DNA from: Nitratireductor sp. GISD-1A_MAKvit
GTDB taxonomy: Bacteria > Pseudomonadota > Alphaproteobacteria > Rhizobiales > Rhizobiaceae
Assembly: GCF_040819555.1 (NCBI RefSeq)
Contig: NZ_CP161920.1
Coordinates: 571,501 to 635,500, forward strand
DNA length: 64,000 bases
Direction: 5' to 3'
The notes beneath the pieces were generated by a model. It searched no databases and was not told the DNA's origin. It saw nothing but the letters and a program-made list of their open reading frames with translations. Positions 1 through 64,000 of this stretch are shown piece after piece. A program made the translations under genes and the position numbers. Numbering within the stretch: the first letter of the stretch is position 1; each line of letters opens with the position of its first letter.

Positions 1-526
1 CTCCTGCGCGATGAACATCGACGGCACCAACACGCTGGCCTGTACCAAGGGCATGGATGAGGTGGCGCAGGATGCGGTCAAGATCTACCCGCTGCCGCAC
101 ATGCCGGTGGTCAAGGATCTGGTGCCGGATCTTTCCGTGCCCTATGCGCAGCTTTCGTCCATCGAGCCCTGGCTGCAGACCATCACGCCGGAGCCCGCGA
201 CCGAGTGGAAGCAGAGCCATGAGGACCGCACCAAGCTCGACGGGCTGTACGAGTGCATCCTGTGCTTCTGCTGCCAGACCTCGTGCCCGAGCTACTGGTG
301 GAATGGCGAACGTTATCTCGGCCCTGCCGTGCTTCTTCAGGCCTATCGCTGGCTGATCGATTCGCGCGATGAGAAGACGGGCGAGCGTCTCGACAATCTG
401 GAAGACCCCTTCCGGCTCTATCGCTGCCACACGATCATGAACTGCACGCAGGCCTGCCCCAAGGGGCTGAACCCGGCAAAGGCCATCGCCAACATCAAGA
501 AGATGATGGTCGAGCGCCGCGTCTAG
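1..526 (+). CDS. sdhB: Succinate dehydrogenase iron-sulfur subunit, C-terminal part
   Basis: This is the iron-sulfur subunit of complex II, which carries electrons from the flavoprotein subunit to ubiquinone at the inner membrane. The gene enters from the left edge already in frame: the bases before the first ATG (position 11) read SCA and continue into [13 protein letters not shown], the end of the 2Fe-2S domain. Further on are the two cysteine clusters for the 4Fe-4S and 3Fe-4S centres, [16 protein letters not shown] and [17 protein letters not shown]. The C-terminus at 526 looks complete; the N-terminal part and the other sdh genes lie outside the window. Family assignment is very secure. 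Confidence 0.97.
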
Positions 527-630
527 AGCAAATCCAGGAAAAGTGGGAACCGGTTTTCCGTCCGGAATTGCATAAAAACAAAGAGATAGGGCAGTTTCGC
601 TTTCGGGGAAAAGCGGAACTGCTCTAGAAC
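527..630. repeat. RIME-like rhizobial intergenic repeat
   Basis: Immediately after sdhB comes a stretch containing GGGAACCGGTTTTCCGTCC followed by GCATAAAAACAAAGAG and a stem with arms around GGCAGTTTCGCTTT and AAAAGCGGAACTGC, ending in CTCTAG. This combination is characteristic of the repeated intergenic mosaic elements of Rhizobiales. The imperfect inverted arms would fold as a hairpin after the sdh operon. Copy number cannot be judged from one window; only this well-preserved copy was seen here. Confidence 0.7.
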
Positions 631-782
631 ACTCTCGTTCCTCCCTGCTCGTCGATACGCCGAGCAGGGAGGATTGCTGGTCCCTCTCTCCAGTTTCAAT
701 CACCTCACGCAAGCGTGTAGCGGCTTGATTTGAATTTGGCGCCCGGCGCGGTAGCTCTGTGGCGAACACAGGAGAGACATTG

Positions 783-1424
783 ATGTTGCGACGTTCCCTT
801 TTGGCCGCGGCCTTTTCCCTCACTGCCATGGTGGCGGTTTCACAGCCGGCGATGGCTGAAAAGCGGTCCGCCATTTTCGCCGGCGGCTGCTTCTGGTGCG
901 TCGAGGCCGATTTCGACAAGGTTCCAGGCGTGCTGGATACGGTGTCGGGCTATGCCGGCGGACGCACCGAAAACCCGACCTACCGCAACCACACTTCTGG
1001 CGGGCACCGCGAGGTGGTCAAGATAGACTTCGATGACTCGGTCGTCAGTTATGACCGGCTGTTGGAGATTTTCTTTCGTTCCGTGGACCCCACCGATGCC
1101 GGTGGCCAGTTCTGCGACCGGGGCAACAGTTACACCACCGCAATCCATGCCCTTGACGATGCGCAGAAGGCTGCTGCCGAGAAAGCAAAACAGGAAGCGA
1201 ATGCCGCACTCGGCGGCAAGGTCGTCACACCGGTTCTGGGGTCCGTCAAATTCTGGCCTGCAGAGGATTACCACCAGAACTATTATAAGAGCGACGAGCG
1301 CATCCTCTCCCGCTTTGGGCTGGTGAAAAAGAAGGATGCCTACAAAGGCTACCGCAAAGGCTGCGGCCGCGATGCGCGTGTTCGCCAGGTCTGGGGCGAG
1401 GCGGCGTTTACGGGGATCAAGTGA
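783..1424 (+). CDS. msrA: Peptide-methionine (S)-S-oxide reductase, exported
   Basis: Repairs methionine-S-sulfoxide in oxidised proteins. The catalytic motif GGCFWC lies at about residues 34-39, with the family motif YHQNYY later and a resolving-type cysteine in GYRKGCGRD near the end. The start is placed at ATG 783 because AGGAGAG lies just upstream (770-776); an in-frame GTG at 759 would add eight residues. From 783 the protein opens with MLRRSLLAAAF and a hydrophobic stretch ending in PAMA, a typical Sec signal peptide, so the enzyme probably works in the periplasm. About 213 residues. Family assignment secure; export is inferred from the signal. Confidence 0.93.
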   Translation: MLRRSLLAAAFSLTAMVAVSQPAMAEKRSAIFAGGCFWCVEADFDKVPGVLDTVSGYAGGRTENPTYRNHTSGGHREVVKIDFDDSVVSYDRLLEIFFRSVDPTDAGGQFCDRGNSYTTAIHALDDAQKAAAEKAKQEANAALGGKVVTPVLGSVKFWPAEDYHQNYYKSDERILSRFGLVKKKDAYKGYRKGCGRDARVRQVWGEAAFTGIK

Positions 1425-1531
1425 TCTGTGAGCTATACGGACTTGCAACTCCCGGTTTAATTTATCGATTTTTCGCAGGAAACTATGGATAATAAGCCTT
1501 AGAGCGCCCATTTGATTCGGGGGAGAGGTAG

Positions 1532-1930
1532 TTGGCGTCGCTTCAGGAGATGAGAGACGAGCTTAAAGTCCTTATTGAAAGAGCTAGAGAGGCTGCTGAG
1601 TACGCGGAAAAGCAGAGCGTGCTGGATGCTGTGGCTGTCGCTGCTCAGACGCACCGGCTGGATTTCGCATCGGTTTTGCTTTCGATTGTTGGTATTCTAC
1701 TGGCAGTGGGAGGGCTATTTGCGTTTTTTGAAATTCGATATCGCGCAAAGATCGCCGCCGTAGAGACCGCGCGCATAGAGTGCCGAACTATCGCAAAAAG
1801 CTTGCTGAAGGGATATGTTAACGACGAACTGCCGAGCGAAGTACGCAGGCTCGTTGAGTTGATAAAGCAAGAAAGCGACGGAGAAGGTGACGACTATGGA
1901 GAACAAGATACGGATACAGTCCAATCTTGA
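1532..1930 (+). CDS. Small single-pass membrane protein, first gene of ImmA cassette
   Basis: A 132-residue protein I do not recognise. It begins at TTG 1532 behind a strong purine run (GGGGGAGAGG). Residues 1-35 form a charged, heptad-like helix, residues about 45-68 a clear transmembrane helix (SVLLSIVGILLAVGGLFAFF), and the C-terminal half is a charged cytoplasmic-type region ending in an acidic tail. It overlaps the next gene by 35 bases, so the two are translated as a unit. Base composition is visibly lower in GC than the flanking sdhB/msrA and dehydrogenase genes, suggesting acquisition. Its job may be to anchor or be cleaved by the neighbouring peptidase; that is inference from context only. 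Confidence 0.7.
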   Translation: MASLQEMRDELKVLIERAREAAEYAEKQSVLDAVAVAAQTHRLDFASVLLSIVGILLAVGGLFAFFEIRYRAKIAAVETARIECRTIAKSLLKGYVNDELPSEVRRLVELIKQESDGEGDDYGEQDTDTVQS

Positions 1931-2462
1931 TGTCCTACAGAAGTTCGCTTCATCCTATCCAGTTAATGTGGAAGGTGCGGCAAACGCTATCGGCGTGCGT
2001 GTTTTCTATGACGAACTGCCGAGCGGGATCTCTGGAAAGATCCAACGTGACGAGCAGGGAAAATACTACATCGTAGCGAACCGTTTGGAGCCTGAGGTGC
2101 GTCAGCGTTTTACCATCGCTCACGAACTCGGGCACTATATCTATCATCGTTCGTTGATAGGTGACGGGGTTGCGGATACTCCGGCATACCGGGCTCCCGA
2201 CCTGACGATTTATGATGAGACGCCGCTTGAGCGTTTTCATGAGGCGCAGGCAAATCAGTTCGCTGCTAATCTTCTTATGCCTCGTAGGCTGATTAGAATA
2301 GCGGAGGCCGCGCATCCAGAGGCTGACGTGCAAGAATTGGCGCGGCTATTTCGAGTATCCGAAGATGCTATGCGTATCCGGAAGGGATTGCCCACCAGAA
2401 AGCAGGAATCTCTACGGGCCCCTTGGGCCCGCAGATTAGAGGCCGCTTTAATAATAGTGTAG
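1896..2462 (+). CDS. ImmA/IrrE family metallopeptidase
   Basis: A zinc peptidase of the ImmA/IrrE (COG2856) family, whose known members cleave repressors or antitoxin-like partners. The motif HELGH is at residues 76-80, followed by HEAQANQFAANLLMP (about 115-129), the downstream glutamate region of the family. ATG 1896 is preferred over GTG 1887 because GGAGAAGG sits eight bases upstream. About 188 residues. No HTH domain is fused or encoded next to it, which is unusual: the usual XRE partner is replaced by the membrane protein upstream. The last 20 codons contain a GGGCCCC/GGGCCC hairpin; in view of indels at such motifs elsewhere in the window, the exact C-terminus should be treated with caution. 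Stops four bases before the convergent dehydrogenase. Confidence 0.88.
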   Translation: MENKIRIQSNLDVLQKFASSYPVNVEGAANAIGVRVFYDELPSGISGKIQRDEQGKYYIVANRLEPEVRQRFTIAHELGHYIYHRSLIGDGVADTPAYRAPDLTIYDETPLERFHEAQANQFAANLLMPRRLIRIAEAAHPEADVQELARLFRVSEDAMRIRKGLPTRKQESLRAPWARRLEAALIIV

Positions 2463-2466
2463 TTTT

Positions 2467-3597
2467 CTATCCCGCCGGACGCTGCCGCGCCGCATTAATC
2501 CGCTCAAACGCAATTTCCCCCGCCACATCGTTGGTCGGGCGCTTCTGTGCCTCGGCGCGGGTGAAAATGTCGGCGAGCGTTTCGGGTATCCTCGCCACTT
2601 TCGCCATCGTGGCCTCACGGTCATAGCCGCCGGGCGCGAGCTCTGCAGCGACATTCAACAGTCCGCCCGCATTGATCACATAGTCGGGTGCATAGAGCAC
2701 ACCGCGCTCCATCAGGAGCCGGGCATCTTCGTGCCTTGCCAGCGGATTGTTGGCAGCGCCCGCAACGATTTTCGCGCCAAGCGCGGGGACCGTTTCGGCA
2801 GAGAGCACGCCTCCCAGAGCGCAGGGTGCGAACACGTCGGCTTCCACGTTCACTATGGCGTCCAGAGCAACCCGTGTTGCGCCGAATGCGCTTTCCGCTT
2901 CATCCATCCGGGTCGCATCGATGTCGGTGACCGAAAGCTGCGCGCCTTCGGCATGAAGCTTTTCGCAGAGGGTCCAGCCCACCGAGCCAAGGCCCTGCAC
3001 CGCGACATGCACATCTTTCAGCGCGTCGATGCCACGATGCCGCAGAGCCGCTTTCACACCGAGAAACACCCCGTGTGCCGTAACGGGTGAGGGGTTGCCG
3101 CTGCCGCCGAGCGTCGTGCCCGTCACATTTGGCGTGCGCTCGCGTAGAAAATCAGCATCGGCAACGGTGAATCCGACATCTTCGCCGGTAAAGAACTGGC
3201 CTTCAAGTGCGGCCAGCATTTCCGCATAGGCTTCGAGCAGGGCAGGGGTCTTGTCGGTTTTGGAATTGGCGATGATCAGCGCCTTGCCGCCGCCAAACTC
3301 CATGTCCGCCACGGCCGACTTGAAGGTCATTCCGCGCGACAGGCGTAAGACGTCGGTCAGCGCGGCCTCGAAGGTCTCGTGCGGCCATACACGCGTGCCA
3401 CCGAGGCCGGGGCCCAGTGCGGTGTTGTGGATCGCCACGATGGCGTTGAGGCCGCGCTCCTCGTCGCGGCCATGCCAGACGCGTTCGTGATCGTCGAACG
3501 CGTCCAGCTTTGCAGCCTCAGCCGTAATGTCGGTGATGGTGAGTGTGTGCTTTTGAGCCGCGGTCTTCAGTGTCCGCGGCGTTTGGGTCTGCAGCAT
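2467..3597 (-). CDS. Leucine/glutamate/phenylalanine/valine dehydrogenase family protein
   Basis: NAD-dependent amino-acid dehydrogenase of the Glu/Leu/Phe/Val superfamily, about 376 residues, which oxidatively deaminates a branched-chain or similar amino acid. The catalytic lysine lies in FGGGKAL (about residue 105) and the Rossmann motif GLGSVG at about 202-207. The start at 3597 is chosen because CGGGAGGAAT lies directly upstream on the minus strand; upstream in-frame codons would add 31 unconserved residues. The length fits leucine dehydrogenase rather than glutamate dehydrogenase. The substrate cannot be fixed from sequence alone. Confidence 0.88.
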   Translation of the reverse strand: MLQTQTPRTLKTAAQKHTLTITDITAEAAKLDAFDDHERVWHGRDEERGLNAIVAIHNTALGPGLGGTRVWPHETFEAALTDVLRLSRGMTFKSAVADMEFGGGKALIIANSKTDKTPALLEAYAEMLAALEGQFFTGEDVGFTVADADFLRERTPNVTGTTLGGSGNPSPVTAHGVFLGVKAALRHRGIDALKDVHVAVQGLGSVGWTLCEKLHAEGAQLSVTDIDATRMDEAESAFGATRVALDAIVNVEADVFAPCALGGVLSAETVPALGAKIVAGAANNPLARHEDARLLMERGVLYAPDYVINAGGLLNVAAELAPGGYDREATMAKVARIPETLADIFTRAEAQKRPTNDVAGEIAFERINAARQRPAG

Positions 3598-3725
3598 GTC
3601 ATTCCTCCCGAACGACTTGTTTCGTAAGGAAATTTTATCCGCATTGCCCGAATTTTGATTGCGAAGTCTCGCCATCGAACGACCTTCCATTGCGTCGGCC
3701 GACGGTTTTCATCGCGAAAGTGTCG

Positions 3726-4169
3726 TCAGCCGTATCTGGCGTCCAGCGTTATCTCGATGGCGCCAAGCGCCTTGGAGACCGGGCAGGTCGCCTTCGCCTT
3801 CTCGGCGATTTCCACGAATTTAGCCTCATCGAGATTGGGCACTTTGCCCACAAGCGTGAGGGCGCTTTTCGTGATCTCGAAGCCGCCTCCTTCGGCTGGC
3901 TGGACGGTCACGTCGGAGCGCACGTCGAGCTTGTCTGCCGGAGTGCCGCTCTCTGCCAGCATATGCGACAGCTGCATGGCGAAACAGCCGGCATGGGCAC
4001 CGGCGATCAGCTCCTCGGGATTGGAGCCCGTCTTGCCACTCTCGTCCTCGAAGCGGGCCTTGAAGCCCAGAGGCAGGGCGGAAAGCGCACCACTCTGGGT
4101 ATCGAGGCTGCCTTCGCCCTCTACCAGAGAGCCCTTCCAGGTAACATCCGCATGCCGTTTCATAGCCAT
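3726..4169 (-). CDS. OsmC family peroxiredoxin
   Basis: A 147-residue thiol peroxidase of the OsmC/Ohr family that reduces organic hydroperoxides. The two catalytic cysteines are Cys62 in HAGCFAMQLSHML and Cys129 in ATCPVSK; the N-terminus MAMKRHADVTWKGSL is typical of the OsmC rather than the Ohr branch. The start has a good AAGGAGAAG ribosome site. It lies alone between two other minus-strand genes, with about 130 bases to the dehydrogenase and 40 to the hydroxylase stop, so it probably has its own promoter. Confidence 0.93.
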   Translation of the reverse strand: MAMKRHADVTWKGSLVEGEGSLDTQSGALSALPLGFKARFEDESGKTGSNPEELIAGAHAGCFAMQLSHMLAESGTPADKLDVRSDVTVQPAEGGGFEITKSALTLVGKVPNLDEAKFVEIAEKAKATCPVSKALGAIEITLDARYG

Positions 4170-4209
4170 GGTCTTCTCCTTGTGGACATAGCGCTTTTGA
4201 ACGGAAAGG

Positions 4210-5454
4210 CTAGATCGCCTCGCCGCGCAGCAGTCTCGGGGTGCCCGGGGTCAGACCCGAGGCCTGCTGGATAAAGTAACGCTTCATGGCCGGCATTCGT
4301 TCAACGAGGCCGAGCCCAAAACTGCGTAGCGCTCGCACCGGGCCGATATCGTTGGAGAACAGCCGGTTCAGGATGTCGGTTGTCACGCCCATCTGCACCG
4401 TGTCGAAACGCCGCCAGCGCTCATAGCGCTGCAACACGTCGAGCGCGCCGATATCCTCGCCCAGCCGTTCGGCCTCCACGATCACTTCGGCGAGCGCTGC
4501 CGCGTCCTTGAAGCCGAGGTTCAGGCCCTGTCCCGCGATCGGGTGGATGCCATGGGCGGCATCGCCCGCCAGCGCAAAGCGCGGCTTTACGAATTCGCGT
4601 GCCAGCGTCAGTCCAAGCGGCCAGGCGCGCCGCGGGCCTTCCACGCGGATTTCGCCCAGCTTCAGGCCGAAGCGCAGCTCCAGCTCCTGTTCGAAGACGA
4701 GATCGTTTTCATTGACCAGCCGTTCTGCATCCTCCGTGCGTTCGGTCCAGACGATGGACGAGCGGTTGCCGGTCAATGGCAGGGTGGCAAACGGGCCGGC
4801 GGGCAGGAAATGCTCCTCGGCGCGACCATTGTGCGGGCGCTCGTGGGCGACGGTGCAGACAATGCCCGACTGGCCGTAATCCCACTTCACGGTCTTGATG
4901 CCGGCCATGTCGCGCAGGCGCGAGCGCACGCCATCGGCGGCGACCAGAAGTCGTGTGCGGCAGGTCGTGCCATCTGCAAGGCTCACCGTCACATGCCCGC
5001 CCATATTGGCAAATCCGTCTACCGCGACCCCTTCGATGATCTCGATCCCGCTTTCGGCGGCGCGGGCCCGCAATGCACCGTTCATCACCCGGTTCGGCAC
5101 CATATGGGCGAAGGGCTCGCCTTCCCCTGCCTCTCCCCCAAAGGTGAGGAAAACCGGCCGCACCACGTCGGCGGTGCGCGAATCGGTGATTTCCATTTCG
5201 GTGATGGGCTGCGCCTCCGGCTCTATCTCCGTCCAGCAATCCAGCCGCTTGAGCATCCGGCAGGCAGCAGCGGCAATGGCCGAGGCACGGCCATCGCGCT
5301 GCCAGACGCCCTCGGGCGCTGCATCCACCAGCGCCACCTTCAGGCCGGGCTGTGCGCGGGCGATGGATACGGCGGTCGCCAGACCCACATAGCCGGCTCC
5401 TGCAATCAGGATGTCCACTTCGCGCTCGGATGTCTGTTTCGTATTCCTGGCCAT
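4210..5454 (-). CDS. UbiH/UbiF/Coq6 family FAD-dependent hydroxylase
   Basis: A flavoprotein monooxygenase of about 414 residues that hydroxylates the ring during ubiquinone synthesis. The FAD-binding GAGYVG is at residues 19-24, a second flavin motif is AADGVRSRLR around the middle, and the third is AGDAAHGIHPIAGQGLN near residue 300. Family rules do not tell whether it acts at ring position 5, 6 or 8 (UbiI, UbiH, UbiF or the broad-range alpha form UbiL), so no symbol is given. It is divergent from the thioesterase; the gene order tesB/ubiH/glnK/amtB/ftsK is familiar from Rhizobiales. Confidence 0.92.
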   Translation of the reverse strand: MARNTKQTSEREVDILIAGAGYVGLATAVSIARAQPGLKVALVDAAPEGVWQRDGRASAIAAAACRMLKRLDCWTEIEPEAQPITEMEITDSRTADVVRPVFLTFGGEAGEGEPFAHMVPNRVMNGALRARAAESGIEIIEGVAVDGFANMGGHVTVSLADGTTCRTRLLVAADGVRSRLRDMAGIKTVKWDYGQSGIVCTVAHERPHNGRAEEHFLPAGPFATLPLTGNRSSIVWTERTEDAERLVNENDLVFEQELELRFGLKLGEIRVEGPRRAWPLGLTLAREFVKPRFALAGDAAHGIHPIAGQGLNLGFKDAAALAEVIVEAERLGEDIGALDVLQRYERWRRFDTVQMGVTTDILNRLFSNDIGPVRALRSFGLGLVERMPAMKRYFIQQASGLTPGTPRLLRGEAI

Positions 5455-5579
5455 CGCGGCACCTCATTCATCTCATCGGTCTTGCGTGTCTTTGCCCCAA
5501 CCGGAGGCCCTTGACTTGGTTCCCGCCTTCGTCTTGGACATCATCAGCCATATCATTTGCTGCCGGAGGGAGCCCGTTC

Positions 5580-6446
5580 ATGTCGTCGGCCATGCAAGAC
5601 CTGCTTGCCATACTCGATCTTGAGACGCTCGAACACAATCTGTTTCGTGGTCGCAGCCCTCAATCGGCGTGGCAGCGCGTTTTCGGCGGGCAGGTCATCG
5701 GGCAGGCGCTCGTCGCCGCCCAGCGCACCGTCGATGCCGCGCGCCATGTTCACTCGCTCCATTGCTACTTCATGCGGCCCGGCGATCCCGCGGTGCCGAT
5801 CATCTACGAGGTGGACCGCATCCGCGATGGCGGCAGCTTCACCACACGCCGCGTGGTTGCCATTCAGCATGGCCACGCCATATTTTCGCTTTCCGCCTCC
5901 TTCCAGAAAGAGGAGCCTGGCCTCGATCACCAGATCGAAATGCCCGAAGGCGTCACCCCACCAGACGAGCTGCGCACCCAGCGTGAGTTTCTTGCCGAGT
6001 TCGGCGAACGCGTGCCGGAAAATATCCGTCGCTACTGGGCGCGCGAGCGTCCCATAGAGGTGCGCCCCGTCATCATCGAACACTATACCAGCCGGGACAA
6101 GCTCCCGCCGCGCCAGGATGTCTGGATCCGGACCACCGGCCCGGTGCCGGACGATCGCGCGCTGCAGGCGGCTGTGCTTGCCTATCTCTCCGATATGACG
6201 CTGCTCGACACTTCGACTTTCGCCCACGGCCGAAACGGTTTCGATCCGGATATCCAGATGGCCAGTCTCGATCATGCCATGTGGTTCCATCGTCCCTGCA
6301 AGCTCGACGACTGGCTGCTTTACACGCAGGACAGCCCCTCGGCACAGGGCGCGCGCGGCTTCTCGCGCGGCAGTCTCTATGCATCCGACGGAACGCTTGT
6401 CGCGTCGGTTGCGCAGGAAGGACTGGTACGCCTGCGTACGAAATAG
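5580..6446 (+). CDS. tesB: Acyl-CoA thioesterase II
   Basis: Hydrolyses acyl-CoA to free fatty acid and CoA; double hot-dog fold. The ATG at 5580 follows CGGAGGGAG, and an open frame continuing upstream lacks conservation. About 288 residues, the usual family length. Motifs: the N-terminal hot-dog with QRVFGGQVIGQAL, and the second domain with the catalytic-site Asp and Thr in YLSDMTLLDTS and the Gln in ASVAQEGLVR. It is followed by AT-rich spacer, so it is probably monocistronic. Confidence 0.95.
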   Translation: MSSAMQDLLAILDLETLEHNLFRGRSPQSAWQRVFGGQVIGQALVAAQRTVDAARHVHSLHCYFMRPGDPAVPIIYEVDRIRDGGSFTTRRVVAIQHGHAIFSLSASFQKEEPGLDHQIEMPEGVTPPDELRTQREFLAEFGERVPENIRRYWARERPIEVRPVIIEHYTSRDKLPPRQDVWIRTTGPVPDDRALQAAVLAYLSDMTLLDTSTFAHGRNGFDPDIQMASLDHAMWFHRPCKLDDWLLYTQDSPSAQGARGFSRGSLYASDGTLVASVAQEGLVRLRTK

Positions 6447-6565
6447 GCATTATATTAATTTTGCTCATAAATTAATCAAATAACCGCGCCCGTAACCCTT
6501 GAGGTTTCAGGTGAGGCCGCCGATTTCTTATTATTTTTAGGGACTTGCGTTCTTGTAGGTCAAAC

Positions 6566-6581
6566 TGGCACGGCATTTGAT
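6566..6581 (+). promoter_or_regulatory. Sigma-54 (RpoN) promoter of glnK-amtB
   Basis: TGGCACGGCATTTGAT matches the -24/-12 consensus TGGCACG-N4-TTGC closely; only the C of the -12 GC dinucleotide is replaced by A. It lies 84 bases upstream of glnK, as expected for a nitrogen-limitation promoter driven by NtrC. An NtrC enhancer was not identified with confidence in the AT-rich spacer upstream (6447-6565). Confidence 0.8.
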
Positions 6582-6658
6582 TCACCTATGCTGTCGCGGT
6601 CCGCATGGCGGTTCGCGCGATGCAGGCAACCCGCGGGATCCCGCAACAGCAAAGGTGA

Positions 6659-7003
<345 letters not shown>

Positions 7004-7031
7004 GCGGCAGCACATTCCGATGGAGAATCAG

Positions 7032-8375
7032 ATGAAATATCCAAAACTGAAGAGCGCCGCAGGTCAGTTGGCGCTGGGCGGGTTTGCGCTTGCAGCCATG
7101 TCCAATCCTGCTTTGGCTCAGGATGCCGCCGAGGCGGCTCCGGAATTTGCCTCGGCTTCAGAGACAGCATTCATTTTCAACACGCTGCTCTTTCTCATGG
7201 GTGGTTTTCTGGTCATGTGGATGGCGGCCGGCTTTGCCATGCTTGAAGCGGGCATGGTCCGCACCAAGAATGTCTCCATGCAGCTTTTAAAGAACGTCGC
7301 GCTCTATTCCATCGCCGGCATCATGTACTGGGTGGTGGGTTACAGCCTGATGTATGTGGATGTGTCGAGCTATATCGGCACCTTCGCCCCTTATGGCTGG
7401 CCGGCGGCCGGCACCGCCAATGAGGGCGACTATTCCGTCGCTTCCGACTGGTTCTTCCAGATGGTTTTTGTTGCCACCGCCGCTTCCATCGTTTCGGGCA
7501 CGCTGGCCGAGCGAATCAAGCTGTGGCCCTTCCTCATCTTCGTGGTCGTGCTCACCGGCTTCATCTATCCGATCGCGGGTTCGTGGAAATGGGGTGCCGG
7601 CTGGCTCGACGCCATGGGCTTTCAGGATTTCGCCGGCTCCACGCTGGTTCACTCCGTGGGCGGCTGGGCGGCTCTGGCCGGAGCGCTTCTGCTTGGTGCG
7701 CGCAATGGCAAATTCGCATCCGACGGCAAGGTTTCGCCCATTCCGGGTTCCAACATGGCGCTTGCCACGCTTGGCACGTTCATTCTCTGGCTCGGTTGGT
7801 TCGGCTTCAACGGTGCCTCGCAGCTTGCCATGGGCTCCAATGCCGATGCGTCCGATATCAGCCGCATCTTCGCCAACACCAATCTGGCTGCCGCTGCCGG
7901 TGTCGTCGCTGCGCTGATCCTCACGCAGATCCTCTACAAGAAGGTCGATATCACCTTCGTCTTGAACGGCGCTCTGGCGGGGCTCGTGTCCATCACCGCC
8001 GAGCCGCTCACGCCGAGCCCGTTCATGGCCATCGTCATCGGCGCTGTCGGCGGCATCATCGTGGTGCTCACGGTGCCGCTGCTCGACAAGCTCAAGATCG
8101 ACGATGTTGTGGGCGCGATCCCGGTGCACCTCATCGCTGGCATCTGGGGCACGCTCGCCGTTCCGCTCACCAACAGCGATGCAAGCTTCGGTGTGCAGTT
8201 GATCGGCATTGTTGCTTATGGGGTTTTCACGTTCGCCGTGTCCTTCGTGGTCTGGATGATCCTCAAGTCGACCATGGGCCTGCGGGTGAGCGCCGAAGAC
8301 GAAATGAACGGTCTCGATGTGGCCGAGGTGGGCGTCGAAGCCTATCCCGAGTTCATGCCCATGCATGGGCGCTGA
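7032..8375 (+). CDS. amtB: Ammonium transporter
   Basis: Trimeric inner-membrane ammonium channel. The protein has an N-terminal signal-like helix ending in PALAQ, then about 11 membrane helices; typical motifs are MLEAGMVRTKN, GFIYPIAGSWKWG, and the pore histidine region STLVHSVGGWAAL. ATG 7032 is chosen because TGGAG sits six bases upstream; ATG 7020, four codons earlier, is possible. About 447 residues. Cotranscribed with glnK and followed by a strong terminator. Confidence 0.96.
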   Translation: MKYPKLKSAAGQLALGGFALAAMSNPALAQDAAEAAPEFASASETAFIFNTLLFLMGGFLVMWMAAGFAMLEAGMVRTKNVSMQLLKNVALYSIAGIMYWVVGYSLMYVDVSSYIGTFAPYGWPAAGTANEGDYSVASDWFFQMVFVATAASIVSGTLAERIKLWPFLIFVVVLTGFIYPIAGSWKWGAGWLDAMGFQDFAGSTLVHSVGGWAALAGALLLGARNGKFASDGKVSPIPGSNMALATLGTFILWLGWFGFNGASQLAMGSNADASDISRIFANTNLAAAAGVVAALILTQILYKKVDITFVLNGALAGLVSITAEPLTPSPFMAIVIGAVGGIIVVLTVPLLDKLKIDDVVGAIPVHLIAGIWGTLAVPLTNSDASFGVQLIGIVAYGVFTFAVSFVVWMILKSTMGLRVSAEDEMNGLDVAEVGVEAYPEFMPMHGR

Positions 8376-8427
8376 TCGCCTGACTGCTTGCCTGACAACC
8401 GGTCCACGGGCCGGTTGCCTTCCTGAG

Positions 8428-8453
8428 GGGCCCGGTTCGCCGGGCCCTTTTTT
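8428..8453 (+). terminator. Rho-independent terminator of glnK-amtB
   Basis: A perfect 8-bp stem GGGCCCGG/CCGGGCCC with a TTCG loop followed by six T residues, located 53 bases after the amtB stop. Confidence 0.92.
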
Positions 8454-8488
8454 CATGCTTTGAGAATTTACGGCCCACCTCTCCATGG

Positions 8489-8507
8489 TTAATGCCGTCT
8501 TAACCAT
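8489..8507 (+). promoter_or_regulatory. CtrA binding box upstream of ftsK
   Basis: TTAATGCCGTCTTAACCAT is an exact full CtrA box (TTAA-N7-TTAA followed by CCAT). It lies about 80-95 bases before the ftsK start, where CtrA typically activates or represses cell-cycle promoters in alphaproteobacteria. Within it TGGTTAA and TTAACCA also form a perfect inverted repeat (8486-8506). Confidence 0.82.
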
Positions 8508-8584
8508 CCGCTCGTTAGGGTCGAGGGCGAGTCATCACGGCGCGTTTCGCGTCAGAAGCAACGCGCGAGCGGAGAATTGTGCGC

Positions 8585-11123
8585 ATGAGTTCGGGGTCTT
8601 CGGCATTCCTGGCGGTGGATGAAAACAGCTACGGCCTGCAGGCTTTCCTGCGTCGGCAGGCGGCACGCGCGGGCGGACTGGCGCTGCTCGCCTTCGTGGC
8701 GTTTGCAGTGGCGGCGCTCGCCACCTGGAACGTTGCCGACCCAAGCTTCAGCCATGCCACCGCCAATCCTGTCACCAATGCGATGGGGTATCCCGGAGCG
8801 GTTTTTTCCGATCTTGCCATGCAGTTTTACGGCCTTGCCGCGCTCATTGGCCTTGTGCCTGCCGTCTGCTGGGGCGCGCTGCTCCTGCTTGGGCGTCAGA
8901 TCGATCGCGGCGTGAAGCGTGCCGGTGCGTGGTTTCTGGGGGCGGTCCTGGCTGCTGGCATCGTTGGTGCTTTTGCCCCGCCACCCACATGGCCCCTGCC
9001 CACCGGCCTCGGTGGGGTGCTGGGTGACATGATTCTCTCCCTCCCGGCAAAGTTCATCGGTTCCTATCCGCGAGGTTTCACGGGTTTCGTGATTGCAGCG
9101 CTGCTGACTGCTCCGGCTGGCTGGCTGCTTGCATTCGGCGCAGGCCCTTGTCTCTCGGCCCGAGTTCGAGAATTTCGCCGAGGAGGAAGAGGAAGCACCT
9201 TTCGAGACGTTCGACGAGGATGACGAAAGCGGCGGTTCGGTCATTCTTGGTTACATGGTGCACTGGTGGCTTTCCTTCTGTGCCTTCTTCCGTCGCAATC
9301 TCATGCGTTCCGGCATGCGCAGCACCCGCCAGGCCCATCTGGCTGAGAGTGATGAGGACAACCAGTTCGACGACTTCGACATGGATGCACGTGTCGAACC
9401 GGGTTTCGAGGAGGCGCCGGCAGCGCCGCGTGTGCGGGTCGAGCCGGAGGTCGATGCGCCGGCACCACGTCCGGACGCCGCAACGCAGCGCCAGGCGGTG
9501 GCTGCTCCCGCGCCGAAGCGCGTGGAAAACCCCGCCCCGCGGCCTGCAGAAGGCGCACGTGTTCGCCGCGAGGCACAGCCCTCTTTCCTCGACAGCGGAA
9601 CATTCGAACTGCCCGAGCTGCATCTCCTTGCAGAGCCGAAGACCTCCACAAAGGATCCCTCGCTCTCCAGGGAAGCGCTGGAACAGAACGCCCGACTTCT
9701 CGAAGGCGTTCTGGAGGATTTCGGCGTCAAGGGCGAGATTATCCATGTGCGCCCCGGCCCGGTGGTCACGCTTTACGAGCTGGAGCCCGCACCCGGCATC
9801 AAATCCTCGCGCGTCATCGGCCTTGCAGACGATATTGCCCGCTCCATGAGCGCCATAGCAGCCCGTGTGGCCGTGGTTCCGGGCCGCAACGCCATCGGCA
9901 TCGAACTGCCGAATTCCACGCGCGAGACGGTTTATCTGCGTGAGCTTCTTGCCAGCCGCGATTTTGAGGCGAGCAAGGCAAAACTGGCGCTTTCGCTCGG
10001 CAAGACCATCAATGGCGAAGCGGTCATCGCTGACCTTGCAAAAATGCCTCACCTTCTGGTGGCGGGTACCACCGGTTCCGGTAAGTCGGTCGCCATCAAC
10101 ACCATGATCCTGTCGCTGCTTTATCGCATGACGCCCGATCAGTGCCGCCTGATCATGATCGATCCAAAAATGCTGGAACTGTCCATCTATGATGGCATCC
10201 CGCATCTGCTCACACCGGTCGTGACCGATCCCAAGAAAGCCGTCGTCGCGCTCAAATGGACTGTGCGGGAGATGGAAGACCGCTACCGCAAGATGTCCAA
10301 GGTCGGCGTGCGCAACATCGAGGGCTTCAACCAGCGTGTCGTCGCCGCCAAGAAGAAGGGCGAGACGATCAAGCGCACCGTCCAGACCGGCTTCGACCGC
10401 GAGACGGGTGAGGCGATCTACGAGAGCGAGGATCTGGATCTCGAGCCGATGCCCTTCATCGTCGTCATCATCGACGAGATGGCCGATCTGATGATGGTTG
10501 CCGGCAAGGACATCGAGGGCGCCGTGCAGCGCCTGGCGCAGATGGCACGCGCCGCCGGTATCCACGTCATCATGGCCACGCAGCGTCCCTCGGTGGACGT
10601 CATCACGGGCACGATCAAGGCCAATTTCCCGACCCGCATCTCCTTCCAGGTGACGTCGAAAATCGACAGCCGCACCATTCTGGGAGAGCAGGGCGCCGAG
10701 CAGCTTCTGGGCATGGGCGACATGCTCTATATGGCCGGTGGCGGGCGTATACAGCGCGTCCACGGTCCGTTCGTCTCCGACGGAGAGGTCGAGAGCATCG
10801 TCAATCACCTGAAAATGCAGGGTGTTCCCGATTATCTCGATGCCGTTACCGAGGATGATGAGGAAGGCGACGGCGGATCCGGCAATTCGGGTTCCGGTGG
10901 CAGCGGCAACCTTGGGGATTCCGAGGATCCATACGATCAGGCAGTGGCCGTTGTGCTGCGCGATGGCAAAGCATCGACCAGTTACATTCAGCGCCGGCTC
11001 GGCATTGGTTACAACCGAGCGGCATCTATTATCGAGCGCATGGAGGAAGAGGGCATTGTCGGCCCCGCCAACCATGCCGGAAAGCGCGAGATACTCGTGC
11101 CAACAGAACAGGATGAGGTGTGA
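8585..11123 (+). CDS. ftsK: DNA translocase FtsK (reading frame broken by one extra base)
   Basis: Divisome DNA pump that clears chromosomes from the septum and positions XerCD recombination. The N-terminal part (8585 to about 9145) encodes four membrane helices; then an acidic, Pro/Ala-rich linker; then the motor with Walker [13 protein letters not shown], Walker [15 protein letters not shown], and a C-terminal gamma winged helix ([18 protein letters not shown]). The frame changes at GGCCC (9143-9147): removing one C restores [12 protein letters not shown] and an 845-residue protein. FtsK is essential, so a sequence error is likelier than a mutation. ATG 8585 has GGAG ten bases upstream; GTG 8579 is an alternative. 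Confidence 0.93.
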
Positions 11124-11229
11124 TTGGGAGAGCGCGGGAACCGGCTCTGCGGGGGTTCGTTTCACAACAGCCAAATTTCGGCCCTACTGAATGGCTAATT
11201 CAAATGGGCAAAAGTGGAGATCGAACACG

Positions 11230-11862
11230 ATGATTTTTCGGGTAACCGACTTTCTGGCGAAGCGCGCTGCCATCGCGGTGATGGCAGTCGGCGCTTTGTG
11301 TGCCACACCCCTTGCAGCTCATGCGGCACAGAGCGATCAGATCGCGGCGCATTTTTCCAGCGTCCGCACCATGATGGGCGAATTTGTGCAATTCGGTCCG
11401 CGCGGCGAGCAGACCGGCGGCAAGTTCTATATCGAGCGTCCCGGTAAGATTCGCTTCGACTATGAAGAGCCTTCCGGCTTCCGCGTGACGTCCGATGGCA
11501 GTTCCGTGGTCATCATGAACAAGAAGCTCAACACGGCGGATCTCTACCCTCTGTCAAAGACGCCGCTGAAACTGCTTCTCGATGAACGCATCGACCTTTC
11601 CGGCGACAGGGTTCAGACGGTGCGTCAGGATGACGACCTGACGACCATCAAGATGGCCGACAAGTCGATCTTCGGCAATTCCACCATCACCATGATGTTC
11701 GATACGAACTCCTACGACCTGCGGCAATGGACCATCACCGACGCGCAGGGCAAGGACACAACAGTGATGATTTTCAATGTCGAACAGGGCGTGACCTTCG
11801 ATCCCAGTGTCTTCAAGATCGATTATCGCCGCGTCGACGAGATGAGCCGAAACAGCCGCTGA
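11230..11862 (+). CDS. lolA: Outer-membrane lipoprotein carrier protein LolA
   Basis: Periplasmic chaperone that ferries lipoproteins from LolCDE to the outer membrane. ATG 11230 gives a signal peptide of about 34 residues (MIFRVTDFLAKRAAIA ... AHAA) with basic n-region; the longer frame from 11191 lacks a ribosome site. The mature part begins SDQIAAHFSSVRTMMGEFVQ and has the LolA fold signature FYIERPGKIRFDYEEP. About 210 residues. The ftsK-lolA order is conserved across many bacteria and supports the call. Confidence 0.93.
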   Translation: MIFRVTDFLAKRAAIAVMAVGALCATPLAAHAAQSDQIAAHFSSVRTMMGEFVQFGPRGEQTGGKFYIERPGKIRFDYEEPSGFRVTSDGSSVVIMNKKLNTADLYPLSKTPLKLLLDERIDLSGDRVQTVRQDDDLTTIKMADKSIFGNSTITMMFDTNSYDLRQWTITDAQGKDTTVMIFNVEQGVTFDPSVFKIDYRRVDEMSRNSR

Positions 11863-11900
11863 ATCATTTGAGGTGTCGCTGGCCGCACGCCCATTTATGC

Positions 11901-11983
11901 CAGTCCTGCCGATGTTGGCCGCCCGTGGCTGGCCCTCATCGGCAGGACTGCTGGCACTTGCTTTCCTGAAACCGTTCGGTTTC
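11901..11983. promoter_or_regulatory. Long inverted repeat and hairpin between lolA and the LysE exporter
   Basis: CAGTCCTGCCGATG (11901-11914) and its exact complement CATCGGCAGGACTG (11937-11950) form a 14-bp inverted repeat with a 22-base spacer that itself carries GGCC/GGCC. Downstream GAAACCGTTCGGTTTC (11968-11983) is a perfect 6-bp hairpin with a GTTC loop. There is no T-run, so these are poor terminators; they fit an operator or an RNA leader for the exporter at 12019, or a processing/stability structure after lolA. Confidence 0.55.
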
Positions 11984-12018
11984 GCTCCCCGCAGGACCTT
12001 TTAACCGGGGGAAAGCGC

Positions 12019-12639
12019 ATGGATGACAGCCTAAACCTTCCGCTGATTCTGGGGGCGGCTTTTGTGGCCGTCGCAAGTCCCGGGCCGGGCACCCTGGCCA
12101 TTGCGAAAACGTCAATGAGCGCCGGGAGACGAAGCGGACTGGCACTCGCCTCCGGCATGACAACAGGGTCTCTTGTTCTCGGTATCTGCGCCGCTCTGGG
12201 CCTTGGCGCTTTGCTGGCGGCCAACCAGGTGTTTTTCGAGATGTTCCGTTATGCGGGATCAGGATACCTGCTCTATCTCGCATACAAGTCCGTCAGGTCC
12301 ATGTTCTCCAGGGGAGCAGACAGCGGGCCCGTCGCGGCGCCGGTGTCTCTGCGCTCGGCGTATTGGACCGGGCTCGCGATTCATCTCACAAATCCCAAAG
12401 CGATCCTGTTTCTTGGTGCTCTTTATGCGCTGGGGCTTCCTGCGGATGTTTCCCCCTTCTGGTTGGCGGTCGTCGTCGTGGCTGTGAGTTCGCAGACCAT
12501 GGTCATTTTGCATGGCTACGCACTGCTGCTTTCCATACCGGGGGTTATGAAGGCGTATCTCAGGTTAAAGAGGTGGTTTGAGGGACTGTTCGCCCTGACC
12601 TTCGGAGCGGCCGGCCTGCGCATTCTTCTTTCGAGGTAA
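12019..12639 (+). CDS. LysE family amino-acid exporter
   Basis: A 206-residue inner-membrane exporter of the RhtB/LysE family with six predicted helices. The family signature ASPGPGTLAIAK is at residues 18-29 and NPKAILF at about 121-127. RhtB relatives export homoserine lactone, threonine or other small amino acids; the substrate is unknown here. The ribosome site is GGGGGAAAG. It lies between lolA and xthA with a notable inverted repeat upstream. Confidence 0.88.
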   Translation: MDDSLNLPLILGAAFVAVASPGPGTLAIAKTSMSAGRRSGLALASGMTTGSLVLGICAALGLGALLAANQVFFEMFRYAGSGYLLYLAYKSVRSMFSRGADSGPVAAPVSLRSAYWTGLAIHLTNPKAILFLGALYALGLPADVSPFWLAVVVVAVSSQTMVILHGYALLLSIPGVMKAYLRLKRWFEGLFALTFGAAGLRILLSR

Positions 12640-12774
12640 AGATCGGCGCATGGACCGGTCTCACGGGCTGTGGACAGGCTGGTCTTTTCCCTTCCTGCGT
12701 GCCGTTGCGCTTGTCTTCGTTCCGGGTTCCGGGCAGGTTTGCGCTTCCTGCAAGCAATCGTCCCGGAAACTCCC

Positions 12775-13584
12775 ATGCCCTTCACCATCGCTACCTGGAA
12801 CATCAATTCCGTTCGTCTGCGCATGCCGCTTGTCGAGCAGTTTCTCGAGCGCTACAGCCCGGATGTCCTTTGCCTGCAGGAAACCAAGTGTGCCGACGAC
12901 CAGTTTCCCGCGGCTGCATTTCGCAAGGCGGGCTACGAGCACATGGCGATCCATGGCCAGAAGGGATATCACGGTGTTGCCACCATCGCCCGCCGCCCGC
13001 TGAAACTCGTGGAAAAGCGGGAATTTTGCGGCATGGGGGACAGTCGCCACATTTCGGTTTCGGTCGAAGCTGGGTCCGGCCGGTCCGTGCTTCTGCACAA
13101 TTTCTATGTGCCCGCCGGAGGCGACGAACCGGATCCGGAGATTAACCCGAAGTTCCGTCACAAACTCGACTTTCTGGCCGAGATGCATGCGATCAGGGCG
13201 GAGGAAGACGGCAATTCGGGGTCAATTCTCGTCGGCGATCTCAACATCGCGCCACTCGAAACGGATGTCTGGTCACACAAACAGCTTCTCAAGGTGGTCA
13301 GCCATACGCCTGTAGAAACCGAGGGCCTTGAAAGGCTGCGTCGGGAAGGCGGCTGGGTGGACCTGATGCGCCAGAAAATTCCACCGGAAGAAAAGATCTT
13401 TACCTGGTGGAGCTACCGCGCCAGGGACTGGGCTCTTTCCGATCGCGGCCGCAGGCTGGACCATATCTGGTCTTCGCCCGGTCTTTCGCCCGCTCTCAAC
13501 CGGATCGAAGTGCTGCGAGAGGCGCGTGGATGGGACCGTCCATCGGATCATGTGCCTGTCATTGCCGGGTTTGATTTCGACTGA
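12775..13584 (+). CDS. xthA: Exodeoxyribonuclease III
   Basis: AP endonuclease and 3'-5' exonuclease of base-excision repair, 269 residues. Catalytic landmarks of the EEP fold are present: TWNINSVR, LCLQETKC (metal-binding Glu), VGDLNIAP and the terminal SDHVPVIAGF. ATG 12775 begins MPFTIATWN, the canonical family start; an upstream open frame is unconserved. Confidence 0.95.
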   Translation: MPFTIATWNINSVRLRMPLVEQFLERYSPDVLCLQETKCADDQFPAAAFRKAGYEHMAIHGQKGYHGVATIARRPLKLVEKREFCGMGDSRHISVSVEAGSGRSVLLHNFYVPAGGDEPDPEINPKFRHKLDFLAEMHAIRAEEDGNSGSILVGDLNIAPLETDVWSHKQLLKVVSHTPVETEGLERLRREGGWVDLMRQKIPPEEKIFTWWSYRARDWALSDRGRRLDHIWSSPGLSPALNRIEVLREARGWDRPSDHVPVIAGFDFD

Positions 13585-13588
13585 ACGG

Positions 13589-13622
13589 GTTTTCCCGAAT
13601 TTGACTCCATTTTCGGGAAAAC
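13589..13622. terminator. Bidirectional terminator between xthA and the cyclic-nucleotide-binding gene
   Basis: GTTTTCCCGAA (13589-13599) pairs perfectly with TTCGGGAAAAC (13612-13622) across a 12-base loop. A second hairpin, GTTCTT/AAGAAC around TTCGGG, follows to about 13642. The two flanking genes converge here, so the structure can end both transcripts. Confidence 0.6.
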
Positions 13623-13671
13623 GGGTTCTTTTCGGGAAGAACGCGGTCGAACGAGCGCGTTTCGCGCCGAA

Positions 13672-14127
13672 TCAATCGGGCAGCCGCGCAGCGATTTTTT
13701 CCAGCCGCTCGATCATCGATTGCAGGTTGTCGGCAATTCGCCGATGCAGGCGCATGGCTGTTTCAGGGAACTCTTCGAGAATGCGGTGAAAGCTGGACCG
13801 GTTGATCCGGATCAACCGCGTTTCGTTCTCGGTCATCGCTCCGGAGATGCGGCGGCTTTCGGCAATGAGAGCGAATTCGCCGATCATGTCGCCTGTTTCC
13901 AGGCGCTCGAGAATCTGACGCTGATCGTCATATTCGGTATACAGAACAACGCTTCCAGAGGCGATGACGAACGCGCAGTCGGCAAGGGCGCCTTCGGCAA
14001 AGATCTCCCGTCCGGCGGAAAGCGATATGCTTTCGGCGCCGAAGGCCAGGAGGCGCAACTGCTCGCGCGTGAACCCTTCAAAAAGACCCACACCGGACAG
14101 AACGCGAATGTCATCGTCCAGCGCCAT
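13672..14127 (-). CDS. Stand-alone cyclic-nucleotide-binding domain protein
   Basis: A 151-residue protein that is essentially only a CAP-type cNMP-binding beta-roll (VGLFEGFTREQLRLLAFGAE through DMIGEFALIAESRR) plus a C-terminal helix. No helix-turn-helix is present, so it is not a DNA-binding CRP/FNR protein by itself; it may sense a ligand for a partner. It lies just downstream of the response-regulator gene on the same strand, with 55 bases between, and the two may be cotranscribed. Confidence 0.85.
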   Translation of the reverse strand: MALDDDIRVLSGVGLFEGFTREQLRLLAFGAESISLSAGREIFAEGALADCAFVIASGSVVLYTEYDDQRQILERLETGDMIGEFALIAESRRISGAMTENETRLIRINRSSFHRILEEFPETAMRLHRRIADNLQSMIERLEKIAARLPD

Positions 14128-14182
14128 TGACGTCGTCCCCGACCCGTTCCCGGCGAATCACGAACGCCTTCATGGCGCAGTC

Positions 14183-14867
14183 TCACGGAACGAGCTTATA
14201 ACCACCGCTTTCTGTCACAAGAATTTCAGCTTTGGAAGGATCGCGCTCGATCTTTTGCCGCAGACGGTAGACATGGGTCTCGAGCGTGTGGGTGGTGACG
14301 CCGGAATTGTATCCCCAGACCTCTTCGAGAAGGACATCGCGGGTCACCACTTTCTGTTCGGCGCGATAAAGGTATTTGATGATTGCGGATTCCTTCTCCG
14401 TCAGGCGGATCTTGCCGCCGTTCTCGTCGATGAGAAGTTTCTGCGAGGGCTTGAACGTGTAGGGCCCCCACGGCAAAGGTGGCATCCTCACTCTGCTCGT
14501 GCTGGCGCAGCTGCGTGCGGATGCGGGCGAGAAGCACCGCAAAGCGGAAAGGCTTGGTGACGTAATCATTGGCACCGGCCTCAAGGCCCAGGATCGTATC
14601 CGAATCGGTGTCCTGCGCCGTCAGCATGATGATCGGAGCGCGATAGCCGCCCTTGCGCAGAAGCTTGACCGCTTCACGCCCATCCATATCCGGAAGTCCC
14701 ACATCCATGATCAGCAGATCGACAATCGCGTTGCGGGCGGACTGGATGCCCTTGGTTGCCGTGTCTTCCTGAAGAATGTCGAATTCCTCATAGAGCGACA
14801 ACTGCTCGACGAGTGTGGTTCTCAGGTCTTCGTCATCATCGACGATTAGGATGGTGCGTGACGTCAT
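14183..14867 (-). CDS. OmpR/PhoB-type response regulator (frame broken by one extra base)
   Basis: Two-component response regulator. The N-terminal receiver starts MTSRTILIVDDDED and shows the phosphorylated Asp in LLIMDVGLPDMDG, the switch region IIMLTAQD and Lys in YVTKPF. The C-terminal winged helix reads RLTEKESAIIKYLY ... RDVLLEEVWGYNS ... LETHVYRLRQKIE. The frame breaks at the run GGGGGCCC read on the minus strand (14462-14469); deletion of one base joins FAVG to PYTFKPSQKLLI and gives about 227 residues. No histidine kinase is adjacent. An artefactual indel is the likely cause. Confidence 0.87.
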
Positions 14868-15023
14868 GATTAGATCCACTATCCAGGAAAGAGGCTGCTG
14901 ATTCAAACGGAATTGCAGTTTCGACCGTTCCGGCTTTATGCAAAGCCTAGCAGTGCGCAAACACCATGGCGAACATTTGTTCCAATCAATTTAACGTAAG
15001 CTGACAGAGGGGTTTTCCTCAAG

Positions 15024-15572
15024 ATGCAGTGTAAAGCCGGCAAACCTATTGGGCTGATCGAGGTTCGTCGCAGGCCGGGAAAGCCCACCGAGGGGTTGAT
15101 GACGGTGGGGCCTCTGGTCGTTCGATGTGCGCTCGGGAGAACGGGCACCTCGATGCTGAAACGCGAAGGGGACGGCGCCACACCGATAGGCGATTTGCGA
15201 CTGCTTCATGGATATTTTCGTGCAGACAGGTCGCCTTCCGGCCCTCCCGGCAGCCGGTTCCGGCTTGCCCCCATCGACGCGCGCGACGGGTGGTGTGACG
15301 CGCCCGGCGACCGCAACTACAATCGACCGGTGCGGCTTCCCTACCCGACCAGCCACGAACGGATGGCACGCCAGGACCGCCTCTACGATGTCTGCATGGT
15401 GTCTGACTGGAACATGCGCCCGGCGATCCGCAATCGGGGGAGCGCCATCTTTTTTCACATTGCCAGGCCCGGTTTTCCTCCCACCGAGGGCTGCATCGCT
15501 GTCGCGCCTCTGGCGATGGCGCGCATTCTGCCGCTGATCGGCCCCCGGACGCGAATCAGAATCCATCGCTAG
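15024..15572 (+). CDS. L,D-transpeptidase (YkuD) family protein without signal peptide
   Basis: A 182-residue protein consisting of a YkuD catalytic domain: the active-site pattern is FFHIARPGF followed by PPTEGCIAVA, with His and catalytic Cys in the usual spacing. Such enzymes form 3-3 peptidoglycan cross-links or attach lipoproteins. The N-terminus MQCKAGKPIGLIEVRRRPGK shows no signal peptide or anchor, although the substrate is periplasmic; either the start is upstream or export is unusual. It is transcribed away from the response regulator. Confidence 0.85.
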   Translation: MQCKAGKPIGLIEVRRRPGKPTEGLMTVGPLVVRCALGRTGTSMLKREGDGATPIGDLRLLHGYFRADRSPSGPPGSRFRLAPIDARDGWCDAPGDRNYNRPVRLPYPTSHERMARQDRLYDVCMVSDWNMRPAIRNRGSAIFFHIARPGFPPTEGCIAVAPLAMARILPLIGPRTRIRIHR

Positions 15573-15595
15573 CCCGACCGCAACTTCCCTGCCGA

Positions 15596-16177
15596 TCAGT
15601 CGCAGGCCGGCTCGCGCGCCATGGCGTGGTATTCCTCGTTGGGGTGCATGTCGACGGCGGCGGCCATGCGGTTCGACATGTTGAAGAAGCTGGTCACGGC
15701 GGCGATGTCCCAGATGTCGCGTTCGGAAAACCCGGCATCGCGCAGCGCCTGCCGGTCCGCTTCTTCGATTTTTGCCGGGCTCTCGGTCAGCTTGACGGCG
15801 AAATCCAGCATGGCTTTCTGACGTGGATCCAGCTTCGCGGCGCGGTAGTTCATGACCATGAGCTCGCCCAGCACCGGGTCGCCGGAGAGCTGGCGGACGG
15901 CCGCACCGTGCGCGGTCAGGCAGTAGAAGCAGTGGTTCACGCTCGACACTGCAACGGCGATCATTTCGCGCTCAAGCTTCGACAGGCCCGACTCGCTCAG
16001 CATCAGGTCGTTGTAGAACTGTGTGAAGGCTCTGAGCTTGTTCTCGTCGAAAGCATAGGCACGCAGAACATTGGGAACGAGACCGAGCTTCTCCTCGCAT
16101 TTCTCGAAATAGGCGCGGGTTTCGTCACTCAGTGTCTCCAGCGGGGGAAAATGCAGTGCCGTGACTGGTTTCGTCAT
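15596..16177 (-). CDS. AhpD-like peroxidase-related protein (carboxymuconolactone decarboxylase family)
   Basis: About 193 residues with the CMD/AhpD core: the redox pair CxxC appears in NHCFYCLTAHGA, preceded by the helix KLEREMIAVAVS. Relatives are called uncharacterised peroxidase-related enzymes. The start at 16177 is inferred from the conserved opening MTKPVTALHFPPLE. It diverges from the glutamate dehydrogenase gene across about 120 bases that must carry both promoters. Confidence 0.85.
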   Translation of the reverse strand: MTKPVTALHFPPLETLSDETRAYFEKCEEKLGLVPNVLRAYAFDENKLRAFTQFYNDLMLSESGLSKLEREMIAVAVSSVNHCFYCLTAHGAAVRQLSGDPVLGELMVMNYRAAKLDPRQKAMLDFAVKLTESPAKIEEADRQALRDAGFSERDIWDIAAVTSFFNMSNRMAAAVDMHPNEEYHAMAREPACD

Positions 16178-16299
16178 GATGCGGACACCCTTTCGGTAGG
16201 AATGGAATTTATACAGGGTGGCGACGGAATGACGGGTCGTCAAACCGCTTTTGTCTGAATACGATGGGCCAGTTTGGTCAACCAACAGGGATTTTCGGC

Positions 16300-19200
16300 A
16301 TGGTAGCCAAAGCAAAGACCTCCAAGGCTGCAAAAAAGAGCGCGCCGAAGGGGGCGCTCCTTCATGAGATCATTGAAGCACGTACGCCGGCGGAGGACCT
16401 GCGCCCCTATGACAATGCCGCGCTGTTGCGCGCGGCAGAAGAGGCGGATGCGGCGATCAGGGCTCACAAGCCTGGGACCAGCGTGGTCCGGATTGACAGC
16501 GCAACCGGGGTGGAGCGGCTTGGCCGCGCGGTGAGCCTTCTGACCGTCGTCAACGACAACATGCCGTTCCTGTTCGATTCGGTTCTGGGTGAACTGAGCG
16601 ACATCGGCGCCGAGGCGCTGCTTGTGGTACATCCGGTTCTTGTGGTCAGGCACAACAAGAAGGGCGTTGAAGAAATCATCGGCGATGCCGCCAACACGAA
16701 GGTGGGCGCCGATGAAGACAAGATCAGCCTGATCCATGTTCATCTGCCCAAGATGTCGGACGAACAGTGCAGTGAACTGGAAAACCGTCTCAATGAAACG
16801 CTGAAGCAGGTGCGGGCTGCCGTGGTCGACTGGAAGCCGATGCTTGCCCGGCTCGACCAGCAGATCACCGAACTGCGCTATGCGCCGGTGCCTCTCGAAA
16901 AGGATGCGGTTGCCGAGGCCATCGCGTTTCTTGAATGGCTGCGCGACGACAATTTCACCTTCCTCGGCATGCGTGAATTCCGGTATTCGGGCGGCGAGGA
17001 AAGCGGTACGCTGGAACGGGCGAACAAGAAGGGTCTGGGCATTCTGGCCGACCCCAACGTGCTTGTTCTGCGGCGTGGCAATGAGGTGGTCTCCACCACC
17101 CCGGAGATCCGTGCCTTCCTGCACGGTCCCGATCCGTTCATCGTCACCAAGGCGAACGCCAAATCGGTGGTCCACCGCCGCGCCTATCTCGACTATATCG
17201 GCATCAAGACATTTGACGAAAAAGGCAAGCTGACGGGTGAACTGCGCATTGTCGGCCTGTTCACCTCCACCGCCTACACGCGCTCGGTTATGAAGATCCC
17301 GTATCTGCGGTCCAAGGCCGAGGCGGTGATTGCAAAATCCGGTTTTGCCCCGACCGACCATTCGGGCAAGGCGCTGATCAACGTGCTTGAATCCTATCCG
17401 CGCGACGAGCTTTTCCAGATTGGTCTGCCGATCCTGCGCAAGCATGCGGAAGCGATACTGGCGCTCGGCGAGCGCCCGCGTGTCAGGGCGCTTTACCGTA
17501 TCGACCAGTTCGACCGGTTCGTTTCCGTGATCGTCTTCGTGCCGCGGGACCGATACGATTCACAGGTTCGTATCGAGATCGGCAACTATCTCAAGACCGT
17601 CTTCAAGGGGCGGGTATCAGCCTATTATCCGGCCTTCCCTGAAGGCACACTGGCACGTGTGCATTTCATTATCGGCCGGTCCGGCGGGAAGACGCCGCGC
17701 ATCGATACGGAGACGCTTGAGGCGGGCATTCGCAAGATCGTGCGAACCTGGGACGATGCCCTGCAGGAGGCTCTGGAAGAGACCGGGGCTGATCGCAGAC
17801 TCGCAGGCGTTGCAGCGGCTTTCCCTGAGAGCTATCGCAATGGATTTTCCGCTGAAACGGCCCTGATCGATGCCGAGCGCATGGCAAAACTCTCGGACGA
17901 CAATCCGATTGCGATCGATTTTCATCGCTATGAGGACCAGGGAGAAACGCAGGCTGCGCTGAAGATCTATCACCACGGAACTCCGGTTCCGCTGACGGAG
18001 CGTGTCCCCCTGCTCGAAAACATGGGATTTCGTGTTATCTCGGAGCGCACTTTCGAGATCGGCGACGCCGATGACGAAGGCAGCGCGCAGATATTCATCC
18101 ATGACATGGCGCTCGAAAACGCTTTTGACGGGGCGATTGACCTTTCCGACAAGGGGGCGCTCTTCGAGGAACTCTTTCTCTCGGTCTGGCGCGGAGAGCA
18201 CGACAATGATCGCCTGAACGCGCTTGCGCAGACGGCGCGCCTGCGCGTCGACGAAATTGCGATCCTGCGCGCTTACAGCCGGTTCCTGCATCAGGCGAGC
18301 ATTCCGCAGAGCCAGGACTTCATCGCGGCAACGATGAACCGCTACCCGCTTATCGCGCGCAAGCTGTTTGAGCTTTTCGTTCTGCGCTTCGATCCGGCGA
18401 AGGCCGGTGATGCGGGGACACGTGACGAGACGCAGGCGGTCAAAAACGCGATCGAAGCGGATCTCGATGCGGTGCCGAATCTGGACGACGACACGATCAT
18501 CCGGCGGCTGTTGAACCTGATCGAGGCAACGCTGCGTACGAACCACTATCGGCCAAAGAGCGATGAAACGGTTCGCTCACTGGCGCTGAAATTCGATTCA
18601 CGCGCCATCACGGGGCTGCCGCAGCCGCGGCCTTGGCGCGAGATTTTCGTCTATGGGCCGGAAGTGGAAGGTGTTCACCTGCGGTTTGGACCGGTGGCGC
18701 GTGGCGGTCTGCGCTGGTCTGACCGGGCGCAGGACTATCGCACCGAGGTTCTGGGTCTCGTCAAAGCCCAGCAGGTGAAGAACGCCGTGATCGTTCCCGT
18801 GGGTGCGAAGGGTGGGTTCTACCCGCGCCGGCTGCCGGAGAACGGCACCCGTCAGGAGGTCTTCGAGGCAGGACGCGCGGCCTATATCAATTTCATCTCC
18901 AGCCTTCTGTCGATCACCGACAATCTGGACGGTGACAAGGTGATGCCACCCGAAGGCGTTGTGCGCCATGACGGCAACGACCCGTATTTCGTGGTGGCCG
19001 CCGACAAGGGAACGGCGACCTTCTCCGACACGGCAAATGCGATCAGCCAGGCGCATGATTTCTGGCTCGACGATGCTTTTGCCTCAGGCGGTTCCGCCGG
19101 CTATGACCACAAGAAGATGGGCATCACCGCGCGGGGCGCGTGGGAAGCCGTGAAACGGCATTTCCGCGAAATGAACCGTGACATCCAGTCGGAGCCTTTC

Positions 19201-21084
19201 ACCGCCGTTGGTGTTGGTGACATGTCGGGCGACGTGTTCGGCAATGGCATGCTGCTTTCCACCTGCACGAAGGTGGTGGCGGCGTTCGATCATCGGGACA
19301 TCTTCATCGATCCGGATCCCGACCCGGCAGTTTCCTATGCCGAACGCAAGCGTCTCTTCGACATGGGACGTTCAAGCTGGCAGGACTATGACACGAGCAA
19401 GCTCTCCAAGGGCGGCATCATCGTTTCGCGTGCGCAGAAGTCGATCACGCTCAGCAAGGCGGCAGCCGATGCCATCGGGCTCGACAAGACGACAGCCTCT
19501 CCGACCGAGATCATGACCGCGATCCTGAAGGCGCCGGTCGACCTGCTCTGGTTCGGCGGCATCGGCACCTATGTGCGCGCGCACACTGAAAGCAATCAGG
19601 AGGTGGGAGACCGCGCCAATGATTCCATCCGCGTGACCGCGCGTGAGGTGGGAGCCAAGGTGATCGGTGAGGGCGCCAATCTGGGCATGACACAGCTGGC
19701 ACGCATCGAGTTTGGCCAGCATGGCGGGCGCTGCAACTCCGATGCCATCGACAACTCTGCCGGCGTGAACTCCTCCGACGTGGAGGTGAACATCAAGATT
19801 GCTCTGGCGGCAGCCATGCGCTCAGGCGCGCTGGCGCGGCCAGCGCGCGACAAGCTTCTGGCCGAGATGACGGATGAGGTTGCCGAGCTGGTTCTCGCCA
19901 ACAACTATCAGCAGACGCTGGCGATCTCGCAGGTGCAGAAGCGCGGCATGCCGGAAATGCCGCATCAGGCGCGCATGATGACCCTGCTCGAACAGCGCGG
20001 GCTGCTTGACCGCACGGTGGAATTTTTGCCGGGGCCGCAGGAGCTGGCCGACCGGGAAAGCCGCGGTGAGCCACTGACCCGCGCCGAAGTGGGCGTGCTG
20101 CTTGCCTATGCGAAGATCGTGCTGTTTGACGAGATCGTTGCCAGCAAGGTGCCCGACGCGCCGCATCTGGAGGAGGACCTGTTTGGCTATTTCCCAAGCC
20201 GCATGGCGAAGAAATACGAAAGCGAAATCCGTTCGCACCGGCTGAAGCGCGAAATCATTGCCACGGAACTGGCCAATGACGTGATCAACCGCGGCGGACC
20301 GAGCTTCGTGACGCGACTTCAGGACCTGACAGGGCGACCGGCAGCCGACATCGTCGCCGCCTTTGCCGTGGTGCGTGAGGGATTTGAACTGCGCAGAATC
20401 TACAGGGCCATCGACGCGCTGGACAACCAGATCGATGGCATGGCGCAGCTCGACCTCTATCAGATCGTCTGGCGTCTGATCTATTCGGCGACCTCCTGGC
20501 AGCTCAAGAACGACAGCGAAAAGGAAACCGTCGGCGCGCGGATCGACCGGCTGCGGGCAGCGCGCAAGGCGCTGGAAGGCAAGCTGATGCCGATGCTGCC
20601 GGCCTTCATGCGCGAGCGTCTGGAAAGCCGGCGTGCGAAGCTCGTGGCTATTGGCGCGCCGGAGGATCTGGCAAAGAAACTGGCCTTCCTTTCGGTTGCG
20701 GAGATGGTGCCGGATATCGAGCTGGTGGCGGAGAAGGCGGGTGCGCCTCTGGAAAAGGCCGCGAAAGCCTTCTTCGGTGTTACCGACGCGTTCCGCATCG
20801 GGCGCATTGAGGATGCAGCGCACACGATCGTGCCCTCGGACTATTATGACGGGCTGGCGCTTTTCCGCGCGACCGACATGATCAGCGCGGCGCGACGCGG
20901 CATGACGATCGCGGCACTCACCAAATATGGCAAGGAGGACGATCCGGCCGAACAGTGGGTTGAGGCCGGCGGCGAGCATGTGGTTCGGGTCCGCGACAGG
21001 CTACAGTCTCTCGTGGAGGGCGGTGAGATCAGCGTTTCGCGCCTTACCGTGGCCTCCGGCCTGATGAGCGATCTGAGTGTCTGA
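16300..21084 (+). CDS. NAD-specific glutamate dehydrogenase, large (180-kDa) class
   Basis: Converts glutamate to 2-oxoglutarate and ammonia in catabolism. At about 1594 residues it belongs to the giant GDH class of proteobacteria and actinobacteria, with long N-terminal ACT-type regulatory regions, a central catalytic domain (RGGLRWSDRAQDYRTEVLG, VPVGAKGGFY, VGVGDMSGDVFGNGML, GGIGTYV, GEGANLG) and a helical C-terminus. ATG 16300 (MVAKAKTSKAAKK) is preferred to 16264 since AGGGATT precedes it. Its stop overlaps the following carrier gene by 8 bases. Confidence 0.95.
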   Translation: MVAKAKTSKAAKKSAPKGALLHEIIEARTPAEDLRPYDNAALLRAAEEADAAIRAHKPGTSVVRIDSATGVERLGRAVSLLTVVNDNMPFLFDSVLGELSDIGAEALLVVHPVLVVRHNKKGVEEIIGDAANTKVGADEDKISLIHVHLPKMSDEQCSELENRLNETLKQVRAAVVDWKPMLARLDQQITELRYAPVPLEKDAVAEAIAFLEWLRDDNFTFLGMREFRYSGGEESGTLERANKKGLGILADPNVLVLRRGNEVVSTTPEIRAFLHGPDPFIVTKANAKSVVHRRAYLDYIGIKTFDEKGKLTGELRIVGLFTSTAYTRSVMKIPYLRSKAEAVIAKSGFAPTDHSGKALINVLESYPRDELFQIGLPILRKHAEAILALGERPRVRALYRIDQFDRFVSVIVFVPRDRYDSQVRIEIGNYLKTVFKGRVSAYYPAFPEGTLARVHFIIGRSGGKTPRIDTETLEAGIRKIVRTWDDALQEALEETGADRRLAGVAAAFPESYRNGFSAETALIDAERMAKLSDDNPIAIDFHRYEDQGETQAALKIYHHGTPVPLTERVPLLENMGFRVISERTFEIGDADDEGSAQIFIHDMALENAFDGAIDLSDKGALFEELFLSVWRGEHDNDRLNALAQTARLRVDEIAILRAYSRFLHQASIPQSQDFIAATMNRYPLIARKLFELFVLRFDPAKAGDAGTRDETQAVKNAIEADLDAVPNLDDDTIIRRLLNLIEATLRTNHYRPKSDETVRSLALKFDSRAITGLPQPRPWREIFVYGPEVEGVHLRFGPVARGGLRWSDRAQDYRTEVLGLVKAQQVKNAVIVPVGAKGGFYPRRLPENGTRQEVFEAGRAAYINFISSLLSITDNLDGDKVMPPEGVVRHDGNDPYFVVAADKGTATFSDTANAISQAHDFWLDDAFASGGSAGYDHKKMGITARGAWEAVKRHFREMNRDIQSEPFTAVGVGDMSGDVFGNGMLLSTCTKVVAAFDHRDIFIDPDPDPAVSYAERKRLFDMGRSSWQDYDTSKLSKGGIIVSRAQKSITLSKAAADAIGLDKTTASPTEIMTAILKAPVDLLWFGGIGTYVRAHTESNQEVGDRANDSIRVTAREVGAKVIGEGANLGMTQLARIEFGQHGGRCNSDAIDNSAGVNSSDVEVNIKIALAAAMRSGALARPARDKLLAEMTDEVAELVLANNYQQTLAISQVQKRGMPEMPHQARMMTLLEQRGLLDRTVEFLPGPQELADRESRGEPLTRAEVGVLLAYAKIVLFDEIVASKVPDAPHLEEDLFGYFPSRMAKKYESEIRSHRLKREIIATELANDVINRGGPSFVTRLQDLTGRPAADIVAAFAVVREGFELRRIYRAIDALDNQIDGMAQLDLYQIVWRLIYSATSWQLKNDSEKETVGARIDRLRAARKALEGKLMPMLPAFMRERLESRRAKLVAIGAPEDLAKKLAFLSVAEMVPDIELVAEKAGAPLEKAAKAFFGVTDAFRIGRIEDAAHTIVPSDYYDGLALFRATDMISAARRGMTIAALTKYGKEDDPAEQWVEAGGEHVVRVRDRLQSLVEGGEISVSRLTVASGLMSDLSV

Positions 21085-22513
21085 TCTTGCCGGGGTTCCG
21101 AACGACGCCGGCATGAGCCTGCCACCGGCGGAGCACGGATCCGTGCCCCGCCGCGGCATCTGGGGCTGGATGTTCTTCGACTGGGCGCAGCAGCCCTTTC
21201 ACACGCTCATCATCACCTTTGTCTTCGCGCCCTATTTTGCCTCTGCCGTCGCGCCCGATGCGGCGCGGGGGCAGGAATTATGGGGGTTCGCCACCGGCAT
21301 TGGCGGGCTGGCCATCGCGCTTTCCTCGCCGGTTCTGGGGGCCATCGCCGATGCGACGGGGCCGCGCAAGCCGTGGATCTTCGTGTTCTCGGTGATCGGG
21401 GTTCTGGCCTGTGCCTCGTTATGGTTTGCCGCGCCGGGGGGCGGGCATGTGGGGCTGGTTCTGCTTGCCGTGGCGCTTGCCGTGTTCGGCATGGAGTTTG
21501 CGGCCGTTTTCAACAATGCGATGATGCCCGATCTCGTGCCGCGCTCGGAGCTCGGGCGGCTTTCGGGGTCGGCCTGGGGGCTCGGGTATCTCGGCGGGCT
21601 CTTATCGCTGGTGCTGGTGCTCGGCTTCATGGCGGCGCAGCCCGATACGGGCCGCACGCTTCTGGGGCTGGAGCCGATTTTCGGGCTCGATGCTGGGGCG
21701 CGTGAGGGCGACCGGGCGGCGGGGCCGCTGACGGGCTTATGGTACACATTGTTCGTCTTACCGATGTTCCTGTTCACGCCCGATGCGCCGCGCCGCAGGG
21801 CGGCGACGGGGGCGATACGCGAAGGGCTTGGCCGGCTCAGCGCAACGCTGAAGCGCCTGCCAGGCGAACGTAGCTATTTCAGCTTTCTCCTCTCTTCCAT
21901 GTTTTATCGTGATGCACTGAACGCGCTTTATGCCTTTGGCGGCATCTATGCGGCAGGGGTGCTCAACTGGTCGATCACGCAGATCGGGCTGTTTGGCATT
22001 CTTGCCAATGTCACCGGCGCGCTGGGTGCGTGGCTCGGCGGGCGCATGGACCGGCGCTTCGGGCCGAAGCTGGTGGTGAGCGTTTCAATCGTGGTGCTGA
22101 CACTGTGCGCGCTTCTGGTGATCTCCACCACGCGCGATGAGCTTTTCTTCATGCCGGTCAGTGGGGCTGGCGCAAGCAGTCTGCCCGACATCGCCTTCTT
22201 CGTGGCGGGCGCTTTCATCGGTGCAGCGGGCGGGGCCATACAGGCAGCCTCGCGCACGCTTCTGGTGGATCAGGTTGCGCGCGAGCGGGTGACGGAGGCC
22301 TTCGGGCTTTATGCGCTTTCAGGCAAGGCGACGACCTTTATCGGACCCTTCGCCATCGCGCTTGCCACCGGGTACTTCGCCTCGGAAGCGTTTGGATTTT
22401 CCGTCGAGGATGCGCAGCGGCTCGGCGTGACGCCGATCCTCGTGCTGTTTCTCATCGGGCTGGTGCTTCTGCCCTTCGTGAAGAGCCGGCATCAGGAGGC
22501 GGGTGCCTCCTGA
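21077..22513 (+). CDS. MFS transporter, UMF1/Atg22-like family
   Basis: A 478-residue membrane carrier with about 12 helices. The opening MFFDWAQQPFHTLIITFVFAPYF and the loop GAIADATGPRKPW are hallmarks of the UMF1 family. It may start at GTG 21077, overlapping the glutamate dehydrogenase stop (translational coupling), or at ATG 21113. Substrate unknown; the coupling suggests a link with amino-acid catabolism, which is inference. Confidence 0.87.
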   Translation: MSDLAGVPNDAGMSLPPAEHGSVPRRGIWGWMFFDWAQQPFHTLIITFVFAPYFASAVAPDAARGQELWGFATGIGGLAIALSSPVLGAIADATGPRKPWIFVFSVIGVLACASLWFAAPGGGHVGLVLLAVALAVFGMEFAAVFNNAMMPDLVPRSELGRLSGSAWGLGYLGGLLSLVLVLGFMAAQPDTGRTLLGLEPIFGLDAGAREGDRAAGPLTGLWYTLFVLPMFLFTPDAPRRRAATGAIREGLGRLSATLKRLPGERSYFSFLLSSMFYRDALNALYAFGGIYAAGVLNWSITQIGLFGILANVTGALGAWLGGRMDRRFGPKLVVSVSIVVLTLCALLVISTTRDELFFMPVSGAGASSLPDIAFFVAGAFIGAAGGAIQAASRTLLVDQVARERVTEAFGLYALSGKATTFIGPFAIALATGYFASEAFGFSVEDAQRLGVTPILVLFLIGLVLLPFVKSRHQEAGAS

Positions 22514-22531
22514 TCCTTGAAAGCGCCTGCG

Positions 22532-24148
22532 TCAGTGACGGAAGTGGCGCATGCCGGTCATGACCATGGCGATGCCATGCTCGTCGGCGGCGGCGATGAC
22601 CTCGTCGTCGCGCATGGAACCGCCCGGCTGGATGACGGCGGTGGCGCCGGCTTCCATGGCGGAGAGAAGCCCGTCGGCAAAGGGGAAGAAGGCGTCGGAG
22701 GCGACAACGGAGCCCTTTGTCAGCGGCTCGGCATTGCCGGCAGCTTCTGCTGCGTCTTCCGCCTTGCGGGCGGCGATGCGGGCGGAATCGACCCGGCTCA
22801 TCTGGCCGGCACCCACGCCCACGGTCGCGCCGTCGCGGACATAGACGATGGCGTTCGACTTCACGTGTTTGGCGATGCGGAAGGCGAAGACGAGATCGGC
22901 CATTTCCTTCTCGCTCGGCGCGCGTTTTGTCACGACCTTGAGGTCGAGATCATCGACCACGCCATTGTCGCGCGACTGGACGAGCAGGCCGCCGGCAACG
23001 GTCTTGACGGCGAGGCCGGGCGCGCGCGGATCCGCAAGCCCGCCGGTGACGAGCAGGCGCAAATTCTTCTTGGCAGCGACGATGGCGCGGGCTTCTTCAG
23101 TCGCGTCCGGGGCGATGATGACCTCGGTGAAGATCTTGACGATCTCGGTGGCCGCTTCCGCATCGAGCGGGCGGTTGAGCGCGACGATGCCGCCGAATGC
23201 GGAGACGGGATCGCAGGCGAACGCCTTCTCATAGGCCTCGCGCAGCGTTGCCCCCTCGGCCACGCCGCACGGATTGGCGTGCTTGATGATGGCGACGGCG
23301 GCCGAGCGATCCGGCGCGAACTCGGAGACGAGTTCGAAGGCGGCATCCGTGTCGTTGATGTTGTTGTAGGAAAGCTGCTTGCCCTGAAGCTGGGTCGCGG
23401 TGGCGACGCCGGGGCGGCTTTCGCCGGTGACGTAGAAGCCTGCCTTCTGGTGCGGGTTCTCGCCATAGCGCATCACTTCGTTGAGCCTGCCGCCGACAGC
23501 GCGGAAATCCGGTGCGTCGATTTTGAGCGTTTCGGCGAACCAGCCGGAGATGGCCGCGTCATAGGCGGCGGTGCGGGCAAAGGCTTTGGCGGCCAGTTCC
23601 TGACGCAGGCTGTAGGGCAGGGCGCCATCATTTTCGGCAAGCGCTTCAAGGATGCGGGCATAGTCGGCGGGTTCGGTCACCACGGCCACATAGGCGTGAT
23701 TCTTGGCTGCCGCGCGCAGCATCGCCGGGCCGCCAATGTCGATGTTCTCGACCGTGGTCGGGTAATCGCCCCCACCGAAACGCACCTCTTCGAACGGATA
23801 GAGATTGATGACCAGAAGATCGATGGCAGCGATGTCGTGCTCTTTCATCGCGCCGGCATGGTCCGCATCGTCGCGAATGCCCAGAAGGCCGCCATGAACG
23901 CCCGGATGCAGTGTCTTCACGCGTCCGTCCATGATCTCGGGGAAGCCGGTGAGTTCTGAAACGTCGCGCACGGCAATGCCTTCGCCGGCGAGCGTTTTGG
24001 ACGTGCCGCCGGTGGAAACGATCTCGACATTGTGGCCTGAGAGTGCGCGAGCGAAATCGACGATGCCGCTCTTGTCGGAGACCGACAGAAGCGCACGGCG
24101 GACGGGAACGAGGTCGGGTGCGGGAATGTTCTTGGCGGCAACGGACAT
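22532..24148 (-). CDS. purH: Bifunctional AICAR transformylase/IMP cyclohydrolase
   Basis: Catalyses the last two steps of IMP synthesis. The N-terminal MGS-type cyclohydrolase domain begins [19 protein letters not shown] and has STGGTSKTL; the transformylase domain holds [13 protein letters not shown] with the catalytic Lys-His pair and [13 protein letters not shown]. Full-length at 538 residues and intact. It converges with the MFS gene. In related genomes it sits next to the heparinase-rsmB block, from which a four-gene insertion separates it here. Confidence 0.97.
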
Positions 24149-24463
24149 GCAAGGCGGCTCCGGCTTTTGGGAAGAATGTGGGGGACGTACCGGCAGGCGG
24201 GGTGCAAATCAAGCTTGATGGCCCCTCAATGGCACGATTGACGCGCCAGCACACAGGCTGAAGGCCCTCAAAGGGCCCGGTGCGCGGGCCCGGATGGTGG
24301 ACAGGCTCGACAATCCGGTATCCCTGTGGCAAAGAGGGCGACGCGAAATCACGATATGATCCTGTATATTTTGCGGATATCTTTTATTATACCGCATATT
24401 TTGTTGACATATTGCCTAATTTCTGCAAATTGTCTGGCTACTGCATATTCAGGATGTTTCTCG
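24149..24463. promoter_or_regulatory. Intergenic region with purH and Lrp-gene promoters
   Basis: The purH-proximal half is GC-rich and holds GGCCCT/AGGGCC and doubled GGGCCC hairpin elements (24262-24296). The half next to the Lrp gene (24350-24463) is strikingly AT-rich: TTGACA at 24404-24409, GCATATT at 24394-24400 and 24443-24449, and GTATATT at 24364-24370. AT-rich repeats in front of an Lrp/AsnC gene are what an autoregulated site looks like. No -10 hexamer could be assigned with confidence. Confidence 0.45.
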
Positions 24464-24916
24464 ATGGATCAGATCGACCAGAAAATCGTGACCCTGCTTG
24501 CCGAGGATGCGCGCCGCTCACTCGCCGACATTGGTGGTGTGGTGGGGCTTTCCGCGTCGGCAGTCAATGAACGGATCCGGCGGCTGGTCGCCAATGGCAT
24601 AATTCGGCGTTTCACGGTCGATGCCGATCCGGCGGCGCTGGGCTGTCCGGTGCTGGTTTTCATCTGGGTGTCTCTTGTGCAAAACGTCAATGAAGAGGCG
24701 TTTCGCGTGTTTGCCGCTGCCCACAAGGCGGTGGAGGAGTGCCATCACGTCACCGGCCCCTGGTCATATCTCATCAAGGCCCGAGTGCCTTCGCTCGCAG
24801 ATGTGGAGAGCGTCCTGGAAGACATGAAGAAGCACGGCTTTCTGGCGCGCAGCGAGTCTGTCGTTGCACTTTCGACGGTGGAGCCGGGATCGTTCGCGCC
24901 GATTGAAAAGGGCTGA
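24464..24916 (+). CDS. Lrp/AsnC family transcriptional regulator
   Basis: About 150 residues. The N-terminal winged HTH reads MDQIDQKIVTLLAEDARRSL ... LSASAVNERIRRL; the C-terminal RAM domain, which binds amino acids, ends in LARSESVVALSTVE. The ATG at 24464 matches the family start. Its stop is only four bases before the following exporter gene, so it probably controls a LysE-type exporter cotranscribed with it, like ArgP/LysG or Lrp-linked exporters elsewhere. Confidence 0.9.
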   Translation: MDQIDQKIVTLLAEDARRSLADIGGVVGLSASAVNERIRRLVANGIIRRFTVDADPAALGCPVLVFIWVSLVQNVNEEAFRVFAAAHKAVEECHHVTGPWSYLIKARVPSLADVESVLEDMKKHGFLARSESVVALSTVEPGSFAPIEKG

Positions 24917-24920
24917 CGCC

Positions 24921-25545
24921 ATGGAGGCGCTGCTGTTCGGCAAGAGCCTGTTGCTGGGGCTCGCCGTCGCGGCACCGCTTGGGCCCATCGGGGCATTGTG
25001 CGTGAACAGAACGCTGGAGCACGGCCTGTGGGCCGGTGTTGCAGGCGGGCTCGGAACAGCACTTGCGGACGCTCTTTATGCGGCGCTTGCGGCCATCGGC
25101 TTTGCCGCGTTTGCGGCGGCCCCTTGCAGTGGTTGAAGTGCCGCTCAAGCTTGTCGGCGGCGTGTTTCTGGCGTGGCTCGGATGGAAGAGTTTTTCGCCT
25201 GCACCGATGCGGGAAGCTGCCGAGGCGCGGACAGGTGATCTCTTCGAAACCGCCGCCGCCACTTTTTTCCTGACAATCACCAACCCGATGACCATTCTGG
25301 CATTTGCGGCCATGTTTGCCGGTCTGGGGCTGGCGGAGTCTCCGCGTCATGTGGATGCGGCAATTGTCGTGACCGGCGTTTTCCTTGGTTCGCTCCTGTG
25401 GTGGTTCATTCTGAGTGGCGGCGTAGCGCTGGCGCGGACGCGGTTGCCCGACAGCCTGTCGCGACGGGTCTCGCACCTTTCAGGGGTGATCCTGTTCGCC
25501 TTTGCCGCGCTTGCTATCGGTTCTGTGGCGCGCGGCTATTTCTGA
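24921..25545 (+). CDS. LysE family amino-acid exporter (frame broken by one extra base)
   Basis: Second LysE/RhtB exporter of the window. The N-terminal piece has the signature AAPLGPIGALCVN and the C-terminal piece NPMTILAFAAMF. The frame breaks at GGCCCC (25118-25123): removing one C changes AAAPCSG-stop into AAALAVVEVPLKLVGG and restores about 207 residues. It follows the Lrp gene by four bases. The two halves are both well conserved, so a recent mutation or a sequence error is likely rather than an old pseudogene. Confidence 0.82.
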
Positions 25546-26537
25546 CCACCCGTCCGCGGCGTCCATTCACGCGGTGTCTTGCCGGTGATGCGGCGGAACT
25601 CGCGGTTGAAATTGGATTTGGTGTTGAAGCCGCTTGAGAGCATGGCTTCGGTGACATTTGCACCATTCTCCAGCGCGCGACAGGCGTGCTCAATGCGGTG
25701 ACGGTTGATGTGCCGCGAAACGTTCTCGCCACTCACCAGATTGATGGCCGTGGAAAGCTGTTTGATCGGCACATGCAAACGTCGGGCGAGCCGTGCGAGC
25801 GTGAGGTCGGGATCGAGATAGAGCCGGTCGGTCTCAAGAAGGGCATCCAGCCGCTGCACAAGCTGGGCCTCTTCCACACTGGGGTCAGGCGGCTGTTGGT
25901 CCTCCCGTTCGGGCTCGGCCTCCCCGATGGCGCCCGGCGAGACGGCAAGGAGACCAATGGCGAGCAGGGCGGCAGATGAAAACACGCTGACGATCAGCGG
26001 CGGCAGCCAGTTTTGCCCTGCCATGAAGGCGAGGGCAATGAGGGCGTCGCTGAGCGCCGAAAGAACGAGCGCCAGACCGATGCCACCCCAAAGGCGTGCT
26101 GGCAGACGGCCGGCTTCGAGCCGCGCCAGCGGCAGATCATCGCCACTGCGATGCAGTCTCGCAAGGATGGCAAAGCCGTAGAGAACGAATATGGCGGGCA
26201 CGACCGTATCAAGTGTATCGGGGGCGAACAGGACACAGAAGCCGGCGAAGGCCGGAGCCGCAAGATGCACCAGGTCGCGTGGGAGCGAAAACGCCCGCAC
26301 AGAGCCGGTCTGAAACGCCAGCCAGGTGAGCGGTGGCACGAAGGTGGCCGTGACCGGCTGAAACGGCAGAAGCACCTCCATGCCGTAGTGCTGGCGAAGA
26401 GACACGATGAGGCTTTGCAGTGCGCAGGCGGCAAGCAGCGCCATGAGAAATGGCGGGCGCTCGCCGGAAACCGCGATCCGCGCGAGAAGCGCAACGAGCA
26501 CGAGGGCGACGATCATGGGAATGGGAAGAGCCAGCAT
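25536..26537 (-). CDS. Membrane-anchored AraC family regulator
   Basis: The N-terminal two thirds form about six or seven hydrophobic helices (for example MLALPIPMIVALVLVALLA and VVPAIFVLYGFAIL). The C-terminal about 100 residues are an AraC DNA-binding domain with two HTHs: LTLARLARRLHVPIKQLSTA and the signature TEAMLSSGFNTKSNFNREFR. It is therefore an integral-membrane transcription factor, probably sensing an envelope or external signal directly. The start may be 26537 or 26603. It overlaps the LysE stop by 10 bases (convergent) and diverges from the secreted hydrolase, its likely target. Confidence 0.85.
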   Translation of the reverse strand: MLALPIPMIVALVLVALLARIAVSGERPPFLMALLAACALQSLIVSLRQHYGMEVLLPFQPVTATFVPPLTWLAFQTGSVRAFSLPRDLVHLAAPAFAGFCVLFAPDTLDTVVPAIFVLYGFAILARLHRSGDDLPLARLEAGRLPARLWGGIGLALVLSALSDALIALAFMAGQNWLPPLIVSVFSSAALLAIGLLAVSPGAIGEAEPEREDQQPPDPSVEEAQLVQRLDALLETDRLYLDPDLTLARLARRLHVPIKQLSTAINLVSGENVSRHINRHRIEHACRALENGANVTEAMLSSGFNTKSNFNREFRRITGKTPREWTPRTGGQK

Positions 26538-26620
26538 GGGTGGTGTCTGCGCGTTTCCAGCAAGGGGTTGCGTTGTGGCATTGCCTCCGGCCAGTGGCAA
26601 CACTGACCTTGCAGTTGCGG

Positions 26621-26666
26621 AAACCTTGGTTCGAAAACCGGTTCCGCGCGACCTGAAACCGGTTTT
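26621..26666. promoter_or_regulatory. Three palindromic AAACC-GGTT sites, candidate operator
   Basis: Between the divergent AraC and hydrolase genes are AAACCTTGGTT (26621-26631), AAACCGGTT (26635-26643) and AAACCGGTT (26656-26664). The last two are direct repeats exactly 21 bases apart, two helical turns, as AraC-family sites often are. A degenerate RIME-type repeat sharing the AACCGGTT core is the alternative. Confidence 0.5.
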
Positions 26667-26727
26667 AGGACGCGTTCTGCCCCGTGCTCGTGCAGGTCTG
26701 CGTCATCCAGTTGAAAGGATGACGGAT

Positions 26728-27747
26728 ATGAAAAAACTGCTTTGTGTATTTCTCATGGGATTGGGCATGTCAGGTGCAGCGATGGCTGACCCCTATGCCG
26801 GATATGACCGGTTGACGGTAAAGGCCGATCACCGCCCGCCGGTACTGGCGGCCTCCGTGTGGTATCCGGCTGGCAGGCCGACCTATCGGGGGCTTGTGGG
26901 GGACAATGCCGTGTTTGAAGGTACCTCCGCCTATGTCGGGGCTGCGGTGGCGGAAGGAAAGTTTCCGCTGTTCGTGCTTTCGCATGGCTCCGGCGGCAAC
27001 ATGGATGCCATTTCCTGGCTTTCCTCGGCACTCGCGCAGCGCGGCGCAATGGTACTGGCGGTGAATCATCCCGGCAGCACGTCGGGCGATTCTTCGCCAC
27101 GCCGATCGATGCGTCTCGATGAGCGGGCAGCAGATCTGGTTGCTGCGCTGGATACATTGTTGGAAGAGCCGGCCTTTGCCGACCGTGTGGACCGGTCGCG
27201 CATTGCGTCGCTGGGTTTTTCGCTTGGCGGTGCGACGGCGCTGAACCTTGCGGGTCTGCGGTTCGACCGCGATGCCTATGGCGGCTACTGCAAACGGATG
27301 GGCCAGAAGGCTCAGGATTGCGTGTTTCTCGCCAAGGGTGGTGTCGATTTCGACGCGCTTCCGCAAGGCTTCGCTGCCGACCTGCGTGAACCCCGCATAG
27401 GACGGGCAATCGCCATCGATCCGGGCATGACTTATGCGGCCACGATGGAGAGCACCGCGCAGATCGACATGCCCGTGCTGCTCATCAATCTCGGAAAAGA
27501 GCATTTGTTCAAGGCTGCGGATGTGGGACCGGCGGGAAGCGATCTGGCGGCCAGGCTGCCCGATGCAGTGTTGAAGACGATTGCGCCAGCGCATCACTTC
27601 ACGTTTCTGGCGGAGTGCAAGCCGAGGGGCGCCCTTCTGCTGGCAGAGGAGAAGGACGATCCCGTGTGCGACGACCCCGAAGGGGCTGACCGGGCGGTGG
27701 TGCACAAGGCGATTGTGGATGAGATCGCAGCGTTTGCCGGGCTCTGA
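26728..27747 (+). CDS. Secreted alpha/beta hydrolase, dienelactone-hydrolase-like
   Basis: About 339 residues with a clear signal peptide (MKKLLCVFLMGLGMSGAAMA). The alpha/beta-hydrolase core shows the oxyanion motif VLSHGSGGN, the nucleophile elbow GFSLGGA and a late histidine in APAHHFTF. Proteins of this type are annotated as predicted dienelactone hydrolases. AAGGA precedes ATG 26728; ATG 26719 is possible. It is divergent from the membrane AraC gene and may be controlled by it. Substrate unknown. Confidence 0.82.
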   Translation: MKKLLCVFLMGLGMSGAAMADPYAGYDRLTVKADHRPPVLAASVWYPAGRPTYRGLVGDNAVFEGTSAYVGAAVAEGKFPLFVLSHGSGGNMDAISWLSSALAQRGAMVLAVNHPGSTSGDSSPRRSMRLDERAADLVAALDTLLEEPAFADRVDRSRIASLGFSLGGATALNLAGLRFDRDAYGGYCKRMGQKAQDCVFLAKGGVDFDALPQGFAADLREPRIGRAIAIDPGMTYAATMESTAQIDMPVLLINLGKEHLFKAADVGPAGSDLAARLPDAVLKTIAPAHHFTFLAECKPRGALLLAEEKDDPVCDDPEGADRAVVHKAIVDEIAAFAGL

Positions 27748-27757
27748 ACGAAGCTTT

Positions 27758-29504
27758 CTATCCGCCGCCGTTGATGGCATGTGTCCTGCGGAACTGCCAG
27801 CGGATCTCTGGATGCTCGGAAGCGGTGGTGTGAAGCACGATCTGGCGGCTTCTGCGGGGGCCGCCAAGGCCTGCAAAGAAGATCGATTCTTCGACAACCG
27901 GCACGAGGTCATCCACGGTGAAGAGCCAGGTATCGGTGGCCTCTCCCGCCAGAATGTGATGCCCTTCGGGATCCCGGTAGATGTCGATGTCGGGATGGAT
28001 GTGGAAGCGCACCGCCACCGCGTCTTCGCCCACCGCGGTGGAAGGTGAGCCGTCGGGCCGGCAGACGCGGTCCACCCCTTCCAGAAGGGCACCGTTTTCG
28101 GAAAGGGAAAGGCTGCGCTCGTGAACCAGACCGAAACGCGGGACATAGCCATCATGGCTTGCGGTGAAGCGATGAATGCCGGCGGCATCATCGCGCCGGC
28201 ACTCGACGTTTCGGGGGCCGGCCACCAGCGGTGTGCCGATCAGGTCGCTCCATTTCGAGGACAGGCTGAAACGGGCCCTGTGAAGTGTCGTTCACCGTTA
28301 TGGTGGAATGGGCGGCTGTGGTGCGGGCGAGCGGGCGATAGCTTTCGTCGCCATAATTGTCGACCCCGCTGTTGACCACGAACTGATGCCGGCCCGAGGA
28401 CATCTCGAACGACAGGCAACCGGCATGGGCAAGATGTGAGAGGTCGGGCGCTGGTGGCGGAGCCGTGTCGGCAATCACGGTGGTTGCGCCCAGGGCGAGC
28501 CGTTCATACCCCGAATGTGGTGTGTGCAGCAGAGGCGCACCACCGGTATCGTCGTAGCGCAGGATCGCTGCCACACTGTCGTGCTGGGTGACGCCCATGC
28601 CATTGAAGCGCGCCACGGACCCATCGCGATGCCGGAAGAAGCGCAGCGCCGGCAACATGCGCTCGACGGCATCGATGAGGGCCTGCGGGGGCTGCTCCGC
28701 CTGATTGGTGTAGGTTTGCCTGAGTGGCAGAAGGTCGGTCAGAAGCTCCATTATGGCGCGCGGATTGCGCGAGACATGGCCGCCATCGGCAAGGATCTGC
28801 CGCTCCAGCTCGTGGGCGAGGTTTCGGCTTGCGGCCTTGACCGCCGTTGCCGGGGCGGGCAGCGATAAAGCGCAGAATGCAAGAGCGACGCGCGCGCGCA
28901 GACGGTCCTCTCCCTCCGGCATTTCAGGAGCAACGGTGCGCAGATACCGCATCTGCACGGCGAGCATTTTCAGAAACTGGCGGTAGAAAGGGAGGTCGGC
29001 GCCCTGAAGAACAACCGAGGAATGCTGCAGCCAGGCGATCAGCCTTCTGGCGGTGACCGCCGCATCCCAGGGTGCCCCGGACACGCGCTTGCCATACAAA
29101 GTGATCCACTCTTCCACCAGCGCGCGGGCATTGGCCGAGGCGAGATCGCTCTGGGCGGCGCGCATGTGGCGAAGCCAGCGGAAACCGTGCAGGGCTTCCT
29201 GCCATGGGCGGTCGCTGACGGAGACGCGAAAGGGAGACTGGCCGCGCGTCTCGACGAGCTGGCCGGCAAGCAGGAACTGGCCGTGATAGATGTCACGCGC
29301 GACCTGCGGATCGGCAATGCGCAGATCCGGCGGGGCGATGAGGATACGTTCGGGCGTGCGGCCGGAATAGCGCCAGCGATAGGAAGGGCCGGCGCGCAGC
29401 CGACGCTTCAGGCGCGTCCATGCCTGCCGCGCAACAAGACCCCACAGCTGGTGGGAGGAATGTTCCCGTGCCTGACCCAATGATCGACTTTTTCTTCCGT
29501 TCAC
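27758..29504 (-). CDS. Heparinase II/III family protein (frame broken by one extra base)
   Basis: Polysaccharide-lyase-like protein found next to rsmB and purH in Rhizobiales. The N-terminal alpha-toroid (FRWLRHMRAAQSD, GHVSRNPRAIMELLTDLL) and the C-terminal beta-sandwich (ARTTAAHSTITVNDTS) are recognisable. The frame breaks at GGGCCC (28273-28278); deleting one base joins NDTSQ to ARFSLSSKWSDLIG and gives about 581 residues. A GTG start at 29504 is used. No signal peptide is visible. The sugar substrate is unknown. Confidence 0.85.
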
Positions 29505-29584
29505 CCAAAATCAGGAGAGACTCTAGATGATTCAAGGATTTATGCGAAGTTGAAATATTTCAGGCCATGATGATGGGCCGCCCT

Positions 29585-30970
29585 TCAGCGCCCGCGCACG
29601 AGCCGCGCGGCGAAAAAGCCATCCAGCCCCTGTGTGAGTGCGGCTTCGCCGAAACTGTCGGCGGGCGTGGTGCGCAGGTACCCCTCGGGCGTGACGAAGG
29701 GGGCGATGCCCGCCAGCTCGTCGGGTTGGATGGGATCGAGCGCCACGTCCGGCGTTTCGGCAAGGAAAGCTTCGAGCATCGTCTCGCCTTCGGCGGGATC
29801 GAGCGAGCAGTTGGAAAAGACAACCCTGCCCCCCGGTTTGACCAGCGTCACGGCATGGTCGAGCAGGGCACGCTGCAGGGCGGCAAGCTTCCCGATGTCT
29901 TCGGGTGTCTTTGTCCATGGCACATCCGGGTGTCGGCGCACCGTGCCGGTGGAGGAGCAGGGCGCATCGATGAGAATGGCATCGAACGGGGTTTCGGGCT
30001 CGAATTTGCGAATGTCGGATTCGACAATCTGCGCTTCCAGGCGAAGCCGCTTCAGGTTCTCGGCAAGGCGTTTCAGCCGGCTTTTCGAAAGGTCGACTGC
30101 GGTGATGTCTGCGCCGGCATGAACGAGCTGCGCCGTTTTGCCGCCGGGGGCGGCGCAGAGGTCTGCTACACGTGCACCGGCGATGTCGCCGAGGAGTTTT
30201 GCCGGCAGGCTGGCGGCTGCGTCCTGCACCCACCATGCGCCTTCCTCGAAGCCGGGCAGCGTGTCGACGCCGGCTTCAAGCTTTGCAATGCGCACCGAGC
30301 CCGTGGGCAGGACGATGCCGCCCAGGGCGTCGGCCCAGTGTTGCGGATCGTCCCTGACGGTGAAGTCCACCGGCGGTTCAAGCCGGTGCATGGCGAGTAT
30401 GGCGGCGGTCTTTTCCGCGCCATAGGCGGCTTCAAGCCGCTCGGCGAACCAGTCCGGCGCCTCGCGTGTCTGTGCTAGCGCGGCGGGGAGCGCGCGTGCC
30501 TTCACACGGATCAGATTGCGCAGCACGCCATTGACGAGGCCGGCAAAGCGGGCAAGGCGCGGGTCGCTTTTCGCTTGGGTTACGGCGAGGTCGACGGCGG
30601 CGCTGTCGGGGACATCGAGAAACAGGATCTGCGCCGCCGCGACGTGCAATGCGTGAGAAAGCGTCCGGGCATTGGCGGGAAGCGGGCGCTCCAGACGGCG
30701 GGCAAGCAGGGCCTCGATCGTGCTGCGATGGCGCAGCGCGGTCATCAAAATGGCGCGGACAAGTGACCGGTCGCGCGCATCGAGCGCGCGGAAGCCGGGC
30801 TGGCCATTGGCGGGATCGGTGAGCCCGTCGAGCGAGGCATGGGCATCCACAACGGCGGCGAGCAGCTTTGTGGCCACGCGACGGGTTTCAAGACCGGGTT
30901 TGTCGAGGGGCTCGGGGCTGGGGCGGTTCTTGCCGGTGGCGCGGCGCGCGGTCGGGCGGCTCACGACCAC
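29585..30970 (-). CDS. rsmB: 16S rRNA (cytosine-5)-methyltransferase RsmB family
   Basis: SAM-dependent RNA methyltransferase, 461 residues. The N-terminal NusB-like domain is followed by the methyltransferase core with [15 protein letters not shown] (SAM site) and the two catalytic cysteines in [15 protein letters not shown] and [13 protein letters not shown]. Its start overlaps the htpX stop by ten bases, so the two are cotranscribed. The heparinase gene follows on the same strand after 80 bases. Confidence 0.93.
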
Positions 30971-31947
30971 GGGCCTTTTCGCACCTTGGCGTCACGGCCC
31001 CAGCGGGGCTCGGATTTCGGCTGCGGCCGGCGCTCGGTCGCTTCGGTTCGCGCTCCCCACGGACCGTGGCTTTCCTCGCGAGGCTGCGGTTCCGGCGTGG
31101 CGCGCATTTCTCCGGCCATCGCCTGAAGCGCGGCGATGCGGTTGTCCGTGTCCGGATGGGTGGAAAACAGGTTGTCCATGCGCTCGCCCGACAGCGGGTT
31201 GATGATGAACATGTGCGCGGTGGCCGGATTGCGCTCGGCATTCTGATTGACCACCTGCTTTGCGCGCCTTGCGATCTTGTCGAGCGCGGAGGCAAGCCAA
31301 AGCGGGTTGCCGCAGATCTCCGCGCCGCGCCGGTCTGCCGAGTATTCCCGGGTGCGGCTGATGGCCATCTGCACCATCATGGCCGCGAATGGTGCGACGA
31401 TCATCGCCACGAGAATGCCGATGAAGCCGAATGGGTTGTTGTTGTCGCGGTTGCCACCGAAGAAAAAGGCGAAATTGCCGAGCATGGAAATCGCGCCGGC
31501 GAGTGTTGCGGTGATCGTCATGGTGAGCGTGTCGCGGTTCTGCACATGGGCAAGCTCATGCGCCATGACGCCGGCCACTTCCTCATAGCTCAGCCGGTCG
31601 AGCAGACCGGTGGTGGCGGCCACCGCTGCGTTCTGCGGATTGCGGCCTGTGGCGAAGGCGTTGGGCTGGTCATTCTGAATGAGATAGACGCGCGGCATGG
31701 GAAGGCCGGCGCGGGCGGCCAGATCGCGCACGATGCCATAATATTCCGGCGCGTTGCGTTCATCCACCTCGACGGCGTTGTGCATCCGCAGCACCATCTT
31801 GTCGGCATTCCAGTAGCTGAACAGATTCATGGCCGCGGCGATCAGGAAGGCGATCATCATGCCGCCGGTGCCCCCGATCATATAGCCCACGCCCATGAAC
31901 AAGGCCGTCATGAGGGCCAAGAGCATTGCGGTGCGTATCGTGTTCAT
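30961..31947 (-). CDS. htpX: Membrane zinc protease HtpX
   Basis: Stress-linked inner-membrane metalloprotease that degrades misfolded membrane proteins. Two N-terminal helices ([20 protein letters not shown] and [13 protein letters not shown]), the zinc motif HELAH and a further Glu in SADRRGAEI are present. About 328 residues, with a Pro/Arg-rich tail beyond the usual end. The start at 31947 is the canonical MNTIRTA; upstream codons lack support. Confidence 0.95.
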
Positions 31948-32068
31948 CGTCGTCTCAAGCTCCAGAATGAGGCAGCGCCGGCGTTTTCCACGGCGCGACC
32001 GATCGCTTATATGATGGGTAACGCGGTTCGTGTATTCAATATTTCTGCGTTTTCGAGAGGAATTTGCC

Positions 32069-32275
32069 GTGACAGACGAGATGGACAGACAGGAAGACAC
32101 GCCGGCAAGGGCACTCTCGCCGGCAGCCAGACGGGCATTGGCGGAGGCCGAAGCAAGGCGCAGGGCCCACGAGGCCAAGGCCGCCAAGGCCCCCAGGGAA
32201 CTCGGTGGACGTGGTGGACACGACCCCGCCCGCTACGGGGACTGGGAAGTGAAGGGCATCGCCACCGATTTCTGA
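32069..32275 (+). CDS. DUF1674 protein, SDHAF4-type succinate dehydrogenase assembly factor
   Basis: A 68-residue protein whose C-terminus, [19 protein letters not shown], is the diagnostic DUF1674 motif shared with mitochondrial SDHAF4/Sdh8, which helps assemble flavinylated SdhA. The first half is a charged, Ala-rich helix. GTG 32069 is preferred for its GAGAGG ribosome site; ATG 32081 is possible. In Rhizobiales it lies next to htpX and rsmB, far from the sdh operon whose end is at the window start. Confidence 0.88.
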
Positions 32276-32317
32276 TACCGGGTTGCATAGAATGACGTTG
32301 AGGAATATATTCCTTTA

Positions 32318-32773
32318 ATGCCCATTCTGCACCCCAAACCGATTGCTGCACTCGTGCTTGCCATTCTGCTAAGCGCTCAGCCTGTCGCCTTTGCCGCCCG
32401 AAGAGAGATGATCTCCGGACCGGTGGAAGCGCGCGTCGTCCGGGTGATCGACGGCGACACGTTTGTTGCCGAGGCGCATGTCTGGCCAGGTCAGCGCATC
32501 ACTGTCAGCGTGCGTATTCGCGGCGTCGATGCGCCCGAAATGCGCAGCCGCTGTGCGGCCGAAAAAGCGGCAGCACGCAAGGCGCGTGCGGTGCTCGACC
32601 GTCTGCTGGCGGAAGGATCCGTGTGGATCAGCGACATCAGCGGTGGGAAATATTACGGGCGCGTGCTTGCCGATGTGACGACGGAGCCGGGCGGGGATGT
32701 GGCTTCGCGCCTGCTCGATGCCCGGCTGGTTGCGGCCTATGGCGGTGGGCGGCGCGTTTCGTTTGTGTGTTGA
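32318..32773 (+). CDS. Thermonuclease (SNase-like) family protein, exported
   Basis: A 151-residue nuclease-fold protein with an N-terminal signal peptide (MPILHPKPIAALVLAILL ... AFAA). SNase landmarks are VIDGDTF, IRGVDAPE and YYGRVLADV. The length fits a single OB-fold domain. It lies 42 bases after the SDHAF4 gene on the same strand. Whether all catalytic arginines are present was not resolved: RIRGVDAPEM supplies one, YGRVL the second. Confidence 0.85.
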   Translation: MPILHPKPIAALVLAILLSAQPVAFAARREMISGPVEARVVRVIDGDTFVAEAHVWPGQRITVSVRIRGVDAPEMRSRCAAEKAAARKARAVLDRLLAEGSVWISDISGGKYYGRVLADVTTEPGGDVASRLLDARLVAAYGGGRRVSFVC

Positions 32774-32805
32774 GGGTGGCGTGATTTTCTGATGCGTCGG
32801 CGCTC

Positions 32806-32850
32806 GCCCCTCATCCTCACCTTCTCCCCGTGCACGGGGAGAAGGGGCTT
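32806..32850. repeat. REP-like palindromic element, copy 1
   Basis: CTCATCCTCAC followed by a perfect 24-base palindrome (32821-32844, arms CTTCTCCCCGTG/CACGGGGAGAAG) and GGGGCT. The same core recurs at 32971-33019 in opposite orientation and at 41084-41130. Copies like this are common between genes in Rhizobiales. Confidence 0.75.
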
Positions 32851-32970
32851 TAAAGTCAGTGCCTTCCCATTGGATAGCCCTGTGTCACCCGGTGCACAAA
32901 GGACGTGATGCAACGTTGGGCTGACCGAAAGCCGGATTTCCGTTTTTGGGTCCGATGCTCGAGATTGGCG

Positions 32971-33019
32971 TCCTTCTCCCCGCAGGCCGGGAGAAGGTCC
33001 CGGCAGGGGGATGAGGGGC
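32971..33019. repeat. REP-like palindromic element, copy 2 (inverted)
   Basis: CTTCTCCCCGCAGGCCGGGAG followed by AAGGTCCCGGCAGGGGGATGAGGGGC. The GATGAGGGGC end is the reverse of the CCCTCATC start of copy 1, so the two copies face each other across about 120 bases that contain no supported gene (32851-32970). Confidence 0.7.
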
Positions 33020-33053
33020 CAGTGCTTTCTTTTCAAACACGCAACCCGCGCTC

Positions 33054-33085
33054 AAAAACAAAAGGCCGTTCCCGAAGGAACGGCC
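33054..33085 (-). terminator. Rho-independent terminator of the small ORF / acs transcript
   Basis: Read on the minus strand, GGCCGTTCC-TTCG-GGAACGGCC (33085-33064) is a perfect 9-bp stem with a TTCG tetraloop followed by TTTTGTTTTT. It ends transcripts coming from acs and the 22-codon ORF. Confidence 0.92.
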
Positions 33086-33153
33086 CCGTGTTTTCGAATT
33101 CTCACGCGGTCATGGCTGGTCTGCGGTGGCAGTCCATCCGCGCTTCATGCGCT

Positions 33154-33222
33154 TCAGCGGGAAGACTGCTCCCCGCGAAGGCAATCCATCGAGACCACGC
33201 TTGAACGGAAATCACTCGACAT
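33154..33222 (-). CDS. Candidate 22-residue small protein with maximal Shine-Dalgarno
   Basis: An ORF of 22 codons (starts MSSDFRSSVVSMDC, ends GEQSSR) between the acs stop and a strong terminator. Its ribosome site, GAAAGGAGGTGATCC with a seven-base spacer from GGAGG to ATG, is complementary to the whole 3' tail of 16S rRNA, far beyond what ordinary genes use. The peptide is not recognised. It contains one Cys and no membrane segment. It may be a real small protein, a leader peptide, or part of a ribosome-binding small RNA; translation is supported only by the SD and position. Confidence 0.55.
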   Translation of the reverse strand: MSSDFRSSVVSMDCLRGEQSSR

Positions 33223-33238
33223 TGGATCACCTCCTTTC
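33223..33238 (-). promoter_or_regulatory. Full-length Shine-Dalgarno sequence
   Basis: The plus strand reads TGGATCACCTCCTTTC, which is identical to the usual 3' end of alphaproteobacterial 16S rRNA; the minus-strand transcript therefore carries its 16-nt perfect complement. No other 16S sequence adjoins it, so it is not an rRNA fragment. Confidence 0.75.
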
Positions 33239-33302
33239 GGTTCGTTGACGACACCACCAATGTGGAGGCGATGACGCCGTCCTGCAAGAGGCAAGCTGGA
33301 AA

Positions 33303-33323
33303 CGCCGCGCTGGCCGCGCGGCG
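33303..33323 (-). promoter_or_regulatory. GC-rich hairpin after acs
   Basis: CGCCGCGC and GCGCGGCG form an 8-bp stem around TGGCC, 12 bases after the acs stop. It lacks a T-run, so it is a weak terminator or a processing/stability hairpin separating acs from the small downstream ORF. Confidence 0.45.
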
Positions 33324-33334
33324 CTCCGGGATCC

Positions 33335-35290
<1,956 letters not shown>

Positions 35291-35446
35291 TTTTCCTCCT
35301 CCGGATATGCGCTTGCTGGGACTGGAACTGCGCGTTCGCACGCAGGGGCCGCTAGCTCGCGCGCATTATTACCATTCTGCCTTCAGCTACAACATTAGAC
35401 ATTTGGTGGCAGGGGATGAGACAGGGAAAATGCATGTGCCAGGCGC

Positions 35447-35507
35447 GTTAGCACCGATGTTGGGCGGCTGCTAACAAATTGTATTTGCACGATAAATTTA
35501 CGCAAAT
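35447..35507. promoter_or_regulatory. Two inverted repeats between acs and usg
   Basis: GTTAGCA (35447-35453) with TGCTAAC (35469-35475), and ATTTGC (35483-35488) with GCAAAT (35502-35507). Both are perfect and sit in an AT-rich stretch between divergent genes. TTTGC/GCAAA half-sites recall operators of short-chain acyl-CoA-responsive regulators, but the identity of a binding protein is not shown by the sequence. Confidence 0.45.
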
Positions 35508-35586
35508 GTGACCGTGATCGGCTGGACGAAAAAACACTTTAGCCGCACAATTTTCCAATCCGGAACATGATTCGGAAAGGAAGCAG

Positions 35587-35859
35587 ATGCAACAAACGGG
35601 CGAAATGGAGCTGATGCTCCGGGGCTATGGGCTGACTACGGCGGAGTTTCTTTATCACCTGCCTGATCACCCCACCATTCTGCAGAGTTTTCTTTGGCAG
35701 CACTATGACACTGCGCCTGAGTTTCCGGCGCTATACCGCTTCATCGATTTCTGGAACGAGTCCCTCGATGGCCCGCTCCACTCGGTTACCTACACGCACC
35801 GCAAGCTGATTTCGCCCAGCGAATGGCGCAGCGTGGCCGGAGAGCTTGTTCTGCACTGA
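35587..35859 (+). CDS. usg: Usg family protein
   Basis: A 90-residue conserved alphaproteobacterial protein of unknown function. Recognised by LRGYGLTTAEFLYHLPDHP and the C-terminal HRKLISPSEWRSVAGEL. Usg was first noted upstream of trpF in Caulobacter; here it stands between acs and yggS, with GGAAAGGAAG as ribosome site. Confidence 0.88.
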   Translation: MQQTGEMELMLRGYGLTTAEFLYHLPDHPTILQSFLWQHYDTAPEFPALYRFIDFWNESLDGPLHSVTYTHRKLISPSEWRSVAGELVLH

Positions 35860-35880
35860 TGCCTGTTGGGGCATGGCGCA

Positions 35881-36544
35881 TCAGCGTGCGCCGAAGATCG
35901 CGGATCCGACGCGCACGCTGGTCGCTCCGAAGGCAATGGCTGTCTCGTAATCGCCTGACATGCCCATCGAGCATTTTTCTACGCCGGCTTCGGCCGCGAG
36001 CTTCTTCAGAAGCGCAAAATGCGGGCCGGGGTTTTCGTCGAGCGGCGGAATGCACATCAGCCCTTCGATGGCGAGGCCATATTCCTCGCGGCAATGCCTG
36101 ACGAAGGTGACGGCCTGACGCGGGTCGATGCCGGCTTTCTGTTCTTCAAGGCCGGTGTTGACCTGGACATAAAGACGCGGGTGCCGATCCTGCTTTTTCA
36201 TCTCTGTCGAAAGTGCCCGGGCGATCTTTTCCCGGTCGACGCTCTCGATCACATCGAACAGGGCGACGGCATCGGCGGCCTTGTTGGACTGCAGCGGGGC
36301 CGATGAGGCGCAGCTCGGTATCGGGGAAGGCTTCCTTCAGCGCGGGCCATTTGCCCTGGGCTTCCTGGACGCGGTTTTCGCCGAACACACGCTGGCCCGC
36401 CTCGATGACCGGGCGGATCTGATCTGCATCGAACGTCTTGGAAACGGCGACCAGCGTGACGGGCTCGCCTGAGCGTCCGGCAGCTTTTTCCGCGGCTGCG
36501 ATCTTTGCTTTGACATCCTGCAGGTTCTCGACGGCGTGGCTCAT
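35881..36544 (-). CDS. yggS: YggS family pyridoxal phosphate homeostasis protein (frame broken by one extra base)
   Basis: PLP-binding protein that controls vitamin B6 pools (PLPHP/PROSC). The N-terminal piece starts MSHAVENLQDVKAKIAAAEK and has the PLP-lysine motif LVAVSKTFD and FGENRVQEAQGKW; the C-terminal piece has LYVQVNTGLEEQKAG, GLMCIPP and CSMGMSGDYETAI. The frame breaks at GGCCCC read on the minus strand (36296-36301): one base less gives the conserved IGPLQSNKA and about 220 residues. It diverges from leuS. Confidence 0.88.
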
Positions 36545-36655
36545 CGGTTCGCTGATCCCTCTTCCAAAAAAGCCTCTTGGAGTTGACGCTTCGGCGAAAC
36601 CATGGTGAAGGTCCGCTAACATCATTTCCGCTTCTTATCTTGTGAAAATCCGGCC

Positions 36656-39285
36656 ATGGCAACCGAACGTTACAATCCCCGTGTCGCAGAACCCCGTTGG
36701 CAGAAAGCCTGGGACGAGGCAAAGCTGTTCGAGGCCAGCAATGACGACGGGCGGCCGAAATACTACGTGCTCGAGATGTTTCCCTATCCGTCCGGGCGCA
36801 TTCACATCGGTCACACGCGCAATTATACGATGGGCGACGTGGTGGCGCGCTACAAGCGCGCCAGGGGCTACAATGTTCTGCACCCGATGGGCTGGGACGC
36901 CTTCGGCATGCCGGCGGAAAACGCGGCGATGCAGAACAAGGTGCACCCCAAGGAGTGGACCTATCAGAACATCGCGGTGATGCGCGATCAGCTGAAGACC
37001 TTCGGCCTGTCGCTCGACTGGAGCCGCGAGTTCGCCACCTGCGACGTGGACTATTACCATCGCCAGCAGATGCTGTTTGTCGACTTCTTCGAGAAGGGGC
37101 TGGTGACGCGCAAGACCTCCAAGGTCAACTGGGACCCGGTGGATCAGACCGTGCTTGCCAATGAGCAGGTGATCGACGGTCGCGGCTGGCGCTCTGGCGC
37201 GGAAGTGGAGCAGCGCGAACTGGCGCAGTGGTTCTTCAAGATCACCGATTACGCGCAGGATCTGGTCGATGCCATCGACGATCTCGACCAGTGGCCGGAA
37301 AAGGTGCGCCTGATGCAGCGCAACTGGATCGGCCGTTCGGAAGGCATGCTGATCCGCTGGGCGCTGACGGAAGAGAGCGCGCCCGGGGGCACGAACGAGG
37401 GCACGAACGAGCTGGAGGTCTATACGACCCGGCCCGACACGCTGTTTGGTGCGTCCTTCATGGCGATTGCCGCCGATCATCCGCTGGCGAAGACGCTCGC
37501 CGCCGACAATGCGGAGCTTGCCGCATTCTGCGAAGAGTGCCGCCGCATGGGTACTTCGGCTGCGGCGCTGGAGACGGCTGAGAAGAAGGGTTTCGACACG
37601 GGCGTGCGCGTGCGCCATCCCTTCGATCCGGAATGGACTCTGCCGGTCTATGTCGCCAATTTCGTGCTGATGGATTATGGCACGGGCGCGATATTCGGCT
37701 GCCCTTCGGGCGATCAGCGCGACCTCGATTTCGCCAACAAATACGGTCTTCCGGTGACGCCGGTGGTGATGCCGGAGGGCGCGGATGCCGCGACCTTCCA
37801 GATCACCGAAGAGGGCCCTATACGGATGATGGCGTGATGATCAATTCGCGCTTCCTCGACGGCATGAAGCCGAAGGCGGCGTTCGAAGAGGTGGCAAAGC
37901 GCCTTTCCTCGGAGACGATCAATGGACGTCCGGTGGGCGAGCGCAAGGTGAATTTCCGCCTGCGCGACTGGGGTGTTTCGCGCCAGCGCTACTGGGGCTG
38001 TCCGATCCCGATGATCCACTGCGACGATTGCGGTGTGGTGCCGGTGCCGAAGGCCGACCTGCCGGTCAAGCTGCCCGACGACATCGATTTCGAAAAGCCG
38101 GGCAATCCGCTTGACCGCCATGCGACCTGGAAGCATGTGAAATGCCCGAAATGCGGCAGCGATGCGCGGCGTGAGACCGACACGATGGACACGTTTGTCG
38201 ACTCGTCCTGGTATTTCGCCCGCTTCACCGCACCGTGGGAGAACGACCCGACCGATCCGAAGGCCGCCAATGACTGGCTGCCGGTCGACCAGTATATCGG
38301 CGGCATCGAACATGCGATCCTGCACCTGCTCTATTCGCGTTTCTTCGCTCGCGCCATGAGCGCGACGGGGCATCTGGATGTGGCTGAGCCCTTCAAGGGC
38401 CTGTTCACGCAGGGCATGGTGGTGCACGAGACCTATCGCGCCGAAGATGGCAGGTGGCTGGCCCCGAACGAGGTGGAACTCTCCGGCTCGGGCGATGGCC
38501 GCAAGGCGGTGGAGATTGCGACGGGCAAGCCCGCAACCATCGGCTCGCTGGAAAAGATGTCGAAGTCGAAGAAGAACACGGTGAGCCCGGAGGACATCAT
38601 CGAGTCCTTCGGTGCCGATACGGCGCGCTGGTTCATGCTTTCGGATTCCCCGCCGGAGCGCGATGTGGAATGGACGGACGATGGCGCGACGGGTGCGCAC
38701 CGGTTCGTGCAGCGTGTGTGGCGCCTGGTGTCGGAAACCGCCGAGCATGTGCGCGGTGTGGCGCCAAAAGCGGCGCATGACGGCTCGGGGGTTGCGGCCT
38801 CCAAGGCGGCGCACAAGGCGCTGAAGGCCGTGGGTGAGGACATCGAGAAGCTGGCCTTCAACCGCGCGATTGCCCGCATTCACCAGCTCGTCAACGACCT
38901 TCAGGAGCCGCTCTCGGCGCTGGGTGGTGCCGATGATGCGGCCAGGGGCGCAGCGCGCGAGGCCGTCGATATCCTGATCCATCTGGTCGCGCCCTTCATG
39001 CCGCATCTGGCCGAAGAGTGCTGGTCAGCGATCGGCGGCGAGGGGATGGTGGCCGCCAGTGCCTGGCCGGAGTTCGATCCCGCACTTGTCGTGGACAATG
39101 AGATTGTTCTGCCGGTGCAGATCAACGGCAAGAAGCGTGGTGATTTGACAATTGCGCGCGACGCAGATCAATCTGCCGTCAAAGACGCGGTGCTCCAGCT
39201 GGACTTTGTCCAGAAGGCGCTAAACGGTTCTGAGCCGCGCAAGGTGATTGTCGTTCCGCAGCGCATCGTCAACATTGTTGCATGA
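36656..39285 (+). CDS. leuS: Leucyl-tRNA synthetase (frame broken)
   Basis: Class I aminoacyl-tRNA synthetase charging tRNA-Leu. The HIGH motif is in [13 protein letters not shown], the editing domain has [13 protein letters not shown], and KMSKS is in [16 protein letters not shown]. The frame changes at AGGGCCCT (37812-37819), from ITEE to [15 protein letters not shown]. Total length is 3n+2, so either two extra bases (true AGGCCT, reading EEAYTDDG) or one missing base explains it. An intact gene would encode about 875 residues, the normal size. LeuS is essential, so the break is presumably not real. Confidence 0.93.
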
Positions 39286-39331
39286 TGCTGCGGGACCCGG
39301 ATTGATGCTGTTTGCAAAGCAGGGGGAAAGC

Positions 39332-39877
39332 TTGAACCCGACGTTTCGCGTTTCGATGCTGGCCGGTCTGGCGCTGGCTTTAATAGCGGCGTCCGGCTGC
39401 ACGGTGCGCCCTCTCATGGCCACGCCGGATGCAAATTCCAGCGGCATCGCCACATCGACGGACCTTTCGTCGATCACGATTTCACCGGTTGATACGCGTT
39501 ATGGACAGGAAGTCCGTAACCATCTGATTTTCCTTCTCAATGGCGGGTCCGGCCAGCCTGCGAACGCGCGATACACGCTGGATCTCTCCGTTACCCGGTC
39601 GAGCTCGGCGGCGGCACGCGTGCAGGTGCGCACCGACAACGAACCCACCTCCAGCCTGCTGACCATGTCAGCGAAATACACACTCAAGGACGCCAGCACC
39701 GGTGCAGTCGTCGCGTCCGGAACGCGGCAGATTTCGTCTGTCTATGACGTGCCGCGACAGGAGTTCGCAGCCCTGCGGGCCAAGCGCGATGCCGAAAACC
39801 GGGCTGCACGCGAGCTTGCCGAGCAGTTGCGTCTCGCACTGGGGCAGGACCTTGTGCGCGCCGGTCCGGGTTCATAG
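39332..39877 (+). CDS. lptE: LPS-assembly lipoprotein LptE
   Basis: Outer-membrane lipoprotein that plugs LptD during lipopolysaccharide insertion. TTG 39332 is preferred because AGGGGG lies five bases upstream; it gives the lipoprotein signal NPTFRVSMLAGLALALIAAS with the acylated cysteine in AASGC. The mature part has the typical ITISPVDTRYGQEVRNHL and a C-terminal charged helix. About 181 residues. It directly follows leuS, the conserved order; the usual next gene, holA, is absent and an acyltransferase follows instead. Confidence 0.88.
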   Translation: MNPTFRVSMLAGLALALIAASGCTVRPLMATPDANSSGIATSTDLSSITISPVDTRYGQEVRNHLIFLLNGGSGQPANARYTLDLSVTRSSSAAARVQVRTDNEPTSSLLTMSAKYTLKDASTGAVVASGTRQISSVYDVPRQEFAALRAKRDAENRAARELAEQLRLALGQDLVRAGPGS

Positions 39878-39992
39878 GGTTCGGCTGTCTGCCCTGCGGC
39901 GATGTCAACGCAAATGCGCAGTCCCATCTTGCGTTCGTGTCATTGCGTCGTCACAGTATTCGGTGAAACAGCCTGTGAGGCGTGATCTCTGA

Positions 39993-41004
39993 ATGTTGCG
40001 CTATTTCCGTGGAAGCTCATCTTCCGGCAAGACGAAGGAGCGGAATGACGGTGAGGACCAGAACCGAAATGCTGCAGGGGGCACTTCGTCCATGGCTCTG
40101 CACACGACGCTGACTTCAGTCGCTGCGGTTCTTGGCAACCGTGTTCTGGGCCGGGATGTCCACGCGCCAGACTCGCCGCACGTGGTCGACCAGCTGATTG
40201 CCGAACGCACCACGCATCTTTCGCAGAACATGCTGTGGCCGTTGGCCCAGCCCTTTCTCTATCGCTTCCTTCATTACCGGCAGGCCGTGGTGATGGCCGA
40301 CGAGGTTGCCGATTTATCGGGCTGGGATGCATTCGCCTATATCAGTCGTCTACTCTCGCTGGAAATCTCGGCGAGCGGAGTTGAGAACATTCCGGCTTCG
40401 GGTGGTTTCATTCTGGCGCCGAATCACCCGACGGGCATTGCCGATGGCATTGCCGTCTACGACATGATGAAATCGGCCCCGGCCGGACATGGCGTTTTTT
40501 GCCAATCGTGACGCGCTGCGTGTCAACACGCGTTTCCGCGATCTGATCATTCCGGTGGAATGGCGCGCTGGCGAAAAATCCCACGCCAAAAGCCGCGATA
40601 CGCTGGAAATGACGGCCAAGGCATTCAATTCCGGCAAGGCCATCGTGCTGTTTCCATCAGGCCGGATCGCTTACTGGAACAGGGACAAGCTGACCGAACG
40701 TCCGTGGCAGCCATCCGTGGTGGCGCTGGCGCGGCGTTATCAGGTTCCCGTCGTGCCGATGAACATGACGGCGCGCAATTCGGGCCTGTTCTATCTTCTC
40801 TCGCGCTATTCCACCGAACTGCGCGACATGACGCTTTTTCATGAGCTTCTGAACAAGAAGGGGCGTGCGATCAACATGGTGATCGGCAAGCCGATCATGC
40901 CTGAAGCCCTTGCGGAAGGCGAACCGGCAGATGTGGCCGCGCGTCTCCAGGAGCATACGGTGGAGAGGCTGCGCGCGGATCCGGAGGCGATCTTCGCAAT
41001 GTAG
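39993..41004 (+). CDS. Lysophospholipid (glycerol-3-phosphate) acyltransferase family protein (frame broken by one extra base)
   Basis: PlsC-type acyltransferase. The catalytic block reads ILAPNHPTGIADG, with the His and Asp one residue further apart than the common HX4D, followed by the substrate motif VLFPSGRIAYWN and a third block VPVVPMNMTAR. The frame breaks at GGCCCC (40475-40480): one C less joins MMKSA to RPDMAFFANRDALRV. About 336 residues from 39993, or shorter from ATG 40092. The lipid made is not known; rhizobial relatives act in phospholipid or ornithine-lipid synthesis. Confidence 0.82.
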
Positions 41005-41083
41005 CGGCGCATATGCCGATTGGCGTGCGACGGTAGAAATCAGTTTTGGGAGAAGAAGGGTGTGCCTGCTGTTGACGCTGGTG

Positions 41084-41130
41084 CTCGCCCTTCATCCTGA
41101 CCTTCTCCCCGCAGGCGGGGAGAAGGGGCT
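41084..41130. repeat. REP-like palindromic element, copy 3
   Basis: CTCGCCCTTCATCCTGAC followed by CTTCTCCCCGCAGGCGGGGAG and AAGGGGCTTCG, the same arrangement as copy 1 at 32806, with further similarity just upstream (GACGCTGGTGCTCGCCC against CGTCGGCGCTCGCCC). Confidence 0.75.
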
Positions 41131-41177
41131 TCGATGCTGGCGGTGTTTCTGCACCGGTGTTCTGGCTGCGAGACGCC

Positions 41178-41831
41178 TCAGCCGATCTTCTGACCGGTCT
41201 TTGCCCAGTCGGCGAGGAAGGCTTCAAGGCCCTTGTCGGTGAGCGGGTGCTTGACCAGTGCCTTCAAAACGGACGGCGGCACGGTTGCCACGTCGGAGCC
41301 GATCAGGGCGGCCTGCTTCACGTGGTTTATCGTGCGGATCGATGCTGCGAGGATCTCGGTGCCAAAGTCGTAATTGTCGTAGATGGTGCGGATTTCGGCG
41401 ATCAGATCCATGCCATCAATGCCCATGTCGTCGAGACGGCCGATGAAGGGCGAGATGAAGGTTGCGCCGGCTTTGGCGGCAAGCAGCGCCTGGTTGGCCG
41501 AGAAGCACAGCGTGACGTTGACGAGGCGGCCTGAAGAGGTGATCGCCTTGCACGCACGCAGACCGTCCATGGTGAGCGGGACCTTGATGCAGATGTTGTC
41601 GGCGATCTTGGAGAGAACCTCTGCCTCTTTCATCATGCCTTCGAAATCGGTTGCGGTCACTTCCGCGGAGACCGGGCCGTCGACGATGTCACAGATTTCC
41701 TTTGTCACTTCCATGATGTCGCGACCCGACTTCATGATGAGCGACGGATTGGTGGTGACACCATCGAGCAGGCCGGTATCGCTCAACTCGCGGATTTCAT
41801 TGACGTCGGCGGTGTCGACGAAGAACTTCAT
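41178..41831 (-). CDS. fsa: Transaldolase / fructose-6-phosphate aldolase family enzyme
   Basis: A 217-residue short transaldolase of the FSA/TalC type. [18 protein letters not shown] is the canonical start, GVTTNPSLI the phosphate loop, and the Schiff-base lysine lies in NICIKVPLT. Short TalC proteins can have true transaldolase activity in the pentose phosphate pathway or act as fructose-6-phosphate aldolases; sequence alone does not decide. Divergent from priA. Confidence 0.92.
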
Positions 41832-41937
41832 GGCAAACTCCTTAGGCAGTCCGAAGGCGGGAATTGAGAGGAAGCTGTCACCTCCTCCATATGTTCGGTC
41901 TTTGCTCTAATGCAAGAACAGGGCAAGGTCACGCCCG

Positions 41938-44124
41938 ATGACAAAAGATTCGCCAATGAGCACCGTCGTGCCGGTCATGGTTCCGATGCCGGCCGAGCGC
42001 CCCTACTCCTATGCCGTGCCGGAGGGCATGCGCGTGGAGCCGGGCTCCATCGTACGGGTCCCGCTGGGGCCGCGCGAGGTTGCGGGGATTGTCTGGGACG
42101 GGCCGGGAGAAGCGGTGGCGGCGAAAAGACTTCGGTCGATTGTCGAGGTTTTTGACTGCCCGCCGATCCCCGAAGAGATGCGCCGATTCGTCGACTGGGT
42201 GGCAAGCTACACGCTCTCGCCGCCGGGCATGGTGGCGCGCATGCTTCTGCGCGCGCCGGCGGCCTTCGATCCCGAACCTCCGACCGAGGGGCTGCGGCTC
42301 GTGGAGGGGACGGGCCCCGACCGGCTGACGGCAGCGCGCGAACGGGTGATGGAGATGGCCGCCGACGGCCAGGCCTGGACGAAGGCCGGTCTTGCTCATG
42401 CGGCCGGCGTCTCATCCAGCGTGATCGAAGGGTTGCGCACACAGGGCGTGTTCGAGACGGTTTCGATCCCGCCGCGTCCTCTTGTGGCCGCGCCCGATCC
42501 GACATTCGGGCGCGCAACGCTGAGCGATGGTCAGGCGGAAGCGGCGGATCGTCTGCGGGAAAAGGCCGGCACCGACGAATTCAGCGTGACCCTGATCGAT
42601 GGCGTGACGGGCTCGGGCAAGACAGAAGTCTATTTCGAGGCTGTGGCGGCCGCGCTGGAACGCGGCAAACAGGTGTTGATTCTCATTCCCGAGATCGCCC
42701 TCACACAGGCATTTCTCGAACGTTTCCATGATCGGTTTGGCGCAAAGCCTGCCGAATGGCACTCCGACCTTGCGCCGAAAAAGCGCGAGCGGGTCTGGCG
42801 GCAGGTGGCGGAGGGGCAGTTGCGCGTGGTGGCCGGTGCGCGCTCGGCGCTGTTCCTGCCGTTTCGCGAACTTGGCCTGATCGTGATCGACGAGGAGCAC
42901 GACCCTGCCTACAAGCAGGAAGACCGGGTCTTCTACAATGCGCGCGACATGGGTGTGGTGCGCGGGCATATCGGCGGTTTCCCGGTGGTGCTGGCTTCGG
43001 CAACCCCGTCGCTGGAAAGCCGGGTCAATGCCAATCAGGGGCGTTATGAGCGGATTTTGCTTTCCTCGCGTTTTGCCGATGCGGCGCTGCCCGACCTTGC
43101 GACCATCGATATGCGCAAGGCAGCGCCCGAACGCGGCGGGTTTCTTTCTCCGGTTCTGATCGAGGAAATGAAGAAGACGCTGGCGCGGGGCGAGCAGTCG
43201 CTTCTGTTTCTCAATCGGCGCGGCTATGCGCCGCTCACGCTGTGCCGCGTGTGCGGACACCGTTTCCAGTGCCCGGATTGTTCAAGCTGGCTGGTGGAGC
43301 ACCGCTTTCGCCGGCAGCTTGTGTGCCATCATTGCGGATACAATGAGCCGCGCCCGGAAGCATGCCCCGAATGCGGCACGCTTGATCATCTGGTGGCCTG
43401 TGGGCCGGGCGTGGAGCGAATCACCGAGGAGGTGGACCAGCTTTTCCCCGATGCGCGCACGATCATGCTCTCCTCCGACATGATGGGGGGCGTGAAGCGG
43501 CTGCGGCTGGAACTGGAGGCCATTGCCAAAGGCGAAGCCGACATCATCATCGGTACGCAGCTTGTGGCCAAGGGGCACAATTTTCCCGGCATGACGCTGG
43601 TGGGTGTGATCGACGCGGATCTCGGCCTTGCCAATGGCGATCCGCGCGCGGCCGAGCGCACCTTTCAGCTTCTGGCGCAGGTGACGGGCCGCGCCGGCCG
43701 CACGGGGCGCAAGAGTCTCGGCCTGTTGCAGACCTATCAGCCCGAGCACCCGGTGATGCGGGCCATCGTGACGGGAGACGCGGAGGCGTTCTACGAGCGC
43801 GAGACCGCCGAGCGCGAGCGGGCGGGACTGCCGCCCTTCGGGCGTCTGGCGGGCATCATCGTGAGTGCGGCCACGCGCCAGGAGGCGGAAAGCCATGCTC
43901 GAGGGCTGCGACAGGCAGCACCCCGCGCCGATGAGGTGGATGTGCTCGGCCCTGCCGAAGCGCCGCTGGCGGTGGTTGCCGGGCGGCATCGGTTCCGTCT
44001 TCTGGTGCACGGAACGCGCCGCGCCGACATTCAGGGTTTTCTGCGGGACATGATCAAGGCGGGGCCGAGGCCACGCGGCTCGGTGCGGGTTCAGGTGGAC
44101 ATCGATCCGCAGAGTTTTCTGTGA
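41938..44124 (+). CDS. priA: Primosomal protein N' (replication restart helicase)
   Basis: 3'-5' helicase that reloads the replisome at stalled forks. 728 residues. Walker A GVTGSGKTEVYFE, DEEH box IVIDEEHDPAYKQ, the two zinc-binding cysteine sets (LCRVCGHRFQCPDC and VCHHCGYNEPRPEACPEC) and the helicase motif TGRAGRTGRKSLG are all present. ATG 41938 or ATG 41956 may be the start. In Rhizobiales priA is often near the transaldolase and atpH, as here, although two accessory genes intervene. Confidence 0.95.
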   Translation: MTKDSPMSTVVPVMVPMPAERPYSYAVPEGMRVEPGSIVRVPLGPREVAGIVWDGPGEAVAAKRLRSIVEVFDCPPIPEEMRRFVDWVASYTLSPPGMVARMLLRAPAAFDPEPPTEGLRLVEGTGPDRLTAARERVMEMAADGQAWTKAGLAHAAGVSSSVIEGLRTQGVFETVSIPPRPLVAAPDPTFGRATLSDGQAEAADRLREKAGTDEFSVTLIDGVTGSGKTEVYFEAVAAALERGKQVLILIPEIALTQAFLERFHDRFGAKPAEWHSDLAPKKRERVWRQVAEGQLRVVAGARSALFLPFRELGLIVIDEEHDPAYKQEDRVFYNARDMGVVRGHIGGFPVVLASATPSLESRVNANQGRYERILLSSRFADAALPDLATIDMRKAAPERGGFLSPVLIEEMKKTLARGEQSLLFLNRRGYAPLTLCRVCGHRFQCPDCSSWLVEHRFRRQLVCHHCGYNEPRPEACPECGTLDHLVACGPGVERITEEVDQLFPDARTIMLSSDMMGGVKRLRLELEAIAKGEADIIIGTQLVAKGHNFPGMTLVGVIDADLGLANGDPRAAERTFQLLAQVTGRAGRTGRKSLGLLQTYQPEHPVMRAIVTGDAEAFYERETAERERAGLPPFGRLAGIIVSAATRQEAESHARGLRQAAPRADEVDVLGPAEAPLAVVAGRHRFRLLVHGTRRADIQGFLRDMIKAGPRPRGSVRVQVDIDPQSFL

Positions 44125-44146
44125 CGAGTTGCCTGTGAAGTGCGGC

Positions 44147-44542
44147 TTACGCTGCTGCCGGGCTTTGCTTCGCACGGTCCATTCTCAGGACAATGCTTTC
44201 GGGCAGATAGTAGCCGTTGAGCATATTCGCGGAAAAATGAACCTCACTTATGCCCGAAACCCTGATCGTCTTGCGCATGCTCTGGATTGCGGGATGCTCT
44301 TCGTGCACGAATTCGGTTGAGCTGGCATCCAGGCCCGTCAGATATTCGCTCGCTCCGATGGTTTCGGCCACGATCTGATAAAAGGCTCTCTTGTTCTTCA
44401 TCGATCGGTCTGGAACGATCCAGAGCTTCCAGCGATCATTATCCGGAGAATGTACCCACAGCGCAGCCTGCGGCTTTACCGGAGTGGCGTCCAGAAGCTC
44501 GACGAGCTTCTGACCCTTCGTCACCAGAAACGTGTGATCCAT
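44147..44542 (-). CDS. Hypothetical partner of the HEPN protein
   Basis: A 131-residue protein I do not recognise. It contains a run of beta-strand-like segments (QAALWVHSPDNDRWKLWIVP, IRVSGISEVHFSAN), no membrane helix and no nucleotidyltransferase GSX10DXD motif, so it is not a MNT antitoxin. Its start overlaps the end of the HEPN gene by 22 bases on the same strand, showing a translationally coupled pair. It could be the antidote, a regulator or a second effector subunit. Confidence 0.65.
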   Translation of the reverse strand: MDHTFLVTKGQKLVELLDATPVKPQAALWVHSPDNDRWKLWIVPDRSMKNKRAFYQIVAETIGASEYLTGLDASSTEFVHEEHPAIQSMRKTIRVSGISEVHFSANMLNGYYLPESIVLRMDRAKQSPAAA

Positions 44543-44934
44543 TTGAGAACTCCGCTTTCGGGATGCTCCACCGCTTCAATCAGTGTTTGAGCCTCAGCGT
44601 GAGTATAAGCTCTGTAGCGTGCATCGGGAAGCCATTCGCGGACAATCGCCCAACTTGCGGAAAATGCCGGGTCGGCCTCAAGCTCGCTTTTGAGTTCAAG
44701 CGAGAGCCCTGCCAGCCCTACCAGGGTGGGAAAATCATGAGAATAGACATTTCTGACGAGAGCTTTCTCCGGAAGCGTTTGGGAGATGAACTGCTGAACG
44801 ATACAAGCCTTGAGTGCCAGTTCCACGGCATATCCGCACAGGTAGTACGCGCTCGAGGTGCGTTTGTGCGCGAAGAGGATCTTGGCGTCGTCCAGCTTCG
44901 AATGAGCGGCCATCCGCAATTCATCTCGATTCAA
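44521..44934 (-). CDS. HEPN domain protein, putative RNase/toxin
   Basis: About 137 residues. The TTG at 44934 is chosen for its GGGAGGAGA ribosome site and because it yields MNRDELRMAAHSKLDDAKIL, a normal HEPN opening; ATG 44913 is an alternative. HEPN features: the helix YYLCGYAVELALKACI and the R-X4-H ribonuclease-type motif RNVYSH at about residues 60-65. HEPN proteins often act as toxins cleaving RNA. The pair lies as an island between priA and a small membrane protein gene and is lower in GC than its neighbours. Confidence 0.8.
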   Translation of the reverse strand: MNRDELRMAAHSKLDDAKILFAHKRTSSAYYLCGYAVELALKACIVQQFISQTLPEKALVRNVYSHDFPTLVGLAGLSLELKSELEADPAFSASWAIVREWLPDARYRAYTHAEAQTLIEAVEHPESGVLKWITRFW

Positions 44935-45053
44935 CGGCCGGTCTCCTCCCGCAAGACATTCGTCTGCGAAATGCACTCTATGGTAGAAAATTGTTTGAAG
45001 TCCAGAATCATATTATCGGACGCATTCGACAATTTTCGATCAGGGGCACAAAA

Positions 45054-45449
45054 ATGACCTTCTCCTTCCCATGGCCGGTGACGCAGGGCGAATGGCTGGC
45101 GTGGACGGCGGCGGCGGTGACGATATTCATCGGTCTGTTCGTCATGTTCATGCCGCGGCTGGCGCTGAAGCTTTTTCGGCTGCAGCCGGCTGTCGAGCGC
45201 ACCGAGATGCTGGTCGTGCCGCGCGCCATCATTGGCGGATTTTACATCGGCTTCGGACTGGCGGCGATGATGCTGGCGCAGCCCTTCATCTATCTGGCGC
45301 TCGGGGCGGCCTGGGCGGTGTCGGCGTTCGGTTGCCTGATCTCCATGCTTTCCGACGGGGCGAAGGCGCTTTACAGTTGGCTGTTCCTGGTCCTGTCGCT
45401 CGTTCTGGCGGCGTTGCCGCTCGCCTTCGTGATGGGATTCGTCGCCTGA
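45054..45449 (+). CDS. Small four-helix membrane protein (DUF4345-like)
   Basis: 131 residues with four hydrophobic segments: WLAWTAAAVTIFIGLFVMF, AIIGGFYIGFGLAAMM, FIYLALGAAWAVSAFGCLI and WLFLVLSLVLAALPLAFVM. The middle pattern (VPRAIIGGFYIGFGL) resembles DUF4345-type proteins; function unknown. Start ATG 45054 follows CAGGGGC. It is the last gene before the ATP synthase operon, on the same strand, about 225 bases upstream. Confidence 0.72.
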   Translation: MTFSFPWPVTQGEWLAWTAAAVTIFIGLFVMFMPRLALKLFRLQPAVERTEMLVVPRAIIGGFYIGFGLAAMMLAQPFIYLALGAAWAVSAFGCLISMLSDGAKALYSWLFLVLSLVLAALPLAFVMGFVA

Positions 45450-45674
45450 CGGACCAAAATTGCGTCGAAACTGCGACAATGCAGCCGGTTTGCGGATGGC
45501 CATGCGTGTTGCGACTCTCGGAAGCCTGTGCTAGACGGCAATCGGCTTTCAGCAGAAGGGCGTGCTTTATGTCTTTTTGCGAGGGGAAAAATTCAATCAG
45601 GTCAAAGATTTAGCCCGAGCCCGGTGCTCTAGCAAAAATCTTGCGGCCTTCTATGTGTGAGAGATGACCATCCC

Positions 45675-46235
45675 GTGGCACAATCTGGCTCCATGATTTC
45701 CGGAATGGCAGGGCGCTACGCTGGTTCGCTTTTCGAACTGGCGAAGGAAGCCAAGGCGATTTCCACAGTCGAAGCCGATCTCGACCGTTTCGAGACACTT
45801 CTTGACGGCAGTGATGATCTTCAGCGCCTGGTCAAGAGCCCGGTTTTTTCGGCTGACGATCAGCTCAAGGCGGTCAGTGCGGTGCTCGACAAGGCCAAGA
45901 TCACGGGGCTGGTCGGCAATTTCCTTCGTGTCGTTGCGAAGAATCGGCGTCTGTTTGCCGTGCCGCAAATGATCCGTGCTTTCCGACAGATCGCTGCAGA
46001 AGACCGCGGCGAGACGACGGCAGACGTGATCTCTGCGCATGCGCTCAACGCGACGCAGGAGAAGGAACTGAAGGCCGCGCTCAAGGCAGTGGCTGGCAAG
46101 GACGTTTCAATCAACGTTTCCGTTGATCCCTCCATTCTCGGCGGGCTGGTGGTCAAGATGGGCTCGCGCCAGATCGACACATCGCTCAAAACCAAACTCA
46201 ATTCGCTCAAGCTTGCACTGAAAGAGGTCGGCTGA
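45675..46235 (+). CDS. atpH: ATP synthase F1 subunit delta
   Basis: Stalk subunit joining F1 to the peripheral stator, 186 residues. GTG 45675 gives the canonical alphaproteobacterial opening (V)[19 protein letters not shown]; an upstream ATG at 45657 is unlikely. C-terminal motif [19 protein letters not shown]. Its stop overlaps the atpA start by one base (TGATG). The 225-base spacer upstream holds the operon promoter, but no confident -35/-10 pair was found. Confidence 0.95.
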
Positions 46236-47764
46236 TGGACATCCGTGCGGCGGAAATTTCCGCAATTCTGAAGGATCAGATTAAGAACTTCGGCAAGGAA
46301 GCCGAAGTTTCAGAAGTTGGCCAGGTGCTCTCCGTGGGCGACGGCATTGCCCGCGTCTACGGTCTGGACAATGTCCAGGCCGGTGAGATGGTGGAGTTCC
46401 CCGGCGGCATCCGCGGCATGGCGCTGAACCTCGAAGTCGACAATGTCGGCGTCGTTATCTTCGGTAGCGACCGTGACATTAAAGAAGGCGATACGGTGAA
46501 GCGCACCGGCGCCATCGTGGACGTTCCGGTCGGCCCGGAGCTGCTTGGCCGCGTTGTTGACGCGCTTGGCAACCCGATTGACGGCAAGGGCCCGATCAAG
46601 GCCAAGAAGCGCGCACGCGTCGACGTGAAGGCGCCGGGCATCATTCCCCGCAAGTCGGTTCACGAGCCGATGTCCACGGGTCTGAAGTCCGTTGACGCGC
46701 TGATCCCGATCGGTCGTGGCCAGCGCGAGCTGATCATTGGCGACCGCCAGACCGGCAAGACCGCCATCGTTCTCGACACCTTCCTCAACCAGAAGCCGCT
46801 CAACGACGGTGACGACGAGAGCCAGAAGCTCTACTGCGTCTATGTCGCCGTTGGCCAGAAGCGCTCCACGGTTGCACAGCTCGTGAAGGTTCTGGAAGAG
46901 CGCGGCGCTCTCGAATATTCGATCATCGTCGCCGCAACCGCTTCCGACGCCGCTCCGATGCAGTTCCTGGCACCGTTTGCCGGCTGCGCGATGGGCGAGT
47001 ATTTTCGCGACAATGGCAAGCATGCCGTGATCGCCTATGACGATCTGTCCAAGCAGGCCGTTGCCTACCGTCAGATGTCGCTCCTGCTGCGCCGCCCGCC
47101 GGGCCGTGAAGCTTATCCGGGTGACGTTTTCTACCTGCACTCCCGCCTGCTCGAGCGCGCGGCGAAGATGAACGACGAGCAGGGCTCCGGCTCGCTCACG
47201 GCTCTGCCGGTCATCGAGACGCAGGCCAACGACGTGTCGGCCTACATTCCGACCAACGTGATCTCGATCACCGACGGTCAGATCTTCCTCGAGACCAACC
47301 TGTTCTTCCAGGGCATCCGCCCGGCCGTGAACGTGGGTCTGTCGGTGTCGCGCGTTGGCTCGGCAGCCCAGATCAAGGCCATGAAGCAGGTTGCCGGCTC
47401 CATTAAGGGTGAGCTCGCCCAGTACCGTGAAATGGCTGCGTTCGCGCAGTTCGGTTCTGACCTCGACGCTTCGACCCAGCGCCTGCTCAACCGCGGTGCA
47501 CGCCTGACCGAGCTCCTGAAGCAGCCGCAGTTCTCGCCGCTGAAGACGGAAGAGCAGGTTGCCGTGATCTTCGCTGGTGTGAACGGCTATCTCGACAAGC
47601 TGCCGCTTGCCGACGTCACCCGTTTCGAGCAGGGCCTGCTTTCGCACATGCGTGCGGATGGCAAGGACGTGCTGGAAGCGATCCGCAAGGAAAAGGCGCT
47701 TTCCGACGATCTGCGCGAGAAGCTCAAGGCACAGATCGACGCATTCGCCAAGAACTTCGCCTGA
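46235..47764 (+). CDS. atpA: ATP synthase F1 subunit alpha
   Basis: Regulatory nucleotide-binding subunit of F1, 509 residues, full length. Walker [24 protein letters not shown] region and [20 protein letters not shown] are typical. Translationally coupled to atpH and followed by atpG after 12 bases. Confidence 0.98.
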
Positions 47765-47776
47765 GGCTGACCGAGC

Positions 47777-48652
47777 ATGGCTTCCCTCAAGGAACTTCGC
47801 AACCGGATCGCCTCGGTCAAGGCGACGCAGAAAATCACCAAGGCGATGCAGATGGTCGCCGCGGCGAAACTGAAGCGCGCCCAGGAGGCGGCCGAGGCTG
47901 CGCGGCCCTATGCCGAACGCATGGGGGCCGTGCTCGCAAACATTGCCGGCGCCGTATCGGGAACCGATGCGCCGCCGCTGATGGCCGGTACCGGCAAGGA
48001 CGACGTGCATCTTCTGGTGGTTGCCACGGCCGAACGCGGCCTTTGTGGCGGCTTCAACAGCCAGATCGCCAAGAAGGCGCGTGAGCACATCCGTGCACTG
48101 CTGCGCGACGGCAAGACGGTGAAGGTGCTTTGCGTCGGCAAGAAGGGCTTCGACATTCTTCGCCGCGACCATGGCGACCTGATCATCGACCGGGTTGATC
48201 TGCGTGACGTGAAGAAGATCGGCTTCGAGAACGCCAATGGCATCGCCCGTCAGGTGATCGGCATGTTCGAGAAGGGCGAGTTCGACGTCTGTACGCTGTT
48301 CTATTCCGAGTTCCAGTCGGTGATGTCGCAGGTGCCGACTGCTCAGCAGATCATCCCTGCCGCTGTTCCCGCCGACGCGGCTGGGGAAGGCGCGGATGCG
48401 GTCTACGAATACGAGCCGGATGCGCCGTCGATTCTCGCCGACCTGATCCCGCGCAACATCGCGGTGCAGATTTTCCGCGCGCTCCTTGAGAACGCGGCCG
48501 GTGAGATGGGCGCGAAGATGACCGCCATGGACAGCGCGACACGCAACGCAGGCGAGATGATCGACAAGCTTTCGATCACCTACAACCGCCAGCGCCAGGC
48601 GCAGATCACCAAGGAACTGATCGAAATCATTTCGGGCGCGGAAGCGCTCTAA
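47777..48652 (+). CDS. atpG: ATP synthase F1 subunit gamma
   Basis: Central rotor shaft of F1, 291 residues. N-terminal helix [20 protein letters not shown], the middle motif [14 protein letters not shown], and the C-terminal helix [20 protein letters not shown] are the family signatures. Spacing of 23 bases to atpD. Confidence 0.98.
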
Positions 48653-48675
48653 CGGACCGAAGAGGTTAAACGAAC

Positions 48676-50212
<1,537 letters not shown>

Positions 50213-50277
50213 TTCACGCAATGATCGGGAGGCTCCTTCGGGGCCTTCCGTCCTCATGCCCAATCCGGTAGGACACG

Positions 50278-50682
50278 ATGGCTCAATCCTTCAAATTCGA
50301 TCTGGTCTCGCCCGAGCGGCTCCTGGTTTCGCAGGACGTCGATTCGGTTGTCATTCCCGGCACCGAGGGTGAACTCACCGTCATGGGAAACCATGCGCCA
50401 ACCATGACCAGCATCAAGCCCGGCGTGGTGGCAGTTGCCGCTGACGGCAAGACGGAGCGTTATGTGGTGTTCGGCGGTTTCGCCGACATCCTGCCCGATG
50501 GGTGCACCGTGCTTGCCGAATCGGCAGTGCATGTGGACGATATCGATCGCGAAGACCTGGCCCGCCGCATTCAGGATGCGCGCGAGGATCTGGAAGACGC
50601 GACCGATCATGAAGCCCGTCTGCGCGCGGAAGAGTTCCTGCACCAGCTTACCACGTTGGAAGGCGCCATTCTGCCGGCATGA
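50278..50682 (+). CDS. atpC: ATP synthase F1 subunit epsilon
   Basis: 134-residue regulatory subunit of the rotor. Opening MAQSFKFDLVSPERLLVSQD, GTEGELTVMGNHAP and the short C-terminal helical pair DARED...RAEEFLHQL identify it. Last gene of atpHAGDC, followed by a terminator 27 bases on. Confidence 0.97.
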   Translation: MAQSFKFDLVSPERLLVSQDVDSVVIPGTEGELTVMGNHAPTMTSIKPGVVAVAADGKTERYVVFGGFADILPDGCTVLAESAVHVDDIDREDLARRIQDAREDLEDATDHEARLRAEEFLHQLTTLEGAILPA

Positions 50683-50709
50683 CCGGATGAATGATATGGT
50701 GCGAAAACA

Positions 50710-50734
50710 GCCGGGCCCAAGCCCGGCTTTTTTT
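50710..50734 (+). terminator. Rho-independent terminator of the atp operon
   Basis: GCCGGGC-CCAA-GCCCGGC followed by seven T residues, 27 bases after the atpC stop. Confidence 0.93.
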
Positions 50735-50769
50735 GTTAGCGTCCTCCCAATTGCGAATCGGGAGCGAGC

Positions 50770-51774
50770 ATGATGATCCTGCACAGGGTAACGGGCGGCC
50801 TGGCCTGCCTGATGGCACTGCTGGCATTCAATGTGGCGGTTGCACATGAACCCGATGCCGAAACGCTGAAGCTCGGTCGACACTACACGAAGGTTTTTCA
50901 GCAGGGGCATGCGGAGAAGATCTGGTCCGACATGTCGGAGACCATGCAGTCGGCCCTCGGGGACATCTATCACCTGAAGGGATTTCAGGCGTCGGTCAGC
51001 GTTGCCTATGGGCCGCAGCGCGAAGTTCTCGAGGAGAAGACCGAACGACGCGATGATCTGCGCGTCTACCGCCTGCATGCGGAGCATGAGCGCGGGGCAG
51101 AACTGGTCTGGCAGTGGTCTTTCGGGCCGGATGACCGGATCGAAGGGTTCTATGTGCAACGCATGCCTGAAGAGGCCCACTCGCAATATCTTGACTATCA
51201 GACGAAGGCGGAGCTTCGCCTTCCGTTCGAGGGAGAGTGGCATGTGTTCTGGGGCGGCCGCACGCTTCGTGATAACTATCATGCCGAACACGTGGCCCAG
51301 CGGTTTGCCTATGATTTCGTTGTCCGCAAGTCAGGGTCGACCCATTCTGGGGATGGTACGAAGCTCGAAGACTTCTATTGTTGGGACAGGCCGGTTCTCG
51401 CACCTGCGGACGGCAAGGTGGTATCGGTTGTCGATGGATTGCCGGACAAGGAGATCGGCGAAGCCGACATATCGCGCCCGGCCGGCAATCACGTCGTCCT
51501 GGAACTGGCCGAAGGCGAATTCGCTTTTCTCGCTCATCTACGTCGAGGGTCGATCTCAGTCGCTGTCGGGGACGAGGTGACGAGGGGAGATGAGGTCGGG
51601 CGCTGCGGCAACAGCGGCAACACGTCCGAACCGCATCTTCACATGCATCTGCAGACCACGCCTGATCTCATGTCCGGAGAAGGCCTTCCGGCACAGTTTC
51701 ACAACTACATAGCGGATGGTGTTTCAAAGGCTGAGGGTGAGCCGGTGCGGGGAGAGGTCGTGTCCAACCGCTGA
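50770..51774 (+). CDS. Exported M23 (LytM-like) metallopeptidase family protein
   Basis: 334 residues with a signal peptide (MMILHRVTGGLACLMALLAFNVAVA). The first half is a DUF3887-like region (HYTKVFQQGHAEKIWSDM); the C-terminal half is a LytM domain with LAPADGKVVSVVDG, GNHVVLEL and the zinc motif HLHMHLQ. The usual first ligand motif HXXXD is replaced by HVAQRFAYDF, where only the Asp is in the normal context. It may be a peptidoglycan or peptide hydrolase; activity is uncertain. It stands alone after the atp terminator. Confidence 0.83.
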   Translation: MMILHRVTGGLACLMALLAFNVAVAHEPDAETLKLGRHYTKVFQQGHAEKIWSDMSETMQSALGDIYHLKGFQASVSVAYGPQREVLEEKTERRDDLRVYRLHAEHERGAELVWQWSFGPDDRIEGFYVQRMPEEAHSQYLDYQTKAELRLPFEGEWHVFWGGRTLRDNYHAEHVAQRFAYDFVVRKSGSTHSGDGTKLEDFYCWDRPVLAPADGKVVSVVDGLPDKEIGEADISRPAGNHVVLELAEGEFAFLAHLRRGSISVAVGDEVTRGDEVGRCGNSGNTSEPHLHMHLQTTPDLMSGEGLPAQFHNYIADGVSKAEGEPVRGEVVSNR

Positions 51775-51776
51775 CA

Positions 51777-52295
51777 CTAGGGCGCGAGATCACGGAAAGC
51801 GTCGACGACTGTGGTGTAAACCTTGCGTTTGAACGGCACGATCAGGTCCGGCAGCTCGGTCATTGGCTTCCATTCCCACATATCGAACTCGGCCTGATGT
51901 CCACCCGGGGGAGGGTTGATGGCGATTTCGGAATCCGGGCCCTCGAACCGTAGGGCAAACCATTTCTGTTTTTGCCCGCGATATTTTCCCTTGAGAGCGA
52001 TGCCCAGAAGATGTTCGGGCAGGTCGTAGCTGATCCATTGAGGTGTCTCGGCGAGAAACGAAACAGACTTCATGCCGGTTTCTTCATAAAGCTCGCGGTA
52101 AGCGGCGTCGCGTGGATCCTCTCCCTCGTCGATACCACCCTGGGGCATCTGCCAGAGCTGTGTCGATCCGGACAGTTCGTCCTGGGGTTCCACGATCCGG
52201 CGGCCGGCCCAGGCGAGGCCCTCCGGGTTGAGCACCATGATGCCGACGCAAAGACGATAGGGCAGATTGGCCGGGCGTTTGTCGTTTTCTGCCAT
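51777..52295 (-). CDS. rppH: RNA pyrophosphohydrolase
   Basis: Nudix hydrolase that removes pyrophosphate from mRNA 5' ends and so starts decay. 172 residues. The Nudix box [17 protein letters not shown] continuing EETGM is perfect, and the RppH-type [14 protein letters not shown] and WQMPQGG are present. The start at 52295 is canonical. Between it and the upstream yibQ-type gene lie three tandem 15-17-base repeats. Confidence 0.95.
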
Positions 52296-52310
52296 CGGTG
52301 CTTGTTCCTT

Positions 52311-52358
52311 GCTAATGAAGCTGGGGCTAATGAAGCTGGGGGCTAATGAGGCTGGGGG
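52311..52358. repeat. Tandem triplicate of about 16 bases spanning the yibQ stop codon
   Basis: GCTAATGAAGCTGGG (52311-52325), GCTAATGAAGCTGGGG (52326-52341) and GCTAATGAGGCTGGGGG (52342-52358). The third copy carries the stop codon and last codons (PQPH) of the minus-strand gene that ends at 52343; the two extra copies lie in the rppH leader. Copies grow by one G each, as expected for slipped-strand duplication. Confidence 0.85.
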
Positions 52359-53515
52359 TCGGCGGCAACCGCCGAGATCGGCACAAGCTCTATCCCGCGG
52401 GCGGTGACTTCGCCAGCCCATTCGGCAACGGTTTCTATCGTCTCATCGAATGCAGAGCCGGTGCCAATGGCGTAGCCTCTTGCGCGGGCGATCCGTTCCA
52501 GCTCATCCAGCTTCTTGCGGATCCTGTTCCTGTCGGGGCGACGGTTGTTCCCGGTGGGATCGATCAGCGCGTCGGATGCGGCGAAGGGAACGCCCTCCTG
52601 CAATGCCAGGTCCTGCGCGACACTGCGTGCCGAGGTCCCGTCATCGACATACATCAGCCCGCGCCTGCCCAGTTCCTCCATGATGCTGCGCATCGAATCG
52701 CTTTCGGCGGTAAAGCGGGCGCCCATGTAGTTCATCACACCCGTATAGTTGGTGATGCGGGAGAGCGCCCAGCGCAGGCGGGTGAGGTTTTGCGCCGGTG
52801 AGGCGGCCACCGTGAGTGTGTTGCGACCGGGATTTTCCGAAGGGTATCCGAAAGGCTCCATGGGCACCTGAAGGATGACCTCGTGACCGGCCTTGCGAGC
52901 GGTCTGCATCCAGCGTCCGAGACTGTTGCCCGCCGGGGCGAATGCCAGGGTGATCTCCGGGCGCAGCGCCTCGATGGCGTGCTGTGTGGTGGTCTGGGAA
53001 AGCCCCATGCCACCGATGATGACAGCGATGCGCGCACCGCGTGTTCCCGACCAAGCGCGCGCATAGACATCGAAGGGGCGGCGCCCGCCCACGCCACGCA
53101 CGGGGAGGGGGCCGTTCTCGGATTCCTCAATGAGGCCCCGATCCGGAAGATGGGCAAGTCTGGGATGCTGGCCAAGTGCCGATGGATCGCGAATGACGAT
53201 CACGCCATTTTCAGAGGACTGGCTCTCGGAAAGACGGGTTATCGAAGCGCTGGGTGCGCCGCTGGCGCCATCTTGCCCGACAGGCTCCTGTACTTCCGCG
53301 ACGGTCTTTTCGACCGGCTCCGTGACGGCAACGGGAGATGGGGTGCGAAACGGCCTGTCTCGAACGGAAACGGCAGTGGCGACCGCAAGGACCGCAAAGG
53401 CACCGAATGCCAGCAGGATGCGACCGGTTGTGAAAACACGACTGCGTTTTCCCGGCTTCTCGGGCCGGTTGTCGCGGCCGAGCGGCCGATCAATGTCTTT
53501 TTTTTCCGAGGTCAT
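52343..53515 (-). CDS. Divergent polysaccharide deacetylase family protein (YibQ-like)
   Basis: About 390 residues. A cytoplasmic Lys/Arg-rich head, one transmembrane helix ([20 protein letters not shown]), a Pro/Glu linker and a deacetylase-fold domain with [39 protein letters not shown] and [13 protein letters not shown]. The family commonly follows ctpA and precedes rppH, as here, suggesting an envelope role. Catalytic metal residues of true deacetylases are not all recognisable. Confidence 0.88.
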
Positions 53516-53773
53516 GCCCACCTTCGAATGTGGCCGAAGGCCGAATTCCAGTGAGGATCTTCGCATCTGGCGCGAAGAGCGGGGCCAAAGCCGCAGGTTC
53601 CCGAACGATCAGACCGTGTCTTCATTCTCCGGACTGCCACATCGAACACCCCATTGTTGAGCCTGCCACCTGTATCGGTGCGGACGGGCTGTCAGTCAAC
53701 AGGATACCGCCATCACCCGACCACATGCCGCGCGTGGCATCACGATTATCGATACAGTGTTTCAAAGGGATGT

Positions 53774-53803
53774 CACCGCCGGCTCATGGACGACCCGGCG
53801 GTG
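53774..53803 (-). terminator. Hairpin after ctpA, possible terminator
   Basis: CACCGCCGG/CCGGCGGTG, a perfect 9-bp stem with a 12-base loop 12 bases beyond the ctpA stop. There is no clear T-run. The rest of the spacer up to the yibQ-type gene start (53516-53773) holds no supported gene; it contains ATGCCGCGCGTGGCAT, an imperfect palindrome that may belong to a promoter for yibQ-rppH. Confidence 0.4.
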
Positions 53804-53814
53804 CCACGCAATCG

Positions 53815-55140
53815 CTAGCGGTTCATCACCGCCTTGTCGGGATTGGGCGGGAACGCAGGATCGCTGGTCTCGCCGCGCAGAAGATCGAGCGCCGCATTCA
53901 GCTGCACATCATCTTCCGGCTCCGGGGGGACATAGGCAATGGAGCCCGAACCCTCTTCGCTTTCCTCTTCGCCCTTGATGTGGCCTCGCAGATCCGACTC
54001 GCCACGGCGCAGGTTCCGCCCCTGTAATTCCTCGGGCAATGGCTGATCGACCTTGATGTCGGGCGTAATGCCCTTGCCCTGGATCGATTCGCCCGAGGGT
54101 GTGTAGTAGAGCGCGGTGGTGAGGCGCAGCGCGCCATTTTCACCCAGCGGAATGATTGTCTGGACCGAGCCCTTGCCGAAGGACTGGGTGCCCAGAACCG
54201 TGGCGCGGCGATGGTCCTGCAGCGCACCGGCAACGATCTCGGACGCGCTGGCCGACCCGCCATTGATCAGGACGATCACCGGCTTGCCGTTGAGAACATC
54301 GCCGGGACGGGAATCGAACCGTGCGATGTCGTTTGCATCACGGCCGCGGGTGGAGACGATCTCGCCCCGGTCCAGGAAGGCATCGGAAACGCTGACCGCC
54401 TGATCGAGCAGCCCGCCGGGATTGAGGCGCAGGTCGAGCACATAGCCCTTGAGCTTGTCATCGGGCACCTCGGAGCTGATCGTATCAATCGCGCTCATGA
54501 GGTCGTCGAAGGTCTTCTCGGTGAAGGAGGTGATCTTGAGATAACCGACATCCTCTTCGACCCGGTATTTGACCGCCTTGACCTTGATGATGTCGCGCAC
54601 GATCGTCAGTTCGATCGGCTTGTCTGCTCCCTCGCGCAGGATGGTCAGCTCGATGGGGGTGTTCACCAGACCGCGCATTCTGTCGACGGCGTCGTTGAGC
54701 GACATGCCGCGCACTTCCTCGCCATCGATGGCGGAAATGAGATCACCGGCGAGCACGCCGGCGCGGGAGGCCGGTGTGTCGTCAATCGGTGCGACGACCT
54801 TCACCAGCTCGTCTTCCATCGTGACTTCGATGCCGAGGCCACCGAATTCACCCTTGGTCTGAACCCGCATGTCCTTGGCGGCTTCCGCATCCAGATAGGA
54901 TGAGTGGGGATCGAGCGAGGTGAGCATGCCATTGATGGCGCTCTCCACCAGTTTCTTGTCATCTGGCGGGGTTACATACTGGGCGCGAACGCGCTCGAAG
55001 ATATCGCCGAAGATCGCAAGCTGCCGATAGGTTTCGGAACCGGCTGCATTCGCTGAGAATCCGCTGGTGCCGTGAAGAAGCGAGACCGCGGATGCCCCTA
55101 GGAGGGCGCCGGCGAACAATAGCGACAAGTTACGTTTCAT
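53815..55140 (-). CDS. ctpA: Carboxy-terminal processing protease (S41)
   Basis: Periplasmic serine protease, 441 residues, trimming exported proteins and cell-wall hydrolases. Signal peptide MKRNLSLLFAGALLGASAVS; PDZ domain with GEFGGLGIEVTMEDELVKVV; catalytic Ser in NGGSASASEIVAGAL and Lys in GTQSFGKGSVQ. An acidic C-terminal tail follows. Its start overlaps the envC stop by 11 bases, so the two are cotranscribed; in other bacteria CtpA-type proteases regulate murein hydrolases. Confidence 0.95.
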   Translation of the reverse strand: MKRNLSLLFAGALLGASAVSLLHGTSGFSANAAGSETYRQLAIFGDIFERVRAQYVTPPDDKKLVESAINGMLTSLDPHSSYLDAEAAKDMRVQTKGEFGGLGIEVTMEDELVKVVAPIDDTPASRAGVLAGDLISAIDGEEVRGMSLNDAVDRMRGLVNTPIELTILREGADKPIELTIVRDIIKVKAVKYRVEEDVGYLKITSFTEKTFDDLMSAIDTISSEVPDDKLKGYVLDLRLNPGGLLDQAVSVSDAFLDRGEIVSTRGRDANDIARFDSRPGDVLNGKPVIVLINGGSASASEIVAGALQDHRRATVLGTQSFGKGSVQTIIPLGENGALRLTTALYYTPSGESIQGKGITPDIKVDQPLPEELQGRNLRRGESDLRGHIKGEEESEEGSGSIAYVPPEPEDDVQLNAALDLLRGETSDPAFPPNPDKAVMNR

Positions 55141-56437
55141 TTCCTGTCCTTCCAGAGTGCCCCGGAGCCCACCAGGGTTTAGGATTGATCGGTTTTCCGT
55201 TCTTCCTGAATTCTACATACAGCTCCGGAGTGAGATTCTCGGGTTCCGGTCCTGCGATGCTAGCCAGGCGTGCTTCCCCCATCATGCCGATTGGTTCGCC
55301 CGCCAAAACGGATTGCCCCAGTGTCACACTTGTCTGATCCATGCCAGCAAGCACGATATGATAACCGTCGCCGGCATTGAGTATCAATAGCTGACCGTAG
55401 GAACGGAACGGCCCAGCATAAAGAACCGTCGCCCCCGCAGGCGCCGTTACGATCGCGCCGGATTGTGTTCTTAGAATGTCACCTTTCAGTGGAGCACCGG
55501 TGTCGTCTTCCTCGCCGAAACGGGCAGCGAACTCACCGGCGACCGGCGGTGAAACGCTGCCTTTTCTTCTGGCAAACGGAGCGCCGGCACCGAGCCGGTG
55601 CTCCGGCGAAGTCGGTTCGCTCAAGCGGCGTGCGCGTTCGGCCTCGGCCTTTTGCAGCGAAGCGATCTCGGTTTCCAGCGAGCCGATCAGGTCCTGCAGG
55701 CTGGTGGCGCGGGCCGCCAGTGCTTCGGCCTCGCGCTGCTCGGCGGCCATGCGGTTCTCGGCCTCCTGCTGCAGGCGCTTTTTCTCTTCGAGCAGCATGC
55801 TGAGGCGCTTCTTCTCCTCGGCCTGTTCGTTCACGGTTTTTTGAAGCCGGTCGCGCTCGCTTTCGATGGAGTTGACGATGTGTGAGAGATCTTGCAGTTC
55901 GCTTATCAGTATTTCGGTTTCGGCGCGCAGTTCGGGCACCACGGCACCAAGCAGGATGGCGCTGCGAACCGAGGCGAGCGCATCTTCGGGGCGCACGAGG
56001 ATGGCCGGCGGCGGGTTGAGCCCCATGCGCTGGAGCGCGGCCAGCACCTCGGCAAGCACGCCGCGGCGCGACTGCAGCGATTCGCGCAGATACCCCTCTT
56101 CGTGACGCAGTTTGGTGATGCGCAGAGAAATCGTGTCGATGTCTTCGCTAAGCTTTCTCTCGGTCTTTGCCGCCTGGATGAGCGCTGCGGTGATGGCCGC
56201 ATTGTCATCCTTGATCGCGGCAATCTGCTCGGCGATCTCGGCGAGCTTCTGCTCTGACAGAGAGATTTCACGATGGACCTCCTGATACTCGGCCCGGGTT
56301 TTGTCATGCCGGGTTTCGAGCACCTTGATTTCCTCCTGGCCATGGGCCGGTCCGGCGAGCGCACAGAGGAAAACCACGGTAGCTGCTGCTATCGTGAGCC
56401 GGGAAGGATATGGGCGCGGTGCGGGCGCTTTCTTCAT
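55130..56437 (-). CDS. EnvC-type murein hydrolase activator
   Basis: About 435 residues: a signal peptide (RLTIAAATVVFLCALAGPAHG), a very long coiled coil (residues about 30-280, rich in Glu/Lys/Arg/Leu), and a C-terminal LytM domain. The LytM zinc ligands are missing: the final HLHFE-type motif reads ELYVEFR, so it is catalytically dead and should act as an amidase activator at the division site. Coupled to ctpA. Start at 56437 follows the family pattern MKKAPAP. Confidence 0.9.
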   Translation of the reverse strand: MKKAPAPRPYPSRLTIAAATVVFLCALAGPAHGQEEIKVLETRHDKTRAEYQEVHREISLSEQKLAEIAEQIAAIKDDNAAITAALIQAAKTERKLSEDIDTISLRITKLRHEEGYLRESLQSRRGVLAEVLAALQRMGLNPPPAILVRPEDALASVRSAILLGAVVPELRAETEILISELQDLSHIVNSIESERDRLQKTVNEQAEEKKRLSMLLEEKKRLQQEAENRMAAEQREAEALAARATSLQDLIGSLETEIASLQKAEAERARRLSEPTSPEHRLGAGAPFARRKGSVSPPVAGEFAARFGEEDDTGAPLKGDILRTQSGAIVTAPAGATVLYAGPFRSYGQLLILNAGDGYHIVLAGMDQTSVTLGQSVLAGEPIGMMGEARLASIAGPEPENLTPELYVEFRKNGKPINPKPWWAPGHSGRTGNET

Positions 56438-56595
56438 CCCTAGTCTGCCGTTTCCATGCGGGTGAGGTTCATCGTCAGGGCAGCATAGGCGACGTTTCCT
56501 TAAGGAAACATCAACCATGCGGTGAACTATTTGCAATTTTTGGTTGTAATTTGCCGGATGTCAATGCACGACGCGCTTTTGGCCCGGGAAATCGT

Positions 56596-57078
56596 TCAGT
56601 CTCGGTGATACGGGTGGCCGGACAAAATGGTGGTGGCGCGGTAGATTTGCTCGGCCAGCATCACGCGAACGATCTGGTGCGGCCATGTCTGCGCGCCAAA
56701 GGCGATGGTTCTGTCGGCAGACCTGCGCAGCTCCGGGTCATGCCCGTCCGGGCCGCCGATGATGATGGCGAGATGCCTGCGTCCTTCATCGCGCAGATCC
56801 GCAATGGCCTGGCTCAGTTCGCGGGATGTCAGGTTCTTGCCGCGTTCATCGAGCAGGAACAGCGCTGCGCCTTCCGGGCATGTCTGTCTGATCCTGCGGC
56901 TTTCCTCGCGCCGCCGTTCCTCTGTGGATCTGGCGCGGCTTTCCGCGATCTCGCTTACACCGGAAAATTCCAGCCCGACGGCGGGGCCGCTCTTGCCAAG
57001 CCGGTCCAGATAACGGTCCGCCAGATCCCTCTCGGGGCCGGCTTTCATCCGGCCCACGGCACAAATCGCAATATGCAT
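56596..57078 (-). CDS. rlmH: 23S rRNA (pseudouridine1915-N3)-methyltransferase
   Basis: SPOUT methyltransferase acting on mature 70S ribosomes, 160 residues, full length. Motifs LDERGKNLTSRELS, IIGGPDGH and the C-terminal EQIYRATTILSGHPYHRD are diagnostic. It lies 60 bases downstream of rsfS, the widely conserved partner. Confidence 0.97.
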   Translation of the reverse strand: MHIAICAVGRMKAGPERDLADRYLDRLGKSGPAVGLEFSGVSEIAESRARSTEERRREESRRIRQTCPEGAALFLLDERGKNLTSRELSQAIADLRDEGRRHLAIIIGGPDGHDPELRRSADRTIAFGAQTWPHQIVRVMLAEQIYRATTILSGHPYHRD

Positions 57079-57138
57079 TCCAGCCTCTCTGCCCGGTGGG
57101 CGGAGGTGGTTCAGCGCTCCTGCCGGAGAGGGCAGGCG

Positions 57139-57534
57139 TCAGTGAACCGTTTCGTCCTCCAGGTCGGGGGCCTGCCACATCTTTTCGATGTTGTAAAACT
57201 CCCGAACTTCCGGACGGAAAACATGAACGACAATGTCGCCCGTATCGATGAGGACCCAGTCCGCGCTCGCAAGGCCTTCGACCTTGGCAGTGCCCAGACC
57301 GGCTTCCTTCAGGGAACGGATCAGGTGATCCGCAACTGCAGCGACATGGCGATGCGAGCGGCCCGACGCGATGATCATGTGATCGGTGAGGGGGGATTTG
57401 CCCTGAATGTCGATGGAGATGATGTTTTCCGCCTTGGAGTCTTCCAGACTCGCGAGGGCTGTTTCCACGGCCTGGGAAACCAGATTTTGGCTGGCCTCGG
57501 CCGGTGAAGGCATCTTGTCCGCCTTCTTTGTCAT
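57139..57534 (-). CDS. rsfS: Ribosomal silencing factor RsfS
   Basis: Binds L14 of the 50S subunit and prevents subunit joining in starvation. 131 residues; core ENIISIDIQGKSPLTDHMII and WVLIDTGDIVVHVFRPEVRE with EFYNIEKMW are family signatures. About 135 bases after nadD on the same strand; this nadD-rsfS-rlmH order is very common. Confidence 0.96.
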   Translation of the reverse strand: MTKKADKMPSPAEASQNLVSQAVETALASLEDSKAENIISIDIQGKSPLTDHMIIASGRSHRHVAAVADHLIRSLKEAGLGTAKVEGLASADWVLIDTGDIVVHVFRPEVREFYNIEKMWQAPDLEDETVH

Positions 57535-57670
57535 TGCTGTTCTCAGTGTCTTTCCTTTCCAATAAGAACAAGCTCACTGCAGGCATTTCACCGCAGTAAC
57601 CAATAGATAGGCAGAGTCCTCTGACAGTTTCAAGACATCGCCGATCACATGTTTTCACGAGCTTTGACGG

Positions 57671-58312
57671 TTAGCGCGGTTCTTTCGCGGCATTTCTGAT
57701 GGCTGTCGAGGACAGCGAGGAGCGTGGACCATGGATGAATGTCCAGGCCGGGGGGCGGCTGCGCGCGAGAATGGGCGCATCGTCTTCGTCGATCCGGGCG
57801 TGATCGAATGTCTTTGCCATGGTGGAGGAAAGAAAGGCGAGCGTTGCACCCGGCCTGTCGATCACCGCAATGGGCATGGACCCGGCGATCTGGCGCCAAC
57901 GCTCCCAGCGGTGAAAGTCACGCAGGCTGTCGGCACCCATGATCCAGACGAAATCGACACCGCGATTGCGTGTCTGAACGAGGTCTATCGTGTCGGCGGT
58001 ATAGCGGATGCGGTGGCCGGCCTCGAAGGCCGTCACTTTCACGCGCGGGTCGCTGGTACAGTTCTCCGACAGGGCCACCCGTTCGGAAAGCGGTGCAAGC
58101 TCGCTATGGCTTTTCAGCGGATTGCCGGGCGTGACGATCCACCAGAGCTGATCGAGCCTGAGCCGCCGCATGGCGATCTCGGCGACCAGCGCGTGGCCGG
58201 CATGCGGCGGATTGAACGACCCGCCGAAGAGCCCCACCGCCATGCCTGGCTCCACATGTGGCATGCGCAGATAGCGCGCCGGGAGGGATGGTGGTGGAGC
58301 CGATGAGTGCAT
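57671..58312 (-). CDS. nadD: Nicotinate-nucleotide adenylyltransferase
   Basis: Joins NaMN and ATP to make deamido-NAD. Nucleotidyltransferase motif AVGLFGGSFNPPHAGH, the middle WWIVTPGNPLKS and the C-terminal SSTAIRNA are all seen. Start at 58312 (MHSSAPPPSLPARYLR) or at 58264 (MPHVEPGMAV); neither has a strong ribosome site. About 213 residues from the first. Stop of proA is 14 bases upstream. Confidence 0.94.
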   Translation of the reverse strand: MHSSAPPPSLPARYLRMPHVEPGMAVGLFGGSFNPPHAGHALVAEIAMRRLRLDQLWWIVTPGNPLKSHSELAPLSERVALSENCTSDPRVKVTAFEAGHRIRYTADTIDLVQTRNRGVDFVWIMGADSLRDFHRWERWRQIAGSMPIAVIDRPGATLAFLSSTMAKTFDHARIDEDDAPILARSRPPAWTFIHGPRSSLSSTAIRNAAKEPR

Positions 58313-58326
58313 TAAACGATCCGGGC

Positions 58327-59613
58327 TCACGGCCGGGTCTGGCCGGAGCCGCGAACGCGGTATTTGAACGAGGTAAGCTGTTCGACGCCGACCGGTCCGC
58401 GCGCATGCATCTTGCCGGTGGCAATGCCGATCTCCGCGCCCATGCCGAACTCGCCGCCATCGGCAAACTGGGTGGAGGCATTGTGCAGGAGAATGGCCGC
58501 ATCGATCTCGTTGAAGAAACGCTCCACAGTTTCTGCATCCTCCGCGACGATGGCCTCGGTGTGGTGCGAGGACCATGTGCCGATATGGCGGATCGCTTCA
58601 TCGACGCAGTCGACCAGCTTCACCGAGATGATGGCATCGAGATATTCCGTGCCCCAGTCCTCATCTGTAGCCGGTGTGGCCGAGGAGAAGCGGGCGCAGA
58701 CTTCCTCATCGCCGCGAATGGCGCAGCCCGCGTCCTCCAGTGAGGCAAGAACCGGCACAAGGAGTCGCTCGGCTGCTTCCCGGTCCACGAGCAGGGTTTC
58801 GGCGGCGCCGCAGATGCCGGTGCGCCGCATCTTGGCGTTTACGGCGATGGACACCGCCATGTCGGTGTCGGCAGAGCGGTCGAGATAAAGATGGCAGATG
58901 CCTTCCAGATGCGAAAACACCGGAACCCGCGCATCGCTCTGTACGCGCTCGACGAGGCTGCGCCCGCCGCGCGGCACGATCACATCGACATTGCCGCCAA
59001 GCCCTTTCAGCATTTCGCCGACGGCGGCGCGGTCGGTGACCGGCACGCGCTGGATGGCATCGGCGGGCAGGCCCGCTTTCTCCAGACCTTCGACAAGGCA
59101 GGCATGGATGGCGGCGGACGAACGGGCGGAATCGGACCCGCCGCGCAAGATCACCGCATTGCCGGCCTTGAGACAGAGCGCGCCTGCATCGGCGGTCACG
59201 TTGGGGCGGCTTTCATAGATGACGCCGATGACGCCGAGCGGGGTGCGCACGCGCTCGATTTGAAGACCGTTGGGCCGTTCCCATGCAGCGATCACGTCGC
59301 CGACCGGGTCTTTCAGCGCGGCGATGGCGCGAATGCCATCGGCAATGCCGGCGATGCGTGCGGGATCGAGCTTCAGCCGATCGAGCAGGGCAGGCGACAG
59401 GCCTGATTCTTCACCGCGTGCCATGTCCTCGCGGTTGGCCTCCAGGATCGCCGCTTCATTGCGCTTGAGCGCCTCGGCCATGGCTTCCAGCGCCGCGTTC
59501 TTGATCTGCGGTGTGGCGATGGACAACGGGCCGGCGGCAGCGCGTGCCCGCGCGCCCAGATCGTTCATCAGCGCGGCAATGTCCGCGCTGCCCTGCCTGT
59601 TTTCCATCAGCAT
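58327..59613 (-). CDS. proA: Gamma-glutamyl phosphate reductase
   Basis: Second enzyme of proline synthesis. 428 residues; landmarks are [26 protein letters not shown], and catalytic-region [13 protein letters not shown] and [13 protein letters not shown]. The ATG follows directly on the proB stop with GGAGGG inside the proB end, so ProB and ProA are translated together. Confidence 0.97.
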
Positions 59614-60768
59614 TCAACCCTCCGCCTTTTCCTTCAGGTGATGCCGCGCATGCGGCGTTGTCACCAGATCGTCGCGATGCACCATGGCAGCGCGCGCTTC
59701 GTATCCGAGCACTTCGGCAATGTCGCCGCTTTTCAGTCCGGCAATTCTTACGGCATCGGCCGCGTCATAGGCAACAAGCCCGCGTGCCACTTCACGCCCT
59801 TCGGGCCCGTGAATGGCCACCGTATCGCCGCGCGCGAAACTGCCTGAGACATGGGTGACACCAATCGGCAGGAGCGAGTTTCCGGCGGCAAGCGCCAGAA
59901 CCGCGCCGGCATCCACGGTGATCGTGCCTGCCGGCTCCAGCTGGCCGGCGATCCATGTCTTGTAGGCGCGCACAGGTGTTTCACTTGCCCTGAAAAAGGT
60001 GGAGCGCGCACCGTTGTCGATCGCCGCGAGCGGGTTGAGCCGCGTGCCGGAGGCGATCACCATCGCAGTGCCTGCCGCCGTGGCGATGCGCCCGGCATCG
60101 AGTTTGGTGCGCATGCCGCCGCGCGACAATTCCGACGCCGCAGCGCCGGCCATGGCCTCGATCTCCGGTGTGATGGCGTCCACCACGGGAATGAAACGCG
60201 CATCGGGGTCGCTTGCCGGCGGGGCTGTGTAGAGCCCGTCCACATCGGACAGGAGAACCAGCAAATCGGCACCCAGCATGGTGGCGATGCGGGCGGCGAG
60301 ACGATCATTGTCGCCATAGCGGATTTCGCTGGTGGCGACCGTGTCATTCTCATTGATGACAGGAACGACGCTCATCTTGAGCAGTGTGGAGACGGTGGCG
60401 CGCACATTGAGATAGCGGCGGCGCTCTTCCGTGTCGCCAAGCGTGACGAGGATCTGGCCGGATTTTAGCCCGCGCCGGCGCAGCTCTTCGTCCCATGCGC
60501 CAGCCAGTGCGATCTGCCCCACCGAGGCGGCGGCCTGGCTCTCCTCCAGCTTGAGCGTGCGCCGCTCGATGCCCAGAATGGTGCGGCCAAGCGCGATGGC
60601 CCCGGACGACACGATCAGCACCTCCACACCATCGGCGTTGAGTGCAGCAATGTCGTCGACCAGCGCGGCGAGCCAATCGCGCTTCAAACCCTCCTTGCGG
60701 TCCACCAGAAGGGCGGAGCCTATCTTGACCGTGATGCGGCGATGGCTGCTGAGCGCGGGGCGAGTCAT
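59614..60768 (-). CDS. proB: Glutamate 5-kinase
   Basis: First enzyme of proline synthesis, subject to proline feedback. 384 residues: amino-acid-kinase domain ([34 protein letters not shown]) and a C-terminal PUA domain ([19 protein letters not shown]). Start at 60768 is seven bases from the obgE stop. Part of the obgE-proB-proA-nadD unit. Confidence 0.97.
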
Positions 60769-60775
60769 GGTCTGC

Positions 60776-61918
<1,143 letters not shown>

Positions 61919-62512
61919 TCACGCCCCCCAGCTTCTGAGGCTGACCCAGGTACTGCGGTCGAGATGGTATCGCTCGACGGCCACTTTGCCAGCCACAACG
62001 GAATCCATCATGCCCTGACCGGCATACTGGAAACCGCATTTGTGGATCACGCGCCGCGAGGCGGTGTTGGTGACACGGCAGGAGACATTCAGCCGGTCGA
62101 TATCCGTGGCGCGAAACGCGAGGTCGACAAGTGCATGAGCCGCTTCGGTGGCGTATCCCCGCCCCCAATAGGGCTCGCCGATCCAGTAGCCCATTTCCAG
62201 GCCATTGGCGCGGTTCTCCAGACCGGCGCAACCGATGAAGGCACCGGTTTCAGAAAGCGTGATGGCATAGGTGCAGCCTCTGATCTCACCGGCGCGGATG
62301 CGGCTTAGAAAGCCATGCGCATCGCTGACGCGGTATGGATTGGGCAGGCGCCCGAGCATTTCGGCCAGGCGTCGATTGTTGGCCAGTTCCACCAGTTCGG
62401 TCACGTCGTCATCGCGCGGGATGCGCAGAACGAGGCGCTCCGTGACGAGGACCGGACAATCTATGCTGATACCGGGACTTTCACTTTCTATGTCTTCACT
62501 TTCGGCAACCAT
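61919..62512 (-). CDS. GNAT family N-acetyltransferase (RimJ/RimL type)
   Basis: About 197 residues. RimJ/RimL-like: TERLVLRIPRDDDVTELVEL, the acetyl-CoA signature GYWIGEPYWGRGYATEA, and NVSCRVTNTASRRVIHKCGF. The start at 62512 follows CCGGAGGAAA. An acidic 15-residue N-terminal tail is unusual. Position between rpmA and obgE is conserved in Rhizobiales and suggests acetylation of a ribosomal protein, but the target is unknown. An attenuator-like structure lies in its leader. Confidence 0.88.
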   Translation of the reverse strand: MVAESEDIESESPGISIDCPVLVTERLVLRIPRDDDVTELVELANNRRLAEMLGRLPNPYRVSDAHGFLSRIRAGEIRGCTYAITLSETGAFIGCAGLENRANGLEMGYWIGEPYWGRGYATEAAHALVDLAFRATDIDRLNVSCRVTNTASRRVIHKCGFQYAGQGMMDSVVAGKVAVERYHLDRSTWVSLRSWGA

Positions 62513-62534
62513 CGTTTTTCCTCCGGACAATAAG

Positions 62535-62619
62535 AAAAGGGGAGATGGCGACCCATCTCCCCTTTTGAACCTATTTCCGGAATGTCCAGACACCGGTCCC
62601 CGAGATGGGTCGCCGGTGT
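62535..62619 (-). promoter_or_regulatory. Terminator with competing antiterminator between rpmA and GNAT gene
   Basis: In minus-strand RNA order: ACACCGG/CCGGTGT (arms at 62613-62619 and 62590-62596) can form a first hairpin; GGCGACCCATCTC (62614-62602) is perfectly complementary to 62559-62547; and the latter overlaps the 5' arm of a 14-bp terminator stem AAAAGGGGAGATGG/CCATCTCCCCTTTT (62566-62553 with 62548-62535) with a 4-base loop, followed by CTTATTG. The three pairings exclude one another as in a classical attenuator. The terminator itself is certain to fold; the switching is inference. Confidence 0.7.
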
Positions 62620-62635
62620 TGGTGAAGCGGACCGG

Positions 62636-62905
62636 CTACTCCGCTGCCTCCGTAATCGGGTTTACGGACACGTAGGTTCGACCATTGGCTTTTTTCGCGA
62701 AGGAGACAGCACCTGCCTCTTTCGCAAAAATCGTATGATCCTTGCCCATGCCGACATTCACGCCGGGATGCCATTTCGTGCCGCGCTGACGGATAATGAT
62801 GTTGCCGGCGATGACCTTCTCGCCGCCGAACTTCTTCACACCAAGGCGTTTGGACTCGGAATCGCGACCGTTGCGCGACGAACCACCAGCTTTTTTGTGT
62901 GCCAT
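62636..62905 (-). CDS. rpmA: Ribosomal protein L27
   Basis: 89 residues, full length. [20 protein letters not shown] is the canonical N-terminus reaching toward the peptidyl-transferase centre; [13 protein letters not shown] follows. About 82 bases after rplU. Confidence 0.98.
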
Positions 62906-62987
62906 TCTTCTGCTCCTTTGCGCCTTTGAGGGCGCTCGTAATTCCTAATGCGCCGTCAGGCGCCGAATTTCAACCCTGAGGCGATTA

Positions 62988-63641
62988 TTATTTCGCCAGT
63001 TCCTTGGCCTGTTCGCGCCAGTCCTTGATCTGGTCGGCGCTGAACGGCATGGCCTCATCGATGCGCACCACATCCTTGTCGGTGAGGGCGGCCACCTGAG
63101 CGTAGGTGGTGATGCCCTGCTCGGCAAGCTGGCCGGCTGCAACCGGACCGATGCCCTTGATCTTGGTCAGATCGTCGGGTTCGCCTGCCGGCGCCGTGAA
63201 GAGCGGTGCAGAAGCTGCGGGTGCTTCCGTCTTTGCTTCGGTCTTCTTCGGCGCGGCTTCCTTCTTGGCCGGCTTTTCCTCGGCCTTGGCAGCGGGCTTT
63301 GCAGCGGCCTTCTTCGAGGGCTTTGCACCGCCCGTCAGGATCTCGGAGATCCGCACGGTGGTAAGAAGCTGACGATGGCCGCGCTTGCGGCGCGAATTCT
63401 GGCGGCGACGCTTCTTGAAGGCGATGACCTTCTTGCCGCGGCCCTGCTCGACCACTTCGGCGGCCACGCTGGCGCCATCGACGAGCGGTGCGCCAATGGT
63501 CACGTCCTCGCCTTCGCCAACGGCCAGAACATCTGCAAACTGAATGATCTCACCGGGCTCGCCGGTGATGCGCTCGACCTGAAGCAGGTCGTTTGCGGAA
63601 ACGCGGTACTGCTTACCGCCGGTCTTGATGACTGCGAACAT
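62988..63641 (-). CDS. rplU: Ribosomal protein L21 with C-terminal helix-hairpin-helix extension
   Basis: The first 103 or so residues are a normal L21 ([20 protein letters not shown] ... [15 protein letters not shown]). Then follow a Lys/Ala/Pro-rich linker (about 110-160) and a separate domain, [20 protein letters not shown], a helix-hairpin-helix of the kind that binds nucleic acid, bringing the protein to 217 residues, twice the usual size. Extended L21 proteins occur in Rhizobiales. First gene of the rplU-rpmA-GNAT-obgE unit. Confidence 0.96.
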
Positions 63642-63726
63642 CTTTTTGCCTTTCAGTGTCCGGTCCGGCTTGGGTCCACAGCCTGTGGCCTGCCGTCTTT
63701 TTGCCAGTCTGGATGGTTAAACAACA

Positions 63727-63792
63727 AACGGCGCAGGGGTTTTCCCGCGCCGCAGGTCGCGTGTCCATAACGGAAGAGGGGTGGAAGGTCAA
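63727..63792 (-). promoter_or_regulatory. rplU promoter and leader hairpin
   Basis: Read on the minus strand: TTGACC (63792-63787), a 17-base spacer, TATGGA (63769-63764), a good alphaproteobacterial sigma-70 promoter. Transcription would begin near 63757, and the first RNA segment, GGCGCGGGAAAACCCCTGCGCC, folds as a stem with AAAA loop followed by GTTTGTTGTTT (down to about 63720). It resembles a leader terminator or a 5' stabilising hairpin in front of L21. Confidence 0.6.
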
Positions 63793-63834
63793 GCAGACGC
63801 GGCAAAAATGCCGCAGAATGACTGCGATTGGCAC

Positions 63835-63863
63835 TTGTAACGAAACCGCTGACCGGTTATCTA
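63835..63863 (+). promoter_or_regulatory. Promoter of tRNA-Ser
   Basis: TTGTAA (63835-63840), a 17-base spacer and TATCTA (63858-63863), 36 bases upstream of the tRNA. Confidence 0.5.
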
Positions 63864-63899
63864 GTGCGCCGCGCTGGCAACAGCAAACCAGCATCTCGC

Positions 63900-63989
63900 G
63901 GAGAGGTGGCTGAGTGGTTGAAAGCACCGCACTCGAAATGCGGCATACTCGCAAGGGTATCGGGGGTTCGAATCCCTCCCTCTCCGCCA
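63900..63989 (+). tRNA. tRNA-Ser(CGA)
   Basis: Acceptor arms GGAGAGG/CCTCTCC, D-arm GGCTGAGTGGTTGAAAGC, anticodon stem CCGCA/TGCGG around CTCGAAA (anticodon CGA), a long serine-type variable arm (CATACTCGCAAGGGTAT), T-arm with GGTTCGAATCC, discriminator G and encoded CCA. Decodes UCG. All stems pair. Confidence 0.97.
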
Positions 63990-64000
63990 TCAATGACGAA

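What the first reader, a model, noticed from the sequence alone, without database searches (positions are those of the whole stretch)
33154..33238. 22-codon ORF with a Shine-Dalgarno sequence complementary to the whole 16S rRNA tail
Downstream of acs, a minus-strand transcript would carry GAAAGGAGGTGATCCA directly before ATG: 16 nt of perfect complementarity to the 16S 3' end, with ideal seven-base spacing, then a 22-codon ORF, a 68-base tail and a perfect TTCG-loop terminator. Ordinary genes in the window use four to seven matching bases. Such a site could drive extreme translation, tether or sequester ribosomes, or act as an anti-ribosomal small RNA with a token ORF. It has its own terminator and a hairpin separating it from acs.
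Basis: partly seen in the sequence, partly recalled or inferred. Interest (0 to 1): 0.75.

Follow-up and report, generated by a model that had tools for sequence, protein, structure and literature searches.

The report
Small RNA with perfect ribosome-binding site
A stretch beside an acetate-metabolism gene appears to make a small folded RNA whose ribosome-binding site matches the tail of the ribosome's own RNA; relatives across the alphaproteobacteria keep that site and a short reading frame while the encoded peptide drifts, which suggests that being translated, rather than the peptide, is what matters.

Summary
At 33238-33154 (minus strand) GAAAGGAGGTGATCCA precedes a 22-codon ORF with promoter-like sequence and a TTCG terminator. 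It is a diverged relative of Rfam small RNA CC2171 (33.9 bits, cut-off 75), found through the Alphaproteobacteria: 61 of 289 class genomes by model; by motif 53 of 86 sampled genomes inside the class, 2 of 213 outside.

In 183 elements the start codon is never CTG. In 124 divergent representatives the first in-frame stop falls in codons 15-36 in 121, against 40 and 45 in the other frames. Yet most clades show little amino-acid-level selection. A helix joining codons 3-10 to the segment before the terminator covaries. About a third (41 of 124) carry an imitation of the 16S tail in the ORF region that pairs with their own SD better than 95% of controls; the 18-codon, mostly Rhodobacterales group shows none (0 of 12). 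No shared downstream gene was seen.

Best reading: a folded, translated small RNA in which ribosome loading competes with folding, the peptide largely a by-product. Expression, ribosome binding and targets are untested.

The parts
33259..33288 (-). promoter-like sequence: CTTGCA (33288-33283), 18 nt, CACATT (33264-33259)
   Evidence: read; parts of both boxes are conserved columns in the 21-sequence alignment. The E. coli-type consensus scan found none. Function inferred.
33244..33247 (-). conserved CAAC just upstream of the SD
   Evidence: CAAC in 73 of 88 non-redundant elements not selected on it, background 2.8%
33223..33238 (-). extended Shine-Dalgarno GAAAGGAGGTGATCCA
   Evidence: complementary over 16 nt to eight same-family 16S tails, which had been fetched with the motif; own 16S tail not in the assembly
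33154..33222 (-). ORF MSSDFRSSVVSMDCLRGEQSSR, 22 codons + TGA
   Evidence: across the family the first in-frame stop falls in codons 15-36 in 121 of 124 representatives
33194..33215 (-). P1 helix, 5' strand (codons 3-10)
33176..33189 (-). internal 16S-tail mimic ATGGATTGCCTTCG that can pair with the SD
   Evidence: L001: -18.2 kcal/mol, 2% of 200 shuffles as good
33157..33176 (-). hairpin GCGGGGAG-CAGT-CTTCCCGC (motif GRG-CARY-CYT recurs in relatives)
33088..33110 (-). P1 helix, 3' strand, abutting the terminator
33053..33087 (-). intrinsic terminator, TTCG loop, T-rich tail
   Evidence: terminators found at 115 of 176 elements against 2 of 443 control windows
33063..33246 (-). span of the RF01867 (CC2171) match, model 1-159, 33.9 bits, below the gathering score of 75

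Best explanation
The element is a free-standing small RNA of about 200 nt, related to the Rfam small RNA CC2171, that is both folded and translated. Its 5' end offers a Shine-Dalgarno sequence complementary to the single-stranded 16S tail. In the third codon a helix (P1) begins that closes the rest of the ORF against the segment just before the terminator, and about a third of the representatives, this copy among those that pair well, also carry an imitation of the 16S tail in the ORF region that can pair with their own SD. Loading of a 30S subunit and translation of the mostly 14-26 codons must therefore open P1 and the SD:mimic pairing, while lack of ribosomes lets the RNA close. I propose that the RNA's activity or lifetime is gated by ribosome loading and that the peptide is largely a by-product. 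Shown by computation: homology, SD, start and stop conservation, P1 covariation, terminator, weak peptide constraint in most clades, no shared downstream gene. Inferred: transcription in this organism, translation, ribosome competition, and any target or readout.
For: RF01867 matches full length (1-159) in all six loci scanned (33.9-49.6 bits, own copy 33.9) and in six of eight, a Brevundimonas copy at 86.1 above the cut-off. 61 of 289 class genomes match the model at E 0.001, nine above the cut-off; of 14 named controls only Caulobacter does. Start codon GTG 111, ATG 68, TTG 4, CTG 0 of 183. First in-frame stop in codons 15-36 in 121 of 124 representatives against 40 and 45 in the other frames; mononucleotide shuffles mean 42.1, maximum 57. 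Nonsynonymous/synonymous ratio relative to neutral in frame 0: 1.13, 0.66, 5.65, 1.21, 0.99, 0.69 in six clades. P1: cognate duplex in the best 5% of shuffles in 50 of 79 and of swapped partners in 39 of 79; basal six pairs complete in 31 of 79 against a mean of 7.8 and a maximum of 15 in 1000 random dealings. SD:mimic pairing in the best 5% of same-locus windows in 41 of 124. Flanking genes: 536 ORFs fall into 397 clusters, largest 14.
Against: No expression, ribosome-binding or target data for this organism. The Caulobacter profiling paper PMC4117421 says, in the passages seen, that ribosome profiling showed intergenic ncRNA regions not to be translated, and that two previously predicted ncRNAs are translated; which holds for CC2171 I could not read. 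The own copy is below Rfam's gathering score; L030 scored only 18.9 bits (E 2.6), and L058 and L215 gave no CC2171 match up to E 0.05. The SD:mimic pairing is absent in the 18-codon group (0 of 12) and not significant in two thirds of representatives. Clade groups were defined by ORF length or peptide start. Some amino-acid constraint is seen: column-shuffle test 11 of 300 in the Rhodobacterales group, 22 of 300 in Rhiz25 and 0 of 300 in MSSE26; nonsyn/syn 1.48 against 2.90 expected and 2.06 against 2.66 in two more clades. ratios for Rhiz22 and Methyl rest on 4 and 6 synonymous changes. Within-group swaps for P1 are weaker (29 of 79). In frame 2 early stops are also few (16 of 124, against 6 in frame 0 and 59 in frame 1). 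Elements were found by their SD or by a model containing it, so SD invariance is partly ascertained; many loci extend only about 1.5 kb each side, so neighbours are incompletely seen.
Confidence: 0.45

Rival explanations
1. An ordinary small-protein gene: a short mRNA with a very strong initiation site whose lineage-specific, fast-evolving peptide is the product.
For: Start codon, frame and stop are conserved; the distal motif GRGCARYCT lies in frame 0 in 37 of 44 occurrences, at 51, 54 or 57 nt, and xCNTGGR in 44 of 55; some clades show constraint.
Against: No third-position excess in the larger clades (1143/1063/1016; 329/462/329; 959/1093/991), ratios to neutral near 1 in most of six clades and not consistently below the wrong frames, peptides of different lineages differ widely by eye, three short peptides tried have no Pfam or NCBIfam match at E 1 and a 59-residue one only sub-threshold matches, and in 7 of 44 the distal motif is out of frame.
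Confidence: 0.22
2. A ribosome-binding decoy: the RNA captures 30S subunits through the 16S tail and holds them (weak GTG start plus strong SD), buffering or lowering translation.
For: Complementarity covers the 16S tail; some base changes in it keep pairing (A-to-G in GATCC five times, C-to-T twice); GTG is the commonest start in the set; the CAAC leader is conserved.
Against: Other changes do not keep pairing (C-to-G four times; the last A varies in 21). The stop position is conserved, which a pure decoy would not need. P1 and the internal mimic would oppose capture. Abundance is unknown and would have to approach that of ribosomes.
Confidence: 0.13
3. A sponge for small RNAs that carry an anti-SD-like seed (such as the alpha-r8 RNAs, UUUCCUCCCU), as CrfA is in Caulobacter.
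For: The G-rich SD is complementary to CCUCC-type seeds (inference); sponging of alpha-r8 RNAs by CrfA is published (PMC12559287, abstract, outline and passages).
Against: The conserved part extends through GATCC, which that seed does not match but the 16S tail does; a conserved start, frame and stop are unexplained.
Confidence: 0.07
4. A cis-acting leader or attenuator of a neighbouring gene.
For: Short ORF, alternative pairings and a terminator resemble attenuators.
Against: No widely shared neighbour among 183 elements: the commonest same-strand downstream gene cluster has six such members; in the window the next gene beyond the terminator is on the opposite strand.
Confidence: 0.03

Closest known systems
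CC2171 small RNA (Rfam RF01867), Caulobacter
   Same: Same SD-start block (model consensus cAAcaAucGAAAGGAGGUGAUCCAGUGUCUC), a closing helix and terminator in the same places, full-length match; the consensus pieced together from that output also encodes an ORF, VSHCHQPRPPAWAWPPPKALSA, from its GUG.
   Different: Own copy scores 33.9 bits against a cut-off of 75; different peptide; Rfam types it as a small RNA gene.
Dual-function small RNAs such as rnTrpL/peTrpL of Sinorhizobium
   Same: Small RNA carrying a short translated ORF in an alphaproteobacterium (PMC10117765, passages).
   Different: rnTrpL is leaderless and corresponds to the trp attenuator; its peptide is functional (same passages).
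Extended Shine-Dalgarno initiation sites of Staphylococcus aureus and of flavobacterial rpsU
   Same: Pairing with more of the 16S tail than usual, in S. aureus also with weak start codons (PMC13009471, abstract, outline and passages; rpsU in PMC10931766, passage).
   Different: Those are protein-coding mRNAs or upstream ORFs, not free-standing folded small RNAs.
CrfA sponge RNA of Caulobacter
   Same: Alphaproteobacterial small RNA that pairs with UUUCCUCCCU-type seeds (PMC12559287).
   Different: Different RNA; no ORF mentioned in the passages seen.

Membership tests
CC2171 (RF01867) | covariance-model score at or above the gathering score of 75 bits | tested here: not met
   33.9 bits; E 5.2e-4, 2.8e-5 in its own genome
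CC2171 (RF01867) | full-length match including the SD-start block and closing stem | tested here: met
   model 1-159 aligned at window 33246-33063, with several non-standard pairs marked in the closing and inner stems; other class members score from 27 to 90 bits
CC2171 (RF01867) | non-coding small RNA | tested here: inconclusive
   frame and stop are conserved, the peptide mostly is not; PMC4117421 passages point both ways and do not name this RNA
RcsR1 (RF02552) | covariance-model match | tested here: not met
   none at the own copy (L001) up to E 1; one weak match in L012 (30.8 bits, cut-off 60)
BjrC68 (RF02353) | covariance-model match | tested here: not met
   none at the own copy; weak 3'-end matches in L018 and L215 below the cut-off of 39
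dual-function small RNA | translated ORF with a functional peptide plus a regulatory RNA activity | not testable with these tools
   sequence supports a kept frame but mostly not peptide selection; targets need experiments
leader peptide / attenuator | conserved regulated downstream gene | tested here: not met
   397 clusters among 536 flanking ORFs of 183 elements, largest 14; flanks short in many loci

The most novel reading that the evidence does not exclude
A class-wide regulatory RNA whose conserved function is to be translated: it carries a perfect complement of the 16S tail and, in many lineages, an imitation of that tail, so that free 30S subunits and the RNA's own fold compete for the same site. 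It would report translation capacity, with a peptide of almost free sequence.
Probability: 0.28. Interest if true: 0.85.

Novelty: new variant of a known kind. Interest (0 to 1): 0.62.

Why it matters
An RNA filed as a small RNA from Caulobacter appears to be a class-wide element under selection for an extreme ribosome-binding site, an open frame and a stop position, but hardly for its peptide. That separates being translated from what is translated, and makes it testable whether an RNA can serve as a gauge of free ribosomes. It also warns that a conserved ORF need not mean a functional peptide, and that CC2171 may be much wider than its Rfam cut-off shows.

Tried and rejected
The fold including the promoter region suggested SD sequestration by upstream bases; dropped because those bases lie upstream of the likely transcription start. 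Homology to RcsR1 was suspected from memory; not supported. BjrC68 was seen only as weak 3'-end matches. RNAalifold on the MAFFT alignment found pairs within the SD-start block, the central hairpin and the terminator, not P1, so P1 was tested by partner swapping. Two plasmid searches gave no match. Pfam and NCBIfam gave nothing above cut-off for four peptides. A near-match to the SD at 54524 is followed by TTG AGA TAA and is not at the start of any of the 52 ORFs tested.

Literature: the term CC2171 is in nine held papers; I saw passages of two that concern this RNA (PMC11701678, PMC5596092) and judged the other seven unrelated by title. The listings, with passages of some of those papers, showed no description of the SD-ORF layout. 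That I did not find it in print rests on these searches only; Landt 2008 is not held and supplementary files could not be read.

Rows dropped: of 192 unique sites, 9 without a start codon were set aside, eight of them antisense 16S and one other, L017; 176 of the 183 elements had 150 nt downstream and were kept; P1 tests used the 79 of 124 representatives with a terminator by my finder. In one search the tally of 147 of 199 includes antisense 16S and chance matches; by my reading of its table the backwards control pattern matched in 12 of 199. In one search the control matched in 1 of 299 (G581).

Full report
What is there. On the minus strand the order is: stop of acs (AMP-binding, ACAS_N), a GC hairpin, a promoter-like CTTGCA-N18-CACATT, a short leader with CAAC, GAAAGGAGGTGATCCA at 33238-33223, ATG at 33222, 22 codons, TGA at 33156-33154, 66 nt, and a terminator with a TTCG loop at 33087-33062 followed by a T-rich tail. 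The gene beyond it (SNase, 32318-32773) is on the other strand. The 16-mer is unique in the own genome. The assembly shows no 16S 3' end, so the own tail cannot be compared; eight same-family tails are fully complementary, but they were fetched with the motif. None of 52 longer ORFs in the window has more than a 6-nt match near a plausible start.

It is conserved. AAAGGAGGTGATCCA occurs in 34 of 199 family genomes. Of the 30 distinct loci then held, 21 show the same layout, eight are antisense 16S and one (L017) is neither. Allowing three mismatches, 147 of 199 family genomes match, including some antisense 16S and chance matches; the backwards control matched in 12 of 199. In the class, 66 of 289 genomes match with up to two mismatches and no printed row matches the control. 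In the phylum sample, by my count of the table, 53 of 86 genomes of the class and 2 of 213 outside it match, the two outside with two mismatches each; the control matched in 1 of 299. Named carriers include Bradyrhizobium, Methylobacterium, Microvirga, Brevundimonas, Phenylobacterium, Azospirillum, Defluviimonas, Roseococcus and Falsiroseomonas.

It is related to CC2171. Rfam RF01867 aligns over its full length with the own copy (33.9 bits) and, in class genomes, with copies from 27 to 90 bits, nine of 289 genomes above the cut-off. In one search six of eight loci match, among them Brevundimonas (86.1), a Rhodobacterales copy (40.0) and Bradyrhizobium (33.3 and 28.3); L058 and L215 do not, and L030 scored only 18.9. 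The own copy is below the curated cut-off, so I call it a diverged relative. The Rfam consensus contains the same SD and an ORF of 22 codons from GUG.

The frame is kept, the peptide mostly is not. The start is GTG 111, ATG 68, TTG 4 and never CTG of 183. In 124 representatives below 72% identity the first in-frame stop falls in codons 15-36 in 121; the other frames give 40 and 45, shuffles 42.1 on average and 57 at most. In the larger clades substitutions show no third-position excess, and nonsynonymous changes relative to neutral expectation range from 0.66 to 5.65 in frame 0, not consistently lower than in the wrong frames. Against this: amino-acid identity beats column shuffles in MSSE26 (0 of 300) and the Rhodobacterales group (11 of 300) and less clearly in Rhiz25 (22 of 300), three close Microvirga-type sequences differ mostly at third positions (2/2/6), and two further clades show 1.48 against 2.90 and 2.06 against 2.66. 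The distal motif GRGCARYCT is in frame 0 in 37 of 44 occurrences and out of frame in 7, so it is partly an RNA motif.

It is folded. A terminator was found downstream in 115 of 176 elements against 2 of 443 control windows, its stem starting a median of 127 nt after the start codon; in those 115 the P1 helix has probability over 0.5 in 82 and the SD core a median mean unpaired probability of 0.33. P1 joins codons 3-10 to the segment abutting the terminator: TCATTGTC/GACAATG, AGTGAT/ATCACG, AGTGAG/CTCACG, AGAGAG/CTCTCG-like and others. Cognate partners rank in the best 5% of shuffles in 50 of 79, of swapped partners in 39 of 79, and of swaps within a group in 29 of 79. The six basal pairs are complete in 31 of 79 against a mean of 7.8 and maximum of 15 in random dealings.

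It can hide its own SD. In the VSHC group the codons TW(I/T)(V/L)AS often read CCTGGATC-NNN-GCCTC-like, an imitation of the 16S tail; the own copy has ATGGATTGCCTTCG. Pairing with the SD is in the best 5% of shuffles in 67 of 176 elements and of same-locus windows in 41 of 124 representatives (VSH 26 of 62, MSS 9 of 31, OTH 5 of 17, LONG 1 of 2, the 18-codon group 0 of 12). SD:mimic and P1 cross, so both together would be a pseudoknot; this was not modelled.

It stands alone. 536 flanking ORFs of 183 elements fall into 397 clusters, the largest with 14 members (many loci reach only about 1.5 kb each side), and two plasmid searches gave no match.

Reading. A strong SD compensating for, and competing with, a folded start region fits better than a design for maximal output, because the start is often GTG and the ORF is enclosed by P1. 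Conserved CAAC leaders (73 of 88) may help loading; that an extended SD can be inhibitory and be relieved by protein S1 I know from recall and from a title in a reference list (Komarova 2002). I therefore propose a translation-gated small RNA, with a small-protein gene as the main rival. The Caulobacter profiling paper reports that intergenic ncRNA regions are not translated but that two earlier-predicted ncRNAs are (PMC4117421, passages); which applies to CC2171 is the first thing to look up. What the RNA acts on is not known from anything here.

Papers. Seen as passages: PMC7143759, PMC5977203, PMC11701678, PMC5596092, PMC4842269, PMC10117765, PMC4117421, PMC3927594, PMC10931766. Seen as abstract, outline and passages: PMC12559287 and PMC13009471. 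Landt 2008 was not held.

Noticed in passing
L118, L097, L041 and other Rhodobacterales loci, just upstream of the element: The promoter region, such as TTGACAAACACAAAATCTGTGTCA, contains a dyad (ACACA and TGTGT), perhaps a regulator site; seen by eye in several members of that group.
   Followed up: no
L058, L076, L084, L130, L131, L184: Azospirillum-type copies have 57-59-codon ORFs with a signal-peptide-like start; possibly a coding derivative of the element.
   Followed up: partly
L215, L216, L235, L241: A group reads GAAAGGAAGGTGATCC, one base longer in the SD, with the ORF start kept; L215 gave no CC2171 match.
   Followed up: partly
G210, G469: Some genomes hold two or three matches, the extra ones in part weak, so the element may be duplicated.
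   Followed up: no
window 33020-32805: Downstream of the terminator lie related palindromic stretches (CCCCTCATCC...GGGGAGAAGG and CCCCTTCTCCCC...GGATGAGGGGC), like an interspersed repeat.
   Followed up: no
own genome G000: No 16S 3' end was found in the assembly by pattern, so the rRNA operon seems missing or incomplete.
   Followed up: partly
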